Assembly: GCF_001807485.1 (NCBI RefSeq)
Contig: NZ_KV789189.1
Coordinates: forward strand, 1-64,000
Direction: 5' to 3'
From: Corynebacterium sp. HMSC08A12
GTDB lineage: Bacteria; Actinomycetota; Actinomycetes; Mycobacteriales; Mycobacteriaceae
DNA length: 64,000 nt
Position numbers and translations under genes: made by a program. Positions 1 through 64,000 of the stretch are shown in pieces. Position 1 is the first letter of the stretch. Every line of letters starts with the position of its first letter. Under the pieces are notes generated by a model that saw only the letters and a list, made by a program, of their open reading frames with translations, did no database searches and was not told where the DNA came from.

Positions 1-250
1 AAACCAGTCCAACTTTCGGGGGCTAGTTCACTGCTGCTGGCGCTGGGGTTTTCTTATGCCTGAGTCCGCCCCACACCCGACTCCGCCTCCACCTCACCCA
101 TCCCCGCCATTCCCACCAGCCCCATCCCCGCCATTCTCACCGACCCATCCCCCCACCCCACTAGTCCCATCATCCTCGCTAGTCTCATAATCCCCACCAT
201 CCTCACGCTCGCCTCCCCTCAGCTTCACCCAGCTGGACCCCAGTAACCCC

Positions 251-376
251 AAATGTCGTTAGATCGGGAATACGCCGCCTCTGAAAAATGTATCACTCCG
301 GCGCCAACCTCCTGACCAGCGGTTTTGCATATTTGCAAACGGTTGTCGATAACGTATTGCCGTTCTAGCGACATTT
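251..376. repeat. 126-bp inverted-repeat element, copy 1
   Basis: The 24-bp arms lie at 251-274 and 353-376. The left arm begins AAATGTCGTTAGA and the right arm ends TAGCGACATTT. The arms match as inverted repeats with about three mismatches around a 78-bp centre. The centre contains TGACCAGCG, TTTTGCA and TGCAAAC, and ends in TAA just before the right arm. It has no reading frame of its own. The total length is identical to the copies at 481-606 and 63136-63261, so this looks like a defined family rather than a chance palindrome. Confidence 0.8.
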
Positions 377-398
377 CGCCCGCCAACGAGGCCTTAGG

Positions 399-417
399 TG
401 TCGGAAAAGTTGCAAAA
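399..417 (+). repeat. Solitary half-copy of the 126-bp element arm
   Basis: TGTCGGAAAAGTTGCAAAA matches the left arm of the copy at 481-606. No inverted partner lies at the expected distance, so it seems to be a decayed or single-arm copy. Confidence 0.6.
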
Positions 418-480
418 TCATGAGTGGCAGGGGTGCGAAACCATGGGCGGCGGGGCGCCACCAGCACCCCAAAGCGCCTT

Positions 481-606
481 AAATGTCGGAAAAGTTGCAA
501 AACGTCTCGTGACCAAAAACGAGGCTCGGTCACGCAGCCCCGTGACCAGCGCATTTACACTACCGAGTATCGCTACCAATAACGTTCTGCAACTTTTCCG
601 ACATTT
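481..606. repeat. 126-bp inverted-repeat element, copy 2
   Basis: The 24-bp arms lie at 481-504 (AAATGTCGGAAAAGTTGC then AAAACG) and 583-606 and differ at one position. Only the outer AAATGTCG is shared with copy 1. The inner arm sequence differs, yet both arms have changed together, which preserves the inverted symmetry. The centre is 78 bp and shares TGACCAGCG and a terminal TAA with copy 1. Paired change of the arms suggests that the fold or the symmetry is what is kept. Confidence 0.8.
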
Positions 607-677
607 CACCCCAGTAGAGACACTCCCTATAGGGGCACCACCCCCAGTAAAGCGCCACACCCCAGCAAAGCCGTGAA

Positions 678-727
678 GCTCGGCGGCAACATAGCAAGCG
701 GAGCTCAGCGGCAACATAGCAGGCGGA
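678..727 (+). repeat. 25-bp tandem duplication
   Basis: Two adjacent 25-bp units lie at 678-702 and 703-727. Each contains CGGCAACATAGCA and they differ at two positions. No coding frame is apparent. Confidence 0.7.
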
Positions 728-797
728 AGCAGAATAGTTCTAGACCAAGCGGTACAGCGTTTTCGCAAGCAGCAAATACCCTCCCAACTGGGGCTTT

Positions 798-817
798 ATG
801 GCGTCAATAAGAAAAAA
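798..817 (+). repeat. Dispersed GGCGTCA-A-rich motif, intergenic copy
   Basis: GGCGTCAATAAGAAAAAAG starts at 800. It matches the recurrent motif seen from the other strand as TTATTGACGCC at 52412. It lies about 115 bp before metY and just upstream of a possible McbR site. Confidence 0.6.
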
Positions 818-818
818 G

Positions 819-834
819 TAGACAGAGCGGTTTA
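819..834 (+). promoter_or_regulatory. Possible McbR operator upstream of metY
   Basis: TAGACAGAGCGGTTTA fits the C. glutamicum McbR pattern TAGAC-N6-GTCTA with one mismatch. It lies about 100 bp before the metY start. McbR represses methionine and sulfur genes in C. glutamicum, so the position is sensible. The match is short and unproven. Confidence 0.35.
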
Positions 835-933
835 CTTTTAGCGCACGTGGGTCTATCGTCGTAACACAGCAAAGCTAAACAGCAAACCAAAGCGCCAACA
901 AACAACAAACCCCAACAGCAGAGGACCACACCA

Positions 934-2265
934 ATGCCGAAGTACAACAACGAGAACGCAGAGCAGTGGGGCTTCGCCACCCGCCAGATCCACGCGGGCC
1001 AGCCCGTCGGCGACACCGGCGCGCGCAACCTGCCGATCCACTTCACCACCAGCTACGTCTTCAACGACGCAGAGCATGCCAAGCAGCGCTTCCACCTGGA
1101 AGACCTGGGCCCCATCTACTCCCGCCTGACCAACCCCACCGTCGAGGCGCTGGAGAACCGCCTGAACTCCCTGGAAGGCGGCGTGCACGCGGTCGCTTTC
1201 GCCTCCGGCATGGCTGCCGAGACCGCCGCGATCCTCAACCTGGCCGGCGCCGGCGACCACATCGTCTCCTCCCCGCGCCTCTACGGCGGCACCGAGACCC
1301 TGCTGCAGCACACCCTGCCGAAGCTGGGCATCGAGACCACCTTCGTGGAAAACCCCGACGACCCGGAGTCCTGGAAGGCCGCCGTCCGCCCGAACACCAA
1401 GGCCTTCTTCGCAGAGACCTTCGCAAACCCGCAGGCAGACGTGCTGAACATCCCGGCCGTCGCGGAGGTCGCCCACGCAAACCAGGTCCCGCTGATCGTG
1501 GACAACACCCTGGCCACCGCCGCGCTGGTCCGCCCGCTGGAGTTGGGCGCGGACGTCGTGGTTGCATCCCTGACGAAGTTCTACACGGGCAACGGCTCGG
1601 GCCTGGGCGGCATCATCGTCGACGGCGGCTCCTTCGACTGGTCCGTCGAGTGCGACGGCCAGCCGGTCTTCCCCGGCTTCGTGAACCCCGACCCGGCCTA
1701 CCACGGTCTGAAGTACGTGGACCTGGCCCCGGCGGCCTTCGGCATGAAGCTCCGCGCGGGCATCATCCGCGACACGGGCGCCACCCTCTCCCCGTTCAAC
1801 GCATGGGTTGTGGCCCAGGGCCTAGATACCCTGACCCTGCGCATCGCCAAGCACAACGAGAACGCGAAGGCCGTGGCGGAGTTCCTGGCCGAGCAGCCGC
1901 AGGTGGCCACCGTGAACTATGCGGGCCTGCCAACTTCCCCGTGGTTCAAGGTCAAGGAGGAGCTGGGCCTGGAGTACACCGGCTCTGTCTTGAGCTTCGA
2001 CCTGAAGGTCGACGACCCCACCTCGGAGGAGGCGAAGGCAAAGGCCTGGGCCTTCATCGATGCCCTGCAACTGCACTCTGACCTAGCAAATGTTGGCGAC
2101 GTGCGTTCCCTGGTGGTGCACCCAGCCACCACCACCCACTCGCAGTCCGATGCGCACGGCCTGGCCCGCGCGGGCGTGTCCCACGCTACGGTTCGCCTGT
2201 CCGTGGGCATTGAGGACATCACCGACATCATCGACGACCTGAAGCGCGGCTTCGCGGCCATTTAA
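934..2265 (+). CDS. metY: O-acetylhomoserine sulfhydrylase (MetY)
   Basis: This PLP enzyme condenses O-acetylhomoserine with sulfide to give homocysteine, the direct sulfhydrylation route to methionine. The 443-residue protein has the usual length for the Cys/Met-metabolism PLP family. It starts with GFATRQIHAGQ, has the family block FASGMAAETAAILNL, and the likely PLP lysine is K215 in SLTKFYTGNGS. The ATG start fits the family N-terminus. metX follows 34 bp downstream on the same strand, so the two probably form an operon supplying and using O-acetylhomoserine. A possible McbR site lies upstream. Confidence 0.95.
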   Translation: MPKYNNENAEQWGFATRQIHAGQPVGDTGARNLPIHFTTSYVFNDAEHAKQRFHLEDLGPIYSRLTNPTVEALENRLNSLEGGVHAVAFASGMAAETAAILNLAGAGDHIVSSPRLYGGTETLLQHTLPKLGIETTFVENPDDPESWKAAVRPNTKAFFAETFANPQADVLNIPAVAEVAHANQVPLIVDNTLATAALVRPLELGADVVVASLTKFYTGNGSGLGGIIVDGGSFDWSVECDGQPVFPGFVNPDPAYHGLKYVDLAPAAFGMKLRAGIIRDTGATLSPFNAWVVAQGLDTLTLRIAKHNENAKAVAEFLAEQPQVATVNYAGLPTSPWFKVKEELGLEYTGSVLSFDLKVDDPTSEEAKAKAWAFIDALQLHSDLANVGDVRSLVVHPATTTHSQSDAHGLARAGVSHATVRLSVGIEDITDIIDDLKRGFAAI

Positions 2266-2299
2266 GGCCGGTTGGTTTCTAGGCTTTAGGCTGATTCCC

Positions 2300-3478
2300 A
2301 TGAACCCCGAGTTCCTCCCCGCCTCTGGCGCATCGCGCACGGTCTCTATCGGCGACGTGGTCACGGAGGCGGGTGTAACTATTTTTGACGCCGAACTCCG
2401 CTACTTCGCGTTCTACGACTCTCCGGATGGCGCCGCGGACTATGCCGAGTTCTCCGCTGGCCCCGAGCCGGGACTGTCCCCGGAGGAGCGGCCGATTGTG
2501 CTGATCGAGCATGCCCTTACTGGCGATGGCAATGCCGCCGACTGGTGGGCGGACATGGTGGGTCCGAACAAGCCGATCGACACCACCCGCTACCTGGTGC
2601 TTTGTGCCAATGTGCTGGGCGGCTGCCAGGGGTCCACCGGCCCGAGTTCGCCGCACCCCGACGGCCAGGCGTGGGGTTCGCGATTCCCCGCTTTGTCGAT
2701 CCGTGACATGGTTACGGCGGAACGGCTGTTGTTGGAGCGTGTGGGCGTCACAAAGATCCATGCCCTTGTGGGTGCCTCGATGGGCGGGGCGCGGGTGCTG
2801 GAGTGGTCGCTCATGTACCCGGAGATGGTCAACGCGGCGTTACCGATCGCGGTGAGCGCGCGTGCGTCTGCGTGGCAGATTGGCCTGCAGTCCAGCCAGA
2901 TTCGCTTCATTGAGGCGGATCCGGCCTGGCAGGGCGGCGATTACTACGACTCGGGCGAGGTTCCTTCGCATGGGCTGGGGCAGGCGCGCCGCATCGCGCA
3001 CCTGACGTATCGAGGTGAGCTGGAAGTCGATGAGCGTTTCGGGGTGGATCCGCAGAACGGTGAAAACCCCTACGGGCCGTACCGCGACCCTCACCAGCGT
3101 TTCGCGGTGGAGAGTTACCTGGATCGCCAGGCCGAGAAGCTGGTCGCGCGCTTCGATGCGGGCAGCTATGTAGTGCTGACCGACGCACTAAATAGGCACG
3201 ACGTCGGCCGTGGCCGGGGTGGCATGAACGCCGCCTTGGGCTCGTGTGAGGTACCGACGATGGTGGTGGGTGTGGATACCGACATTCTGTACCCGCTGCA
3301 CCAGCAGGAGCACCTGTCGCGCAACCTGGGGGATTTCATCGGCATGTCGAAGATCACCTCGCCGACAGGCCACGATGGGTTCCTGATCGAATCGCGTCAG
3401 ATGGGGCAGGTGTTGGCGAAGTTCCTGGCGAAGGCGGAGATTATCGCCGAAGGGACCGAGGGCGCTGCGCGGGCTTAG
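2300..3478 (+). CDS. metX: Homoserine O-acetyltransferase (MetX)
   Basis: This enzyme transfers the acetyl group from acetyl-CoA to homoserine, the first committed step of methionine synthesis. It is an alpha/beta-hydrolase fold protein of 392 residues. The nucleophile elbow GASMGGARVLEW places Ser160, with Asp328 in DTDILYP and His358 in GHDGF completing the triad. LTGDGNAADWW and NVLGGCQGSTGP are family signatures. It follows metY by 34 bp. Its stop overlaps the stop region of the convergent DUF3017 gene by four bases. Bases 2744-2756 carry a 13-base copy of the dispersed motif, in reverse orientation. Confidence 0.95.
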   Translation: MNPEFLPASGASRTVSIGDVVTEAGVTIFDAELRYFAFYDSPDGAADYAEFSAGPEPGLSPEERPIVLIEHALTGDGNAADWWADMVGPNKPIDTTRYLVLCANVLGGCQGSTGPSSPHPDGQAWGSRFPALSIRDMVTAERLLLERVGVTKIHALVGASMGGARVLEWSLMYPEMVNAALPIAVSARASAWQIGLQSSQIRFIEADPAWQGGDYYDSGEVPSHGLGQARRIAHLTYRGELEVDERFGVDPQNGENPYGPYRDPHQRFAVESYLDRQAEKLVARFDAGSYVVLTDALNRHDVGRGRGGMNAALGSCEVPTMVVGVDTDILYPLHQQEHLSRNLGDFIGMSKITSPTGHDGFLIESRQMGQVLAKFLAKAEIIAEGTEGAARA

Positions 3479-3834
3479 CTGGTCAGTGGGTCGACGCTCA
3501 CGGCGATCCACAGAATGATTATGCCGATGGCGGCGGTGAAGGCGGTATCGAATTTGCGCGAACGCACCGCCAGCACGCCCAGCACGCGGGAATCCAGGAG
3601 TAGGCGTAGCACGGCCAGGTAGATCATCGCGCTGCCCAGCATGACGCTAGCTCGACGCCACCTGTCCACCAACAACAGCGCCAGCACAGCCAGCAGCATT
3701 AGCCCGAACAGCCCCAGCAGTGCGTGTTGGACGGAGCGGGAGAACCGGGAGGGCGGGTTGTTTCGGTCGTGGGGGTTGTCGAGGAGTCGCTGGCGGGCGT
3801 CGCCGATGCGGGCGGGGCGGGAGCGATTAGCCAC
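3475..3834 (-). CDS. DUF3017 small membrane protein
   Basis: This is a 119-residue protein with a basic, polar N-terminus of about 35 residues followed by three hydrophobic segments (roughly 38-58, 64-82 and 98-115). That matches DUF3017 proteins, which lie next to folD in mycobacteria (Rv3355c-like) and corynebacteria. Their function is unknown. It starts at GTG and overlaps the end of folD by eight bases, indicating translational coupling. It converges on metX. Confidence 0.8.
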
Positions 3835-4684
3835 GCAGCAGCTTCTCCGCGCGCTCGACGACGTTGCGCACCAGGAAGGCGCGGGTCAGCGGGCCCACTC
3901 CCCCGGGGTTCGGGGACACGGCGCCGGCGACATCCCACACGTCCGGGTGCACGTCGCCCTTCAGCTTGCCGTCCTCGCCGCGGGAGACTCCCACGTCCAG
4001 GATCGCCGCGCCCGGCTTGACCATGTCCGCGGTGATCATGTGCGGCACGCCCGCGGCGGCGACGATCACGTCCGCGGCCTTCGTCTCCGCTGCCAGATCC
4101 TTGGTGCCGGTGTGGCACAGGGTGACGGTTGCATTCTCGCTGCGACGGGTGAGCATCAGGCCAATCGGGCGACCGACTGTCACGCCGCGGCCGATAACGA
4201 CGACCTTCGCGCCGTTTAGCTCTACGCCGAAGCGACGGAGCAGGTGGATCGCACCGTTGGGGGTGCAAGGCAGCGGGGCGGGCTCGTTGAGCACCAGCTT
4301 GCCCAGGTTTACCGGGTGCAGGCCATCGGCATCCTTGTCCGGGTCGATGCGCTCCAACACGGCGTTTTCATCCAGGTGCTTCGGCAGCGGCAGCTGCACA
4401 ATGTAGCCGGTGCAGGCATCGTCGGCGTTCAGCTCGTCGATGACTGCGTTGAGCTCTTCCTGGGAAACGTCCGCCGGGAGGTCCTTGCGGATGGAGTTCA
4501 CGCCGATCTGCTCGCAGTCCTTGTGCTTCATGCGCACATAGGAGTGGCTGGCCGGGTCGTCGCCCACCAGCACGGTGGCCAGGCCGGGAGTCACGCCCTT
4601 TTCCTTCAGCGCGGCGACGCGCTGTTCCAGGTCGGCGAAGATCTCGTCGCGGTAGAGTTTTCCATCCAATTTAGTAGCTGCCAT
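3827..4684 (-). CDS. folD: Bifunctional methylene-THF dehydrogenase/cyclohydrolase (FolD)
   Basis: FolD interconverts 5,10-methylene-, methenyl- and 10-formyl-tetrahydrofolate in one-carbon metabolism. The start chosen at 4684 gives MAATKLDGK and 285 residues, the normal FolD length. The longer in-frame extension has no family similarity. Recognisable blocks are [14 protein letters not shown] with the catalytic lysine, [42 protein letters not shown] (NADP site) and [11 protein letters not shown]. The DUF3017 gene overlaps its end. One-carbon supply fits the nearby methionine genes, but folD is transcribed away from them. Confidence 0.95.
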
Positions 4685-4720
4685 GAGCCCCATTATTCCA
4701 CGCGGGCTCGCTGGGATCGA

Positions 4721-4739
4721 GGTGGCGTCATGGCTAAAA
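4721..4739 (+). repeat. Dispersed GGCGTCA motif, intergenic copy
   Basis: GGTGGCGTCATGGCTAAAAG lies in the 73-bp gap between folD and the next gene. It has the GG-GGCGTCA core and an adenine-rich right side like the other copies. A direct repeat, AACTAGTA-4 bp-AACTAGTA, follows within 25 bp. Confidence 0.45.
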
Positions 4740-4757
4740 GAGCAACTAGTACAAGAA

Positions 4758-5387
4758 CTAGTAGGGCCTGCCGGGCCAGTGCGGCGCATATGCGACAGTC
4801 TGACGAACAGGGTTCATGGCGGCCACAACCACGCCGATGACGACGATGGCGATTCCGGCCAGCGCGGCCAGGGTGGGGATAGTGAGAGTGTGCTGCAGGG
4901 TCGTTTCAGTATCCAGCCAGTTATCGAGGATTTCGAGGTAGCGCTGCCCTTCTTCTGTAGTCACTACATCCCGGCCGTCAGGTCCCCCGGTGGGCCAAGC
5001 TTTATCCCCGTACTCCTTGATTTCTTCGCGAAAATCCCAGCCCGGAACCACAGCGAACGCAGCCGCGCTGCCCCACCACACGAGCATGCCGCCCCAGAAA
5101 ATAGCGAGGGAATCCTTGCACCACTTCGGGATTGCGAGTGCCACGAAGTTGAGGAGGCACTGGATGCCGAAGAAGAGCGGGCCGATCGCGGCGGCGACGA
5201 GGAGTATTCCCACCCAGTCCTTGCCATAGAACACGAAGCGCAGGACGCAGTACACGATCGGCATGAGGAAGGCAGCGAGCCAGCCGATGAGCAGGGGCAT
5301 GAAGCGAGAGTCCTGGCCGGTTTGAGGCGGCGGGGCATACCCGTAGGCGGGCATGGGGGCAGGTGAGCCGTAGTGAGGGTACGTCAT
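4758..5387 (-). CDS. Hypothetical multi-pass membrane protein
   Basis: I do not recognise this 209-residue protein. It has a Pro/Tyr/Gly-rich cytoplasmic-type N-terminus of about 27 residues. Hydrophobic helices follow near 30-50, 58-80 and 92-113, then a polar loop of about 50 residues with many acidic groups, and a last helix near 170-190. The tyrosine- and proline-rich head is common in actinobacterial membrane proteins of unknown role. It lies upstream of folD on the same strand, separated by 73 bp. Confidence 0.65.
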
Positions 5388-5477
5388 GCCACCGATCCTG
5401 TCAGAAGACGGGCGCTTTGGCTGGGCAAAAAGATGAACATGGTTATGGGAGGGGCTGGGGCGTAGGAATGTTCCCCG

Positions 5478-5993
5478 CTAAACCCCACCGGCGAAGCCCA
5501 ACTGACGCCACGCCTCGTAGGCCGCCACCGCCGCCGCGTTCGATAGGTTCATGGACCGCCGCCCCGGCAGCATCGGGATGCGCACCTTCGCCGTCACCCG
5601 CGGGTCGGCCAGCACCTCGTCGGCCAGGCCAGTCGGCTCCGGGCCGAAGAGCAGCACGTCACCCGGCCGGTAGTCCACCTCCGTAAACCACGTACCCGTC
5701 TGCGCGGTGAAGGCGAATACCCGGCCCGAGCCGCGTGCCGGATCAGTCACGTGAGCCAGCGCCTCATCGATCCCCTCGTGGACGTGCACGTCTGCCAGTT
5801 CGTGGTAATCCAGCCCCGCCCGGCGCACGTGCTTGTCGTCGAACTTGAAGGCGAGCGGCCCAGCCAGGTGCAGCGAAGCCCCCGTGCCCGCGCACATGCG
5901 GATGGCGTTGCCCGTGTTCGGGGGGATCTCCGGGCGGTCGAACACTACGTGCAGTGGTGGGTTCACACCCGCAAACTGGTTTTCAGACGTCAT
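5478..5993 (-). CDS. trmL: tRNA (cytidine(34)-2'-O)-methyltransferase (TrmL)
   Basis: This SpoU-family (SPOUT) methyltransferase modifies the wobble base of certain leucine tRNAs. The protein has 171 residues, slightly longer than E. coli TrmL. Family blocks are the N-terminal PEIPPNTGNAIRMCAGTG, LLFGPEPTGLADEVL in the SAM-binding knot, and IPMLPGRRSMNLSNAAAVAAYEAWRQ at the C-terminus, where the knot forms. It is divergent from the reductase gene at 6024 with about 30 bp between the starts. Confidence 0.88.
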   Translation of the reverse strand: MTSENQFAGVNPPLHVVFDRPEIPPNTGNAIRMCAGTGASLHLAGPLAFKFDDKHVRRAGLDYHELADVHVHEGIDEALAHVTDPARGSGRVFAFTAQTGTWFTEVDYRPGDVLLFGPEPTGLADEVLADPRVTAKVRIPMLPGRRSMNLSNAAAVAAYEAWRQLGFAGGV

Positions 5994-6023
5994 TCCCTCA
6001 ATCTAACCGGTACAAATGTAGCC

Positions 6024-7304
6024 ATGAGCAACTCCCCCTCCCGCAGCTTCGACATCACCCTGATGGGTGCCACCGGTTTCGTCGGCGCGCTGACCGCCGG
6101 CTACCTGGCGGCCAACGCCCCCGCCGACGTGCGCATCGCCCTGGCTGGCCGGAACCAGACCAAGCTAGAAGCCCTGCGCGAGCAGCTGGCTGCAAAGCAC
6201 CCGCGGGCCAAGGAATTCCCGCTGGTCATCGCCGATTCCAGCGATAATCGCTCCCTGGAGAAGCTAGTCCGCAACACCCGCGTGGTCATCTCCACCGTCG
6301 GCCCCTACTACCGCCACGGCTTCCCGTTGGTCCGCGAATGCGCAACCCACGGAACGCACTACGTCGACCTCGCCGGAGAGGTGCTCTTCATGCGCGAATC
6401 TGCCGATTCCTACCACGATCGCGCTACTGCCAGCGGGGCGCGCATCGTCCACGCCTGCGGCTTCGATTCCGTTCCAAGTGACCTGGGAATGCTGCTGCTG
6501 GGGCAGAGGGCGTCCGAAAACAAAGACACTCTCAAGTCCGCCACCATGATCGTGAAGATGAAGGGTGGGCTCTCTGGCGGCACGGTCGACTCGATGCGCG
6601 AACAGTTCGCCGCTGCCAAAGGCAGCCCGGAGAAAAAGCGGATGCTGGCCGACCCGTACACCCTCTCCCCCGACCGCGCCAACGAGCCGGACCTGGGCAA
6701 GCAGCCGGACTTCGGGGTGGTGCGGGAAAGCGACATCGGGGGTGCTAGTGCTAGCGACGGAGAGGACGTCTGGGCCGGGCCGTTCATCATGGCGGGATCC
6801 AACACGCGCGTGGTTCGCCGCTCGAACGCGCTGCTCGGCTACGAATACGGCGATAAGCTGCGCTACAGCGAATACCAGTACACCGGCAAGAGGCTGAAGG
6901 GTCGCGTGCGCGCCTTCACCATGGGCGCGGTACTGGGCACTGCGGTGGCGGCGCTGAACCAGGACAAGCTGCGCACGTTCCTCTCCCGTTGGGTGCCGGA
7001 GCCCGGCGAGGGGCCGTCCGAGGCCGAACGCGATGCCGGTTTCTTCCACACCACGCATTTCGGCGTAGGCACAGGCGGCAGCACCTACCAGCAGACCATC
7101 AGCCTGGACGCCGACCCGGGGTATAAGGGCACGTCCATGATGCTTAGCGAGGCTGCGCTCACCCTTGTTCTTTGTGACGCCGAACTGCCGACAGGCTCCT
7201 CCTACCAAGGAAAAACCGGCGGCGGAGTACTCACTCCTGCCACCGGCTTGGGTATGCCCTACGTGCGCCGCCTCAGCGACGCGGGCATGAAGTTCAGCGA
7301 CTAG
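6024..7304 (+). CDS. Saccharopine dehydrogenase-like / trans-acting enoyl reductase family protein
   Basis: The 426-residue protein starts with a Rossmann dinucleotide-binding segment, DITLMGATGFVGALTAGYLA. The blocks ISTVGPYYRHGFPLV, DLAGEVLFMRES and HACGFDSVPSDLG place it with the actinobacterial family that includes Mycobacterium Rv2953 and Rv2449c. The ATG at 6024 was chosen because the longer frame crosses trmL and lacks family sequence. Rv2953 acts in phthiocerol lipid synthesis, but most homologues in corynebacteria are uncharacterised. The substrate here is unknown. Bases 7168-7181 hold an exact TTCTTTGTGACGCC dispersed motif. Confidence 0.8.
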   Translation: MSNSPSRSFDITLMGATGFVGALTAGYLAANAPADVRIALAGRNQTKLEALREQLAAKHPRAKEFPLVIADSSDNRSLEKLVRNTRVVISTVGPYYRHGFPLVRECATHGTHYVDLAGEVLFMRESADSYHDRATASGARIVHACGFDSVPSDLGMLLLGQRASENKDTLKSATMIVKMKGGLSGGTVDSMREQFAAAKGSPEKKRMLADPYTLSPDRANEPDLGKQPDFGVVRESDIGGASASDGEDVWAGPFIMAGSNTRVVRRSNALLGYEYGDKLRYSEYQYTGKRLKGRVRAFTMGAVLGTAVAALNQDKLRTFLSRWVPEPGEGPSEAERDAGFFHTTHFGVGTGGSTYQQTISLDADPGYKGTSMMLSEAALTLVLCDAELPTGSSYQGKTGGGVLTPATGLGMPYVRRLSDAGMKFSD

Positions 7305-7314
7305 CTGAACATGC

Positions 7315-8592
7315 CTAGCTGAACAGGTTCTGCTCGTCCTCGGGCACACCGTTCACCTGGTTTAGGTTCAGGGTGTTGAGCTGGGTGACGTGCTCCGGGG
7401 TCAGCTCGTCCAGGGAGGAAACCTGCAGCAGACGCATGGTGCGGCGCACCTCGCTGGCCAGGATCTCGATGGCGCGGTTCACGCCGGCCTCGCCGCCAGC
7501 CATCAGGCCGTAGAGGTACGCGCGGCCGATCAAGGTGAACTTCGCGCCCTTGGCGATCGCAGCGACGATGTCCGCGCCATTCATAATGCCTGTATCCATA
7601 GCCACGTCCACGTCGTTACCGACCTCGCGAGCGACCTCCGGCAGCAGCTGGAAAGGCACAGGCGCGCGATCCAACTGACGGCCGCCGTGGTTAGACAGAA
7701 TGATGCCATCGACGCCCAGGTCGGCCAGCTTCTTAGAATCCGGCAGATTCTGCACGCCCTTGACAACCAGCTTTCCGGGCCACATCTCGCGAATAGTCTT
7801 CAGATCCTCAAACTTGATGGAGGGGTCCATAGCGGAGTCCAACAGTTCGCCAACCGTTCCGCCGGTGCTGGTCAGGGAGGCGAACTCCAGCGGCGGGGTG
7901 GTCAGGAAGTCCCACCACCACCAGGGGCGCGGGATGGCGTTGAGCACGGTACCCAGGGAAATCTCCGGTGGGATGGAAAAGCCGTTGCGGGCATCGCGCA
8001 GGCGGTTACCGGCGACGGGGGTATCCACGGTGAACAGCAGGGTATCGAAGCCGGCCTTGGCCGCGCGTTCCACCAGGCCGTAGGAGATCTCGCGCTCCTT
8101 CATCACGTACAGCTGGAACCAGTTGCGACCGTTCGGGTTGGCCTTCTGCACGTCCTCAATGCTGGTGGTGCCCAGGGTGGACAGGCAGAACGGGATGCCC
8201 GCGGATCCCGCGGCGCTCGCGCCCGCGAGTTCGCCTTCGGTCTGCATCAGGCGGGTAAAGCCAGTCGGAGCGATGCCGAACGGAAGGGAGGACTTGCCGC
8301 CGAAAATCTCCGCGGTGGTGTCCACATTGGATACGTCGTTCAGGATGGACGGGTGGAATTCCACGTCGCGGAAGGCCTGGCGGGCGCGGTTCATCGAGAT
8401 TTCTTCGTCTGCGGCGCCATCGGTGTAGTCGAATGCAGCGGCCGGGGTGCGGCGCTTAGCGATGGCGCGCAGATCCCAGATGGTCTGTGCATCGTTGAGG
8501 CGGCGAGCCTTGAAATCCAGGGTGGGGTTCTTAAACTTCAGCAGGTCGAAAATCTCAACGGGGTTCGGGATCTGGCGTTTCTGGTGTGCCAT
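7315..8592 (-). CDS. lldD: L-lactate dehydrogenase, quinone-dependent (LldD)
   Basis: This FMN enzyme oxidises L-lactate to pyruvate at the membrane and passes electrons to quinone. The start at 8592 ([10 protein letters not shown]) gives 425 residues, the usual size in corynebacteria. The longer frame is not conserved. Blocks include the N-terminal [46 protein letters not shown] with the catalytic lysine, and [14 protein letters not shown] with the active-site histidine and arginine. It converges on the reductase gene with ten bases between the stops. No lldP or lldR lies next to it. Confidence 0.9.
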
Positions 8593-8764
8593 GGGATAAT
8601 CGCTCTCCTCACAGAGTGTCTTCGCAGCTCTTTCGCGCGAAATAGCGTGGTTTTTGTAGGTCGCCGTTTGGAGGCCAACAATTCCACGATAGAACGCTTC
8701 CCCGAGCTTCGCTGTCTGGGTGTGCTGCAGCACTTCCCCTTGGTGCAGCGACTTCAATTCCCCC

Positions 8765-10558
8765 CTAGCTCAGCTCCGCGAAGAATTCCAGGATCCGCTC
8801 GCCGATCAGCTGCCGGGACTTCGGCTTCACAAACTGGTGGCCCTCCCCCGGCACCTCCAGGAACTGCGGGGTGCGGCCCAGCTCCACCAGTGCGTCGTAT
8901 AGCTGTTGGGATTCCTGCAGCGGCACGTTCGAGTCGTTGGCGCCGTGAATAAACAGCACCGGGGTGGTGATCTGTTCCGCCTTGTGCAGAGGAGAAATTT
9001 CCCACAGGAGTTCGGCATCGTGCATCGGGTACCCGTACTTCGGGGAGGCCGCACTCGCCAGCCACGGCTCGGTCGATTCGTAGTAGGTCTCAAAGCTCGT
9101 CATGCCGCAGGCATCCACCACACCTAGGAACATGTCCGGGTAGCGTGCGGCCGCCAGCACGGCCAGGAACCCGCCGTAACTGCGGCCTCCCAGGAATACC
9201 CGTCCGGCGGTGCACAAGTCGGCGTCACAAAGAAAAGAAACAGTATCCGCAACGTCGTCGATCGCGGCGAAGCGACCGTAACGGTCATCGGCGTGGATGA
9301 AGGCGCGGCCGTTGCCCTTGCTGCCGCGAATATTGGGGGTAAACACGGTGTAACCAGCGGCGACGATGTCTGCGAGCACGTCGTGGTGGACAGGCCGGGA
9401 CTGCCCCTCGGGGCCACCGTGCAGGTGGACGTACACCGGACGGCCTGGCGCGGGATCCTCCGGCAGATACAGCCAGCCGGAAAGCTCCAGGCCGTCGCGG
9501 GCGGTGTAGTAGACCAGCTCCGGGACGTCACCCTGCCGGGCGCGCTCGTCCAGGCGGTCGGTGCGGTCCGGGTCCAGTGGTTCTACACGTCCGGCCTCCA
9601 GCCGCAGCACCTCCACCGTCGGCGGCAGGTTCGGCCCCTCGACGGTAAGCGCCAGCAGCTGGCCGTCGTCCGTGATGGATAGGCCGGCGGCCACCATGCC
9701 CGGCAGTTCGACAGTGCGGCGGACCTGCACGCGCTGTTCATCGCCAAGGCTCAGCAGCTCCAGATTGGAAATGCCCGCCTGGTTCCACAGCACCGCGGCG
9801 GTCGACAGGTCCTCGCTGATTGCGAACTCATCAACGTCCGCCTCGGGGTTACTGATCAGCTCCTCACGCTCCACACACACCGGGCGCTCGCCTTCGATGT
9901 CCACCACCAGCCGCATGAGTCGGCGACGATCCGCACCGTGGTCGGTGACCACGAGGATCACTAGTCGGCTTTCCGTGATCGGCAGGATCCGCCCGTCCTC
10001 CGTGGTGGCTCCCGGCTCCGGCGGCAGCAGCGGCATCCAGCGGCCTTGAGGATTGACCAGCAACAGTTCGCGGTTGCCACGCGGGCCAACGCGCATGAGG
10101 CTATACCCGGCCTCCGAGGCGACGAGCAGCGCGTCGAGGCGCCTGTCCATCACCTGGTAGCGCGACGTATTCGGGTCGACCAGACGCGCCTCCGTCATGC
10201 CGTCGGCCGCCACGGCATCCATCGCCAGCTTGTCGCGGTCCCATTCGACCAGGTGCGTGCGGGCGTCGAAGGTGTTTCTTAGCGGTGACGCCCCTTCGAC
10301 CTCAGGATCCGTAGATACCGTGAAGGTCTCTAGCTTTTCGGAGCCCTTAGGGGACACTTCGCAGGCGATCCACTGTGCGTCCGGGGAGTGCAGCACGCGC
10401 GTGACGGGACCTTCGATGGGCAGCTGCACGGGGCGTTCCTTACCCACGCCATCCTCGGTGAGTGCTGCCTGGACGGCGTAGGGATACCCGCCATCGCGGA
10501 CGATGTAGGCGATGGCAGTGCCGTTGGGGGCTAGCGAGGGGGCGGTCGTATGGCGCAT
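8765..10558 (-). CDS. S9 family (prolyl oligopeptidase-type) peptidase
   Basis: This is a 597-residue serine peptidase with an N-terminal beta-propeller-like part (about 1-330) and a C-terminal alpha/beta-hydrolase domain. The catalytic serine is near residue 460 in [20 protein letters not shown], followed by the acid in [10 protein letters not shown] and the histidine in PGEGHQF. No signal peptide is seen, so it is probably a cytoplasmic oligopeptidase or acylaminoacyl peptidase. The substrate is unknown. Its coding strand carries CTTTGTGACGCC (complement of 9221-9239), preceded by TTTCTTTT, a copy of the dispersed motif encoding SFLCDA. Confidence 0.85.
9221..9240 (-). repeat. Dispersed TTCTTTGTGACGCC motif inside S9 peptidase gene
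   Basis: Reading the minus strand gives TTTCTTTTCTTTGTGACGCC. Its last 19 bases are identical to a stretch in the unrelated imuA' locus (23345-23363, + strand). The two genes share no ancestry, so the identity points to a genuine dispersed sequence. Confidence 0.7.
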
Positions 10559-10659
10559 GAATCCAGTATTCTAGCGAAGCCCGAACGGCTGACCTAACAG
10601 TTTCTCCTTTAGATACAGACTGGTGCGGGTAGAGCGGAGAAACTCTATGCTGTGAAGAC

Positions 10660-11868
10660 ATGAGCATTTACGTGAACGCCTACTCCACCGTCCGTGCGGA
10701 CGTGCCCTTCCGCGGACCGGGCGAGCCCGCCATCGCTTCCCGCGAGTTGTGCTTCGACTCGCCGGACCGGCCGTTCCTCAAGACCACGGCCAATGGCGCT
10801 AGCGAGGATGAGGAGCAGCAGACCCGTGAACTGCTGGAGCACCTGGCAGGCTTCGAGGGTTACGTCGCCACGCAGGGTGAGGAGCGCTTCGGCAGCTTTA
10901 ATTCCTACATCCACTCGGTGATGCAGCACATCCACAGCGTGCGGCGCCACTATGTGTTCGAGCGCGACGACGACTTTGACTTCTCCCACCTGGGCGAATT
11001 CGCCGACTGGGCGCGTGAGGCCAACGCGGTTTTCTTCCTGACCGACGGCACTGTGCGCAATGCAGGCGGCGCGGATCTACTGGACCCCGCACAGATCGGC
11101 AGTTCCCAGGCCAGTGGAGCGCAGGCGAACTCTGTACCGCAGCACCCGGGCTCCGTAGAGCGGATGCGCCGCGTGCGCGGGGACCTATGGCGGAAGGGTT
11201 TCCGGGTGGCGACGACGCTGCCGCCAGTGCGCAGCGAAGCTGAGGTGCTGCTGCGCCCCGCCGAGGAGGTCTTCAACCGGGCCGTGACTTTGTCCGTGGT
11301 GGCGACCGTTGCCGTAGCAGTGTTGAACGGCGAGCCCGTGGACTTCGACGCGTTGCGCTCTGGATCGCGGCGGGCTTTCGACCACCTCACCCCGATTGAG
11401 CGGTCCTTCCTCGATACCGCGGAGGCTGCGCAGGCTGTACAGGGGACGCAGGAAGCACAGGGAACACAGGCCTATAACCAGGAGCTGCAGGACGATGCGT
11501 ACCAGCTGGCCTGGGCCTACACCGCTGCTGAGTTCCTCGCCTGGGCTGTCGGCCTGATCGACATTGACGTCTTCGGGTTCGCCCCCGTAGATCTTCCCGC
11601 CCTGCGGACTGCACTGCGCGCCGTGGATCGCGAAGGGCGCGATGCCTCCGCACTGCCGCTGCGCAGCCTTCCGGAAATCTGCGATGCTTCGGAGCACATC
11701 TACTCTTTGCGCTGGGTTTCCGTGGAGCTGCAGTCCGATAGTCCCTCCCAGACCGGCCCTGGCACCCTCCAGCCCCAGGATCACTCCACCCTTGTCGAAC
11801 GCCACCGCGCTGTCGCCTGGCTGACCGATCCGGTTATCGCGTACGACGACGTAGATCTCTCCACTTAA
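10660..11868 (+). CDS. DUF4272-like protein
   Basis: This is a 402-residue soluble protein without signal peptide or membrane helices. The region around residues 165-300 resembles DUF4272: RMRRVRGDLWRKGF, a block rich in Ala/Val (AVTLSVVATVAVAVLNGEPVD) and YQLAWAYTAAEFLAWAVGLID. The N-terminal 160 residues begin MSIYVNAYSTVRADVP and look like a separate domain. A Gln/Ala/Thr-rich insert with repeats of GTQEAQ lies near residue 262. Function is unknown. It is divergent from the S9 peptidase gene with about 100 bp between the starts. Confidence 0.65.
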   Translation: MSIYVNAYSTVRADVPFRGPGEPAIASRELCFDSPDRPFLKTTANGASEDEEQQTRELLEHLAGFEGYVATQGEERFGSFNSYIHSVMQHIHSVRRHYVFERDDDFDFSHLGEFADWAREANAVFFLTDGTVRNAGGADLLDPAQIGSSQASGAQANSVPQHPGSVERMRRVRGDLWRKGFRVATTLPPVRSEAEVLLRPAEEVFNRAVTLSVVATVAVAVLNGEPVDFDALRSGSRRAFDHLTPIERSFLDTAEAAQAVQGTQEAQGTQAYNQELQDDAYQLAWAYTAAEFLAWAVGLIDIDVFGFAPVDLPALRTALRAVDREGRDASALPLRSLPEICDASEHIYSLRWVSVELQSDSPSQTGPGTLQPQDHSTLVERHRAVAWLTDPVIAYDDVDLST

Positions 11869-11919
11869 AGGTCGCACTAAGCTGCCCCCATTGCGTGTAC
11901 GCGACCGCAGCGGTTGGCG

Positions 11920-13344
11920 TCACCGGTGATGTGCTTCAAAGAACGCGGCGACTTCGCCCGACGCGGTCACCGCATTGGAGCGGCGCTCGCGCGAACGATC
12001 CACCGCTCCCGCACCGGCCTCGCCCGTGTGCTCGCCCATCCACGTGTGGCCGGCGTCGCCGATGGCCAAATGCATGACCTCCATGTGTTGGCCGCAGTTA
12101 GGCCACTGGACGCGCTGCACGGCATCCGTCACGCGGGTGGCAATCGGCGCGCCCACGCAATGTGCGCGGCTCGCATATAGCTGCGAGAACTCGAAGGCCC
12201 CCAGGTACTCGTCCTCGTATCGTCCGCCGCCTCCGTAGTGGATCGTCTGATCCTTTCGGCCGTGAATGTCCAGGTACGGGGTGGTTTCACCGCGCTTGAA
12301 GCGGACGTTCTCTGGCTTCTTCGGGTCCGCGCCCTTCTCCGCACAGGCGCGCCATGTGCCCGAGTAGTAGGCCGCGGATACGGCCGCGAAGGCCGCGAAT
12401 TCGTCCGGCATCTCGCAGGCCAGCTTGCCTACGAAGCCCCCGCCGTTGGACATGCCCGTCGCGTAGATCCGGTTCGCATCCACCTGGTAGGTGGAGGACA
12501 CTGCGTCCAGCATGTCGCGGACGAAGCGCACGTCCTCGCCAGCCTTCACCTGCGCATACGGGGCGCCCTCCCATGCGTTGCCGATGCCCTGTGGGTACAC
12601 CACGATCGCATTTTTGCCCGCCAGGCCGGTGTAGTGCGCCATCTGGGTGGCCTGCTCGCGGTAGCCGTGGAACGCGAAGATCAACGGGAGGGGTTTCTGG
12701 TCCTTCGCGCCCTCCTGTTGCTTCTTGTCGTAGCGCTGCGCGCCACGCGGGACGTTAATGATGTACCGGCGGTCGCGCTTGCCGGATTTGAGCTCGAGCG
12801 TTTTGTCCTGTCCCGCCTTCGGCACTTCGCGGATCGGGTGGAAGTGCTGCGGGATGCGCGCCACCGCGGGGGAAACCTGCACGTTGGGGCCTGCAGGCGG
12901 AATGGCCACCGCTTCCGTCGGGGCGAAATCCGCCGGTTCCTTCACTGTGTTGTGCGCCTGCGGATCGTCGTGGGGGGCGTGGGCGATTTTCTGAATGGCC
13001 ACGCCCATTCCGGCTGCGCAGAGCAGCAGAAACACCGCGAGTACGGTTGCTGCGATGCGCCTGCGGCGGAATTGCTGTTCCGTGGGGCGGCTGCCAGTGG
13101 GGCGCTCCGGGGCACGGCGGTTGTTGCGGCGATCCGCGCGGTGCCGGCCACCCTTCGCGCGGTTTTCGGGATTTTGTTGATGACGCCGCCGGCTCCCCCG
13201 CCAGGATTCCTCCCCGAAGCGCGCAGCTTCCTGATCGCTGACCTGTGGAGGCGCCGCTAGGTGGAGGCGCTCCTTCCGAGCCAGGTTTCCCCGCGCGCGA
13301 CGTTGCGCGCGGGGGTCATCCGGGTCGAAAGGCTCACGAGTCAC
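11920..13344 (-). CDS. PHB depolymerase-family esterase (LpqC-like), membrane-anchored
   Basis: The 474-residue protein has an arginine-rich cytoplasmic head of about 90 residues and a single membrane helix near 95-115. An extracytoplasmic alpha/beta hydrolase of the poly(3-hydroxybutyrate) depolymerase/feruloyl esterase class follows. Key blocks are PLIFAFHGYREQATQM (oxyanion region), YPQGIGNAWEG, YATGMSNGGGFVGKLACEMP with the nucleophile serine, and DIHGRKDQTIHYGG with the acid. The final histidine is likely in DAGHTWMGEH. Mycobacterial LpqC is similar but lipid-anchored. The start codon is GTG at 13344. Substrate unknown. Confidence 0.75.
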   Translation of the reverse strand: MTREPFDPDDPRAQRRARGNLARKERLHLAAPPQVSDQEAARFGEESWRGSRRRHQQNPENRAKGGRHRADRRNNRRAPERPTGSRPTEQQFRRRRIAATVLAVFLLLCAAGMGVAIQKIAHAPHDDPQAHNTVKEPADFAPTEAVAIPPAGPNVQVSPAVARIPQHFHPIREVPKAGQDKTLELKSGKRDRRYIINVPRGAQRYDKKQQEGAKDQKPLPLIFAFHGYREQATQMAHYTGLAGKNAIVVYPQGIGNAWEGAPYAQVKAGEDVRFVRDMLDAVSSTYQVDANRIYATGMSNGGGFVGKLACEMPDEFAAFAAVSAAYYSGTWRACAEKGADPKKPENVRFKRGETTPYLDIHGRKDQTIHYGGGGRYEDEYLGAFEFSQLYASRAHCVGAPIATRVTDAVQRVQWPNCGQHMEVMHLAIGDAGHTWMGEHTGEAGAGAVDRSRERRSNAVTASGEVAAFFEAHHR

Positions 13345-13424
13345 GGGGACGATTGTTCTTGGCTGCTACGCCTGTGTCAATTACCGGCCCAGTGTTCAGC
13401 ATCATCCCAGCGAGAAGCGCCGAC

Positions 13425-16400
13425 TTAGCGGAAATCTCGCGAGCCCGCGTGTGCTCCCGCGATCTCGCCGGCCGGCCGCAGCTGAGTCTCCACCTGTTCC
13501 AGCAGATCCGCCGTCACGGTGGCCGCCCCCTCCGCGTTGTGGACAATCCCTCGCACGACCAGGATCTTTGCATTTAGCGCAACCGCTCGTTGCCGCGCCC
13601 ACAGCCCCTGCGAGACCACAATATTCGCCAGCCCGGTCTCGTCCTCCAGACCGAAAAATACCACCCCACCTGCGGTTGCGGGGCGCTGCCGGTGAGTCAC
13701 CACGCCCGCGACGCGCACCCGCGTGCCATCGGGGACGCGCAGCAGGCTATCGGCCGTCACCACCGCCGCACCACCGCGCGGGGCGACATCACCGGGGTGT
13801 GTACCGCGCGGTGCAGGGCGTAGATGCCACTCGTTCAGGTACTCGCGCAGCAGACGCACCGGATGCTCGGCCGTCGTCACGCTCGTTGTCGCTAGTTCGG
13901 ACGCCACCATCTCAAACGCACTCATCCCAGGCAACGCCGGCGCATGCACGCCGGACGTCCCCGGCAGCATTCCCGGCCGCTCGGTCGCCGCCACCCCGGC
14001 GGCCCACACGGCTTGGCGGCGGGTTAGCCCGAGACTCCCCAAAGCCCCCGCCCGCGCCAGCTTCTCCACATGAGCCACGGTCAGCCCAGCTTCGCGGGAT
14101 AGGTCTTCCACGCTGGTGAAGCGGCCGATCCGCTCGCGCGCCTCCACGATGCGCTCTGCCACCTCTGCGGAGATCCCCTTCACCCCGCCCGCCCCGCTGA
14201 GCCCCAGCCGGATCTGCCCCACCGGCTCGCCGGTCCCCCGGCCTAGCCCGTGAACTCCCGTGGGCCGGTTGGTACGTGGGGGCGTCATTAAGGAAACAAC
14301 CGCATCCACCTGCACGTCCGAAGCGTTCACGTCCACGGGAAGAACCTCCACGCCGTGTCGGCGCGCGTCGGCCAGCAGGGACTGCGGCGAGTAGAACCCC
14401 ATCGGCTGGGCGCGCAGCAGGGCCACGCAGAACTCCGCCGGATAGTGGTACTTGAACCACGCGGAGTAGTAGACCAGGGAGGCGAAAGATTGCGAGTGTG
14501 ATTCCGGGAAGCCGTAGCTGGCGAAGGCTACGATCTTGTCCCACAACCGGTCAGCCACTACCCCGCGGATCCCGTTCTTCGCCTCTAATCCCTGGTAGAA
14601 GCGCTTTTTCAGCCGCTCCATCTTCTGCGGCGAGCGCTTGGATCCCATCGCCCGGCGCAGGGTATCGGCCTCGGCGCCGCTAAAGCCCGCGGCATCCACG
14701 GCCATCTGCATCAGCTGCTCCTGGAATAGCGGGATGCCCAGGGTCTTCGTCAGCGCGGGCTCCAGGCACGGGTGGTCGAAAGTCACGGGCTCCAGGCCAT
14801 TGCGGCGGCGAATATAGGGGTGCACGGAGCCGCCCTGGATGGGGCCGGGGCGGATCAGCGCGACCTCCACCACGAGGTCGTAGAAGGTGCGCGGCTTCAG
14901 GCGCGGCAGGGTGGACATCTGCGCGCGGGATTCCACCTGGAACACTCCCACCGCGTCCGCGCGGGAGAGCATCGCGTAGACCTCCGGCTCCGTGGGGTCC
15001 AGCCGCCACAGCTCCACCTCCCGGCCCCGGTGGGCGCGCACCTGGTCCACCGCGTGGTGCAGCGCCTCCAGCATGCCCAGTCCCAGCAGGTCGAACTTCA
15101 CCAGCCCCACGGCCGCGCAGTCGTCCTTGTCCCACTGCACCACCGAGCGGCCTTCCATCCGCGCCCATTCCGTCGGCACAACTTGCGCGATCGGACGGTC
15201 GCAGATCACCATGCCGCCGGAGTGAATACCCAGGTGGCGGGGGTGGTCCAGCATCTGCTCGGCTAAGTGCTGCACTGCGTCGGGGGTCTGTTCCGGGTGG
15301 CGGGTCCAGGCATCGATCTGGCCCGGCGCGTAGCCGAGGGCACGTCCGGCATCGCGGGTGGCGCCTCGGCGGCGGTAGGTGATCACGTTCGCCACCTGCG
15401 CGGCGTTCTCGCGGCCATAGCGGGAGTACACGTACTGGATCGCCTCCTCGCGCCGCCCGGATTCGATGTCGAGGTCGATGTCGGGTGGCCCGTCGCGTTC
15501 CGGGGAGAGGAAACGCTCGAAGAGCAGGCCGGAGGCCACCGCGTCCACCGTCGTGATCCCCAACGCAAAGCACACCGCGGAGTTCGCGGCGGATCCTCGC
15601 CCCTGGCAGAAGATATTGTTCTCGTGGCAGAAGGAGACGATGTCATGGACGATCAGGAAGTAGCCTGGAAACCCCAGCTGCTCGATGGTTTCCAGCTCGC
15701 GGTCGATGGTGGCCCAGGCCTGGTTGGCGGCGGCGGAGGAACCCCGCTGGCCGTAGCGCTGCGCCCCGCCGCGTTCGGTGATGGCGCGCAGCCAGGTCAT
15801 TTCCGTGTACCCCTCCGGTACGGGGAAGTGGGGCAGGTTCGGCGCTACAAGGTCCAGCGTGAAGGCACATTCTTCGGCAACCTGCACGGTGGTCTCCACG
15901 GCGCGCGCCAGCCACTCGCAATCGCCCGCAAGCTGCAGCATCTCCTCTCCCGAGCGCAGCCACGAGCCGCCGACCGGGTGGGTGGTCGGCTCCGCGGCGG
16001 CCATATCTTTCCGCTCGTGCAGTGCGGCCTTCGCCCCAGCCAGCCGGGAGTGTTTCGGGGTGGCGCACGTCGGGGCACTGCTGACGATCTCGCGTAGGCC
16101 GTGGCGCACCGCCAGGGCGTGGAGGCGTTCGTTGCGGTCGGCGTCGGCGGGGTTCATCGTGTGTTGCAGCTCCACTACGACGTTGTCCGCGCCGAAGATG
16201 TCCACTAGTCGCGCGTCCGCCCAGCGCCAATCCAGCAGCACTAGCCAGTGGCCGCCCGCCGCCTCCGACAGCCGGGGCAGGCTGGGGTACCGGACGGAAT
16301 CTTTGTCCGGGTCGGCCATGCGGGCGTCAGCAATAACCCGGCTGAGCCGCGTGTAGCCTTCGCGCCCCTTGCACAGCACCGTGAGTGGCACGTCGAGGCT

Positions 16401-16868
16401 CAGCTCCGCGCCGAATACCGTAGCGAGGTCCGCTTCACTCTCCGCCACCGCCGTAGCGAAGCGCGCCGCCCCGTAGAAGCCGTCGCGGTCCACGCACGCA
16501 AGCGCGCTTAGCCCCAGTTCACAAGCCGTTGCAACCATCTGCTCGGGCTGGCTCGCGCCACGTAGGAAGTTGTAGGCGCTGCAGGCGTGGAGCTCTGCGA
16601 AGGGGGTGGTTATTCCTTTTTGTGACGCCCCCTCGGCCCCAGTGCCATCCGCCTCCGCAAAGTCGAGAGACGTGGTGCGCTGCTGACCTTCCCCTACTCC
16701 GACCGCGCGGAGGTTCCGCAGCCCCGGCCCTCTGCCGGATAGAACGCTTTCGAGCTGCGCCCAGCTAAGCGGCCGCCCCTGGGAAAAGCTCCTGGATTGC
16801 GGCTTGCGTAGCGTGCGGCGAGATGCCGGGTTTGGCTCGCCGGCGGGGTCGCGGGGTTCAACAGACAC
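13425..16868 (-). CDS. dnaE2: Error-prone DNA polymerase III alpha subunit (DnaE2)
   Basis: DnaE2 performs mutagenic translesion synthesis with ImuA' and ImuB after DNA damage. The protein has an N-terminal PHP domain (ELHACSAYNFLRGASQPEQM), the polymerase active-site triad DIDLDIESGRREE near residue 462, a helix-hairpin-helix region (AEVAERIVEARERIGRF) and a C-terminal OB fold. The GTG at 16868 was preferred because the next upstream start falls inside the SOS box. Two linkers contain the dispersed motif. GASQKG precedes the PHP domain (complement of 16617-16634), and LMTPPRT lies after the finger region (14281). imuB and imuA' lie about 4 kb away on the same strand. Confidence 0.93.
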   Translation of the reverse strand: MSVEPRDPAGEPNPASRRTLRKPQSRSFSQGRPLSWAQLESVLSGRGPGLRNLRAVGVGEGQQRTTSLDFAEADGTGAEGASQKGITTPFAELHACSAYNFLRGASQPEQMVATACELGLSALACVDRDGFYGAARFATAVAESEADLATVFGAELSLDVPLTVLCKGREGYTRLSRVIADARMADPDKDSVRYPSLPRLSEAAGGHWLVLLDWRWADARLVDIFGADNVVVELQHTMNPADADRNERLHALAVRHGLREIVSSAPTCATPKHSRLAGAKAALHERKDMAAAEPTTHPVGGSWLRSGEEMLQLAGDCEWLARAVETTVQVAEECAFTLDLVAPNLPHFPVPEGYTEMTWLRAITERGGAQRYGQRGSSAAANQAWATIDRELETIEQLGFPGYFLIVHDIVSFCHENNIFCQGRGSAANSAVCFALGITTVDAVASGLLFERFLSPERDGPPDIDLDIESGRREEAIQYVYSRYGRENAAQVANVITYRRRGATRDAGRALGYAPGQIDAWTRHPEQTPDAVQHLAEQMLDHPRHLGIHSGGMVICDRPIAQVVPTEWARMEGRSVVQWDKDDCAAVGLVKFDLLGLGMLEALHHAVDQVRAHRGREVELWRLDPTEPEVYAMLSRADAVGVFQVESRAQMSTLPRLKPRTFYDLVVEVALIRPGPIQGGSVHPYIRRRNGLEPVTFDHPCLEPALTKTLGIPLFQEQLMQMAVDAAGFSGAEADTLRRAMGSKRSPQKMERLKKRFYQGLEAKNGIRGVVADRLWDKIVAFASYGFPESHSQSFASLVYYSAWFKYHYPAEFCVALLRAQPMGFYSPQSLLADARRHGVEVLPVDVNASDVQVDAVVSLMTPPRTNRPTGVHGLGRGTGEPVGQIRLGLSGAGGVKGISAEVAERIVEARERIGRFTSVEDLSREAGLTVAHVEKLARAGALGSLGLTRRQAVWAAGVAATERPGMLPGTSGVHAPALPGMSAFEMVASELATTSVTTAEHPVRLLREYLNEWHLRPAPRGTHPGDVAPRGGAAVVTADSLLRVPDGTRVRVAGVVTHRQRPATAGGVVFFGLEDETGLANIVVSQGLWARQRAVALNAKILVVRGIVHNAEGAATVTADLLEQVETQLRPAGEIAGAHAGSRDFR
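14279..14296 (+). repeat. Dispersed GGGGGCGTCA motif inside dnaE2
   Basis: GGGGGCGTCATTAAGGAAAC lies here, with the adenine-rich right side typical of the family. It encodes part of a variable linker in DnaE2 that other family members lack, as far as I recall. Confidence 0.55.
16617..16636 (+). repeat. Dispersed TTTTTGTGACGCCCCCTC motif inside dnaE2
   Basis: CTTTTTGTGACGCCCCCTCG lies here on the + strand and forms the GASQK linker of DnaE2 on the coding strand. ImuA' has GASQRK encoded by the same motif. Confidence 0.6.
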
Positions 16869-16878
16869 AGAGCGATTA

Positions 16879-16894
16879 TAGAACACCTATTCTA
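16879..16894. promoter_or_regulatory. SOS (LexA) box of dnaE2
   Basis: TAGAACACCTATTCTA is a near-perfect palindrome of the actinobacterial SOS type. It ends about ten bases before the chosen GTG start, so LexA bound here would block the promoter. The box upstream of imuA' differs by one central base. Confidence 0.85.
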
Positions 16895-17047
16895 TTATTC
16901 GCCAGAGTGGGCAAACTCCCCTCAAGGGCGGCCAAAACTGAGACTAGACTAAGTTGTTCATTCTGGTTTAGAGTGCTACTTTAATCGCACAGTTCAGCCC
17001 GGACATTCGACAGAGCACCGGGCCCCATGACTATCCAGGAGGATCCC

Positions 17048-17908
17048 ATGTCCCTTCGCCGTAAAGTAGCAGCCGGTGTAGCTGCAGCAGTTATGGCCTT
17101 CAGCTTGACCGCCTGCGGCGGTGACGACGACACGATCAAGGTCGGCACCACCGACCAGGGCCAGAAGCAGTGGCAGGTGTTTGAGGAAAAGGCCAAGGAA
17201 GAAGGCCTGAACGTTGAGCTGGTTCCGTTCGGCGACTACAGCCTGCCGAACCGCGCGCTGGCCGACGGCGAGATCGACGTCAACAACTTCCAGCACCTGA
17301 TGTTCCTGGCTGACTACAACGTAAACAACGACTCCAACCTGGTGCCGATCGGCGCCACCGAGATCATCCCGCTGGGCGTGTACTACCAGGACCACAGCGA
17401 GGTCAAGGACATCGAGGAAGCCGGCGAGGTTGCCATCCCGAACGACCCGACCAACCAGGGCCGCGCCCTGCACGTGCTGGCATCCGCTGGCCTGGTGAAG
17501 CTGAAGGATGACAAGATCCTCTCCCCGACCCCGGCCGACATCGACGAGGGTAAGTCCAAGGTCAAGGTCACCCCGGTGGACGCCGCCCAGACTGTGACCG
17601 CCTACAAGGACGGCACCCCGGCCGTCATCAACAACTCCTTCCTGGAGCGCGGCAACATCGACCCGAAGTCCGCCATCGTCGAGGATGACCCGAAGGCAGA
17701 GTCCGCCAAGCCGTTCATCAACGCCTTCGTCACCACCGAGGAGAACAAGGACGACGAGGATCTGAAGAAGCTCGTTGAGGTCTGGCACTCCAAGGACGTT
17801 CAGGATGCACTGAACGAGCAGTCCAAGGGCACCTCCGTCCAGGTCCAGATGGGCCCGGAGGAGCTGGCTAAGGTTCTGAAGGACACTGAGGGCCAGATCA
17901 AGAAGTAG
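17048..17908 (+). CDS. metQ: Methionine ABC transporter substrate-binding lipoprotein (MetQ)
   Basis: This is an NlpA-family lipoprotein that binds methionine outside the membrane and delivers it to MetN/MetI. The ATG at 17048 follows a clear AGGAGG. The signal peptide ends in the lipobox FSLTAC, so Cys20 is lipidated. The mature part has KVGTTDQGQ, EVNNFQHLMFL-type blocks (here DVNNFQHLMFL) and VINNSFLERG. Its 286 residues are normal. TAGAC at 16945, followed after six bases by the partial match GTTCA, may be a weak McbR half-site. metN and metI follow directly. Confidence 0.92.
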   Translation: MSLRRKVAAGVAAAVMAFSLTACGGDDDTIKVGTTDQGQKQWQVFEEKAKEEGLNVELVPFGDYSLPNRALADGEIDVNNFQHLMFLADYNVNNDSNLVPIGATEIIPLGVYYQDHSEVKDIEEAGEVAIPNDPTNQGRALHVLASAGLVKLKDDKILSPTPADIDEGKSKVKVTPVDAAQTVTAYKDGTPAVINNSFLERGNIDPKSAIVEDDPKAESAKPFINAFVTTEENKDDEDLKKLVEVWHSKDVQDALNEQSKGTSVQVQMGPEELAKVLKDTEGQIKK

Positions 17909-17952
17909 GCCCAATCGGCACTACTAACCCCAACTCTTAAAAGAGGTTCCCT

Positions 17953-19056
17953 ATGGCTACAGACGCACAACCTGGCGTCGACCAGCCCAGCACCGGCAAC
18001 ACCGGCGCTGCCGGCAGTACCGGCAGTACCGGCACGGAGATCGTCTTCCGTGACGTGACGAAGGTCTTCAAGCAGGGCAAGAAGGAAATTCACGCCCTGC
18101 AGGACATCAACACGCAGATCGCGGCGGGCTCCATCGTCGGCATCATCGGCTACTCCGGCGCCGGCAAGTCCACCCTTGTCCGGCAGATCAACGGCCTGGA
18201 CCGCCCCACCAGCGGGCAGATCCTGCTGGACGGCCAGGACATCGTTCCCTTGCCGGAATCGCAGATGCGCAAGCTGCGCAGCGATATCGGCATGATCTTC
18301 CAGCAGTTCAACCTGTTTTCCTCCCGCAACGTGGCAGGTAACGTCGCCTACCCACTGCGCCTGCAGGGCATGCCCAAGCAGCAGCGGGAAGAGCGCGTCA
18401 AGGAACTGCTGGAGTTCGTCGGCCTGTCCGATAAGGGCAAGGCCTATCCGGAGCAGCTGTCCGGTGGCCAGAAGCAGCGCGTCGGCATCGCCCGCGCGCT
18501 GGCCACCAACCCCAGCCTGCTGCTGGCCGACGAGGCCACGAGCGCGCTGGACCCCTCCACCACCCGCGACGTGCTGGAGCTGCTGCGTAAGGTGAACCGC
18601 GAGCTCGGCATCACCATCGTGGTGATCACCCACGAGATGGAGGTTGTGCGTTCCATCGCCGACTCCGTGATCGTGATGGAAAACGGCCGCATCGTGGAGC
18701 AGGGCAGCGTCTACGAGGTATTTTCCAACCCGCAGACGAAGACTGCCGCCAACTTCGTGGCCACCTCGCTGCGCAACACCCCCGACATGGTCGAGGCGGA
18801 GGCGCTGCAGTCCGAAAACGGTCGTCTCTTCACTGTGACCATGGCCGAGGGGATCGGGTTTTTCGATGCCATCTCGAAGCTGTCCGCTGCAGGGGTGACG
18901 GTAAACATCGTCCACGGTGGCGTCACCACCCTCCAGAACCACAGTTTCGGCCGCCTTACCCTGCGCCTGACGGCCCACAATGCCGACGGCGAGAAGGCAA
19001 TCGAGGAATTCCACAGCCACATGCAGGATTCCACCGAGATTGAGGAGATCCGATGA
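17953..19056 (+). CDS. metN: Methionine ABC transporter ATP-binding protein (MetN)
   Basis: This ATPase drives methionine import. The first 25 residues form a Gly/Ser/Thr linker with repeats of GSTG. The ABC domain has Walker A GYSGAGKST, Q-loop MIFQQFNLFSSRNV, signature LSGGQKQRVGIARAL and Walker B LLLADEATSALDP. From about residue 275 the protein carries the NIL regulatory domain (RLFTVTMAEGIGFF, VNIVHGGVTTLQ), which senses internal methionine in MetN. It lies 44 bp after metQ and overlaps metI by four bases. Confidence 0.95.
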   Translation: MATDAQPGVDQPSTGNTGAAGSTGSTGTEIVFRDVTKVFKQGKKEIHALQDINTQIAAGSIVGIIGYSGAGKSTLVRQINGLDRPTSGQILLDGQDIVPLPESQMRKLRSDIGMIFQQFNLFSSRNVAGNVAYPLRLQGMPKQQREERVKELLEFVGLSDKGKAYPEQLSGGQKQRVGIARALATNPSLLLADEATSALDPSTTRDVLELLRKVNRELGITIVVITHEMEVVRSIADSVIVMENGRIVEQGSVYEVFSNPQTKTAANFVATSLRNTPDMVEAEALQSENGRLFTVTMAEGIGFFDAISKLSAAGVTVNIVHGGVTTLQNHSFGRLTLRLTAHNADGEKAIEEFHSHMQDSTEIEEIR

Positions 19057-19733
19057 ACACGATGACCCTCGCGCAAATGGATTGGGACCGCTACGGCAAC
19101 ACGTTCCAGAAGGCGATTTTCGAGACGCTGTACATGGTCTCGATCACGCTGCTGATCTCCTCGGTACTGGGCCTGATCATCGGCCTGCTGCTGTACACCA
19201 CCCGCAAGGGCGGCATTCTGCAGAACCGGGTGGTCTACTGGATCACGAACTTCCTGGTGAACTTCATCCGCCCGATCCCGTTCATCATCTTGCTGACGGC
19301 GATCGGCCCGCTGACGGACCTGGTGGTGCAGAGCCGTATCGGTACGGAAGCGGCCATCGTCGGCATGGTCGTCGCCGCCACCTTCGGCGCTGCGCGTATT
19401 TTCGAGCAGAACCTGGTGGCGATCGACCCGGGCGTGATCGAGGCCGCCAAGGCGATGGGTGCCTCGCCGCTGAAGATCATCTTCACGGTGATCATCCCCG
19501 AGGCGCTGGGCCCGCTGATCCTGGGCTTCACCTTCATGTTCATCGCCATCGTGGATATGTCCGCCATGGCTGGTTACATCGGTGCAGGTGGTCTGGGTGA
19601 CTTCGCGATTGTCTACGGTTACCGCTCGTTTAATGACGCCGTTACGTGGACGACCGTCGCAGTGATCATCGTGATCGTGCAGATCGCGCAGCTGGGCGGA
19701 AACTGGCTGTCGAAGAAGATCATGCGCCGCTAG
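19053..19733 (+). CDS. metI: Methionine ABC transporter permease (MetI)
   Basis: This is the 226-residue inner-membrane permease of the importer, with about five helices. The EAA loop that contacts MetN is EAAKAMGASPLKIIFTVIIPEALG. Motifs FIRPIPFIILLTAIGP and MAGYIGAGGLGDFAIVYGY are typical of MetI. The start codon overlaps the metN stop, so translation is coupled. A strong terminator follows 25 bp after the stop. Confidence 0.95.
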   Translation: MNTMTLAQMDWDRYGNTFQKAIFETLYMVSITLLISSVLGLIIGLLLYTTRKGGILQNRVVYWITNFLVNFIRPIPFIILLTAIGPLTDLVVQSRIGTEAAIVGMVVAATFGAARIFEQNLVAIDPGVIEAAKAMGASPLKIIFTVIIPEALGPLILGFTFMFIAIVDMSAMAGYIGAGGLGDFAIVYGYRSFNDAVTWTTVAVIIVIVQIAQLGGNWLSKKIMRR

Positions 19734-19758
19734 TCAGCACGCGCTGCTAGAGAGCACG

Positions 19759-19803
19759 AAACCCCGGGTGCTAGTTCACAGAATGAACTGCCCCCGGGGT
19801 TTT
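19759..19803. terminator. Bidirectional terminator between metI and the sucrase-like gene
   Basis: The outer stem pairs AAACCCCGGG with CCCGGGGTTT. The loop contains a second stem, AGTTCA/TGAACT. It is flanked by A- and T-rich ends and lies between two convergent genes. Confidence 0.8.
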
Positions 19804-19812
19804 GTTGTGCGT

Positions 19813-20853
19813 TTAGAATTCCGCGACCCACGTCACGGTCTGTTTGGGCCCCTTGCCACAGGAGGGAACGGAGGTTCCGCCTGGGTGCGAGCTCAGGCGG
19901 ACCGTGATTTCTTGTTCTGCGCCGGCTGCTGAGTTCGCATCTGTGCCTGCTTCTGGGTTCGCTTCCGTGCCCGCTTCTGGGCGAATGGTTACGACGCGCA
20001 CCTCGGTGGCGGAGTCTGCGTCTCCGGCCGCTTCCGGCTTGGTCACGCGCATGCTGGCGAGCTTGACGTGGCGGCCTTCGCTGGCCAGCTTCTCCGCCAC
20101 GGCCAGTTCCGCGGCCTGGCCGACCGGGTCCCAGACTCCGCGGCCGCGGCAGCCCTCCAGCCACAGCTCGCCTTGCTTGGCGCGCTCCAGCATGCTGCTG
20201 GCGCCGGCGGTGCCGAGCTGTCCATAGGAGTAGTTGTGGGGCAGCAGGATCATGGAGGGGGCGAAGCGGTGACCCTTGGTGTGGGAGGATTCCCAGACCA
20301 TCTGGCCGTACTTGGCAGTGAGCTCGTCGGCTACCGGGCGGCCGAAGACCGCGCAGCACTTGTCGCGCTTGCCGTGGGTGCACACCAGAAGCAGTGGGCC
20401 GTCGATGCGCTGGCCACCGGCGGCGCCGGGGGCGCTGAGGTCGAGATCCAGCAGCGCCTCGGGGCCGGAAACCTGCAGGCTTTCGAGGATGGGCGTGGGG
20501 TCGTCGCCGTAGCCTTCGGCCCAGCTGATGTATAGCTGCCGGGTGGAGCTGGCTGCGCGCTGCTGACCTTCGCGGCCGGGGCGGCGGATGAACTGCAGTT
20601 GAGCGCCGTTGTCCTTGAGGAACTTCTCGACCTTCTCGGTGAGCTCCTCCCCTAGCGCGGTGCCGTCGAGGATGTCGTGGCCCCAGTTGGTGACGAACTC
20701 GAGGGCGAGGATGATCTTGCCCGGCTTGGCGGTGCCGGGGAGAGCCTCATCGGTCCGCTGGGAGCACATGTCCGCGTAGATTCCGCCGGAGGTCTGAGTG
20801 GCGGGCTTCCCAGTTTCGGGCTGTCCGGCCTGCGCGTTTCTAGTTGTAGGCAT
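19813..20853 (-). CDS. Sucrase/ferredoxin-like family protein
   Basis: The 346-residue protein has the family block LLVCTHGKRDKCCAVFGRPVADEL, in which the cysteines and histidine could bind an iron-sulfur cluster of the thioredoxin-like ferredoxin type. HTKGHRFAPSMILLPHNYSYG and ELWLEGCRGRGVWDPVGQAAEL are further family blocks. The biochemical role is not established. A C-terminal stretch repeats PEAGT(E/D)AN, a small in-frame duplication. The start codon sits inside a perfect 20-bp palindrome. The gene ends at the metI terminator. Confidence 0.75.
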   Translation of the reverse strand: MPTTRNAQAGQPETGKPATQTSGGIYADMCSQRTDEALPGTAKPGKIILALEFVTNWGHDILDGTALGEELTEKVEKFLKDNGAQLQFIRRPGREGQQRAASSTRQLYISWAEGYGDDPTPILESLQVSGPEALLDLDLSAPGAAGGQRIDGPLLLVCTHGKRDKCCAVFGRPVADELTAKYGQMVWESSHTKGHRFAPSMILLPHNYSYGQLGTAGASSMLERAKQGELWLEGCRGRGVWDPVGQAAELAVAEKLASEGRHVKLASMRVTKPEAAGDADSATEVRVVTIRPEAGTEANPEAGTDANSAAGAEQEITVRLSSHPGGTSVPSCGKGPKQTVTWVAEF

Positions 20854-20862
20854 GCCTACAAC
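20843..20862. promoter_or_regulatory. Perfect 20-bp palindrome over the start codon
   Basis: GTTGTAGGCATGCCTACAAC is an exact palindrome containing the start codon of the sucrase/ferredoxin-like gene at its centre. The symmetry suggests an operator for a dimeric regulator, or a hairpin in the 5' end of the mRNA. Which regulator would bind is unknown. Confidence 0.5.
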
Positions 20863-20889
20863 AGTACCAAGTTGGAAGCTACAGGCGGG

Positions 20890-22695
20890 CTAGTAAGTCG
20901 CTTCGATCCGCCACTGCTTCCCTTTACATACCAGCAGAAATGCATAGTCTTTCGGAGCATCCTTGCGGTGTCCGCTGTGGGACTCACTATGGGTTTCTTC
21001 GCGGGTTTCCTCGCGGGCTGCGACCTGCAGCCGGGCGTAGCGCTTCCCCTCGGCCCACCAGTGCTCGTCGACCGGCCAGGGGCCGGCCCATCCGGTGATG
21101 CGGAGCCGCCGGGCGCCCCATTGCAGGGTTTCCGGCGGGGAGCTCATCAGCCCGCGGCCGGTGACGTACACGGCATCACCCTGGCGGTCCAGCAGCGCCA
21201 GCCGCGCTGCTGGATGCGCGGCGCTGGGATTGCGTTCGCTGGGGCCACGGCCGCCGGAGTTGCGACCGCTGGCACCGGGGGCGCCATTATCACTGTTTGG
21301 CGAACCGATCAGCCCTGGCAGAGGGGGCAACAGCTGCCCTTCCCATTGGCGGGTCGGCAGGGCGGTCACCTCCTCCGGGTCGTCCTCGCCGTAGGGCACG
21401 GTGGCGATACGCCGGGCTACGGCACGGCCTCCGCGGTGGATGGGACGGAGCACGCGGTTCATGCCGATCAGTGCTTGCGCCCGCCCGGCGGCGGCGCGGG
21501 CGGCGCGGATGCCTTCATCTGGCCCGCCCCACAGTGGCGCAGCCAGGCTACCCGCCGGGACGGTCTCCACAGGTACGAGTTCGATGCACGTCACCCCGAC
21601 GGTGTTGTCCGCCCAGTCGGCCTCGTCGACCTCTCCGGTAGCTCCGCCAGCCGTCCCCACCCCGGCGCGCAGCCGGGTGAGCCAGCCGTCGAGCTGCCAG
21701 CGCACCCGCTGGGCGGTGTCCTGTTCCGAGAGCGGTTCGCGGCAGCGCCACAGCCTCTCGATGACGGTCGGCCCGGTGTATCCCACCGGGGGTTCCAGGT
21801 AGGCCCGCACGGCCAGACGCAGGCAGGCCTCGCCGACGGCGAAGAGCTTGTTGTGCAGCGCAGTGGCCACGTGCCGGGCAATGAATGCGGCGGTTTCTGT
21901 ACGCGCGATGGGCTCGTCAGCCTCGTAGCGCAGCTCGAGGTCTTCCCGGTGCCGCCGGGGTGCAACATCCCGGTCGACGTGCCCGCTGGCGATGCGGTGC
22001 CACTCCACGGCCTCCTGTCCGAAGCGCGCGGCCACGTCCGCGCGTGGCAATCCGGCAAAGTCGCGCATCGTACGCAGCCCCAGCTGCTGCAAGGTGGCGC
22101 TGAGGTGTGCGGGGGCGCGCAGCTCCGGTTCGATGCTCAGCACGCTGATCGGCAGCTCCGCGATGAACTCCGCACTGCCGCCCACGGGGATACTCTTGCC
22201 CAGCCGGGCCGCCCATACCGCCGAGACCAAGTCATCGGCCACGCCGGCCAGACAGTCGGCGTGTATCCGCGCGGCGGCATCCAGCAGCTTCTCCACCGCA
22301 CTGGCCTCGTCGCCGTAGTACCTGGCTAGTGCATCTACGGGGAAGGCAAGTAGTCCGGGCCGTAGGGTCTCCACGACCGCGCTGACGTCCTGCAGCGCGG
22401 CCAGCACGTCCTCGTGCACGGAGGCCTGCCGGGTGGGATCGTCCGCCGCGACGTTCAGCTGCGGGTACGCCGCCAGCGTGTGCCGCTGCTTCATTCCGAT
22501 CCGGATTCCCTGGGCGCGCGCGGCCGCATTGCAGGCCAGCACCCGATAATCGGCGATCACTGCGGCGGGCGCCAGCACGTCCCACCCGCGCGACTGCGCC
22601 TGGACGTACACCGGCCAATCCGGGAACCACAGCACTGCCACCCGCCTGTTGTGGGTTGCAGGCGCCACCCGCACCGCGCTATCCGGAGTACGCAT
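20890..22695 (-). CDS. imuB: ImuB, Y-family polymerase-like mutasome subunit
   Basis: ImuB is the hub of the DnaE2 mutasome: it binds the beta clamp, ImuA' and DnaE2 but is thought to lack polymerase activity. The N-terminus VAVLWFPDWPVYVQAQ replaces the two-acid motif of active Y-family polymerases, as expected for ImuB. LLAFPVDALARYYGDE and GLRTMRDFAGLPRADVAARFG belong to the palm and helix-hairpin-helix regions. The protein has 601 residues. It overlaps the end of imuA' by 17 bases. The C-terminal 100 residues include a variable Ser/Pro/Gly-rich stretch. Confidence 0.88.
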   Translation of the reverse strand: MRTPDSAVRVAPATHNRRVAVLWFPDWPVYVQAQSRGWDVLAPAAVIADYRVLACNAAARAQGIRIGMKQRHTLAAYPQLNVAADDPTRQASVHEDVLAALQDVSAVVETLRPGLLAFPVDALARYYGDEASAVEKLLDAAARIHADCLAGVADDLVSAVWAARLGKSIPVGGSAEFIAELPISVLSIEPELRAPAHLSATLQQLGLRTMRDFAGLPRADVAARFGQEAVEWHRIASGHVDRDVAPRRHREDLELRYEADEPIARTETAAFIARHVATALHNKLFAVGEACLRLAVRAYLEPPVGYTGPTVIERLWRCREPLSEQDTAQRVRWQLDGWLTRLRAGVGTAGGATGEVDEADWADNTVGVTCIELVPVETVPAGSLAAPLWGGPDEGIRAARAAAGRAQALIGMNRVLRPIHRGGRAVARRIATVPYGEDDPEEVTALPTRQWEGQLLPPLPGLIGSPNSDNGAPGASGRNSGGRGPSERNPSAAHPAARLALLDRQGDAVYVTGRGLMSSPPETLQWGARRLRITGWAGPWPVDEHWWAEGKRYARLQVAAREETREETHSESHSGHRKDAPKDYAFLLVCKGKQWRIEATY

Positions 22696-23506
22696 GTGCC
22701 GTATCCTCTGTGCCCACTGTGCCCGCTGTGCCCGCTGTGCTCTCTATGCCCTCTGCACCAATCGTCGCCCGCACCGCACTCGGCGGCTGAGCCTTACCCC
22801 ACACGCGCCCCGCGACCTCCACGGCACGGATGCGCCCACTCCCGCGACGCAGCCCCAGCACACCGCATACCTGCAGTTCCACGTGCATCCTGGCCTGCGG
22901 CCACGCCTTCCCACACACCAGCAAGGCACATTCGCTCTTCCGCAGCCGCGCCTCCACGGGTCGCGCGAAGGTCGGCGCTACGGTCGAGCTCACGGCCCCG
23001 CCACCGCCCTGCTTGCCGAGCTGCCCACCCGCCGCAAACAGCACCACATCCATCCCTTCCACCAGCGTGCCCAGCACTGCCGCCGTGTGCGGGGTGGAAT
23101 CCGGCACCAGCACCAGTCGCTCCACGTCGCCGCCAGCGGCCGCCACCGCCGCGATCGCCAGCCGCGGATAATCGACCACCGCCACGCACATCCCCTGCGC
23201 CGTCAGGTGCGCCAGCACATCCACCAGCACCGCCGGGCAATCCGAAATCTGCGTCGCCTGTCCACGCGCCACCCCGCCACCCGGCAGGTGCTCGGCCAGC
23301 CACGCCGGAACCGGTGCGACACGCACGCTGTCTCTTCTTTGTGATTCTTTTCTTTGTGACGCCCCCTTCCCCACCGGCGCCGATCCCAGCACCGCCGCAC
23401 TCGAGGCGCTGGCCATCGGAGCTCCCCCGGATTCGATCTGCTGCATCTTACGCCGCAGGCTGGCAATCGTCGCCTGCGCCGCAGATTCCCCTGCAGACTG
23501 CGCCAT
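22679..23506 (-). CDS. imuA: ImuA' (RecA-like mutasome protein)
   Basis: ImuA' is a RecA-related protein required with ImuB and DnaE2 for damage-induced mutagenesis. The start at 23506 gives MAQSAGESAAQATIASLRRK and follows GGGAGGTGG. The longer frame would read through the SOS box. The protein has 275 residues, with VPAWLAEHLPGGGVARGQAT near the degenerate nucleotide site and VLVDVLAHLTAQGMCVAVVDYPRLAI. The linker near residues 45-60, GKGASQRKESQRRDS, is encoded by two tandem copies of TTCTTTGTGA on the other strand, one being part of the dispersed motif. An SOS box lies about 84 bp upstream. Confidence 0.82.
   Translation of the reverse strand: MAQSAGESAAQATIASLRRKMQQIESGGAPMASASSAAVLGSAPVGKGASQRKESQRRDSVRVAPVPAWLAEHLPGGGVARGQATQISDCPAVLVDVLAHLTAQGMCVAVVDYPRLAIAAVAAAGGDVERLVLVPDSTPHTAAVLGTLVEGMDVVLFAAGGQLGKQGGGGAVSSTVAPTFARPVEARLRKSECALLVCGKAWPQARMHVELQVCGVLGLRRGSGRIRAVEVAGRVWGKAQPPSAVRATIGAEGIESTAGTAGTVGTEDTAHAYSG
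23333..23368 (+). repeat. Dispersed TTCTTTGTGACGCCCCC motif with a tandem half, inside imuA'
   Basis: TCTTCTTTGTGATTC is followed directly by TTTTCTTTGTGACGCCCCC. The exact 14-mer TTCTTTGTGACGCC at 23350-23363 also occurs at 7168-7181 and, inverted, at 9221-9234. Confidence 0.7.
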
Positions 23507-23589
23507 GGTTGCCACCTCCCTTCCCTCTTGTCCGACACCGCATGTTCTATCAGCGCCCTCGTACAGGGCTACCCCGCACGCAACACATA

Positions 23590-23607
23590 TTAGAACACCT
23601 GTTCTAA
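23590..23607. promoter_or_regulatory. SOS (LexA) box of imuA'-imuB
   Basis: TTAGAACACCTGTTCTAA is a palindrome apart from its central base pairs. It lies about 84 bp before the imuA' start and controls the imuA'-imuB unit. It shares TAGAACACCT-TTCTA with the dnaE2 box. Confidence 0.88.
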
Positions 23608-23689
23608 CTCGCTGGGGTCGAATATATCCCTCCCCGCGCAGCAGCGTCAAACGCGGCAACAAAGACGCAGGTTGAAGGGGGCGGAAAAG

Positions 23690-23709
23690 GTGGCGTCACC
23701 TAAAATAGG
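23690..23709 (+). repeat. Dispersed GGTGGCGTCA motif, intergenic copy
   Basis: GGTGGCGTCACCTAAAATAG lies just upstream of the small membrane protein gene at 23715. It overlaps the region where that gene's promoter or 5' UTR should be. Confidence 0.5.
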
Positions 23710-23714
23710 CAACC

Positions 23715-24134
23715 ATGAGCCCAACAAACCGCAACGAGCCCGTCATCGCCCCACCCACGCCCGTGCGTGCCGCCGCCTCGGTACTCTTCGGCCTGGCAGT
23801 GGGCATTATGGTTGCGCCGCTCGCGCCCGGCTTTCAAGCTATCGTGCTGATCCTCAACGTCGGCGCGGCACTACTCCTGACGTTTAGCCACCCCTACCGC
23901 CGACAGGTACGCGCAGAGGTGGAAAAGCGTGGCGAGCGTTACCGCACCAGCGCAGCGCAGGTCGCACCCCTGTTCCCACTATGGATCGCACTGATGGCGC
24001 TCCCGCTACTGAATACGCGCTCGTGGGTTCTCATGGCCATCATGTGGGTCATCGCCAGCGCGTACACCTGGTTCATCTACCCACACATCGACGGCACCGC
24101 GCACATCAAGCCGATCGACAAGAACAAGAAGTAG
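23715..24134 (+). CDS. Small membrane protein of unknown function
   Basis: The 139-residue protein has four hydrophobic segments in two hairpins: about 20-38, 41-60, 86-102 and 106-122. A charged loop (RRQVRAEVEKRGERYRTS) separates them, and the tail is lysine-rich. I do not recognise the family with confidence. It is divergent from imuA' and ends at a strong terminator. Confidence 0.65.
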   Translation: MSPTNRNEPVIAPPTPVRAAASVLFGLAVGIMVAPLAPGFQAIVLILNVGAALLLTFSHPYRRQVRAEVEKRGERYRTSAAQVAPLFPLWIALMALPLLNTRSWVLMAIMWVIASAYTWFIYPHIDGTAHIKPIDKNKK

Positions 24135-24163
24135 CGCTCAAAGAGCACCGCGTGCAAGCAAAA

Positions 24164-24201
24164 CGGCCCGCACTCCCCCAAACGCCGGGGAATGCGGGCC
24201 G
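24164..24201. terminator. Bidirectional terminator
   Basis: The stem pairs CGGCCCGCA with TGCGGGCCG and continues with CCCC/GGGG across a short loop. AAAA flanks lie on both sides. It separates two convergent genes. Confidence 0.8.
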
Positions 24202-24221
24202 AAAAGCTATTTCAGCTTTTA

Positions 24222-24920
24222 TTAGGAGCCGGAGAGGCTACCGGACAGGCTGCCGGAAGCGCCGGAGCCAGCCGGAGCTGCCCCCTTCTTCACTACGATC
24301 GGGGTGCCATTGTCGAAGACCTTGTTGTTGTTCACAGCAGCGCCGACCTTAGCGCCGGCACCGTTCTTGTAGGTACCTTCCTTCTCTGGAGCCTTCCAAG
24401 TGAAGTCCAGCAGCAGTGGGGTGGCGGTATCGACGGTAGGCTTCTGCTTAATCAGCAGACCCTCCTCCCAAGAAACGCGAACCTCGGTCCGATCCTTGTT
24501 CTCAGTAACCGCGTACTCGCCCTGACCCAGCTCGTGGACACCGTTACCCAGCAGACCACCCTTCATGCGCTCAACCTTCACCAGCTTGAAGCCCTTCGGC
24601 ATCCACTCAAGGACCTCATCGATGCGGGTCTTGCCCTTCACACCCTGAATCACAACACGGGTCTTCACGGTAGCGCCCGGAGCAACGGTGGTTGCGCCAT
24701 GAACCTGCTTGTAGACGTCAACATTCCAGGCAGGGCCACCGACGTTACCCAGCTTGACCTTGTCCCCCTCCGGGGTATCCAGGCCCTTCTTGCCACCCAG
24801 GGAGCCGGTCAGCCCTCCCAGGGAGCCAGCCGGAGCAGCGGATGCAACACTCACGCCACCGAAAGCCAGTGCAGATGCTGCGGCAATAGCGGTTGCGCTA
24901 CGAACAAACTTAGAAGCCAT
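24222..24920 (-). CDS. Secreted protein with Gly-Ser-Leu repeats, function unknown
   Basis: The ATG at 24920 gives 232 residues, starting with a Sec signal peptide that probably ends at VASA-APAG. The mature N-terminus has GSLGGLTGSLGG and the C-terminus ends in GASGSLSGSLSGS, flanking a single domain of about 170 residues. That domain (WNVDVYKQVHGATTVAPGATVKTRVVI and LLLDFTWKAPEKEGTYKNG) reads like a beta-sandwich. No sortase motif or lipobox is seen. I do not recognise a family. It ends at a terminator shared with the previous gene. Confidence 0.65.
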   Translation of the reverse strand: MASKFVRSATAIAAASALAFGGVSVASAAPAGSLGGLTGSLGGKKGLDTPEGDKVKLGNVGGPAWNVDVYKQVHGATTVAPGATVKTRVVIQGVKGKTRIDEVLEWMPKGFKLVKVERMKGGLLGNGVHELGQGEYAVTENKDRTEVRVSWEEGLLIKQKPTVDTATPLLLDFTWKAPEKEGTYKNGAGAKVGAAVNNNKVFDNGTPIVVKKGAAPAGSGASGSLSGSLSGS

Positions 24921-25055
24921 AGAGGAATACCTTTCGATCAACTTTGCATGGGTCTGCAAACGACTTCGCGCTAAAGCATAACCTAGTTAGGGAAGCGAAA
25001 TCAGTATTTCGGAAGTTTCCTCTAAAAAATTTCTAAGTCGGACGAAAAGCCGCCC

Positions 25056-26645
<1,590 letters not shown>

Positions 26646-26694
26646 GCCCCTAACTCTAACGCACCTGCGCGCCACGGGGCACACCGGTCGCTAG

Positions 26695-27126
26695 CTAGCC
26701 GCGACCGTCCGTGAAGCGCTGCTTGTACCAGTCCATCGACTGCGGGGAGAAAATCAGAGCCAGCGATACCACCGCCACCACGCCGAGGATCATAGCCAGC
26801 CAGAACACGCCCGCCTGGATCACCGTAATCGTGATCAGCACCAGAGTGATGTGCGTCAGCACCAAGCCCGACACACCCCACGTGCGCCCCTGGATAATCA
26901 TCGTCCCGAACAGCGCAAACGCGAAGAAGTACAGCCCCACCATCACGCCGGTCGCGCCGACGTTCATCTTCACAGTTTCGTCGCCGTGCTGCGGCTGGTA
27001 GCCGAGGTAGAGCACGATCGTGGCGATGATTCCCACCACGCCGATTACTATTGACGCCCACGAAAGCACCGCTAGCTGCATCGGCAACCGGTCAGTTGTG
27101 CGCTGCCACCACTGGGAAATCTTCAT
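26695..27126 (-). CDS. Small membrane protein between guaB3 and guaA
   Basis: The 143-residue protein has four membrane helices (about 18-43, 58-80, 84-104 and 107-125) and ends in the polar tail SPQSMDWYKQRFTDGRG. It has no recognised domain. It lies 35 bp after guaB3 and 49 bp before the guaA start on the same strand, so it is probably part of the gua transcript. Its role is unknown. Confidence 0.65.
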   Translation of the reverse strand: MKISQWWQRTTDRLPMQLAVLSWASIVIGVVGIIATIVLYLGYQPQHGDETVKMNVGATGVMVGLYFFAFALFGTMIIQGRTWGVSGLVLTHITLVLITITVIQAGVFWLAMILGVVAVVSLALIFSPQSMDWYKQRFTDGRG

Positions 27127-27161
27127 TCAGATCAGTTGTGTCTTTCTGTATTAACGGACGA

Positions 27162-28325
27162 CTAACGAACGACTAGGTCGACCTTCTGGAAGCTCTTGAT
27201 GTCCGTGTATCCACACTTAGCCATCGAGCGGCGCAGGGCGCCAATGATGTTCTCTCCACCAACCGGGTTGGCAGTTGGGCCGAACAGCAGCTCCTTCAAC
27301 GGCAGCGGCTCGTCGCCCAGGCCTACCTCTTCCACCAGGCCGCGCGGCAGCTTCGGGTGGCCCGCCGTGGACGGCCAGTACCAGTTCGGAGCACCTGCGG
27401 AAGCAGCGGTGGCCAAGGGAAGCCCCAGAGATACGGCATCCGCGCCACAGGCGATGGCCTTAGCTACGTCACCGGAATTACGCAGCGAGGAGTCGGCGAT
27501 GATGTGGACGTAGCGGCCGCCCGTTTCGTCCAGGTAGTCGCGGCGCGCAGCGGCCGCATCGGCGATGGCGGTGGCCATTGGCACGTCGATGCCCAGTGAA
27601 TCGTTGTTGGTGGTGTGGCCAGAGCCGATGATCACACCCGCCGCGCCGGTGCGCATCAGGTGCATGGCGGTGGTGTAGTCCACCACGCCACCGGCGATCA
27701 CCGGAATGTCCAAGCTGCCGATGAACTCCTTCAGGTTCAGCGGCTCGCCGTCGCGGTGCACGTGTTCCGCGGAGACCAGGGTGCCCTGAACCACCAGCAG
27801 GTCCATGCCGGACTTGATCAGCGCCGGCGCGAGCTCGCGGGCGTTCTGCGGGGACACACGAACGGCGAAGCGCACACCGGATTCCCGCACCTGGTTCAGC
27901 CGCTCCTGCAGCAGGTCCACGTTCAGGTCCAGGGAGTGGAGGCGCTGCAGCTCCGCGTTGGCGCCGAAGATCTCTGAGTCCGAGGCGGCGTCATCCTCCT
28001 CGAATAGCGCGGATTCAGCCTTGCGAGCAGCTTCAACAACCCCGCGCAGGGCTGCGTCCAAGTCATCGACGCGACCCCAGAGGCCTTCGGCATTGATCAC
28101 CGGAAGGCCGCCCAGCTGCCCAAACTCGATGGCGAACTCGGGCGTGACGATCGAGTCGGTCGGGTGCGTCATCACCGGGATGTCGAAGGAATAAGCGTCG
28201 ATCTTCCACGACGTATCCACATCGTGCGAGCTGCGGGTGCGTCGGGACGGCACGATGTCGATTTGGTTCAGGCCGTACACCCGACGGGCAGCGCGCCCAC
28301 GTCCGATGTCAACGTATTCCTGCAT
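27162..28325 (-). CDS. guaB3: GuaB3 family IMP dehydrogenase-related protein
   Basis: The 387-residue TIM-barrel protein is of the actinobacterial GuaB3 type. It has VPSRRTRSSHDVDTSWKIDAY near the start, AVRVSPQNARELAPALI, IPVIAGGVVDYTTAMHLMRTGAAGVI, MATAIADAAAARRDYLDETGG and ACGADAVSLG. It lacks CBS domains, and the loop that carries the catalytic cysteine in true IMP dehydrogenases reads IIGSGHTTNND instead, so classical activity is doubtful. It follows guaB2 by 27 bp. An Asp/Ala/Ser-rich linker contains a GGCGTCA core at 27987. Confidence 0.9.
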   Translation of the reverse strand: MQEYVDIGRGRAARRVYGLNQIDIVPSRRTRSSHDVDTSWKIDAYSFDIPVMTHPTDSIVTPEFAIEFGQLGGLPVINAEGLWGRVDDLDAALRGVVEAARKAESALFEEDDAASDSEIFGANAELQRLHSLDLNVDLLQERLNQVRESGVRFAVRVSPQNARELAPALIKSGMDLLVVQGTLVSAEHVHRDGEPLNLKEFIGSLDIPVIAGGVVDYTTAMHLMRTGAAGVIIGSGHTTNNDSLGIDVPMATAIADAAAARRDYLDETGGRYVHIIADSSLRNSGDVAKAIACGADAVSLGLPLATAASAGAPNWYWPSTAGHPKLPRGLVEEVGLGDEPLPLKELLFGPTANPVGGENIIGALRRSMAKCGYTDIKSFQKVDLVVR

Positions 28326-28352
28326 GGCTGGATTGCTCCTTAAAGGCGTGCT

Positions 28353-29921
<1,569 letters not shown>

Positions 29922-30057
29922 CTAGAAAATTCTGCGGCGCTTCCTTACCAGGGCTTGGGTGCCTGGGAGTTCTCGCCGTCTTTTCGCCGATGTACTACAG
30001 AATAACCCTTTGCAGCGCGTTTTTGTGTGCCGGGGTTAGGTAGCGGCGGGGCGCGTA

Positions 30058-31293
30058 CTACGGCGCCAGGTGGGTCAGCGAGGTGACGAATGCGCCACTG
30101 GGAAGCCGAACGCTCAAGTTCCCTCCCGTAACGATCAGCAACAGCGGAGGAGTGTCCCAGGCAAATCTATCGGCGAAGGCTTGGAGGTTTTGTGCAGCTC
30201 TATCCAGCACTTGGGAACTCTGCCCCAACTTAACCTCCACAAGCACCGTTCTGCCTGCTAATTCAAAGACCGCGTCTACCTCTAGCCCGGATGCATCACG
30301 GGCGTGGAAGATCTGCCGCCCTGTGAGCACACGCAGATCGTGTACCACCTGGGATTCAAACATCTGGCCCGCGTATTCAAGGTTCTGCAGTAGCTTTTCC
30401 GGAGATGCCTCCAGCACAGCTGCAGCCAGCGCAGGATCCGCGAGGTGCCGTTTCGGCACCTTGCGGAGGCTGGCACGCGAGCGCAGATGAGAAGACCAGG
30501 CACGCTGCTCCTCGGCAATGAAAATCCGCTGTAGCGTGGTGAGGTACTCCCTGGTAGTTGCTCGATCAATATCAATATCAGTAGCGATCGCGCTAATGGA
30601 CTGCTCTGTCGCCACCCCTCGCGCCAGGGAGCGCAGGAGCGCCTGAACCTTCACGGGGTCCCGACGTTTGCCGTCGGTGACATTAATGTCTACGTGCGCC
30701 ACGGTCTCTGCGTAGCTACGCAGGTTTTCCTGAGCCGCAGCTGTAGGAAAATGTCGGTTTCCAGGCCAACCTCCGTGGGCCATACGGTCGATGACTCCTC
30801 GGATATCCAACACAGTTTCACTGTTGTGCGTCAGTTCGCCTTCTTCCACCAGCTTCGAAAGGGACACAGCACCGTTGGAATGGCCAGACTCGTAGAAGCT
30901 GAAGGTGTGCATTCGCAACCGGGCTATTCTTCCTGCCCCGGAGTGGCGGGACTTCTCCTCCCCCGGCGCAGTTGAGCCCGTAAGGATGAATTGCCCCGGT
31001 GCCTGGCGCCGGTCAATCTCATGCCGCACTAGGTTCCATAGTCGGGGCTCCTCCTGCCATTCGTCGAAAACGCGGGGAGTGGCGCCGCTGAGCGCCAGGT
31101 CTGGCATGGTGTTGAGCTGCGTCTCTAGATTAAGGTCCGTATCCACCTGCACGAGGCTGCCCGCCACCTGGCGTGCCGTCGCGGACTTTCCGCAACCTTT
31201 CGGCCCTTCGATGAGCACTCCACCGGCACGCTCTAAGGCACTCTGCAGCCGTTGATCTTCAACTCTAGGAAGATATTCCACAGCCATCCTCAC
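30058..31293 (-). CDS. AAA ATPase with C-terminal DUF4143 domain
   Basis: The 411-residue protein starts with a P-loop ATPase domain. Walker A is GPKGCGKS at residues 30-37, a Walker B-like acid lies in RVFDEW, and sensor-type FILTGSTA follows. A winged-helix segment comes next (QSISAIATDIDIDRATTREYL), and the DUF4143 domain ends the protein. Its LEVDAVFELAGRTVLVEVKLG fits a PD-(D/E)XK nuclease-like core. Such proteins are scattered, accessory and poorly understood. It interrupts the conserved sigD-guaB2 gene order. A 23-bp-periodic repeat array lies immediately upstream. GTG is used as start here, and ATG at 31287 is also possible. Confidence 0.82.
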   Translation of the reverse strand: MRMAVEYLPRVEDQRLQSALERAGGVLIEGPKGCGKSATARQVAGSLVQVDTDLNLETQLNTMPDLALSGATPRVFDEWQEEPRLWNLVRHEIDRRQAPGQFILTGSTAPGEEKSRHSGAGRIARLRMHTFSFYESGHSNGAVSLSKLVEEGELTHNSETVLDIRGVIDRMAHGGWPGNRHFPTAAAQENLRSYAETVAHVDINVTDGKRRDPVKVQALLRSLARGVATEQSISAIATDIDIDRATTREYLTTLQRIFIAEEQRAWSSHLRSRASLRKVPKRHLADPALAAAVLEASPEKLLQNLEYAGQMFESQVVHDLRVLTGRQIFHARDASGLEVDAVFELAGRTVLVEVKLGQSSQVLDRAAQNLQAFADRFAWDTPPLLLIVTGGNLSVRLPSGAFVTSLTHLAP

Positions 31294-31305
31294 CAGCCGC
31301 TTTCA

Positions 31306-31413
31306 CTTGATCCATCAGTTTACCACCGTTTCATTCCCCACTTTATCAGCAATTCATTCACCAGTTTGAGCGACTTTCATTCCCCAGTTTAGGCGCGTTT
31401 CATTCACCAGTTT
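31306..31413 (-). repeat. Array of five 23-bp-periodic repeats upstream of the DUF4143 ATPase
   Basis: On the + strand, 16-base units TTTCATTC(C/A)CCAGTTT start at 31329, 31352, 31375 and 31398. The spacing is exactly 23 bp and the intervening seven bases vary. A fifth, weaker unit starts at 31306 in phase. Units alternate between CCCC and CACC. The array ends 13 bases before the ATPase start, in its promoter or leader. It is too short in period for CRISPR. An operator array or a structured leader is more likely. Confidence 0.85.
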
Positions 31414-31467
31414 GCGGTGAGGTGATGCTCTTGCCTTGCATAACCGGCCACAGGGTACGGTGTTGGT

Positions 31468-31887
31468 GTGAGCTTTAACCACGATCAGATGCCGCCGGAC
31501 CCTTTCGCCGATGATCCGAACGACCCTGCGTCGTTCCTGGATCCCGACGAGTTTGATGAGGCCGTTCCGCCGTTGTCTCCCGATGAGGTTCAGGCTCTGC
31601 GGGAGGATCTGCAGAATGTCCGTGATTTCCGCAAGCTGTTGGAGCCGCGCGGGGTACGCGGGATCACCATGCTGTGTGAGGATTGCGAGGACAGTCACTT
31701 CTACGACTGGGACATCATCGAGTCGAATATTCGCACGATGTTGAACAACGAGCTTGTGCCGGTGCACGAGCCGTCAGCGCAGCCAAACCCGAATGATTAT
31801 GTGACCTGGGATTATTGCCTGGGATACGCGGACGCGATCGACTTCGCGTTCCACGGTCTGCGCCCGCCGTTCCTCTGGGGGAAGTAG
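31468..31887 (+). CDS. DUF5319 protein
   Basis: The 139-residue acidic soluble protein has no signal peptide. Its N-terminal 30 residues are very Asp/Pro-rich. LREDLQNVRDFRKLLEPRGVRGI, MLCEDCEDSHFYDWDIIESNIRTML and DYCLGYADAIDFA match the DUF5319 family found beside sigD and guaB2 in actinobacteria (Rv3412-like). The Cys-x2-Cys pair could bind metal. Role unknown. The start is GTG at 31468. It converges on the anti-sigma factor gene with adjoining stops. Confidence 0.8.
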   Translation: MSFNHDQMPPDPFADDPNDPASFLDPDEFDEAVPPLSPDEVQALREDLQNVRDFRKLLEPRGVRGITMLCEDCEDSHFYDWDIIESNIRTMLNNELVPVHEPSAQPNPNDYVTWDYCLGYADAIDFAFHGLRPPFLWGK

Positions 31888-32823
31888 TTAGCTACCTTCC
31901 GCGCGCGGGGCGTTGTAGTCGGTGAGCACCGGCAGCGACTCCGGGTTACGTGGCCCGCCCGTGGTCGGGGTAGGTCGATCCTGACGGGGCGACGCAGGCT
32001 CGCTTGGCTTCTGGGTCTTCGAAGTCGTCGTTTTCGACGTCGTATCAGTGGGGTTCGTCGGTGCCGGGGCACCCATCGGCATCGCCGGCCCCAGCTGCCC
32101 AGGGGCTTCCGCCCCTCCAGGGGTTTCCGTTCCACCGAGCAGGATGGTGGTCGTTGGGATCGCCTCCCCAGCCGGCGCCTCAGGAGCCTTGGAGCTCTTC
32201 GTGGCAGCCTTGCTCGGCTTGCTCTTTTCCTCCTGGCGCTGCTCGCCCTTGGGCTTACGGTCGCCCTGTTCGCCGCGGCTCTGCTCGTCTGCGACGCTCT
32301 CTTCACTGAGGACGCCACCTTGCCCGCCAGCGGAACTCTCGGCAAGGCTGTTGGAGCCCTCTACCTCGACGGCTTCCTTCTCAGCCACGGTATCGCGCTT
32401 CACGTGCGCACCCTGCGAGCTGGAGTAGGCCGCGTATCCCAGACCTCCCACAGCGATAGCGGCGGCCACTCCGCCGGCGATCAGCATGCTGGTCAGAGAA
32501 ATACCTCCGGCAGCGGCCGCCTTGGCGCTGGTACGCAGCAGACGCGAACTGTTGTTGGCACCCTCAGCTGCCTCAGCCGCTTCAGCTTCAGATTCTTCGC
32601 CACCGTCTTCCGTAAACAGGAAGCTTACGTCCGGCGCGGGCGGAATATCCCGGTAGAGCTCCTCACGGCGCGCAACCAGGTCCGCAAAAACAGGGTCGTT
32701 GGAGTCAAAATTTTCCGTTTCCGGAATCGCCTCGCCGCGGCCGATCGCATCAAGGATGCGATCTACATCCAGGATGGAGGCGAAGTTCTCCTCGCCCTCC
32801 CGGAAGCCGTCATTCTGCGCCAT
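31888..32823 (-). CDS. rsdA: Anti-sigma-D factor (RsdA-like)
   Basis: The 311-residue single-pass membrane protein has a cytoplasmic part of about 100 residues. It begins ENFASILDVDRILDAIGRGE and DPVFADLVARREELYRDIP, the RsdA sigma-binding region. A membrane helix near 110-132 follows (SMLIAGGVAAAIAVGGLGYAAY), then a long extracytoplasmic tail rich in Pro, Thr, Lys and Glu. RsdA holds SigD inactive until proteolysed. It lies 45 bp after sigD and would be cotranscribed with it. The outer tail is low complexity. Confidence 0.82.
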   Translation of the reverse strand: MAQNDGFREGEENFASILDVDRILDAIGRGEAIPETENFDSNDPVFADLVARREELYRDIPPAPDVSFLFTEDGGEESEAEAAEAAEGANNSSRLLRTSAKAAAAGGISLTSMLIAGGVAAAIAVGGLGYAAYSSSQGAHVKRDTVAEKEAVEVEGSNSLAESSAGGQGGVLSEESVADEQSRGEQGDRKPKGEQRQEEKSKPSKAATKSSKAPEAPAGEAIPTTTILLGGTETPGGAEAPGQLGPAMPMGAPAPTNPTDTTSKTTTSKTQKPSEPASPRQDRPTPTTGGPRNPESLPVLTDYNAPRAEGS

Positions 32824-32868
32824 GGCTCTTGAGCTCTTTTCTTTCCTGAACTACCCGAAGGTAGCTGC

Positions 32869-33438
32869 CTACTGTTGAATAATTCCGTGCTTCTTTAGCT
32901 TCATAACCGCCCGGTGCTGGGCAACTCGAACGGCCGTTGGTTTCGAGCCCACGATCTCCGCGGTCTCCTCTGCGGAGTAGCCGTGAATAACTCGAAGAAG
33001 AAGGATTTCTCGCGATTTCTCACTAAGAATATCGAGCTTCCTAGCCAAATCGTTACATGAATCTTGGCTTAAGTACACCTCTTCAGGTGAATCCTGGAAA
33101 CTCTCTTCCTCCGGCAATTCCTCCGTTGGATCGGATACGTCCCGCTGTTGGAAACGGTAGGCGTCAGTAATCTTGTTTCGCGCCACCTGGTAGACGAAGG
33201 CCATAAACGGTGCCCCACGATCCTCATACCCGGGTAGAGCCTTGGCAACCGCAATGCAGACATCCTGTGCAACGTCATCGGGCGTGGGGTAACCGTTCAT
33301 GCTCAGCTTGCCGCGACAAAAGAGAACCACCTTTGGGTGGATTAGCTGAATAAGACGATTAACTGCGCGACGGTCTTGATCAATGGCCGCCGGGAGGAGA
33401 TCTCGAATCTCCTCGTCGGTTTCCTGGTCTGCAGCCAT
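32869..33438 (-). CDS. sigD: ECF RNA polymerase sigma factor SigD
   Basis: This sigma-70 ECF factor has 189 residues from the ATG at 33438. Region 2 contains DDVAQDVCIAVAKALPGYEDRGAPFMAFVYQVARNKITDAYR, described here in parts: DDVAQ core, FVYQVARNKITD -10 recognition. Region 4 has LSEKSREILLLRVIHGYSAEETAEIVG, a helix-turn-helix. SigD in corynebacteria controls cell-envelope and mycolate genes. An in-frame GTG at 33507 would extend the protein across a 12-bp tandem repeat. The shorter start fits homologues and has GGAG upstream. rsdA follows. Confidence 0.9.
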   Translation of the reverse strand: MAADQETDEEIRDLLPAAIDQDRRAVNRLIQLIHPKVVLFCRGKLSMNGYPTPDDVAQDVCIAVAKALPGYEDRGAPFMAFVYQVARNKITDAYRFQQRDVSDPTEELPEEESFQDSPEEVYLSQDSCNDLARKLDILSEKSREILLLRVIHGYSAEETAEIVGSKPTAVRVAQHRAVMKLKKHGIIQQ

Positions 33439-33928
33439 CGCCTCTACTCCGTCAAATGCTCGAACGTCTTTATCAACGTCTTTATCAATGTGGATTGAAA
33501 CTATCACACCGCGCCGACAGCCCCAGATCGACTAAAAAGGGGACTGTTCGATTTCTCCTCACACGGATGCAATGGAACAAACCTGAAACATGTTCCCATT
33601 TTTGCTCTGGTTTTTCAGCTAACCTCAACCTTCCTGGCAGCCTTATTTGGCAATCCCCCAGCAAGATCGCGGGAAGATGACATTAAGCAGCGAATTTTTT
33701 AACCCCCTTTGGGGGAATCTGGGCGTGGCGTAGAAACAAGTTAATCCATTGTTCAACTAGCCGCATTCCCGCAGGTAGGCGGCTACCGCTATGCGAAATA
33801 GGTATGTCGGAACAGGTTTTGGATACCCAAAAGGCACTCGTTCTTTACTTAGAGTTCATTTAAGGATTGGAACCTCTCAGACGTCACTACAAGTGAGCAT
33901 CTGACTTTTCACGAGGAGTAACCACCTA
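33439..33928. other. Gene-free divergent promoter region of sigD and whiB3
   Basis: This 490-bp gap is lower in GC than its surroundings. It holds a 12-bp tandem repeat (CGTCTTTATCAA twice, 33465-33488) just before sigD and a small CCCCC-TTT-GGGGG hairpin at 33703-33715 without a clear T-run. The whiB3 promoter lies at the right end, with GAGGAG ten bases before its ATG. No coding frame with family resemblance is visible. Confidence 0.6.
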
Positions 33929-34234
33929 ATGCCACAGCCCAGCCAGCTTCCGGGACCTGCTTCTTCGACTTGGGAATGGCAACTCCATGGCGCATGCCGC
34001 GGGGCTGATTCTTCTGTCTTCTTCCACCCGGATGGCGAGCGTGGCCGTGCCCGCGCTATGCGCGAGCACCGTGCCAAGGCCATCTGCCGCGAGTGCCCGG
34101 TGATTGAGCAGTGCCGCAACCACGCACTCAGCGTGGGCGAGCCCTACGGCATCTGGGGCGGCCTCAGCGAGTCCGAGCGCGACGCTATCCTGCGCCCCAC
34201 TTCTCGCAACCGCAACCGCCGCGTAGCCTCCTAG
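33929..34234 (+). CDS. whiB3: WhiB-family iron-sulfur regulator (WhiB3-like)
   Basis: This is a 101-residue Wbl protein. Four cysteines bind a 4Fe-4S cluster: Cys23, Cys53, Cys56 and Cys62, the last three in the C-x2-C-x5-C pattern. The beta-turn GIWGG at 74-78 contacts sigma-A, and the basic tail SRNRNRRVAS would bind DNA. Its place between sigD and groEL equals that of whiB3 (Rv3416) in mycobacteria, where it is a redox regulator of lipid metabolism. Assignment to the WhiB3 group is from synteny. A clear GAGGAG precedes the ATG. Confidence 0.88.
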   Translation: MPQPSQLPGPASSTWEWQLHGACRGADSSVFFHPDGERGRARAMREHRAKAICRECPVIEQCRNHALSVGEPYGIWGGLSESERDAILRPTSRNRNRRVAS

Positions 34235-34325
34235 CGGGCCGCATTACCTCCTAGCCGCTGGCTGGGCACATAAAGCCCCACCAAGGCAGGCCCGCTCATC
34301 CCACACGATGCAGCGACCACAAAAG

Positions 34326-34355
34326 AAAGGGAGAGGGATAATCCCTCTCCCTTTT
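34326..34355. terminator. Bidirectional terminator between whiB3 and groEL
   Basis: The stem pairs AAAGGGAGAGGGA with TCCCTCTCCCTTT around a three-base loop, with T- and A-runs at the ends. It separates two convergent genes. Confidence 0.88.
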
Positions 34356-34391
34356 ATTACTGCCTAGCAGCGGGCTACGGCGGCTATCCCA

Positions 34392-36023
<1,632 letters not shown>

Positions 36024-36323
36024 TTACTTTTCGATGACAGCGAGGATGTCGCGCTGGGTCAGCAGCAGGTACTCTTCGCCGTTGTACTTCAGCTCGGTGC
36101 CGCCGTACTTGGAGAAGACGACGGTGTCCCCCTCCTTCACATCCATCGGGATGCGGTCGTCGTCATCTGCCCAGCGGCCGGGGCCGACAGCGATGACGGT
36201 GGCCTCCTGCGGCTTCTCCTTAGCGGAGTCCGGGATGACTAGACCGGATGCGGTAGTGGTCTCCGCCTCGACGATCTGGACGAGGACGCGGTCCTCAAGG
36301 GGCTTGATGTTGACGTTAGCCAC
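36024..36323 (-). CDS. groES: Co-chaperonin GroES
   Basis: This 99-residue cap of the GroEL chamber starts at GTG 36323 after CGGAGG. The N-terminus [12 protein letters not shown] and the mobile loop [21 protein letters not shown] are canonical. The end, [14 protein letters not shown], is also typical. The longer upstream frame has no family match. It is first in the groES-groEL operon, with a CIRCE element about 120 bp upstream. Confidence 0.95.
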
Positions 36324-36440
36324 GATTGAATACCTCCGTGTATTCGAGCTGTAGGTTTCACTCTTGTGAACTGTTGTGCCGGTTGGTTTTCCAGATACAG
36401 CCGTCGTCGCGGGTGAACAACTGTGAGTCAAACAACCTAT

Positions 36441-36467
36441 CTGGCACTCTACCCTCGCAAGTGCTAA
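36441..36467. promoter_or_regulatory. CIRCE element (HrcA operator) of groES-groEL
   Basis: The left arm CTGGCACTC and right arm AAGTGCTAA are separated by nine bases, matching TTAGCACTC-N9-GAGTGCTAA. The right arm is near perfect and the left has two changes. The position upstream of groES fits heat-shock repression by HrcA. Confidence 0.88.
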
Positions 36468-36500
36468 CGCTCAACCAACCCCGGTGCTAGATCCCCGGAG

Positions 36501-36929
36501 CTAGACCCCCTTGGTCAGGTTAACCACCGCGTTGTACCACAGCTCGTAATCCTTGGCGTTGTCTTCCTTGTAGTTCTCAACTGCGCGGATGCCATTGTGG
36601 ATCGACTCGATGTCCTCGTCAGTCAGCCCTGCTCCCTCGTCGCCGACGAACAGCACGGGGCCGAGGATCGCGCGAGCCGGGTCAGAGATGAAGCTGGAGT
36701 CGCCGGTCTCCTGCTCCTTGCGCCCCATGGAAGCCAGCGGGTTCGGCTCCGGGTTCTCCGCCTTACGTGCGTCGGAGGAGTAAATCGCGGCGACGGTCAG
36801 GCCACTCTCCACGAAAACCACGTGCAGGCGATCCTGCTCGCTACCGCCCAGAACGTCGGCGGCCTCCGACAGATCAATGTCCATTTCCTTCGTCTGCAGA
36901 TCCGGCGTTACCAGCATGCTGCGTGGCAT
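36501..36929 (-). CDS. Hypothetical protein upstream of groES
   Basis: The 142-residue acidic, soluble protein is of unknown function. It has no signal peptide or membrane helix. LHVVFVESGLTVAAIYSSDARKAEN and ARAILGPVLFVGDEGAGLTDEDIESI look like a compact alpha/beta fold. The DEGAGLTDED part resembles a short acidic turn. It sits between tsaD and groES on the same strand, with 74 bp and 177 bp gaps, the latter holding the CIRCE element. I do not recognise a family. Confidence 0.6.
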   Translation of the reverse strand: MPRSMLVTPDLQTKEMDIDLSEAADVLGGSEQDRLHVVFVESGLTVAAIYSSDARKAENPEPNPLASMGRKEQETGDSSFISDPARAILGPVLFVGDEGAGLTDEDIESIHNGIRAVENYKEDNAKDYELWYNAVVNLTKGV

Positions 36930-37003
36930 ATTAAGCTCCTAGCTTGTTGTGTGATGAAAGAGTTGTGAGTTTTTAGACAGTCACAGAACATCTTGCCAGC
37001 AAA

Positions 37004-39577
37004 CTAGCAATTGCGCAGGACAGGCTCTTCCACGTCCAGCGAGGGATCGGTAGGCGTCGCCAACCCGCTCGGCTCCTCCCCCGCCGCAACGAGGCGCGCT
37101 GCGAGTGCCGCCATCATTACGCCGTTGTCGGTGCAGAGCTTTGCCTGTGGGATTTTTAGTTCGACGCCCACTTCTCCGCACCTTTCGGCCGCCACTTCCC
37201 GCAGGCGCCTATTCGCGGAAACACCTCCGCCAAGCAGCATCACGCGGGCGCCCTTATCTTCGCAGGCGCGCAGCGCCTTAGTGACGAGCACGTCCACCAC
37301 TGCCTCTTGGAAGGAAGCACACACGTCTTCAATGGGCAGGCTCGCACCCTCTTTTTCCGCATTCTCCACGTAGCGGGCGACGGCGGTCTTCAACCCGGAG
37401 AAGGAGAAGTCGTAGCGCGAATCCTGCTGGCGCATCATGCCACGCGGGAAGGCGATGGCCTTGGGGTCACCTTGCGCAGCCAGTCGGTCGATCACCGGAC
37501 CGCCTGGGTAGCCCAGACCCAGCAAGCGCGCGACCTTGTCATAGGCTTCGCCCGCGGCATCGTCCAGGGTGCTGCCGAGTTCTTCCATCGGGGCACCCAC
37601 GCCTGTGACGTGCAAAATCTGCGTGTGCCCGCCGCTGACCAGCAGCGCGATGGCATTGCTGAGGTCACCGTCGGCGCCAGCCTCCTCGGTGGCGCCTCCC
37701 GCCGCCCCCTTGCCAGTCCCCTCGTCGAGGGTCCCAACGGCCACGTGCCCACCCAGGTGGTTCACGCCATAGAAGGGCACCTCCCACGCCAGGGCGTAAG
37801 CCTTCGCGGCAGCAGCGCCGACCAGTAGGGCTCCGGCCAGGCCGGGTCCAACGGTGGCGGCCACAACGTCTGGAATGCGGAAATCGGAGACATTCTCGCG
37901 CGCTTCTGCCAGGGCGGCGCGCATCGTCGGCTGCATGGCCTCCAGGTGGGCGCGGGAGGCGATCTCCGGGACCACGCCTCCGAAGCGGGCGTGCTGCTCC
38001 ATGGAGGAGGCCACCTTGTTCGCCACGATCTCCAACTGCGCAGCGCCGTCGGCAGCTTCTGCTTCGCCACCGGCTGCAGCACCGTCACCGCCAGCTTTAC
38101 CTTCGCCAGCAGTTGCCGTGCTGGCGACGATGCCCACGCCGGTCTCGTCACAGGAGCTTTCGATGCCCATGATGTAGGTAGGCCGGTTTGAAGTCTCGGT
38201 ATCTGGGGCCGGGGTGGCGTCAGAAACAAAACCGGGGCGCACCATGGTGAAGGCATCGGCACCCGAGGGTTGGTAGTAGGCGCGGCGGGTGCCTTCGATG
38301 GCGAAGCCGTAGCGCTCGTACAGCCCCACGGCGGGGCGGTTGTCGGTGCGAACCTCGAGGAAGATGGGGGCGCGCAGGCGGTCGGCGACGGCGACCAGCG
38401 GGTCCATGAGAAGCTTGGATAGGCTCTTCCCCTGCCATTCGGGAATGATGCCGATGGTGTGGATCTCCGCCTCCGGGTCGTTCGCCGGGCCGCCGACGGC
38501 CAGGATGGCGTAGCCGATCAGCTGGGGCTCGCTGGGGCCATCGAAGGAGTCTGCAGCTGCCCCGGGAGCGACCTCCAAAGCAAGGCAGTGGGTGTGCGGC
38601 GCGGCGATCTCACTGGCAAAGGCTTCCGCGGACCAAGGGGAATCCTCGGGGAAGAGGATCTGCTCGATCTCCGCGCAGGCGGGCGCGTCGGCGGTGGTGA
38701 GCAGGCGCACGCGAGCGGACTGGGAGCCTGCATGCGGACCTTCCTCCACAACATCGCTATCGGCGCCTGCCGCAGAGACCTGGGCGCCCAGCTCCTGCAC
38801 GCGAGAAAAGTCCAGCGCCTTCGAAATTGCCTTCGCCTTCGGCTCCTTCGCATCGGGCCGACGCAAGTAGAGCGCGCGGAGTGCGGGCGCATCGGCCAAC
38901 AACCCCGGAACCGAACCGAGAAACTCCAGCGCTGCAAGAACTAATCCCCGAGGCGTGGGATGGGCATCCACGCTTTCGATCTGGCAGCCCTCTTGGGAGC
39001 CAAAAAGCTCTTCCGCCTGTTCTGCGACCGCGGAAGCGCTAAGCACCCGCAACGGCCAGCGGTCGATTTCCTGCTGGATATCCCGCACCACATCTGGCGC
39101 GTGAACGGAAGCCGGAACTTGCACCTCAGAGCACAGCCGCCCTGCCAACCCGGGAAAGAAACTCATACGCGAGTGGTAGAACTCGCGGCGGCGGGCATCG
39201 GAGACAATCAAATAATCGCCGAAAGCTTTAGACCCGACCTGGGAGGTGGCATGCTCCCACGCCGTGGCGGCCGCGCTGGGAATGCCGTGGACTGGGATCG
39301 AGAGGGCGTCACCAAAAGCAGCAGCGGTAGCCATACCAACCCGCAGCCCAGTAAACGGCCCCGGGCCAGTGCCGGCGACGACCGCGTGCAGGTCTCGAGG
39401 GGAAAGCTCCGCCTCGGCGAGGCACGCCTGGATGTTCGGGGTGAGCAGCTCCATGTGGCCGCGAACGTTATCCACCAGGCGCTCGGCGAGCACGCTAACC
39501 TGACCATTCGCGGAAATCTGGACGATTCCGCAGGTGACATAATTGGTAGAGGTATCGACGGCCAAGGCGTAAATCAT
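37004..39577 (-). CDS. tsaB-rimI-tsaD: TsaB-RimI-TsaD triple fusion protein
   Basis: The 857-residue protein joins three normally separate enzymes. Residues 1-245 are TsaB ([34 protein letters not shown]). Residues 289-448 are a GNAT acetyltransferase like RimI ([42 protein letters not shown]). Residues 470-857 are TsaD ([15 protein letters not shown]; metal histidines in [10 protein letters not shown] and [19 protein letters not shown]). TsaB-TsaD with TsaE make t6A37 in tRNAs reading ANN codons. RimI acetylates ribosomal protein or other N-termini. Two Ala/Gly/Glu-rich loops enlarge TsaD. The linker SDATP at 452-456 is the dispersed motif (38216-38222). No stop or frame change occurs between modules. 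Confidence 0.88.
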
Positions 39578-39621
39578 AGGATTTATTCTATGGCGGATGG
39601 GAGCGGTGGTGAAAACAAGAA

Positions 39622-39658
39622 GTCCCCGAGAGGCTCTCGCAGTAAACCTCTCAGGGAC
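39622..39658 (-). terminator. Terminator after alr-tsaE
   Basis: The stem pairs GTCCC-GAGAGG with CCTCTC-GGGAC around a 13-base loop. On the minus strand it is followed by CTTCTTGTTTTC. It lies between the alr-tsaE stop and the tsaB start and may reduce read-through. Confidence 0.65.
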
Positions 39659-39834
39659 GGTGTACGACTGGCGGGTTGATCAGGCCCGTAAATGCCAGCG
39701 TCTTGTGAAACACCCCTCACGGTGATTCGTCAACTATCATTGCACGGCCAAGCTCCTCAAAGCAACCCCGCCCGAGAGATTCCCCAGTTTTTCCTAAGAA
39801 TTTGCCAGGGAGCGTCCAGCCGCTCCCAGTTGAG

Positions 39835-41577
39835 CTAGACCCAGCGCCAAGTGACGGTGCGTGCGTCCGCAGCCGAAGCTTCAGGATTTGCCGGGTCAGC
39901 GGTGCTTTCCACGCCACCGACAGTGCCGCCCACGCTACTCCGGTCGATCTGCACGTCAAGCACCTTGTCGCTTAGGGGCTCCACCACTCCGCGACCCCAT
40001 TCGGCCACTACGACCACGTCGTCAATGTCCGCGTCAATGTCCAAGCTCTCCAGGGCGTCAAGCACCTCGTTGCGGTCAATGTGGCGCCCCGGCTCGATGC
40101 CCTCCTCCACGTCCGCGCCCAGCAGGCGGTAGGCGTCCATGTGCAACAGCCCCACCCCGCGCTGCCCGGCGCGGTGAGTCCGCACGATGGTGAACGTCGG
40201 CGACTGCACGCGCCCCTTCACTCCCAGACCAGCGGCCAGCCCCTGGGTCAGGGTCGTCTTGCCCGCACCCAGCGGACCGGAAAGCACCACAACGGTCCCG
40301 GCATCCAGCTGCTTGCCCAGCTGCTCGCCGAGAGCCCGCATGTCATCGGCAGTCGCAGCAGCGCAGGAACCGTCGGCGGAGAAATCCGGGCGGCCACCCT
40401 TAAATACCTTCTTGACCCTCGGCCCCCGCGGCATCGTCAGCACTTCGTAGCTAATCGTGCCCGCCAGCTCCGCGAACTCGTCTGCACTGTTGCCACCCTC
40501 GCCGAAGATCACCGCCCAATCGCCCGGCTTCACGTCCGTTTCACCATCGGCAGCACTGGCAGCAGCATTGTCGACTGGCCCTAGCTCTACGACAATCTGG
40601 TCCATGCACACCCGTCCGATCTGCGGGTATGCCTTCCCGTTGATCGTTACCTGCATCTGCCCGGACACGCTTCGCGGCAGCCCGTCAGCGTAGCCGAGCG
40701 CCACTACGGCGGTGCGGGTATCGCGCTGCGCCCGCCAGGTGTGGCTGTAGCTCACGCCCTCGCCTTCGGGCACGACGCGAGTCGTGGTCACACGGGCGCG
40801 CAGTGTCATCGCCGCCTTTAGTTCAACGCCCACGCCGATTGGGTCGATGCCGTATAGTCCGACGCCCGGTCGCACCAGCTCATAGGCGAGATCAGGACGG
40901 TGCAACGTAGCCGGTGTGTTTGCAATGTGATTGCGGGACACCCGCAGCCCACAGGAACGGCAGAACTCGATAGCTTCTGCGAAGCGGGCGGCCTGCAGGT
41001 CGTTCGCTGCCGACTTGGGGTCGTCGGCGCTGGCCATGTGGGTCATCACGCCGGTGACTTCCACCAGTTCCGTCTTGGATGCCAGCAGCTCAACAGTTTC
41101 CCGCCACTCGGCGGGGCTCACCCCGGAGCGGGAAAGACCGGTATCCACCATGAGAGTCACTCGCACAGGGCCACTGACCTGCGCCTCCTGTTGCGCCTTT
41201 TCGGCCTGATCCACCAAGGAACGCGCGTGCGCCAGCGAGGGCACGCCAACGTTAATATCCGCGGCGAATACCTCCGCCAGGCCCTCATCGGGTGTCCACA
41301 TCCAGGCAGTGATCGGCGCGGAAGCGTAGCGCTCCCCCAGTCCCCCAAGAATCTCGCGCAAATGCAGAGCCTCCCCCAGTGTGGCCACACCCAGCTCTTC
41401 CACTCCCGCGTCCAGCATTGCGGGCGCCACCACGTCGACCCCGTGGTTGTACGCATCGGCCTTCACAACGGCCAGCACCCCGGCGGGAGCCGCCGCCTCC
41501 CGGAACACACGCACATTGTGCGCGATGGCATCCAGGTCAACGACTAGTTCCGCAAGGTGACGATCCGACATGTTCAT
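39835..41577 (-). CDS. alr-tsaE: Alanine racemase-TsaE fusion protein
   Basis: This fusion has 580 residues from the ATG at 41577. The first two thirds are alanine racemase, which makes D-alanine for peptidoglycan. VVKADAYNHG carries the PLP lysine, RPGVGLYGIDP and VALGYADGLPR follow, and the second catalytic region is IGRVCMDQ. After the racemase end (EVLTMPRGPRVKKVF) comes TsaE, the ATPase of the t6A complex: LSGPLGAGKTTLTQGLAAGLG is its P-loop, SPTFTIVRTH is in switch I and HMDAYRL follows. The neighbouring gene encodes the other t6A subunits. GTG 41589 and ATG 41571 are alternative starts. Confidence 0.9.
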   Translation of the reverse strand: MNMSDRHLAELVVDLDAIAHNVRVFREAAAPAGVLAVVKADAYNHGVDVVAPAMLDAGVEELGVATLGEALHLREILGGLGERYASAPITAWMWTPDEGLAEVFAADINVGVPSLAHARSLVDQAEKAQQEAQVSGPVRVTLMVDTGLSRSGVSPAEWRETVELLASKTELVEVTGVMTHMASADDPKSAANDLQAARFAEAIEFCRSCGLRVSRNHIANTPATLHRPDLAYELVRPGVGLYGIDPIGVGVELKAAMTLRARVTTTRVVPEGEGVSYSHTWRAQRDTRTAVVALGYADGLPRSVSGQMQVTINGKAYPQIGRVCMDQIVVELGPVDNAAASAADGETDVKPGDWAVIFGEGGNSADEFAELAGTISYEVLTMPRGPRVKKVFKGGRPDFSADGSCAAATADDMRALGEQLGKQLDAGTVVVLSGPLGAGKTTLTQGLAAGLGVKGRVQSPTFTIVRTHRAGQRGVGLLHMDAYRLLGADVEEGIEPGRHIDRNEVLDALESLDIDADIDDVVVVAEWGRGVVEPLSDKVLDVQIDRSSVGGTVGGVESTADPANPEASAADARTVTWRWV

Positions 41578-41622
41578 AACCTTAGCCACCCCTCCTGGGA
41601 TTCCAGGAAAAGGGCACGGCAG

Positions 41623-41641
41623 GGGGCGTCACTAAGAAAGA
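41623..41641 (+). repeat. Dispersed GGGGGCGTCACTAAGAAAG motif, intergenic copy
   Basis: This is one of the best copies: GGGGGCGTCACTAAGAAAG in the 72-bp gap between the glmS stop and the alr start. It shows the full GGGGGCGTCA core and the AAGAAAG side. Confidence 0.65.
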
Positions 41642-41649
41642 GCCCCGAA

Positions 41650-43512
41650 CTATTCGACGGTGACGGACTTGGCCAGGTTGCGTGGCTTGTCGATGTCCTG
41701 GTTGCCGCACTGGCGCGCGATGTCGGCGGCCAGGAACTGCAGCGGCACCGTGGACAGCAGCGGCTGCATCAGCGACGTGGTACCCGGAATCTCCAGCAGC
41801 CAGTTGGCGTACGGGCGCACGGCCTCATCGCCCTCTTCCGCAATAACGATGGTCTTCGCACCGCGGGCGCGGATCTCCTGGATATTGGACACGATCTTGG
41901 AGTGCAGCACCGGGCGGCCGTTCGGGCTAGGTACGACAACGACGACGGGCAGGTCGTCCTCGATCAGGGCGATCGGGCCGTGCTTCAGCTCGCCGGCGGC
42001 GAAGCCCTCCGCGTGAATGTAGGCCAACTCCTTCAGCTTCAGCGCGCCCTCGAGAGCGACTGGGAAGCCCACGTGGCGGCCTAGGAACAGCATGGTCTTC
42101 ACCGGGCCAAGCTCCTCGGCCAGCTGCAGGATCTGGTCACGCAGGCCGAGTGTCTTCTCGATCTTCTCCGGCAGCGCCTCCAGGGCGTAATAGATCTCCG
42201 CGATCTCATCGGCGTACTTGGTGCCACGAGCCTGAGCCAGGGCCAGGCCCACCAGGTAGTTGGCGGCGACCTGCGCCAGGAAAGCCTTCGTGGAAGCCAC
42301 GCCGATCTCGGGGCCGGCGTGGGTGTACAGCACGGCATCGGACTCGCGCGGGATCTGCGAACCGTTGGTGTTGCAGACGGCCAGCACGCGGGCGCCCTGC
42401 ATCTTCGCGTGGCGCACGGCCTCCAGCGTGTCGGCGGTCTCGCCGGACTGGGAAACGGCCACGACGAGGGTGCGCTGGTCCAGCACCGGGTCGCGGTAGC
42501 GGAACTCGCTGGCGACCTCGATCTCTACGGGCAGGCGGACCCAGTGCTCGATGGCGTACTTGGCCAGCAGGCCGGAGTGGTAAGCCGAGCCACAGGCAAC
42601 GACGAAGACCTTTTCCACTCCGCGCAGGTCCTCGTCGGACAGGCGCTGCTCGTCCAGCACGATATGGCGGCCGTCGAAGTGGCCGGCTAGGGTGTCGCGG
42701 ACCGCGGCGGGCTGCTCGTGGATTTCCTTCATCATGAAGGAATCAAAGCCGTCCTTCTGCGCGGCGTCCAGGTCCCAGTCGATGGTGAAGGGCTTGCCCT
42801 CCACCGGGTTGCCGTCGAAGTCGTAGATGTCGTAGGAATCGGCGGTGATGACCACCGCGTTGTCCTGGCCCAGCTCCACAGCATTCTTGGTGCGGTCGAT
42901 GAAGGCCGCCACGTCGGAGCCGAGGAACATTTCGCCCTCGCCCACGCCGACGATCAGCGGGGTGGAGCGGCGACCCGCGACGATGGTGCCCGGGTGGTCG
43001 TCGTGGACGAACAGAACGGTGAACGCGCCGTCCAGGCGGGAAAGAACCTTCAGTGCGGAGGCCTGGAAGTCGCCCGCGGTCTCGCCTTCGTTGTAGGCGA
43101 GCGCCAGCAGGTGTGCTGCAACCTCGGAGTCGGTCTCGGATTCCAGCTCGATGCCGGCGGCCTCGATCTCCGCGCGCAGGGTGGAGAAGTTCTCGATGAT
43201 GCCGTTGTGGACGATGGCGGCCTTGCCGTCGAAGGAACGGTGCGGGTGTGCGTTTACGTCGTTCGGGCGACCGTGGGTTGCCCAGCGGGTGTGGCCGATA
43301 CAGGTAGAGCCGTGGAAGGAATCGCGACCGACCTCATCGATGCGGTCGATGAGGTTTTGCAGTTTGCCTTCCTTCTTTTCGAGGTGCAGGGAACCCTGCT
43401 CGACAACTGCGATGCCAGCGGAATCGTATCCGCGGTATTCCATTCGCTCCAGCGCATCCAACCCGATTTGGAGGGCCTCGGAGTCACCTACGTAGCCAAC
43501 AATTGCACACAT
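41650..43512 (-). CDS. glmS: Glutamine-fructose-6-phosphate aminotransferase (GlmS)
   Basis: GlmS makes glucosamine-6-phosphate from fructose-6-phosphate and glutamine, the entry to cell-wall amino sugars. The start at 43512 gives MCAIVGYVG, so Cys2 becomes the N-terminal nucleophile. RMEYRGYDSAGIA and GHTRWATHGRPNDVNAHPH are in the glutaminase domain. Two SIS domains follow (CGSAYHSGLLAKYAIEHW, VAVSQSGETADTLEAVR), and the C-terminus NLAKSVTVE is canonical. It has 620 residues. The longer frame is not conserved. glmM lies 3 kb away, completing two steps of the UDP-GlcNAc pathway. Confidence 0.95.
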   Translation of the reverse strand: MCAIVGYVGDSEALQIGLDALERMEYRGYDSAGIAVVEQGSLHLEKKEGKLQNLIDRIDEVGRDSFHGSTCIGHTRWATHGRPNDVNAHPHRSFDGKAAIVHNGIIENFSTLRAEIEAAGIELESETDSEVAAHLLALAYNEGETAGDFQASALKVLSRLDGAFTVLFVHDDHPGTIVAGRRSTPLIVGVGEGEMFLGSDVAAFIDRTKNAVELGQDNAVVITADSYDIYDFDGNPVEGKPFTIDWDLDAAQKDGFDSFMMKEIHEQPAAVRDTLAGHFDGRHIVLDEQRLSDEDLRGVEKVFVVACGSAYHSGLLAKYAIEHWVRLPVEIEVASEFRYRDPVLDQRTLVVAVSQSGETADTLEAVRHAKMQGARVLAVCNTNGSQIPRESDAVLYTHAGPEIGVASTKAFLAQVAANYLVGLALAQARGTKYADEIAEIYYALEALPEKIEKTLGLRDQILQLAEELGPVKTMLFLGRHVGFPVALEGALKLKELAYIHAEGFAAGELKHGPIALIEDDLPVVVVVPSPNGRPVLHSKIVSNIQEIRARGAKTIVIAEEGDEAVRPYANWLLEIPGTTSLMQPLLSTVPLQFLAADIARQCGNQDIDKPRNLAKSVTVE

Positions 43513-43561
43513 GCCTCTGACGATACACAATGGCTTGTCCGTTTCGGTAAGCTGTGGGGCT

Positions 43562-44449
43562 GTGGCAGATAAGATGAAGAACCTGATTACTCGTTTGGGC
43601 AAGCGTGGCCCGCACCGCGTGATGGTCGGTGACCTGAACTTCGCTGGTATTCCGGGGCGCGTTTACACCCCGGCGGAAGGCAACGGCATCCCCGGCATCG
43701 CTTTCGGGCACGACTGGCGTGTCGGCGTGGATGCGTACCACGCGACGCTGCGCCACCTGGCCAGCTGGGGGTTCGCAGTGGCGGCGCCGGATACGGAGAA
43801 GGGCCTCTCCCCGAACCACCGGGGTTTTGCCGCTGACTTGGAGACCGCGCTGCAGATCCTGGCTGGTGTGCGCCTGGGCAACGGCAACGTCACAGTGCAG
43901 CCGAACGAGCTTTACCTGGCTGGCCACGGCATGGGGGCTTCGGCTGCCGTGCTGGCTGCGACGGGCCGCCGCCACCGTAGCGAGCTGAAGGGCTACGATA
44001 CTGAGCCCACCATCAATGGTGTGATGGCCGTGTACCCAGCGGATACTTCCCCGGATGCGACGGAGGCCGCGAAGTATGTGAAGGCTCCGGGTCTGGTGCT
44101 GGAGGCTGGCCGTTTGGGCGAGACCCCGATGGGTAACGCCAAGCGCATGGCCGCCCACTGGGGCGGGGACGTTGTCTACCGTGAGCTGCTGGGTGCTTCC
44201 TCCAGTGGCTTCCACGAGAAGTATGGCCGCAACTTTGCTCTGGGCGCCGGCCTGCCTCAGTTCAGCCAGCAAGAGCTGGCTCGCGGCCTGATGACTGGCT
44301 TCGTTCTGGCCGAGGATGAGAAGAAGTACGCCTCCTTCCGCGATAGCCACGCCGAGCTGAAGAAGACCCGCACCGCCACCCAGCACGAGCTGTACAAGAA
44401 CCTGCCGGAGAACGTGGATCTGGACGAGCGCCTGGCGGAGATCTTCTAG
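43562..44449 (+). CDS. Alpha/beta-hydrolase-fold protein lacking the nucleophile serine (Rv3438-like)
   Basis: The 295-residue protein has the fold and layout of dienelactone hydrolase/cutinase-like proteins: GIPGIAFGHDWRVGVDAYH (oxyanion strand), GFAVAAPDTEKGLSPN, and the elbow YLAGHGMGASAAVLAA. At the elbow the expected Gly-x-Ser-x-Gly reads G-H-G-M-G, so residue 123 is glycine where the nucleophile should be. Classical hydrolase activity is therefore unlikely. Its position beside glmS matches mycobacterial Rv3438. The start is uncertain (GTG 43562 or ATG 43574). Divergent from glmS. Confidence 0.72.
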   Translation: MADKMKNLITRLGKRGPHRVMVGDLNFAGIPGRVYTPAEGNGIPGIAFGHDWRVGVDAYHATLRHLASWGFAVAAPDTEKGLSPNHRGFAADLETALQILAGVRLGNGNVTVQPNELYLAGHGMGASAAVLAATGRRHRSELKGYDTEPTINGVMAVYPADTSPDATEAAKYVKAPGLVLEAGRLGETPMGNAKRMAAHWGGDVVYRELLGASSSGFHEKYGRNFALGAGLPQFSQQELARGLMTGFVLAEDEKKYASFRDSHAELKKTRTATQHELYKNLPENVDLDERLAEIF

Positions 44450-44503
44450 GGCTCAGATTCTAAGAGTTCGACCTCTTTAATCTAGCTCTTCAAGCTAGGC
44501 CTG

Positions 44504-44746
44504 TTAGTCGAAGATCCGTCCGCGCACTCCGCGGGCGCCAGTGCTCGCGGTCGCGTTCACATTTGCGCTCGCATTTCCGACTGTCTTATTTGCCTTGTCC
44601 CCCTGAGCCTTCTTGGCCTCCTCGAGTTGGCGTGTGCATTCCTTGAGGGTTTCCTCGAACTCACGCACCGATTCCTCTACTTCTGCCATGTAGTCGTCGA
44701 CGATGCGCTGGTAACGCTCTGTTAGTTCTTCCCTACTGGTCACCAC
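44504..44746 (-). CDS. Small coiled-coil protein
   Basis: The 80-residue protein has a strongly charged helical first half ([21 protein letters not shown] and the following 25 residues) with heptad spacing, then a Ser/Thr/Asn/Ala-rich tail. No cysteine pair or signal is seen. It starts with GTG overlapping the stop of the Pro/Glu-rich gene, so the two are translationally coupled. It may partner that protein. Family not recognised. Confidence 0.6.
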
Positions 44747-46353
44747 TCACCGCTCCTTTCGATATTGACGCCCACTGCCGCAGCCCCCGCAGCAGCCAAT
44801 TCCACAGAGGCGCCTGTCATTTCAATGGATGCAGCTCCCGCTGCCGATACCCACACGTCCGGAGTCCACTGCTTAGAGGGCGCCGGCTGCGGCTTTGGAT
44901 GATTCTCCACATTTGGCTCCGGTGCAGGTTCCTGGCTGGGTGCTGCGGGCGTGATCGGTTCGCCCTTCGTATCGCTTGACGGCGGTGTTGGTGCCTTGTG
45001 CTCAGGTTTCGGTTCTTCGCATTGCTGCGGTGGTTCCGGCTTCGGCTCCGGTTTCGGCTCGGGCTTCTGCTCCTCACAGGGCTCAGATGGTTCCGGTTCC
45101 GGCTCTAGCTTCGGCTCTGGCTGTGGGTTTCCAACCGGCTTCTGCTCCACCTCCTGCTCTGACTTTTCACAGTGCTCCGCCGGCTCGGGCTTAGGTTCCG
45201 GTTTCGGCTCCGGCTCGCACTCTTCCTTGTGCTCAACCTGTTCGGTTGGTGGAGCTGGCTCCGGCTCAGGTTCCGGTTCCGGACACGGCTCCGGCTTCGG
45301 CTCCGGGCACGGCTCAGGTTCTGGCGTTGGTTCCGGCGCCGGCTCCGGGGCAGAAGCTGGACAGTGATCCGCCGGTGGAGCCAGCGCCTCCGTCGCACAG
45401 TGCACGATCTGCTCCCACAGCCTCACCGCCCCCTCGACGTTGATCTGCAGAGAGCCAGCCAGCGGAGGAGCCAGAGGCGCCGGTGGAGCAGGCGGCGGAG
45501 GCGGCGGCACCAAGGACTGCGCGGGCATAGGCGGCGGTGCAGGCGCGGGCTCTGGGGCTGGCACAGGTGCAGGCGCGGGCGCCGGCTGCGGCGCCTGAGC
45601 CATAGCCGTCTGTGTGACCACCTGAGCCGCCGCCTGTGGAGTGGGGTGCTGTGCAGCCCCCGTCTCACACGGTTGCTCGACCGCCGGAGGGGGCGTCACT
45701 ACCTTCTTCGGCGCTGGGCAATCACCTTCCGGGGCCTTTACAGGCTCCGGGCACTTGGTCTCGGCAGGCTTGGGATCCTGACAGACCGGCTTGTCCGAAT
45801 TGCCGGGCTCGGCGGCGGGCTTCGCATCGCGGATCAGCTGATCCATGGTTGTATCCAGGCAATTGTTGCGGCTGCGCAGAATGTCCTCCGAGAGCTTCCC
45901 CGCCAGCTTCGCCAGCAGATCTAGCAACGGCTTACCACCATTGATCAGGCCAATCGCAGCCATGCCGAAAAGCTCCAACTTCTCGGCAATATCCTCGATC
46001 AGACTCACCGAGTTCTCCGAGGTCGTGCCCATAATCTCAGCGGTATCCCGCACCGCCACACAACGATCCTGCACGCAGTGTTCGTGGTTCAGCTGCTCCT
46101 TCCCCGCCTTCTCCGTCGCCGTCCCCGGCTGTGCATCGCCCGTGCCCCTCAGGCTGTCTTTCACGCACGCCTCTGCGGCCAGCTCCGGCGCCTGTTGTTT
46201 CTGGTTGCTCGCCGGCCCAAGCGACGTAAGGATCGTCTCTGGGTTCATGCCGTTGGTAAATGACGCCGCAGCCTTCGCCCCCTCCACGTCAGCGCCAAAG
46301 CCGGCCATCACAGCGAGCGCAGCGTTCAGCCGGAGGTCCAGAGAGCCCGTCAT
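44740..46353 (-). CDS. Ala/Pro/Glu-rich low-complexity protein (Rv3439c-like position)
   Basis: The 537-residue protein has a helical N-terminal domain (about 1-170, [36 protein letters not shown]) with several cysteines. A Pro/Ala stretch follows (near 240-310), with a short ordered block [25 protein letters not shown]. Next comes a long region of (E/K)PEP repeats punctuated by cysteines ([18 protein letters not shown]). A C-terminal 45-residue segment reads [24 protein letters not shown]. No signal peptide or toxin domain is evident. It overlaps both neighbours. Mycobacterial Rv3439c, at the same locus, is also Ala/Pro-rich. It may be an ESX-linked factor. Confidence 0.7.
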
Positions 46354-46658
46354 GCCCAGCCACCCCCTGCGTTCAGGCTGGCGGAGTTTTCCTGCTCGGC
46401 CTGCCCCACGCGATCCACCAGCCCCGTCAGGTCTTCACCTGCCTGGGCGAGCCGGCGGGCGTAATTCACCCGCACGTTATGCCCCTGATCAACCAGATCC
46501 AGAAACTGCTGCGCCTTAGCCTGCAGCCCCGTGCCGAACGCGGCCACCGGCACGCTCGGCCGGTTGCCATCCAAATGATTCGCCCAGCTCAGCTGCGCAT
46601 CGCGCAACTCCGCCACCCGATCGGCGGCGGGCACTGGATCTATGTGTAACTCTCCCAC
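46350..46658 (-). CDS. Small helical protein, possibly ESX-associated (Rv3440c-like position)
   Basis: The 102-residue protein is predicted to be all-helical: two amphipathic segments ([21 protein letters not shown] and [38 protein letters not shown], given here by their ends AKAQQ and VDRV). A helix-turn-helix of this length resembles type VII secretion targets of the EspC or WXG group, but no W-x-G is present. It overlaps the next gene by four bases and starts with GTG. The ESX-4 locus lies 4 kb away. Confidence 0.55.
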
Positions 46659-46747
46659 GGTCTCATCCCCCTTCGAACTCCCCTGCAGCGCTCAGCACTA
46701 ATGTCCCGCACAAGCGCCTCACACAAGCGCTTCGCGCTGCACAACAA

Positions 46748-46778
46748 AACATCCGCACAGTTAGACTGCGCGGATGTT
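46748..46778. terminator. Terminator after glmM
   Basis: The stem pairs AACATCCGC with GCGGATGTT. On the minus strand it is followed by TTGTTGT, and on the plus strand by AAAAA. It separates glmM from the Rv3440c-like gene. Confidence 0.7.
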
Positions 46779-46832
46779 AAAAAGGTTCGCCGGAATTTCC
46801 GGGGGTCTTGGGGCTGTCGTGAGAGTGTGCGC

Positions 46833-48176
46833 CTAAACCTCCGCCACCACGGCTGCGAGCTTCCCCGCGATGCGACGGGCCGTGCCCGGATCGGCGGCCT
46901 CCACCATCACGCGGAACAGCTCCTCGGTGCCGGAAGGGCGCAGTAGCACGCGGCCAGCGTCGCCCAGATCCTCCTCCGCCTTGGCGATGGCCTCGACCAC
47001 GCGCTCGTCGTCGGCGATCACGGATTTATCCGCCACCGGCACATTGATCAGCGTCTGCGGCAGAACCGTCATAACGCTGGCCAGTTCGGACAGCGGCTTG
47101 CCGGTCTGCGCCATGCGCGCCATCAACGTCAGTCCCGTCAGGGTGCCGTCGCCGGTGGTAGCGTGCTCGGAGATGATGACGTGGCCGGACTGCTCGCCGC
47201 CCAGCGAAAGATCAGAGGCCAGCAGCTCAGCCAGCACGTAACGATCGCCCACCTGCGTCTCCAGCACCTTGATGCCGTTGGCCCGCATGGCCAGCTTCAT
47301 GCCGAGGTTGGACATGACGGTGGCCACCAGGGTGTTCTGCTTCAGCTCCCCGTTTTCCTTCATCGCCACGGCCAGGATCGCCATGATCTGATCGCCGTCT
47401 ACGACATTGCCCTCGGAATCCACGGCCAGGCAACGGTCCGCATCACCGTCGTGAGCCAGGCCCAGATCCGCCTGGTGCTCCAGCACGGCCTTCTGTAGAA
47501 CTTCGATGTGAGTGGAGCCCACCCCATCGTTGATATTGAAACTATTCGGGCGGCTGTGGATCGCCACAACGTCCGCGCCGGCCTGGCGGTAGGCCTCCGG
47601 GGCGGCAGTGGAGGCCGCGCCGTTGGCACAGTCCACCACCACGCGGATGCCATCCAGCGGGTGGTTAATCGCCGTGCCGACATGAGCCAGGTAGCGCTCC
47701 AGGGCGTCGTTGGACTCATCCAGGATGCGGCCGATCGCCGCGCCGGTTGGGCCCGTCTCGGGCAGCTCCAGCATGGTGGCTTCGATCTCGTCCTCCACGT
47801 CGTCCTGCAGCTTGCGGCCACCGGCAGCGAAGAACTTAATGCCATTGTCCGGCATGGGGTTGTGGGAGGCGGAGATCATCACGCCCATGTCGGCGCCGAA
47901 GTCGTCGGTGAGGAAGGCTACGGCAGGCGTCGGGATCACACCAACATCCAACACGTCCACACCCTGCGAGGCCATGCCCGCCGACAGAGCGGCCGTCAAC
48001 ATCTCCCCCGATACGCGCGGATCGCGGCCCACCACAGCGGTCGGGCGGCGGCCACCCACTTCCTCCTTGGATACCAACACGCGCGCGGCGGCGGCACCCA
48101 GCTTCATCGCCAGCGGCGCGGTCAGCTTCCTGTTCGCCAGGCCGCGCACACCATCAGTTCCGAACAATTTACCCAT
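46833..48176 (-). CDS. glmM: Phosphoglucosamine mutase (GlmM)
   Basis: GlmM converts glucosamine-6-phosphate to glucosamine-1-phosphate, the step after GlmS. The 447-residue protein begins [14 protein letters not shown]. The phosphoserine loop is [17 protein letters not shown], the metal loop [11 protein letters not shown], the sugar-binding loop GEQSGHVI, and the C-terminal phosphate loop [15 protein letters not shown]. It follows rpsI by 160 bp, with a strong terminator between, as in other actinobacteria. Confidence 0.95.
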
Positions 48177-48265
48177 AGGGCGAGATCTTACCCGGCCACC
48201 CCGCAGGTCGGGCGGGTGCCACTCCCGCGGGCAGGCAATTGATCTGAAAGCCAGACAAAAGGGAA

Positions 48266-48309
48266 ACCCCCACGTCCCAACCGAAAAGTGATCGGCTGGG
48301 GCGTGGGGG
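48266..48309 (-). terminator. Terminator after rplM-rpsI
   Basis: A long stem pairs CCCCCACG and CCAACCGA with TCGGCTGG and CGTGGGGG. On the minus strand the hairpin is followed by TTTCCCTTTTG. It closes the ribosomal protein operon. GGGGGCGTCG at its left end is a near copy of the dispersed motif. Confidence 0.82.
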
Positions 48310-48336
48310 CGTCGCCACCAAAAAAGATGGAGCGAT

Positions 48337-48897
48337 TTAACGCTTGGAGTACTGCGGTGCGCGACGTGCCTTGTGCAGGCCGGCCTTCTTACGCTCCACG
48401 GCGCGAGCGTCGCGGGTCAGGAAGCCAGCGCGCTTCAGGTCGGTGCGCTCTGCCGGGTTGTACTTGTTCAGTGCGCGGGCGATAGCCAGGCGGAAAGCAC
48501 CAGCCTGGCCGGAGGGGCCGCCACCGTTCAGGTTGGCCTGGATGTCGAACTGGTTCTCGCGGTCCAGCAGGACCAGCGGAGCCTTGATCAGCTGCTGGTG
48601 CAGCTTGTTCGGGAAGTAGTCCTCCAGGGAACGGCCGTTGCACAGGAACTCGCCGGAGCCCGGAACCATGCGGACGCGGACGACGGCCTCCTTGCGGCGG
48701 CCAACGGTCTGGATGGTGCCCTCGAAGACGACCGGCTCAGCCTCAACCTGCTCAGCCTCGTCCTCGGAAGCGATGGAGTCACCGATGGTGGCAACGAACT
48801 CTTCGTTCACTGCGTCGGTAGCGGTGTACTCGCCCTCGAAGTTCTCCTCGACAGCAGCGTTCTGCTCGTCGGTTACGTTCTCGTTGTACTCAGTCAT
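48337..48897 (-). CDS. rpsI: Ribosomal protein S9 (RpsI)
   Basis: This is a 30S subunit protein of 186 residues. The S9 core starts near residue 57 ([21 protein letters not shown]), has [18 protein letters not shown], and ends in the basic tail [11 protein letters not shown] that reaches the P-site tRNA. The first 55 residues form a very acidic extension ([19 protein letters not shown]), longer than in most bacteria but seen in other actinobacteria. Its ATG overlaps the rplM stop (TAATG), so the two are coupled. Confidence 0.95.
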
Positions 48898-49340
48898 TAC
48901 TGTGCCACCTGCTTGATCTCGTAGGTCTCAGGCTTCTGGGCCTCGAAAGTGTGCTCCGGGCCAGCGAAGACGCGAAGCTTCTTGATGGACGCGCGGGACA
49001 GCTTGTTGTGCGGCATCATGCCCTTGACTGCCTCCTCGATGACGCGCTCCGGGTGCAGCTCCAAGGAACGACCCAGGGACATGGTCTTCAGACCACCCGG
49101 GTAGCCGGAGTGACGGTAGCGCATCTCACGCTCGCGCTTGTTGGAGGAAATGTGGACCTTGTCCGCATTGATGATGATGACGTTGTCGCCGCAGTCAACG
49201 TTTGGTGCGAAGTAGGGCTTCTTCTTGCCGCGCAGCAGGTCAGCTGCGGTAACAGCAAGACGACCCAGCACCACGTCGGTGGCGTCGATGACGTACCACT
49301 TACGGGTGATGTCACCGCTCTTCGGGTGGAAAGTAGTCAC
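48897..49340 (-). CDS. rplM: Ribosomal protein L13 (RplM)
   Basis: This 50S protein has 147 residues from the GTG at 49340. [28 protein letters not shown], given here by its core [11 protein letters not shown], is the L13 signature. [18 protein letters not shown] and [21 protein letters not shown] follow. The longer in-frame extension lacks similarity. Its stop overlaps the rpsI start. A spacing of about 300 bp to the PRC-barrel gene holds its promoter and a terminator. Confidence 0.95.
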
Positions 49341-49570
49341 AGGGGACTCCTTAAAGTCTTGATCTTGGAACTGCCAGCCAGATGAACACTTAAACGTGAA
49401 GTACGTGAGTGCTTCTGCGGCGGCCGGTTGGGACCCGCAGAAATGCATGCGCCCGGGCAGGCCGGGCACTGTGCACACAACCCTTGGGAGTTTAGTGCAG
49501 GTTGGCGCGCAGACCAAAACGCCTACCTGGGCGCGCGAGCTGGTCGCCGCCAACGTTGCACAGTAAAGAA

Positions 49571-49615
49571 CCCCGGCTTTAGCTCTCCCCTGCCATTGGG
49601 GAGGGCGAGCCGGGG
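49571..49615 (-). terminator. Terminator after the PRC/DUF2382 gene
   Basis: The stem pairs CCCCGGCT with AGCCGGGG and has an inner stem CTCTCCCC/GGGGAGGG. On the minus strand it is followed by TTCTTTAC. It lies 23 bases after the stop. Confidence 0.78.
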
Positions 49616-49637
49616 CTCTGTCGCTGAGTCCTTGTTG

Positions 49638-50573
49638 TTACTTACGGACGTCGCCGTCAAGGTTGGAGTCGATCTGCTCCTTGCGGACCTCTTCGGTGTG
49701 ACGCTCGGTCTCGGTGATCTGCTCCTTGTTCAGGGATACCTTCTCCACCGGGACGGTCTCCTTGTTCACAGAGACACGTTCTTCGTTCAGGGTGACAGAG
49801 GCTTCCTGACCAGCTTCGTCGATGTTGCCCTTGAGGTTAGCTGCTTCTTCCTCGGAGATCGGAGTGCGCTCGACGCGAACCTCTTCGCGGGTGACCGGAA
49901 CCTCTACGGTCTCGGTGTCGGTGACTACGTACTTGCGCAGGCGAGCCTCGCCGGTCTGCACCTTGTCCTTCTGAACATTCAGGCGCTCCTCGGAGCGGAT
50001 GATCTCGCCCTCATTGTTCACGGCAGCCTCGCGGTTGGCGGCGTCAGTGTTAGCAGCTTCGCGCTCGGTGGCACCCGCCTGGTCCGCGTTCGCACCTGCA
50101 ACGCCTGCACCAGCAACACCTGCGCCTGCAGCACCCACGCCAGCGCCAGCAGTGGTGTTACCACCGGCAGCCTCGTGGCGATCCAGGGTGGAGCGCTCCT
50201 CGCCTGCATCCTTCGCGCCTGCATCCTGGTTGCCAGCGCCCTCGCCGTAACGGGTGGTGTCCTCAACATTGTCAAGGCCGTAGTGGCGGTAGATCTCGTT
50301 CTGCTGCTCCGGGGTCAGAGCCTGGTCAGCGTCGAAGTCCGGCGCGTCCTTGACGCGGTCCTTGGCGAAAGCCAGGTTCAGGTTCTCGCCGTCGAACTTG
50401 TGGCCGCGCATCGGAACCAGGCTGGAGTTCATGCCGAACAGGCCGTGGTTAACCTCAACGAAGGTGGGCTGGCCGGACTTGTCGTCAACGAAGATTTCCT
50501 TGACGCTGCCCAGCTTGTCGCCAGCGTTGTCGTATGCGGTTGCCTTGAAAAGATCCTTGATGTCGTTGCTCAT
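49638..50573 (-). CDS. PRC-barrel and DUF2382 domain stress-type protein
   Basis: The 311-residue protein has an N-terminal PRC-barrel (about 1-75, KATAYDNAGDKLGSVKEIFVDD) and a middle alanine/glycine-rich linker with repeats of GAGVAGAG. A C-terminal DUF2382 (YsnF/AvaK) domain follows, with EERLNVQKDKVQTGEARLRK and VPVTREEVRVERTPI. Such proteins are abundant under general stress or desiccation in actinobacteria, but the mechanism is unknown. The start at 50573 (MSNDIKDLF) follows AAGGAT. It sits alone between rplM and esxT, a place where mycobacteria have no gene. Confidence 0.82.
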   Translation of the reverse strand: MSNDIKDLFKATAYDNAGDKLGSVKEIFVDDKSGQPTFVEVNHGLFGMNSSLVPMRGHKFDGENLNLAFAKDRVKDAPDFDADQALTPEQQNEIYRHYGLDNVEDTTRYGEGAGNQDAGAKDAGEERSTLDRHEAAGGNTTAGAGVGAAGAGVAGAGVAGANADQAGATEREAANTDAANREAAVNNEGEIIRSEERLNVQKDKVQTGEARLRKYVVTDTETVEVPVTREEVRVERTPISEEEAANLKGNIDEAGQEASVTLNEERVSVNKETVPVEKVSLNKEQITETERHTEEVRKEQIDSNLDGDVRK

Positions 50574-50867
50574 TTTGTTAATAAATCCTTTCACCTTGTT
50601 GGTACGCAATACGGGGGTTTGTCTTGCTTGGTGAGTACCAACAGTGGGGAATTACGTAGTGGTGTAACAACAGCAGTGGTGTAGCTGATTGTTGTCGTCT
50701 TTCCCGTACACAAAAGACGCTACGCATGGTTTTATTAACACTTCAACCAAAATGCTTTCCAATAGGCATGAAGCTAGATTTATCCACCCATTCTCCCAGG
50801 TCATTGCAAACATCACGATTGTGTCAAGTTTTCTAGCACTGCAACCCGCCCGCTTATTCCACAACGC

Positions 50868-50888
50868 GAGGCGTCAATTAAAGAAAAA
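50868..50888 (+). repeat. Dispersed GGCGTCA-A-rich motif, intergenic copy
   Basis: GGCGTCAATTAAAGAAAAA lies here. The core is followed by an A-rich stretch that also serves as the T-run of the adjacent esxT terminator on the minus strand. Confidence 0.55.
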
Positions 50889-50927
50889 TCTCAGGCTCCC
50901 CTTTTCCATTTCAAAGGGGGCCTGAGA
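50889..50927 (-). terminator. Terminator after esxT
   Basis: The stem pairs TCTCAGGC-CCCC with GGGG-GCCTGAGA, followed on the minus strand by TTTTTCTTT. It is a strong intrinsic terminator about 30 bp after the esxT stop. Confidence 0.85.
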
Positions 50928-50957
50928 ATATGACGGGAGAAGATTGTTTAGCTGGCT

Positions 50958-51239
50958 TTATGCCCAGCTATTTGCTGCATTGGTGTTGATTTCACTCATG
51001 CGATCATTTGCCTGGCGGACGGTGCGGGCGATCTGCCCCAGCACCTCGTTGATCTCCTGTGCGGAGTCATCCCACTTCTTCTGAGCAGCTTGGTAGCTGT
51101 CGGAGGCCGCGCCCTCCCACTCGCTAACCATCGGCTGCAGATCGCGCTTGAGGTCTCCCAGCAGACCGTTGATAGTGCCGTTGCCACGGTTGATGTCATC
51201 CGCAGCATTGGCGATTTGTGCAAAGTTGTACTGAATCAT
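50958..51239 (-). CDS. esxT: WXG100 ESX secretion substrate (EsxT-like)
   Basis: This is a 93-residue WXG100 protein with two helices around the turn W41-E-G43. The start IQYNFAQIANAADDI resembles mycobacterial EsxT (SYNFDAIEYS). Its genomic place beside rplM and esxU matches too. It should form a heterodimer with EsxU and be exported by the EccC ATPase. The C-terminus shows no clear Tyr-x3-Asp/Glu export signal. esxU lies 60 bp upstream on the same strand. Confidence 0.85.
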   Translation of the reverse strand: MIQYNFAQIANAADDINRGNGTINGLLGDLKRDLQPMVSEWEGAASDSYQAAQKKWDDSAQEINEVLGQIARTVRQANDRMSEINTNAANSWA

Positions 51240-51299
51240 TCCTGTCCCCTTCTGTAATGAATTCTGTAATGAATCTCTTGTGGGTCCAACGGACCCGGG

Positions 51300-51587
51300 T
51301 TAGGCGTTGAAAGCTGCCGCGTTGTCCACGTCAGTGGTATCGAAGTCGCCTGCGTTGGCGCGGATGTTGTCCGCGATGCTCTGCAGTGCCTCGTTGAGCT
51401 TCCGCGCGTTCTCGTCCCAGCGCTCCATCAGCGAGTGGAAGGAGACCTGAGCCTGCCCCTTCCAGCTGCCGGAAACGTCGTCCACAACGCCTCGCAGTCG
51501 GCTGAGCTCGCCCTGGACCTCGTCCTTCACACGGTCGACGTTGTTCGCCGCCTGGTTCATCGTGCTGACATCTGTTTTAAAGCTCAT
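51300..51587 (-). CDS. esxU: WXG100 ESX secretion substrate (EsxU-like)
   Basis: The 95-residue WXG100 protein has the turn SWKG at residues 41-44 between two helices, and a C-terminal DFDTTDVDNAAAFNA. It is the likely partner of EsxT. Gene order rplM-esxT-esxU followed by an Rv3446c-like gene and eccC equals the mycobacterial ESX-4 locus. No Tyr-x3-Asp/Glu motif is apparent. The gap of about 150 bp to the upstream gene probably holds its promoter. Confidence 0.85.
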   Translation of the reverse strand: MSFKTDVSTMNQAANNVDRVKDEVQGELSRLRGVVDDVSGSWKGQAQVSFHSLMERWDENARKLNEALQSIADNIRANAGDFDTTDVDNAAAFNA

Positions 51588-51737
51588 GCCTTAAAATCCC
51601 CCTGTTGAAAATTCTGCAATCTTTCGATCATGTCGCCGGGTATCCCCTTGAAAACCCTGTTGAAGGCGCCATCGTAAGGGTTATACTCGCCGTCCTGCGA
51701 AAAGGTTCACGGTAGTCCCCACATTTCATGCTTTCCC

Positions 51738-53084
51738 CTATTTTTCCGGACGCGCCGTCTCCACAAATTCCTGGCACACCTTTTCCCTCTGCTCATTCCA
51801 CTGCCGGTACTGGCAGCCCACTGAGATCTGATGCCCGTCCACCAGCCGCACGTGCCACAGGGTCGTCGAACTCGGATAGTTCTCCTCGTAACTCACCGGC
51901 TGGGTCGACACCACTGTCACCCCATCGTCGCTGCTGCTCACGTCGTTCAGCGCGCCGAGCATCGCCGCATCCATCTCCTCTTGTGTTTTCAGCGGCGTCT
52001 CCTTGGCCGCCACCAGCACGCGCATCCCCTCGTCGTCGCCGACGTATTCCTCCCGCGCACGAGTCGCACTACCTAAGCGCCACCCGTCCACGTTCACGCT
52101 GATCGGTATGTCCGCGCGCCGTGAACTCTGGTCGGCCGTGGTCACACCCCTCCTGCGCGGCTCGGGGAAGGGTTCGTCTGCAACGGGTTCCTCCGACTCG
52201 ACACTCGAGTCACCCTGCACGCTCGCAGTGCTCTCGGTACTTCCAGTAATTCCAGTGCTTCCTGTACTTCCCGCACCATCGGCGCTAACCGTGTTCTCTG
52301 CTGCCTGCGAGTCGAACACCGTGAACGTCGCCACCAGCCCGCCGACGATAAACAGCGCCAAGGCGGCCAACGCCGCGGGCAGCCTGCGGTTGTCTTTTCT
52401 TTCTTCCTTTCTTATTGACGCCCCCTCCTCCACCTCCTGCCACTCATCCGTTTCCTCTACGGGCTCTGCTGCCCCGCTGTCTACCTCTCCGAGGCGAACG
52501 GGTTCGGCAAGGTTAAGGTGTTGCAGCTCCTGCTGCGCCAGCGCGAGCTCGCTGGCCACCCGCAGCACCATGTCGTTATCCACCAGCCGCGCACGCACGC
52601 CCATGATCCGCAGATAGTGCACAACCTGCACTGCAAAGGAACCGGTGACGAGAACGTCTACCTCCCGCAGTCCGATGCCCCAGGGGAACAGCTCGCGAGG
52701 CTCCGGCGGGTTCACCGCCGCAGCCTCCGGGTGTTCCTGCCTTTGTTCCAGCACCTCGCTGACCATCTCAAAGAGTTCAGAGAGCCTGCCAAGGCTCAGC
52801 CCGGAACGCTGGAACTCCACGTCGTCCATTGCGTCCGCTCTACTCACGGCACCCGCGGCGCTCGCAGTGCCCGTGGCCCCCGCTGCGCTATCGGCTCCCT
52901 CGTACTGCAAGTATCCCGGCCGTTGCATCTCGGCATCGCCGGTCACCACGAACCCCGTGGCCAGATCCGTCACCGTCATGCCACTGACCAGCACACCCGA
53001 TTCCTGCAGCGCCAGCGCCTCGGCCAGCAGTCCCCGGGCTTCCCCAATCCTCTGATCTACCCTCATTTTCCCCACCCCGCTCAT
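51738..53084 (-). CDS. Type VII secretion-associated protein, Rv3446c family
   Basis: The 448-residue protein has a cytoplasmic part of about 215 residues (LSRLSELFEMVSEVLEQRQE-like helices; FAVQVVHYLRIMGVRARLVD) and a basic linker GASIRKEERKDNRRLP. A membrane helix follows (ALAALALFIVGGLVATFTVF), and the extracytoplasmic C-terminus (VNVDGWRLGSATRAREEYVG, SVGCQYRQWNEQREKVCQEF) fits the Rv3446c-type domain. The function is unknown. The linker is encoded by the dispersed motif at 52404-52426. The start is uncertain among TTG 53093, ATG 53084 and ATG 53066. Confidence 0.78.
   Translation of the reverse strand: MSGVGKMRVDQRIGEARGLLAEALALQESGVLVSGMTVTDLATGFVVTGDAEMQRPGYLQYEGADSAAGATGTASAAGAVSRADAMDDVEFQRSGLSLGRLSELFEMVSEVLEQRQEHPEAAAVNPPEPRELFPWGIGLREVDVLVTGSFAVQVVHYLRIMGVRARLVDNDMVLRVASELALAQQELQHLNLAEPVRLGEVDSGAAEPVEETDEWQEVEEGASIRKEERKDNRRLPAALAALALFIVGGLVATFTVFDSQAAENTVSADGAGSTGSTGITGSTESTASVQGDSSVESEEPVADEPFPEPRRRGVTTADQSSRRADIPISVNVDGWRLGSATRAREEYVGDDEGMRVLVAAKETPLKTQEEMDAAMLGALNDVSSSDDGVTVVSTQPVSYEENYPSSTTLWHVRLVDGHQISVGCQYRQWNEQREKVCQEFVETARPEK
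52404..52426 (+). repeat. Dispersed TTATTGACGCCCCC motif inside the Rv3446c-like gene
   Basis: CCTTTCTTATTGACGCCCCC, preceded by more pyrimidine-rich sequence (TTTTCTTTCTT), lies exactly at the codons for the basic linker before the membrane helix. Confidence 0.65.
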
Positions 53085-53119
53085 TACTCTCAATCGTTCC
53101 TAGTTACTCTCAACCGTTC

Positions 53120-56100
53120 TCAGTTCTGTTCCGCCGCTTCAGCCACGTGCACCGTCCAGGTTTCTTTGTGCACATAGGCGGCGCGCCCCTGTGGGCGTCG
53201 TACTAAACGAACCCCCGCGATCGGTCCATCCTCGCGCGGCGCAGAAAACAGCAACCACGCGCTCTGGTCGCGCATGGCCTGCGTCAACGGCTGATAGGCC
53301 GCGCGGGCGAACTGCCCCGAGCGGCGGCCAAGCACCAGGTGCAGACCAATGTCGGCGGCGTACGGCAACAGGGGAAGCAGCTGGTCGAGACCGGGATCGG
53401 CGTCCGCATCGTCGACCACCACGAATAGCTCCGGCCCGGACCACCAGGAGCGTTCCCGTAGCTGCTGCGGGGTCACGTCGCTGCCTGGAATGCGCTCCCG
53501 TAGCGTGGCAACCCAGTCGGCCAAGTCCGCGCGGAAGTCCTCCGGCACGCGGTAGCCCGCAACCCCCAGCAACCCGCGGCGCGTGTCCGTGACCAGGAAC
53601 TCCGGCGGCTCGCCGGTGTGGCTGCGGGTGTCAGCGACGGATTGCATCACGGCGCGCAGAGCGGTCGTCACACCGCTGCCCGCCTGGCCAATGGCCACCA
53701 GGTGGGGGAAAGTACCCCGATCCCAGCGGACCGGATCCAGGCGCGGGCCGCCGATAGCGAATGCCTGCGGGTCGCCCAGCTCCTTCCAACCGATGCGCTC
53801 CGGCAGCACCCGCATGGCCACCTCCGTCTCGCCGCGACGGGCGCTTTCCATCCGCACGTGCTCGACGTCCTGCGCGGTGGAATCGGCAAACTGCACGTGC
53901 TTGCCACGGGGCGATACACCCCGGCCGGGCACGTCGGGCAGGGATTTCTGCGCATCGCGGAAATGTGCGTCTAGCGGAGTCATTCGCAGTTCGATCTGGC
54001 CGGTCAGCACGTCCCGCAGCGAGGGGCGGAAGTTCCACCGCAGTGCTGTGACCACCACGTGCAGGCCGCGCTCCAGCCCGGTGGTGGCCAGGCGGATGAG
54101 GCGCTGCTCCTCCTCGCCCGTCCCACCGCTGGCCGTCCCCACCTGGTCTAGCCCATCAATGATCAGCAGGCGCTGGCCCTCCGTCTGCTCCATCTCATCG
54201 AACAGGCGCGCCAACCCATCGGGCCCCACCACTGCCGCCACCTGCGGCAAACGCGCGAGATCCCGCAGGCCGCCGCCCGGGTCGAAGATGTACACGGGCC
54301 AGCCCGGCGAGCTGAGAACCCACCCCAACACCAGGCTGCGTACGGCCGTGGTCTTGCCCGTGCGCGGCTGACCGACGATCGCCCAATGCTTGCGGCGCAG
54401 GTCCACGTCCATCGGTACCTGCAGCCCCTCGAAGGGCAGGTCCTCCAGGCCGATGCGGGCCACGCCCGGCGCGCGGGGCTCCATGACCTCACTGGCGGGC
54501 AGGTCTTCCGGCAGCGGCGGCAGCCACACCGGGTTCTTATTCGGCCCCTCCAGCCGGTCGATCACCATCTGCATGGTGGTGGTCTCCGCCTCCACGGTGG
54601 AACCCAGCACCCGCACCAGCCGCTGGTCGCGGGGCAATTCCGGGCCGGAAACATAAGCCGAGTGGAAGCGCACCTTGTCCCCGGCGGAAAGGATCGCCGC
54701 GCCTGGGGTGGCGGGCAGCTCGTAGGCCTCGGTGGTGCCGATCAGCGCGCGGGATTCGGAAGCAGAGAACGTGCGCAGGGCAATGCGGTAGCTCAGGTGG
54801 GATTCCAGGCCGCGTAGGCGTCCCTCCTCCAGGCGCTGGGTGGCCAGCAGCAGGTGCATTCGCAGGCTGCGGCCCAGCCGACCGATCGCGGCGAACACCT
54901 CAGCGAACTCGGGCCGGGCGTGCAGCAACTCGGAGAACTCGTCCACCACGATAAACAGCGCCGGCATCTGGCCCGGGTAGGCGCGGTTGTATTCCGCCGC
55001 CGTAGTCAGGCCTGCGGCGCGGAGCTTTTCTTGACGCCGATGCATCTCCCCCAGCAAACTATCCTGCATTCGGTCGACCAGCCCCGCCTCCTCAGCCAGG
55101 TTGGTGATCAGCGCGGACGTGTGGGGCAGCCGATCCATTCCCAGGAAGCTGGCTCCACCCTTGAAGTCCACGAGCACGAAATTCAGCTCCTCCGGGCTGT
55201 GCTGGTGGGCGAAGCTAATCACTACGCTTTTCAACAGTTCCGACTTGCCGCTACCTGTCGCACCCACGCACAGGCCATGCGGGCCAATGCCTCCCAGGGC
55301 GGATTCCTTGATGTCCAGGTACACCGGCGCGCCAGAAAAGCCGATGGGTGCGCGCAAGTCCCCGCCCGGCAGTTCCAACAGTGACGTGCTGGATTTCACG
55401 GTGGACCTGGCGCGGCAGATCTGCGCCAGTTCCACCTCGCTGAGCTGGTCGGCCACTCCGAAGGGCACCCAGCCGTCGACGGTCCAGGCGCTTAGCAGGC
55501 ACCCGCCGGCGGCATCGTCCACCTGCAGCAACAGGCCGTGACCTTTGGCGTTTTCCACCCACTCCTCGCTCGGGTCGGTAACCACCGCGCCGGCAACCAC
55601 GGGGCTCTCGCCCGTGCAGAAGTGCACCTTGCGCGGCCCGTCGTGCGGCAGCCACTCCTCGAAAGGCCCGGTGATTCCGATGATGTCCGGGTCTTGCATC
55701 GCCAGTTGCGCCTGCATGGCGCGTGCCAGGCCAGCAGCCCCGTCGCCGAGCAGCACGATGCAGTGAAAGCTCGCCAGCTCCACGGACACCGGCGCTTCGA
55801 TGGTGGCGTAGCGCAACGCGACCTCCCGCAGGCTCATAGCGCTGACCGGCTCCAGGTCCTCCGGCGGGGCGTTCACCGGCACCTCCAGTGGATCGTCCGG
55901 GGTCTGCACCGCGGTGCCGATGCGCACCACGCCCGGCTCGGCGGTTACGTCGGTGCCTGTGCGCACGTGCGTCCACAGTGCTTGCGGGTGCGGGTGAGCT
56001 GCCAGCATGCCCTGTAGCTGCTCGTCGTGGCTGCGCTGCACGCTGTCCTTCAGCGCGTCGATATGCCGGTGGAACGAGCGCCGCGTCTCGTCCACATTCG

Positions 56101-56296
56101 CCCCCGGCTGGAACATCATCGCCATGCTGCCCAGCATCATCAGCGGAAAGATGAAGCTGATCGGGTTGCGTCCAGAACCGGAAAGCACCATGGCGGCGAC
56201 CATGCCCACCACCGCAACCAGCATGACGGCAGGCAACAGCAGCCTGATGAACGGTTGTTTGTCTTTCGGCAGCGTCGGCGGCGCCTGTGTTTGCAT
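53120..56296 (-). CDS. eccC: Type VII secretion ATPase EccC (ESX-4)
   Basis: This FtsK/SpoIIIE-type motor recognises WXG100 substrates and powers export. The 1058-residue single-chain protein has two membrane helices near 20-60 and three ATPase modules. P-loops are GATGSGKSE near 347, GQPRTGKTT near 640 and GQAGSGVTT near 872. The third lacks the lysine, so it is probably a regulatory or substrate-binding module. Walker B-type strands include ALFIVVDEFSELL, LLIIDGLDQV and LFVVVDDADADP. Divergent from eccD across 232 bp. Confidence 0.93.
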   Translation of the reverse strand: MQTQAPPTLPKDKQPFIRLLLPAVMLVAVVGMVAAMVLSGSGRNPISFIFPLMMLGSMAMMFQPGANVDETRRSFHRHIDALKDSVQRSHDEQLQGMLAAHPHPQALWTHVRTGTDVTAEPGVVRIGTAVQTPDDPLEVPVNAPPEDLEPVSAMSLREVALRYATIEAPVSVELASFHCIVLLGDGAAGLARAMQAQLAMQDPDIIGITGPFEEWLPHDGPRKVHFCTGESPVVAGAVVTDPSEEWVENAKGHGLLLQVDDAAGGCLLSAWTVDGWVPFGVADQLSEVELAQICRARSTVKSSTSLLELPGGDLRAPIGFSGAPVYLDIKESALGGIGPHGLCVGATGSGKSELLKSVVISFAHQHSPEELNFVLVDFKGGASFLGMDRLPHTSALITNLAEEAGLVDRMQDSLLGEMHRRQEKLRAAGLTTAAEYNRAYPGQMPALFIVVDEFSELLHARPEFAEVFAAIGRLGRSLRMHLLLATQRLEEGRLRGLESHLSYRIALRTFSASESRALIGTTEAYELPATPGAAILSAGDKVRFHSAYVSGPELPRDQRLVRVLGSTVEAETTTMQMVIDRLEGPNKNPVWLPPLPEDLPASEVMEPRAPGVARIGLEDLPFEGLQVPMDVDLRRKHWAIVGQPRTGKTTAVRSLVLGWVLSSPGWPVYIFDPGGGLRDLARLPQVAAVVGPDGLARLFDEMEQTEGQRLLIIDGLDQVGTASGGTGEEEQRLIRLATTGLERGLHVVVTALRWNFRPSLRDVLTGQIELRMTPLDAHFRDAQKSLPDVPGRGVSPRGKHVQFADSTAQDVEHVRMESARRGETEVAMRVLPERIGWKELGDPQAFAIGGPRLDPVRWDRGTFPHLVAIGQAGSGVTTALRAVMQSVADTRSHTGEPPEFLVTDTRRGLLGVAGYRVPEDFRADLADWVATLRERIPGSDVTPQQLRERSWWSGPELFVVVDDADADPGLDQLLPLLPYAADIGLHLVLGRRSGQFARAAYQPLTQAMRDQSAWLLFSAPREDGPIAGVRLVRRPQGRAAYVHKETWTVHVAEAAEQN

Positions 56297-56528
56297 GGTG
56301 AAAAATCCCCCGGTTACCTGCTAGTCCCCAATCAATCCCCATCCAACCCCCTGGATGTGGTTTTTGATTCTAAACCTTCCCCGGACAACCCGCAGGGCAA
56401 GCGAGCTCGCCTCGCCTGGGTTACTATCTGTGCCGTGTAATAAACACCGGCGGGGTCCAAAGGGGGGATCCTCGCTGCAGATTCAATCGGGCACGGCCTA
56501 AACGTGCACCACCAGGGGGATTTTTACT
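56297..56528. other. Divergent promoter region of eccC and eccD
   Basis: This 232-bp gap lies between two divergent ESX-4 genes and must hold both promoters. I see no strong palindrome or repeat and no coding frame. Confidence 0.5.
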
Positions 56529-57680
56529 GTGCTAGCTCTCAGCATTTCCGTGCCTGCGAAGGGCACCACTATCAACGCTGCAATCGCCGACCATGTGCCT
56601 GTCGCGGAGCTCATACCGCACCTTGTGGATGCGGAGCCGGGGGAACACTGGATCCTCCACCGGGCGGTTGGGCAGGTTCAGCCCCAGCACACTCTGGCGG
56701 AGGCTGGGGTGCGCCCCGGAGAGTCGCTGACCTTGCAGATCGCCACCGTTCCCGCCCCGCCGGCCGAGGCTGTCGAGGAGCTCTCCGGCCCTATCCCCGC
56801 CAGCCCTGCTGCCTGGATCGCCGCGGCCATCGTTGCGCTGTTCAGCCTTCAAGCCACTCCCGCGTGGCACCCTTTGGATAATCAGCTGGTTGGAGCTGGG
56901 GGCGTCCTTAACCTCAACCATTCGGCAGATACCGCAACGATCGTGGCAACCGCAGTGGCGGCACTGGCTACGGCGGCGGCTTCGCTGCACCACCGCAACT
57001 TCACCTACCTGGCCGCGATCCTCGGCTTCGGGCTGGGCCTGCACGTGAATGTGCTGTGCGCGTGCTTTGTGGCGGCCCTCATGGTGTGGCGCAGCGGCCC
57101 GGCGCGGATCGTGACGGCCACATGGGTGGTGTTCGCGGCGATGAACTTCTGGCCGGGGGTTACGCTGCTGCTGGCGATGTTCGCGCTGGCTTATTCGGGG
57201 CAGATTGCGATCGGACTGGCGGGTATCAAGTTGCCGAAGGTGCCCGCGACTGGCGTGTTTACTCAGCCGACGACCACCCGTGCGGGCCAGGTGGTGGAGG
57301 TGCATTCCGCCCTGGTGGTGGCAATCGTGGCGGTGCTGGGTGCGTGCGTGTACCAGCTGGCGCCGTGGGGTGAGCCGCTGAGCCTGTGGCGTGCGGCGCT
57401 GCTGGTGCTGGTGGCCGTGCTGGGAGTGAGCGCGCGCAGCACCCGGCCGGTGCATTCGGTGGCGCTGGCGGTGCTTTCCGCGGCGACGATTCTGTGGTTG
57501 GCGCTGCACGAACCCTGGGGTGCGGTGTGCCTGGTGCTGGTTGGTCTGCCGGCGGTGCGCGTGCAGTCGCCGATGCTGGGGCGGGTGATCGACATGGTGG
57601 AGGCCGTTGCGTTCTGTCTGGCCATCCCCCTGGCGCTGCAGACCACAGGGATCTTCGAGGCGATTCGGGGCATCGGCTGA
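56529..57680 (+). CDS. eccD: Type VII secretion membrane channel protein EccD (ESX-4)
   Basis: EccD is the multi-pass core of the ESX membrane complex. The 383-residue protein has an N-terminal ubiquitin-like domain (about 1-80, GTTINAAIADHVPVAELIPHL, HTLAEAGVRPGESLTL) followed by about ten or eleven membrane helices. It is shorter than typical EccD (about 450-500 residues), mainly in loops. The start is GTG. mycP begins within its stop codon (TGATG), so the two are coupled. Confidence 0.85.
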   Translation: MLALSISVPAKGTTINAAIADHVPVAELIPHLVDAEPGEHWILHRAVGQVQPQHTLAEAGVRPGESLTLQIATVPAPPAEAVEELSGPIPASPAAWIAAAIVALFSLQATPAWHPLDNQLVGAGGVLNLNHSADTATIVATAVAALATAAASLHHRNFTYLAAILGFGLGLHVNVLCACFVAALMVWRSGPARIVTATWVVFAAMNFWPGVTLLLAMFALAYSGQIAIGLAGIKLPKVPATGVFTQPTTTRAGQVVEVHSALVVAIVAVLGACVYQLAPWGEPLSLWRAALLVLVAVLGVSARSTRPVHSVALAVLSAATILWLALHEPWGAVCLVLVGLPAVRVQSPMLGRVIDMVEAVAFCLAIPLALQTTGIFEAIRGIG

Positions 57681-58885
57681 TGATCATCCAGGATTCCTCG
57701 CCGCACGGGAACTGCCAGGAAGGCACCGTTGCGGCGCCGGGTACCTTGCCTTTGCCGGATATTGACGCCCCCTCGTACCCAGCGCTGCACGCCCTGTCCC
57801 GGGGCCGGGACGTGGACGTGGCTGTGGTTGATACGGGTTCCGCCGGGCCGGGCGTGGTGGGAGACCGTGATTTTTGCGTGCTGCACGGGTCCGTGGTGAC
57901 CAGCGTGTTGCGGGCAATAGCGCCGGAGGCAAAGGTGCATTCGTTTAGGCATAACGCGGTTGCCTCCCGTGCTGAGGGCACGGTGGAGGATCTGGTTCGC
58001 GCGATCGACCGGGCGCTGAAGGCGCGGGTGAAGATCATCAATATTTCGATGGTGGCCTGCGAGGATACGGCGGAACTGCGGGAGGCCATAGGGCGGGCAG
58101 AGAAGGCCGGGGTGCTGGTGGTGGCTTCCACGGGCAACACGGGCCAGTGCCCGGAGGGGGCGCCGACATTTCCTTCCAGCCTGGATTCCGTGCTGGCCGT
58201 GGGCGCGGTGGCGCCGCGGGCACAGGAGCTGGCGGCAGGCGCAGGGGCCGGTGCAGGGTCAGTTGCAGGGCCAGCTGCCGGGAAGGAGAACTCCGCCGAC
58301 CAGGGTCGCGTGCCCGCGCAGTACAGCGCGCCGACGCACTGGGTGGATCTGTTCGCCCCCGGCGGGCCGGTCGAAGGGCAGGTGGATGTGCGCGGGAAGG
58401 TGCACACCATCGTCGGCAACCCCGATCCTTTCGAGGGCACCAGTTTCGCCGCGCCGGTGGTGTCCGGGACAGCGGCGCTAGTCTGGCAGATCGTCCCGCA
58501 CCTCAGCGCACGGGAGGTCCGCGAACTGCTGACCTCCACAGCCTCTCCCGGCGCGAGCGGACCGGGATTGGGGAAGCAGATGTTGGTTGTGAATCCCGCC
58601 GCGGCCGTGGATAAGGCGCTCGACCTGCGGGATGCGCGGATCCGCGTTGGCGACAACGGCAGCGACGGCAACAATGGCAGCATTGGCAGCGATGGCTCGA
58701 CCGGCGCACACTACGAGCTGCAGACCGTCAGCACCCAGCCTCACCAGCCGGGGGCCGCCGACTATTCCGTGCCGGTCGTGCTCTCCCTCGTGCTGGCGCT
58801 AGGCATCATCGCCACGGTCGTCTGCCGGGCTTTCTCCGCAGACAGCAGGCCGCCGTCTGGCAGCGAGGCCACGCGGGCGAACTGA
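57680..58885 (+). CDS. mycP: Mycosin subtilase MycP (ESX-4), without a visible signal peptide
   Basis: This is a subtilisin-like serine protease of ESX systems with 401 residues. The triad is Asp51 in VAVVDTG, His69 in VLHGSVV and Ser255 in GTSFAAPVVSG; the oxyanion asparagine is in STGNTG. A C-terminal helix (SVPVVLSLVLALGIIATVVC) should anchor it outside the membrane. The N-terminus MIIQDSSPHGNCQEG is not a signal peptide and no in-frame upstream alternative supplies one. The N-terminal region carries ATTGACGCCCCCTC (57761), the dispersed motif. It overlaps eccB by 124 bp, tail to tail. Confidence 0.85.
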   Translation: MIIQDSSPHGNCQEGTVAAPGTLPLPDIDAPSYPALHALSRGRDVDVAVVDTGSAGPGVVGDRDFCVLHGSVVTSVLRAIAPEAKVHSFRHNAVASRAEGTVEDLVRAIDRALKARVKIINISMVACEDTAELREAIGRAEKAGVLVVASTGNTGQCPEGAPTFPSSLDSVLAVGAVAPRAQELAAGAGAGAGSVAGPAAGKENSADQGRVPAQYSAPTHWVDLFAPGGPVEGQVDVRGKVHTIVGNPDPFEGTSFAAPVVSGTAALVWQIVPHLSAREVRELLTSTASPGASGPGLGKQMLVVNPAAAVDKALDLRDARIRVGDNGSDGNNGSIGSDGSTGAHYELQTVSTQPHQPGAADYSVPVVLSLVLALGIIATVVCRAFSADSRPPSGSEATRAN

Positions 58886-60057
58886 ACCTCCTGTTCCGCG
58901 GTGAACCCCAGGGCGCGCAGCTCGGTCTGGCTGCCCACGGAGTAGCGCACTCCGTTATCACTGACCAGCACGTATCCGCGCTCCGTCTTCAGCGCCGACG
59001 TGCCCCGCGGGCCGCAGTAGGCGGTTGGTTCGTCGGCAGCCAGCACGGCGCTGATTCCGGCTGAGTCCGCGCCTGTGCCATCCTTCCCTGCGCCGCTGCC
59101 AGCTGCGGCGCCATCCTCCGGCTCCGCCAACCCTTGCGGCCCCGCGCACACCATCTGCGGCTGCGCCCACGTCACGGGCTGCTCGCCATCGAACTCCGGG
59201 ATTCCCGCCAACACGTCCACGCTCGGCTGACGCATCACATCCGCCAGCGGGGCCTCCACCGGCGGCACGGGGCTGCTGGCCAAAGCAAAGTCACGCCGCG
59301 AACCTTTGACCTCCCCCACGCCCGCTCGGTCCACCAGAAACGCCCGGTCGCCAGAAGTGATTACCCTGCCCGCCACGTCGAAAGGCGTGGGCATCTTCGT
59401 CTTCCCCGTCGGCATGGCGATGTCGGGGCTGCGGCGGAACTGTTGGACCAACCCATCGCTGGCGGGCACCGCCTCCGTGCCGAAAGCCCGGGCTGCATCT
59501 GGGGTTATGCGGGTGCGAGTGGTGGCGTCAATAAGCCAATAACCCGAAGGCGCAGCCAGCAGAGCGTGGCGATGCGCCTTGATGTGCTCGACGGCCACGA
59601 CCGTGCCCACGCCACCGTCCGCACGGTCGCAGTACAACCACTCGCGGTCCGGCGCGGCAGAAAGCGCCGGCACCTGCGGAATACCGATCGGCTGGCCCAA
59701 CGGAACTTGGGATAGCTGCTCAGCAGTGGTTTTCTGCACCTCGACGGGCTGCTGCAGAATCAGCCGCGCGGAGGCGACGTTCGTAATCGGATGGTAGGAA
59801 TCCTCCAGGCGCAGGTGCAGCGTGCCGGTTTCATCGGCCACCAGATCGGCCCCGTCCAGGCTCGGCTGTGGGCGCAGTAGCCCCAGCATCACCGCTCCCC
59901 CGGCGATCAGCAGACTCAGCAGCACGCCGACGACCAGCGCCCGCCGCTGGCTGCGCAGTGGATCGTGGGCCATCCGCGGGTCCCCAATGACCAGCGCCAG
60001 CTCGAGCCTGCGCAGCAGAAAGTTAAATCCAGATACTTGTATCCCCGTTGTGCGCAT
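58762..60057 (-). CDS. eccB: Type VII secretion protein EccB (ESX-4)
   Basis: EccB is a single-pass protein of the ESX core complex with a large periplasmic domain. The ATG at 60057 (MRTTGIQVSGFNFLLRRLE) gives 431 residues and follows GGGGGAG. The membrane helix is near 40-60 (ALVVGVLLSLLIAGGAVM). Two cysteines, in YCDRADGG and VCAGPQG/YCGPRG, are of the EccB type. The C-terminal LPDGGLLSAEKARQT block is conserved in the family. Its last 124 bases are antisense to the end of mycP. Confidence 0.9.
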   Translation of the reverse strand: MRTTGIQVSGFNFLLRRLELALVIGDPRMAHDPLRSQRRALVVGVLLSLLIAGGAVMLGLLRPQPSLDGADLVADETGTLHLRLEDSYHPITNVASARLILQQPVEVQKTTAEQLSQVPLGQPIGIPQVPALSAAPDREWLYCDRADGGVGTVVAVEHIKAHRHALLAAPSGYWLIDATTRTRITPDAARAFGTEAVPASDGLVQQFRRSPDIAMPTGKTKMPTPFDVAGRVITSGDRAFLVDRAGVGEVKGSRRDFALASSPVPPVEAPLADVMRQPSVDVLAGIPEFDGEQPVTWAQPQMVCAGPQGLAEPEDGAAAGSGAGKDGTGADSAGISAVLAADEPTAYCGPRGTSALKTERGYVLVSDNGVRYSVGSQTELRALGFTAEQEVQFARVASLPDGGLLSAEKARQTTVAMMPSASTRESTTGTE

Positions 60058-60124
60058 GGTTACTGCGCTCCCCCCTTTGTTGTTTTTGTTGTTTCTAGCC
60101 CCCGCTAGCGCGCTCAAGTATTTC

Positions 60125-61546
60125 ATGGTTGAATTGCTTGCGCGAGGCGAACCTCGCATTCGGGGGAATTTCATACTTTGGGGGATGGGAATAATGGGTT
60201 CAGTGGCACTTTTGGCTGCCAATTCCGCCGACACTGAGCATACTTCCTGGTGGGCGTGGGTTTTGTGCGGGTTGCTGGCGATCGGGTGCATCGCGGCGGG
60301 CTGGTTCGCCTTCGCCCGCAGCCGCGCCACCACGGGTCAGGGCACGCGCTGGTTCCGGCTGCTCTGCGTGCACGACAGATTGTGGGGCGAGCCGTCGTCA
60401 CGGCGGATTTCTGGCGACCGGTTGGCCGGTGGTTTAGGTCTTTCTCTTATGGACGCCACCCTCTCCACCGCAACCGTCCCCACCAAGCCTTTCGGTCGCG
60501 GCTGGTTGGGGGATGCCTCTGCCACGCTGGTGGGCGTGCCGGAGCACGCGGCGGCGCGGATGCCTTTTGCCGCCAGCGGGTGCGGGGTGTGGGCTCTGCC
60601 CGCGGAGGCTCCGCCGGTGGGCGCGGAGGTAGCCGGGCTGGCGGAGCAGCTAAGCGTTCCGGCTGCGCCGGGCTGGTTTATCGGGCTGACCGATGCCGGC
60701 GAACCCATGCTGGTGCACCCCATCCCCGGCGCGACTTTTGCGATGTTTGGAACGAGTGCGCAACTGCGCGCGTTGGAGGGGTCAATGAACTGGCCGGAGG
60801 AGCTCTTCGAGCTGCGCAGGTTCAGCGGTGGTGCTGGCGGGGCAGCCGACCCAAGGGAGGCAGCGCACTTGCCGAATGCGTCGGGTACGACGAATCAGAC
60901 GGATCCGACAGATCCAGCTTCAAGCAAAGAGGACACGAAAACTCGGGTGTTGCTCGTGGAGATTCCTGCAGCCATGCGCGGTTCACGTCATGGGAGTGTT
61001 GGCTTCGCCGCTGCGGAGGACGTGCTCGCCCAGGGGCGCGAGCGCCTGCAACTGTTGGGGCACCCTACAGTGGATGTGTATATCGCGGTTCCGCCGGTTG
61101 GCACGGGCACGATCCTGGCTCACGGTGAGCACCGGGAGTACTTCAACTTCTTCGCCGTCACGGCTCCCGCGCCGAAGCCAGCACCGAAACCTGCGACACA
61201 GACCGTGCCACAGCTCGCGCCGAAACCTGCGCCGCAGCCGGTTCCACAGAATGCGCCGGTTGCCACCCCGGCCACGGCTCCGAAGGCGGGCGTAGCCACT
61301 CCCGCGCCCGCTCGTTCAAGGCGTGCAAAGCATCGCCGCGCGAGGGCGAATGCTCACAAGCACCGCTTCCCTCACGGTGCGGTATCTGGCTCCGTGGCTG
61401 GCTCTGCATCCGGCGCGGTATCTGCCCCGGCGGCTGGCTCCGCATCTACTGCGTCTGCGTCCGCCGAGCCACTCCCACTCCCGACTGGGGAGCGCTTGGC
61501 GCGCGTCGTCAGCGCGCGTTCCGCCAGCTCCTCGTCGGCCGGGTAA
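60125..61546 (+). CDS. Membrane protein of the ESX-4 locus, possibly EccE-like
   Basis: The 473-residue protein (start uncertain: ATG 60056, 60125 or 60185) has two closely spaced membrane helices at its N-terminus. A soluble part of about 220 residues follows ([58 protein letters not shown]). Then comes a Pro/Ala/Lys-rich stretch, a basic cluster ([16 protein letters not shown]) and a Ser/Ala/Gly tail. Two helices plus a soluble domain recall EccE, but similarity is not clear and mycobacterial ESX-4 lacks EccE. The last 175 bases are antisense to truA. Confidence 0.55.
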
Positions 61547-62376
61547 TCCACCCGCACCAGGTTCAACCCCGCCGCGGGTGCCACCGGCACGGCGGAGCTG
61601 CGCTTCGTCTCCTGCAAAAGCCCCGAAGTGAAATCCCTCGGCCGCTTGCCCGACCCGACCGTCAGAGCCGCCCCCACCAGGGATCGCACCATCGACCAGC
61701 AGAAAGCATCCGCCGTCACGTGCGCCTCGTAAGTCTGCGGTTCCGCCTCCGTGGAGACGTCCACCCAGCGGAACTCCTGCAGCTCGCGAACTGTCGTGGC
61801 CCCCTCGCGGGCCTTGCAGAACGCCGCGAAGTCGTTCAAACCGATCAGCGCATCGGAGGCCGCCTGAGTCTTCTCCAAATCAATCGGGTGGCGCCACGCT
61901 GCCGTATCCCGCGCCCGCACCGGCACGGGGCCGGCCGGATGAGTCGTCACGCGATAAATGTAGTGCCGGCGCAGCGCGGAGAAGCGGGCGTCAAAACCCT
62001 GCGGAGCAACACTTGCCCCGTGCAACCGCACGTCCGCCGGCAACATGCGCGACAGGCGCCGCACCAGATCCTCCGGGCGAGTCAGCGAGCGCTGCTCGAA
62101 GGCGTCCGCAGGGATGTCCGCGTGGCAGACCTGGCCGCTGGCATGCACGCCCGCGTCGGTGCGCCCGGCAACGACCAGCTCAATGGGATGGCGCGTGACC
62201 AGTGACAACTTCTCCTGCAGCACTCCCGCGACCGTGCGCAAGCCCCCGGACTGGGTCGCCCAGCCGTGAAAATCCGTGCCGTCGTAGGCCACGTCCAGGC
62301 GCACACGCACCAGCTCGTCGGCTGTGTCGGGCTGATCGGCCGGCTTAGCCTCGTCGGCCGGGTATTTGTCGGACAT
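61372..62376 (-). CDS. truA: tRNA pseudouridine(38-40) synthase (TruA)
   Basis: TruA isomerises uridines 38-40 in the anticodon stem of many tRNAs. The 334-residue protein has [17 protein letters not shown], the catalytic aspartate in [25 protein letters not shown] and [18 protein letters not shown]. Its N-terminal 20 residues are a variable acidic segment. After the end of the core ([11 protein letters not shown]) comes a 60-residue low-complexity tail rich in Ala, Asp, Glu and Pro, overlapping the convergent gene by 175 bases. rplQ, its usual neighbour, lies 1.1 kb away. Confidence 0.93.
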
Positions 62377-62469
62377 GGTCGGGGCGGCTCCTTAGGATGT
62401 ACGTTCGTCTAGCTGCTGCTGGGCTGCTGCATTCGCCATGGGCACTGTGCGCGCCTTAGTCTAGCCTGC

Positions 62470-63084
62470 GTGCAAGACAACGAATTCTCCGCCTCCACCC
62501 TCGACTCGCGCGCCCGCCGCCTAGTCGCGTGGGTCGCTGCTCTTAACGGACTTGGCTTCGTCGTTGAGGTGACGATCGCGCTGGTCATCGGCTCCGCCGC
62601 CCTTTTTGCTGACGCCGCAGACTTCCTCGAAGACACCCTCATCAACGTTCTGGTTCTCACCGCCCTGGGGTGGTCAGTCGCCAGCCGCCGGAAGGCCAGC
62701 TATGCCCTGGCAGGGTTGATTCTGATTCCGGCTTTCGCGGCCTTCGGCACGGCCGCGTGGAAGGTGGTGACGGGCACTCCCCCGGAGCCCGTGACTCTGA
62801 GCGTGACGGCCATCGGAGCGCTGGTGATTAACCTCGTCTGCGCAGTGCTTTTGCTGCGGCTGCGCGGGGCGGATAGTGCGTTGGTTCAGGGTGCTTGGCT
62901 GGCGGCGCGCAATGATGCTGCGGCTAATGTTCTGATCCTCGGCGCCGGTGTGGTGATGATCTTCTGGGCCAGCGCGTGGCCGGACATTGTGGTCGGCGTG
63001 GTCATCGGTCTGATTAACCTCTCGGCGGCGAAGGAGGTCTTTGAGCAAGCTCGAGCGGAAGAGCCGGAGCTCGAGATGGACTAG
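62470..63084 (+). CDS. CDF-like cation transporter lacking the C-terminal domain
   Basis: The 204-residue protein with about five or six membrane helices is similar to the membrane part of cation diffusion facilitators. Metal-site-like blocks are LFADAADFLEDTLIN (helix 2) and AARNDAAANVLILGAG followed by SAWPDIVVGVVIGLIN (helices 5-6). The cytoplasmic C-terminal domain of full CDF proteins is missing and replaced by a short acidic tail. Metal specificity is unknown. The start is GTG at 62470, divergent from truA. Confidence 0.75.
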   Translation: MQDNEFSASTLDSRARRLVAWVAALNGLGFVVEVTIALVIGSAALFADAADFLEDTLINVLVLTALGWSVASRRKASYALAGLILIPAFAAFGTAAWKVVTGTPPEPVTLSVTAIGALVINLVCAVLLLRLRGADSALVQGAWLAARNDAAANVLILGAGVVMIFWASAWPDIVVGVVIGLINLSAAKEVFEQARAEEPELEMD

Positions 63085-63095
63085 GCGAACCAGCC

Positions 63096-63118
63096 AATGT
63101 CGCTAGAACGGGAATACG
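63096..63118 (+). repeat. Half-copy of the 126-bp element arm
   Basis: AATGTCGCTAGAACGGGAA followed by TACG matches the left arm of the next full copy. No inverted partner lies at the expected 126-bp distance, apart from the arm belonging to the full copy. Confidence 0.65.
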
Positions 63119-63135
63119 CGCGGTCCAACTCCGGC

Positions 63136-63261
63136 CAATGTCGTTAGAACGGGAATACGTGCGACGAAAGTAAAGTGCCGGCAAAACGAAAACTCTCTGA
63201 ACTGCACTTTTGCAGAACTGCAAATCGTTCGCATTAACGCATTCCCGATCTAACGACATTC
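63136..63261. repeat. 126-bp inverted-repeat element, copy 3
   Basis: The 24-bp arms lie at 63136-63159 (CAATGTCGTTAGAACGGG then AATACG) and 63238-63261 (ending TAACGACATTC), with about three mismatches. The centre is again 78 bp, with TTTTGCAG, CTGCAAAT and a final TAA. It is clearly the same type as copy 1, 62.8 kb away, including the exact total length. Confidence 0.8.
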
Positions 63262-63379
63262 GGCACCCAAACCCACCACAAACCCCGCCCAAACCCACCA
63301 CAAACCCACAAACCCCGCCCCGCACAGGCCAGCAGGCGCACCCTTGCCTGTTCGGTGACATCGGGGCCGGCGGAGGCGG

Positions 63380-63397
63380 GTGGCGTCAATAAATAAG
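63380..63397 (+). repeat. Dispersed GGTGGCGTCAATAA motif, intergenic copy
   Basis: GGTGGCGTCAATAAATAAG lies here. GGCGTCAATAA also occurs at 800 and 59524, and inverted at 52412. Confidence 0.6.
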
Positions 63398-63417
63398 CAA
63401 CCAATAGGCAACAAAAA

Positions 63418-63460
63418 AGGCGGGCCACGAGCTACCCGATTGGGTAACCGTGACCCGCCT
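63418..63460 (-). terminator. Terminator after rplQ
   Basis: The stem pairs AGGCGGG-CACG with CGTG-CCCGCCT and has an inner ACCC/GGGT pairing. On the minus strand it is followed by TTTTTTGTTGCC. It lies about 60 bp after the rplQ stop. Confidence 0.87.
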
Positions 63461-63518
63461 CGAAGCTAGGCGAAAGCGAAAGCTAAGCCAGAGCGAAAGC
63501 TAGGCGAGAGCGCCGGAC

Positions 63519-64000
63519 TTACTTGTCCTCGGCAGCCTCGGCAGCCTCAGCCTCAGCGGCCTTGTCGGTTGCGGTGTCAGCCTCAACCTCCGGAGCCTCC
63601 TCAGCCTCTTCAGCCTTAGCCTCAGCAGCCTCGGCCTCAGCCTTCTTGGCCTTGGAAGCAGCAACGCGGTTAGCGCGCTCTGCCTCGGTGGAGGCCAGCG
63701 GCTCCGTCACCAGGGAGATCTGGGAGATCGGAGCGTTGTCGCCCTTGCGGTTCTCCAGCTTGATGATGCGGGTGTAGCCACCCGGACGGCCTTCGAACTT
63801 CGGAGCCAGCTCGTTGAACAGGTAAGCAACAACTTCCTTGTTCGGGATGAGCTTCAGCACGTTGCGGCGATCCGCCAGGGTGCCGCGCTTGGCCTTGGTG
63901 ATGATCTTCTCGACGTAGGGGCGCAGCAGCTTAGCCTTTGCGTCCGTGGTCTTGATGGCGCCGTGCTCAAACAGCTGAGCAGCGAGGTTGGACAGGATCT
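63519..64000 (-). CDS. rplQ: Ribosomal protein L17 (RplQ), partial
   Basis: The 50S protein is cut off at the window end, so its N-terminus is missing. The visible part reads [56 protein letters not shown] and [18 protein letters not shown], all typical of L17. The C-terminal 60 residues are an acidic Ala/Glu-rich extension common in actinobacterial L17. truA lies nearby, as in mycobacteria. A clear terminator follows. Confidence 0.95.

Follow-up and report, generated by a model that had tools for sequence, protein, structure and literature searches.

A direct-repeat array upstream of a candidate defense ATPase gene

The window examined here, a stretch of 64,000 nucleotides from a Corynebacterium genome, carries an array of direct repeats between a minus-strand ATPase gene (start codon GTG at 31293) and a divergent DUF5319 gene (start at 31468). 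In the array, a 16-bp unit occurs five times, as four strong copies and a weak one, with starts exactly 23 bp apart; in the sense of the ATPase gene, the unit reads AAACTGGKGAATGAAA and is followed by seven variable bases. The original prediction, made from the letters of the sequence, had described both this spacing of strong and weak copies and the seven-base variable spacers, and the coordinates confirmed it on both counts (Table 1). Since the array begins at 31306, 12 bases separate it from the gene.

Table 1 The array, the ATPase gene, and the insert that holds them, in window positions
Feature	Position	Strand	Remarks
Whole array	31306..31413	-	Five 16-bp units at 23-bp pitch; proposed, from sequence, as ATPase binding sites
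Unit 5	31398..31413	-	Gene-distal; GGTG variant; strong
Unit 4	31375..31390	-	GGGG variant; strong
Unit 3	31352..31367	-	GGTG variant; strong
Unit 2	31329..31344	-	GGGG variant with one mismatch; strong
Unit 1	31306..31321	-	Gene-proximal; weak copy
Insert (gene and array) absent from the guaB-DUF5319 gap of relatives	about 30035..31453		Right end by blastn, left end by eye
AAA_14-DUF4143 ATPase gene	30058..31293	-	411 aa; PADLOC candidate PDC-S01
Winged-helix segment, residues 208-262	30508..30672	-	Proposed array reader; sub-threshold HTH_IclR match and structural model
Recognition-helix window, residues 242-257	30523..30570	-	16-residue window that best tracks unit sequence
PD-(D/E)XK-like motif, E338, D340, E353-x-K355	30229..30282	-	Conservation

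The region upstream of the gene matched itself at 18 of 23 positions at a lag of 23 bp and at 19 of 23 at a lag of 46 bp; a score of 17 at either lag was reached by none of 450 dinucleotide shuffles made from 90 upstream regions. A 15-base pattern, allowing at most one mismatch, occurs at four sites in the 2.2-Mb genome, all of them within the array. Allowing two mismatches added one further, unrelated site, and the same pattern read backwards, as a control, gave four sites with up to two mismatches. The exact unit was present in 3 of 201 genomes of the genus, every time beside this ATPase gene, so that searches by period find the phenomenon and searches by unit miss it; as a tandem pair, the unit was found in none of the viral contigs. 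The window array contains no inverted repeats of at least 12 bases, and a generic scan of the window's own array region returned no sigma-70-like promoter. Elsewhere in the window, tandem-repeat clusters occur at 61184-61446 and 63264-63652, with periods of 36 and 6-22.

The ATPase gene and the array lie together inside an insert of approximately 1.4 kb. In the three relatives that we aligned (loci L132, L133, and L134), guaB and the DUF5319 gene are adjacent, separated by a short gap that holds no ATPase gene. Similarity on the right side restarts at 31489 in one of the relatives and at 31453-31454 in the other two. Similarity by blastn on the left side stops at 29861-29870, and the remaining gap was aligned by eye alone. 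Beside the ATPase gene, the insert carries no other plausible gene, and no target duplication was established at its approximate ends in the comparison with the three relatives. Two other classes of repeat were considered for this locus and rejected: a plasmid iteron or partition site, given that a single AAA_14-DUF4143 gene lies between guaB and DUF5319 with no replication-initiator or partition gene, and a CRISPR array, given units of 16 bp with 7-bp spacers and an insert that holds no cas gene.

In the 411-residue protein, Pfam recognized DUF4143 and AAA_14 above the cut-off (PF13635, 104.1 bits, and PF13173, 48.8 bits) and HTH_IclR just below it, and searches against NCBIfam and PHROGs returned nothing informative. 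The Walker motifs and the PD-(D/E)XK-like residues are intact. Residues G35, K36, D77, E78, E338, D340, E353, and K355 are 98-100% conserved in 90 homologous proteins, and D340 and K355 are invariant in a 34-protein set. We take the set formed by E338, D340, and E353-x-K355 to be the pattern of a PD-(D/E)XK nuclease core. Seven PADLOC models of PDC-S01 match the protein, the best of them (PDLC04790, E-value 2.7e-64) over residues 3-378, and by these profile matches the window protein is a member of the candidate phage-defense family PDC-S01. The available text of a 2026 survey describes PDC-S01 as an ATPase fused to a PD-(D/E)XK superfamily member, ranks it as the fourth most common defense across all prokaryotes, and adds that most PDCs of the core defensome still await experimental validation (PMC12988326). 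The closest named relatives of the gene are those of Corynebacterium jeikeium strains and Corynebacterium sp. ACRPH, which would place the window close to them, and four phage records carry a homologue of the ATPase.

A structure of the ATPase, predicted from 11 sequences (mean pLDDT 74.9), contains helices at 211-223, 231-238, and 242-254 followed by a strand, in a numbering that runs two below that of the 411-residue protein; the C-terminal core of the model is built from three strands, one helix, and a further strand. The best structural matches, all of them partial, middling, and obtained against a model of that mean pLDDT, were the archaeal ATPases 2qen (Z 8.8 over 110 residues) and 2fna_A (Z 8.4 over 127), which cover model residues 159-293 and 129-292, winged helix included, together with Card1 for the C-terminal part of the model (6xl1_A, Z 7.1 over 143 residues) and McrBC (Z about 6). 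Chains of TubR were among the structural matches of the winged helix at Z 6.0-6.3, a level that the tool calls common. Neither sequence searches, which gave Walker-motif matches only, nor structure searches returned a whole-protein relative of known structure; Foldseek gave one match at an E-value below 0.001, with TM-scores of 0.20.

A regular pitch upstream of homologous genes in the genus

For each homologous locus, oriented by tblastn, we determined the best self-match period between 14 and 60 in the 300 bp upstream of the gene. The main set comprised 90 loci of the genus (28-100% protein identity), mostly the top matches by E-value among the matches listed; some lower or near-duplicate matches were skipped, and further weak matches exist. 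A held-out set of 40 loci took in nearly all of the remaining listed matches that begin no later than residue eight, among them broken and partial genes.

A period of 23 or 46 was the best in 86 of the 90 upstream regions. The corresponding counts were 6 of 90 for regions inside genes, 2 of 90 for locus ends, and 39 of 450 for shuffles. A self-match of at least 17 of 23 at these lags was found upstream in 81 of the 90 loci, compared with none of the regions inside genes, one of the 90 locus ends, and none of the shuffles. Among the held-out loci, 23 or 46 was the best period in 36 of 40, and 33 loci scored at least 17. Exceptions numbered four in each set, two of the held-out ones having best periods of 45 and 22/44, and a regular pitch was thus present in 122 of the 130 genus loci. 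The original prediction had pointed to homologous ATPase loci as the place to look, with a consistent lack of upstream repeats speaking against it; in this genus, repeats proved to be the rule in both sets. Among genus loci whose gene contains an internal stop codon, L224-L226 keep a period of 23 or 46 and L222 does not.

The arrays called by our script had three units in 28 of the 90 loci and four units in 37, with up to seven units in the genus. Most genus arrays end within 60 bp of the start codon, those of L015 and L097 lying farther away. The upstream flanks of the 90 loci fell into 60 neighborhood clusters, 47 of them with a single member, indicating that the array follows the gene and not the neighborhood.

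A further element of the original prediction was a higher-order pattern of two steps, read from the alternation of CCCC and CACC in successive units. The alternation is indeed present in the window copies. Four copies would alternate by chance about one time in eight, however, and among the 50 genus arrays with at least four units, similarity was higher at lag 2 than at lag 1 in 28 and higher at lag 1 in 21. This comparison rules out a two-step, 46-bp pattern as a general feature of the arrays.

Arrays outside the genus

We applied the same analysis to 55 loci outside the genus: 29 of 30 loci from a search of the phylum (L127 was dropped, its longest ORF being another gene), 19 plasmid loci, and 7 loci on viral contigs. 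Left out were L178, which gave the same result as L175, and the short matches L179 and L180. The best period was 23/46 in 24 of the 55 loci, spread over several phyla, with at least 17 of 23 in 19 of the 24; it was 22/44 in 7, 24/48 in 3, and 32 in 5, the rest having none of these periods, in tallies that count ties at the chance-level score of 14-15 (L106, L110, L126, and L169). For three loci, the result depends on the start codon chosen: L112 matches at 23 of 23 positions (lag 22) and L119 at 19 of 23 (lag 46) only when 90 bases inside the putative start are included, and the array score of L171 is present in the 55-locus tally and absent in a separate scan of viral contigs.

Arrays were found before homologues on plasmids of Bacteroides ovatus, B. 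uniformis, Prosthecochloris, Spartinivicinus, and Collinsella, as well as in Sulfitobacter, Skermanella, and several viral contigs. In the viral contigs L173 and L174, the gene is preceded by long arrays made up of many 23-bp units that are nearly identical. The array of L167 (Rhizobium) is irregular, with a best lag of 45 followed by 23 and 46. The best pitch was 22 in L113, L114, L170, L184, L185, and L189 and 24/48 in L109; these values in other members suggest that pitch may go with subfamily. Another DUF4143 subfamily (L118 and L120-L123, with ARQVGKTW or a close sequence at the N-terminus) has a best lag of 32 around a TACGGCCTTATTT-like sequence, and some of its copies are apparently inverted; judged by these sequences, its arrays are perhaps another operator design.

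Two observations concern the surroundings of such genes. The annotated neighbor of L165, on an Actinomyces oris plasmid, is a type I-U cas3, and a Thermus AAA_14-DUF4143 gene is listed downstream of a CRISPR locus in the available text of PMC4406477. A 3.4-Mb genome of the window's phylum (G342) contains 23 DUF4143 matches.

Position relative to predicted promoters

In a clade of 14 loci, most of them with the unit TTTCAAAACGCCAAG, the array could be placed relative to a predicted promoter. An extended -10 element (TGNTANNAT) is present in 13 of the 14, at the same distance from both the start codon and the last unit, and in this clade the last repeat covers the predicted -35 position. Transcription is predicted to start only a few bases from the start codon, which would leave the array untranscribed. 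In the genomes of 12 of the 14 loci (all except those of L025 and L030), 39 of the 47 sites that match the clade's units with at most one mismatch lie within arrays; the clade pattern read backwards, as a control, gave 1 site in these 12 genomes.

Unit sequence and the recognition helix

The units differ between clades, and many look unrelated to one another (AAACTGGKGAATGAAA, TTTCAAAACGCCAAG, TTGCAAAAACGGGTATAG, CCACAAATCACGGTGTAG, and GGAAAATTCGTAGTGTAGG). We compared unit similarity with protein identity across 73 loci, which remained of the 78 with three or more units after five near-identical ones were set aside. The correlation was highest for the recognition helix (rho 0.445) and stood at 0.406 for the winged helix, a value reached by none of 999 permutations; it was lower for the whole protein (0.327), the nuclease segment (0.302), the linker (0.297), the lid (0.271), and the AAA part (0.268). 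Of all 16-residue windows, residues 242-257 ranked first, with a partial correlation of 0.344 given the rest of the protein, the best value outside the winged helix being 0.297 for a Walker-A window (raw rho 0.420).

Shared descent inflates such correlations, and the helix signal is weaker once close relatives are removed. When each 60% cluster was represented by a single locus (31 loci), the partial correlation of the helix was 0.154, reached by 5 of 2000 permutations; its raw rho of 0.248 was below that of the whole protein (0.275), and the whole winged helix, at 0.316, was the highest of the five compared. In the 1638 pairs that join a genus locus to a non-genus locus, unit similarity correlated with winged-helix identity at 0.230 and with overall identity at 0.122.

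Close relatives gave a view of single changes. Comparison of the window locus (L006) with the 90%-identical L010 shows a difference at one mid-unit position in all four comparable copies and at a second position in three of them. The helix of L010 carries T247A and R248S, which are not present in L007-L009, and residues 247 and 248 of the window protein are candidate specificity residues. Spacers are partly alike slot by slot, CGCTGAT being found in both L008 and L010. With unit positions changed and some spacers kept by slot, homogenization of whole repeats is unlikely, since the spacers would have moved along.

Overall, unit sequence tends to change together with the helix by which the ATPase is predicted to read DNA, which suggests that the ATPase probably binds its own control region. 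The original prediction had also offered the array as the target of the nuclease-like domain. This is less likely, as the unit follows the recognition helix (242-257) more closely than the nuclease segment.

A probable autoregulatory operator and the alternatives

The computation directly showed the array, how general it is in the genus, where it lies, that its sequence is clade-specific and tracks the helix, and that it shares an insert with the gene in the window; from these results we infer binding, cooperativity, and autoregulation by the ATPase. The reading that we consider likely is that the array is a private DNA operator, bound by the winged helix of the adjacent ATPase and setting the expression of that gene. 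Among the options of the original prediction, an operator for self-control by the ATPase thus appears best supported by the sequences, with the nuclease target, a ToxIN-type RNA, and the general two-step pattern faring less well.

In such an operator, the winged helix would read the array next to its own gene, and several ATPase subunits would bind side by side on the direct repeats, where 23 bp between sites corresponds to about 2.2 helical turns. The bound subunits would sit next to or over the core promoter of the gene and so set its expression. Array and gene would be inherited and moved as one unit, and through co-evolution of unit and recognition helix, each copy in a genome would answer to itself alone. 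Repression appears somewhat more probable than activation, because the array abuts the gene, overlaps the predicted -35 in one clade, and a nuclease-bearing ATPase may be costly if left uncontrolled; an activator, too, would be compatible with tandem sites that extend upstream from -35.

A more elaborate scenario goes further, and we give it rather little credence as a whole. Each family member would own a private array of 22-24-bp pitch on which its own ATPase-nuclease assembles, with the gene silenced and the machine inactive or poised. Infection that removes subunits would release gene and nuclease together, and helix and array would drift as a pair, giving many orthogonal copies per genome.

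It is distinctly unlikely, in our assessment, that the array serves chiefly as a platform for loading or assembly, on which subunits would polymerize into an ATP-driven nuclease complex and for which the promoter position would be secondary or dual. DnaA boxes, iterons, and par centromeres nucleate protein assemblies, and several properties of the arrays fit this idea: the regular pitch in 122 of 130 genus loci, the intact Walker and PD-(D/E)XK-like motifs, and the size of the arrays, which reach seven units in the genus and are long in L173 and L174. With a step of 23 bp, successive sites are rotated by roughly 70 degrees, an arrangement that would accommodate subunits in a spiral. However, the pitches of 22, 24, and 32 in some other members would yield other angles, and the distance from the array to the predicted -10, fixed in one clade, argues for a promoter role.

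Binding of the array by a host regulator, a sigma factor, or a nucleoid protein is very improbable. Direct repeats in promoters can be the targets of separate regulators, as with RptR of E. coli, which represses a defense island via three direct repeats according to the available text of PMC12255303. Yet the units of 27 same-genome paralogue pairs (mean similarity 0.292) were no more alike than those of 2759 different-genome pairs in the same identity range (0.299), so that no common host factor appears to set the unit. Moreover, the unit follows the ATPase's own helix, and the array shares the window insert with the ATPase gene and no other plausible one.

Slightly harder still to credit is that the repeats are a functionless by-product of replication slippage or gene conversion. 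In some arrays, neighboring copies are identical, spacer included (L014 at 46 bp, L078, and L079), and a clustering of the variable columns into one stretch was significant singly in just 13 of the 50 genus arrays of at least four units. Against this, agreement in these 50 arrays averaged 0.89 over 16 columns versus 0.68 over the most variable seven, a stretch chosen as the lowest in each array, and in none of them were 21 or more columns invariant. Changes affect unit positions across copies, with some spacers retaining their slot identity, and the pitch recurs just before the gene in those 122 of 130 loci, whose genes are very divergent.

Least probable of all is the ToxIN-like option of the original prediction, in which a repeat RNA made from the array would control the protein in the manner of type III toxin-antitoxin systems: direct repeats placed directly before a single gene would fit it, but a search of the array found no Rfam family at gathering score, inverted repeats of at least 12 bases are lacking, the Pfam matches (AAA, DUF4143, and a sub-threshold HTH) include no ToxN-like endoribonuclease or comparable toxin domain, and the predicted promoter and transcription start of one clade are located downstream of the array.

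Relation to known systems

In the literature consulted, which was mainly openly available and included the accessible text of PMC12988326, PMC13356809, PMC4406477, and PMC12255303, we found no description of an array upstream of AAA_14-DUF4143 or PDC-S01 genes, and the main text of PMC12988326 does not contain the terms "direct repeat", "operator", or "promoter". No description was found there of the trigger, target, or regulation of PDC-S01 either, and the array offers a direct handle on them. If the array is the ligand, each copy would come with a predicted DNA ligand that can be read from its sequence. The arrays, near-universal in the genus and recurring in other phyla, would also supply many naturally occurring pairs of winged helix and DNA site from which to learn a recognition code.

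Operator-centromeres (TubR/tubC and ParR/parC) and plasmid iterons also have direct-repeat arrays immediately before the gene of a DNA-binding protein, and that gene is often self-repressed. Unlike in those systems, the ATPase, the winged helix, and the nuclease-like domain are here found in one protein, the insert carries no replication or partition gene, and many genomes hold several copies with different units. In STAND activators, of which MalT is an example, an ATPase is joined to a DNA-binding domain, and the protein acts on direct repeats located upstream of -35; MalT lacks a nuclease-like domain and regulates metabolic operons in trans. With the archaeal ATPases 2qen and 2fna and the nucleases Card1 and McrBC, the likeness consists of partial structural matches to the model only.

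The likeness to PDC-S01 lies in profile matches over most of the window protein, and the difference in the upstream array, of which the available text of the survey makes no mention (PMC12988326). RptR is similar in that direct repeats in a promoter control a defense locus, and is described in the available text as a small, separate repressor whose minimal site is a 6-bp palindrome (PMC12255303); the window insert, unlike that locus, has no separate regulator, and its array no inverted repeats. Operators made of direct repeats are thus already known, and RptR uses them for a defense island. What appears, as far as we could find, to be new is the use of private, fixed-pitch arrays in a very common candidate family, each with a unit that would follow its own ATPase's helix.
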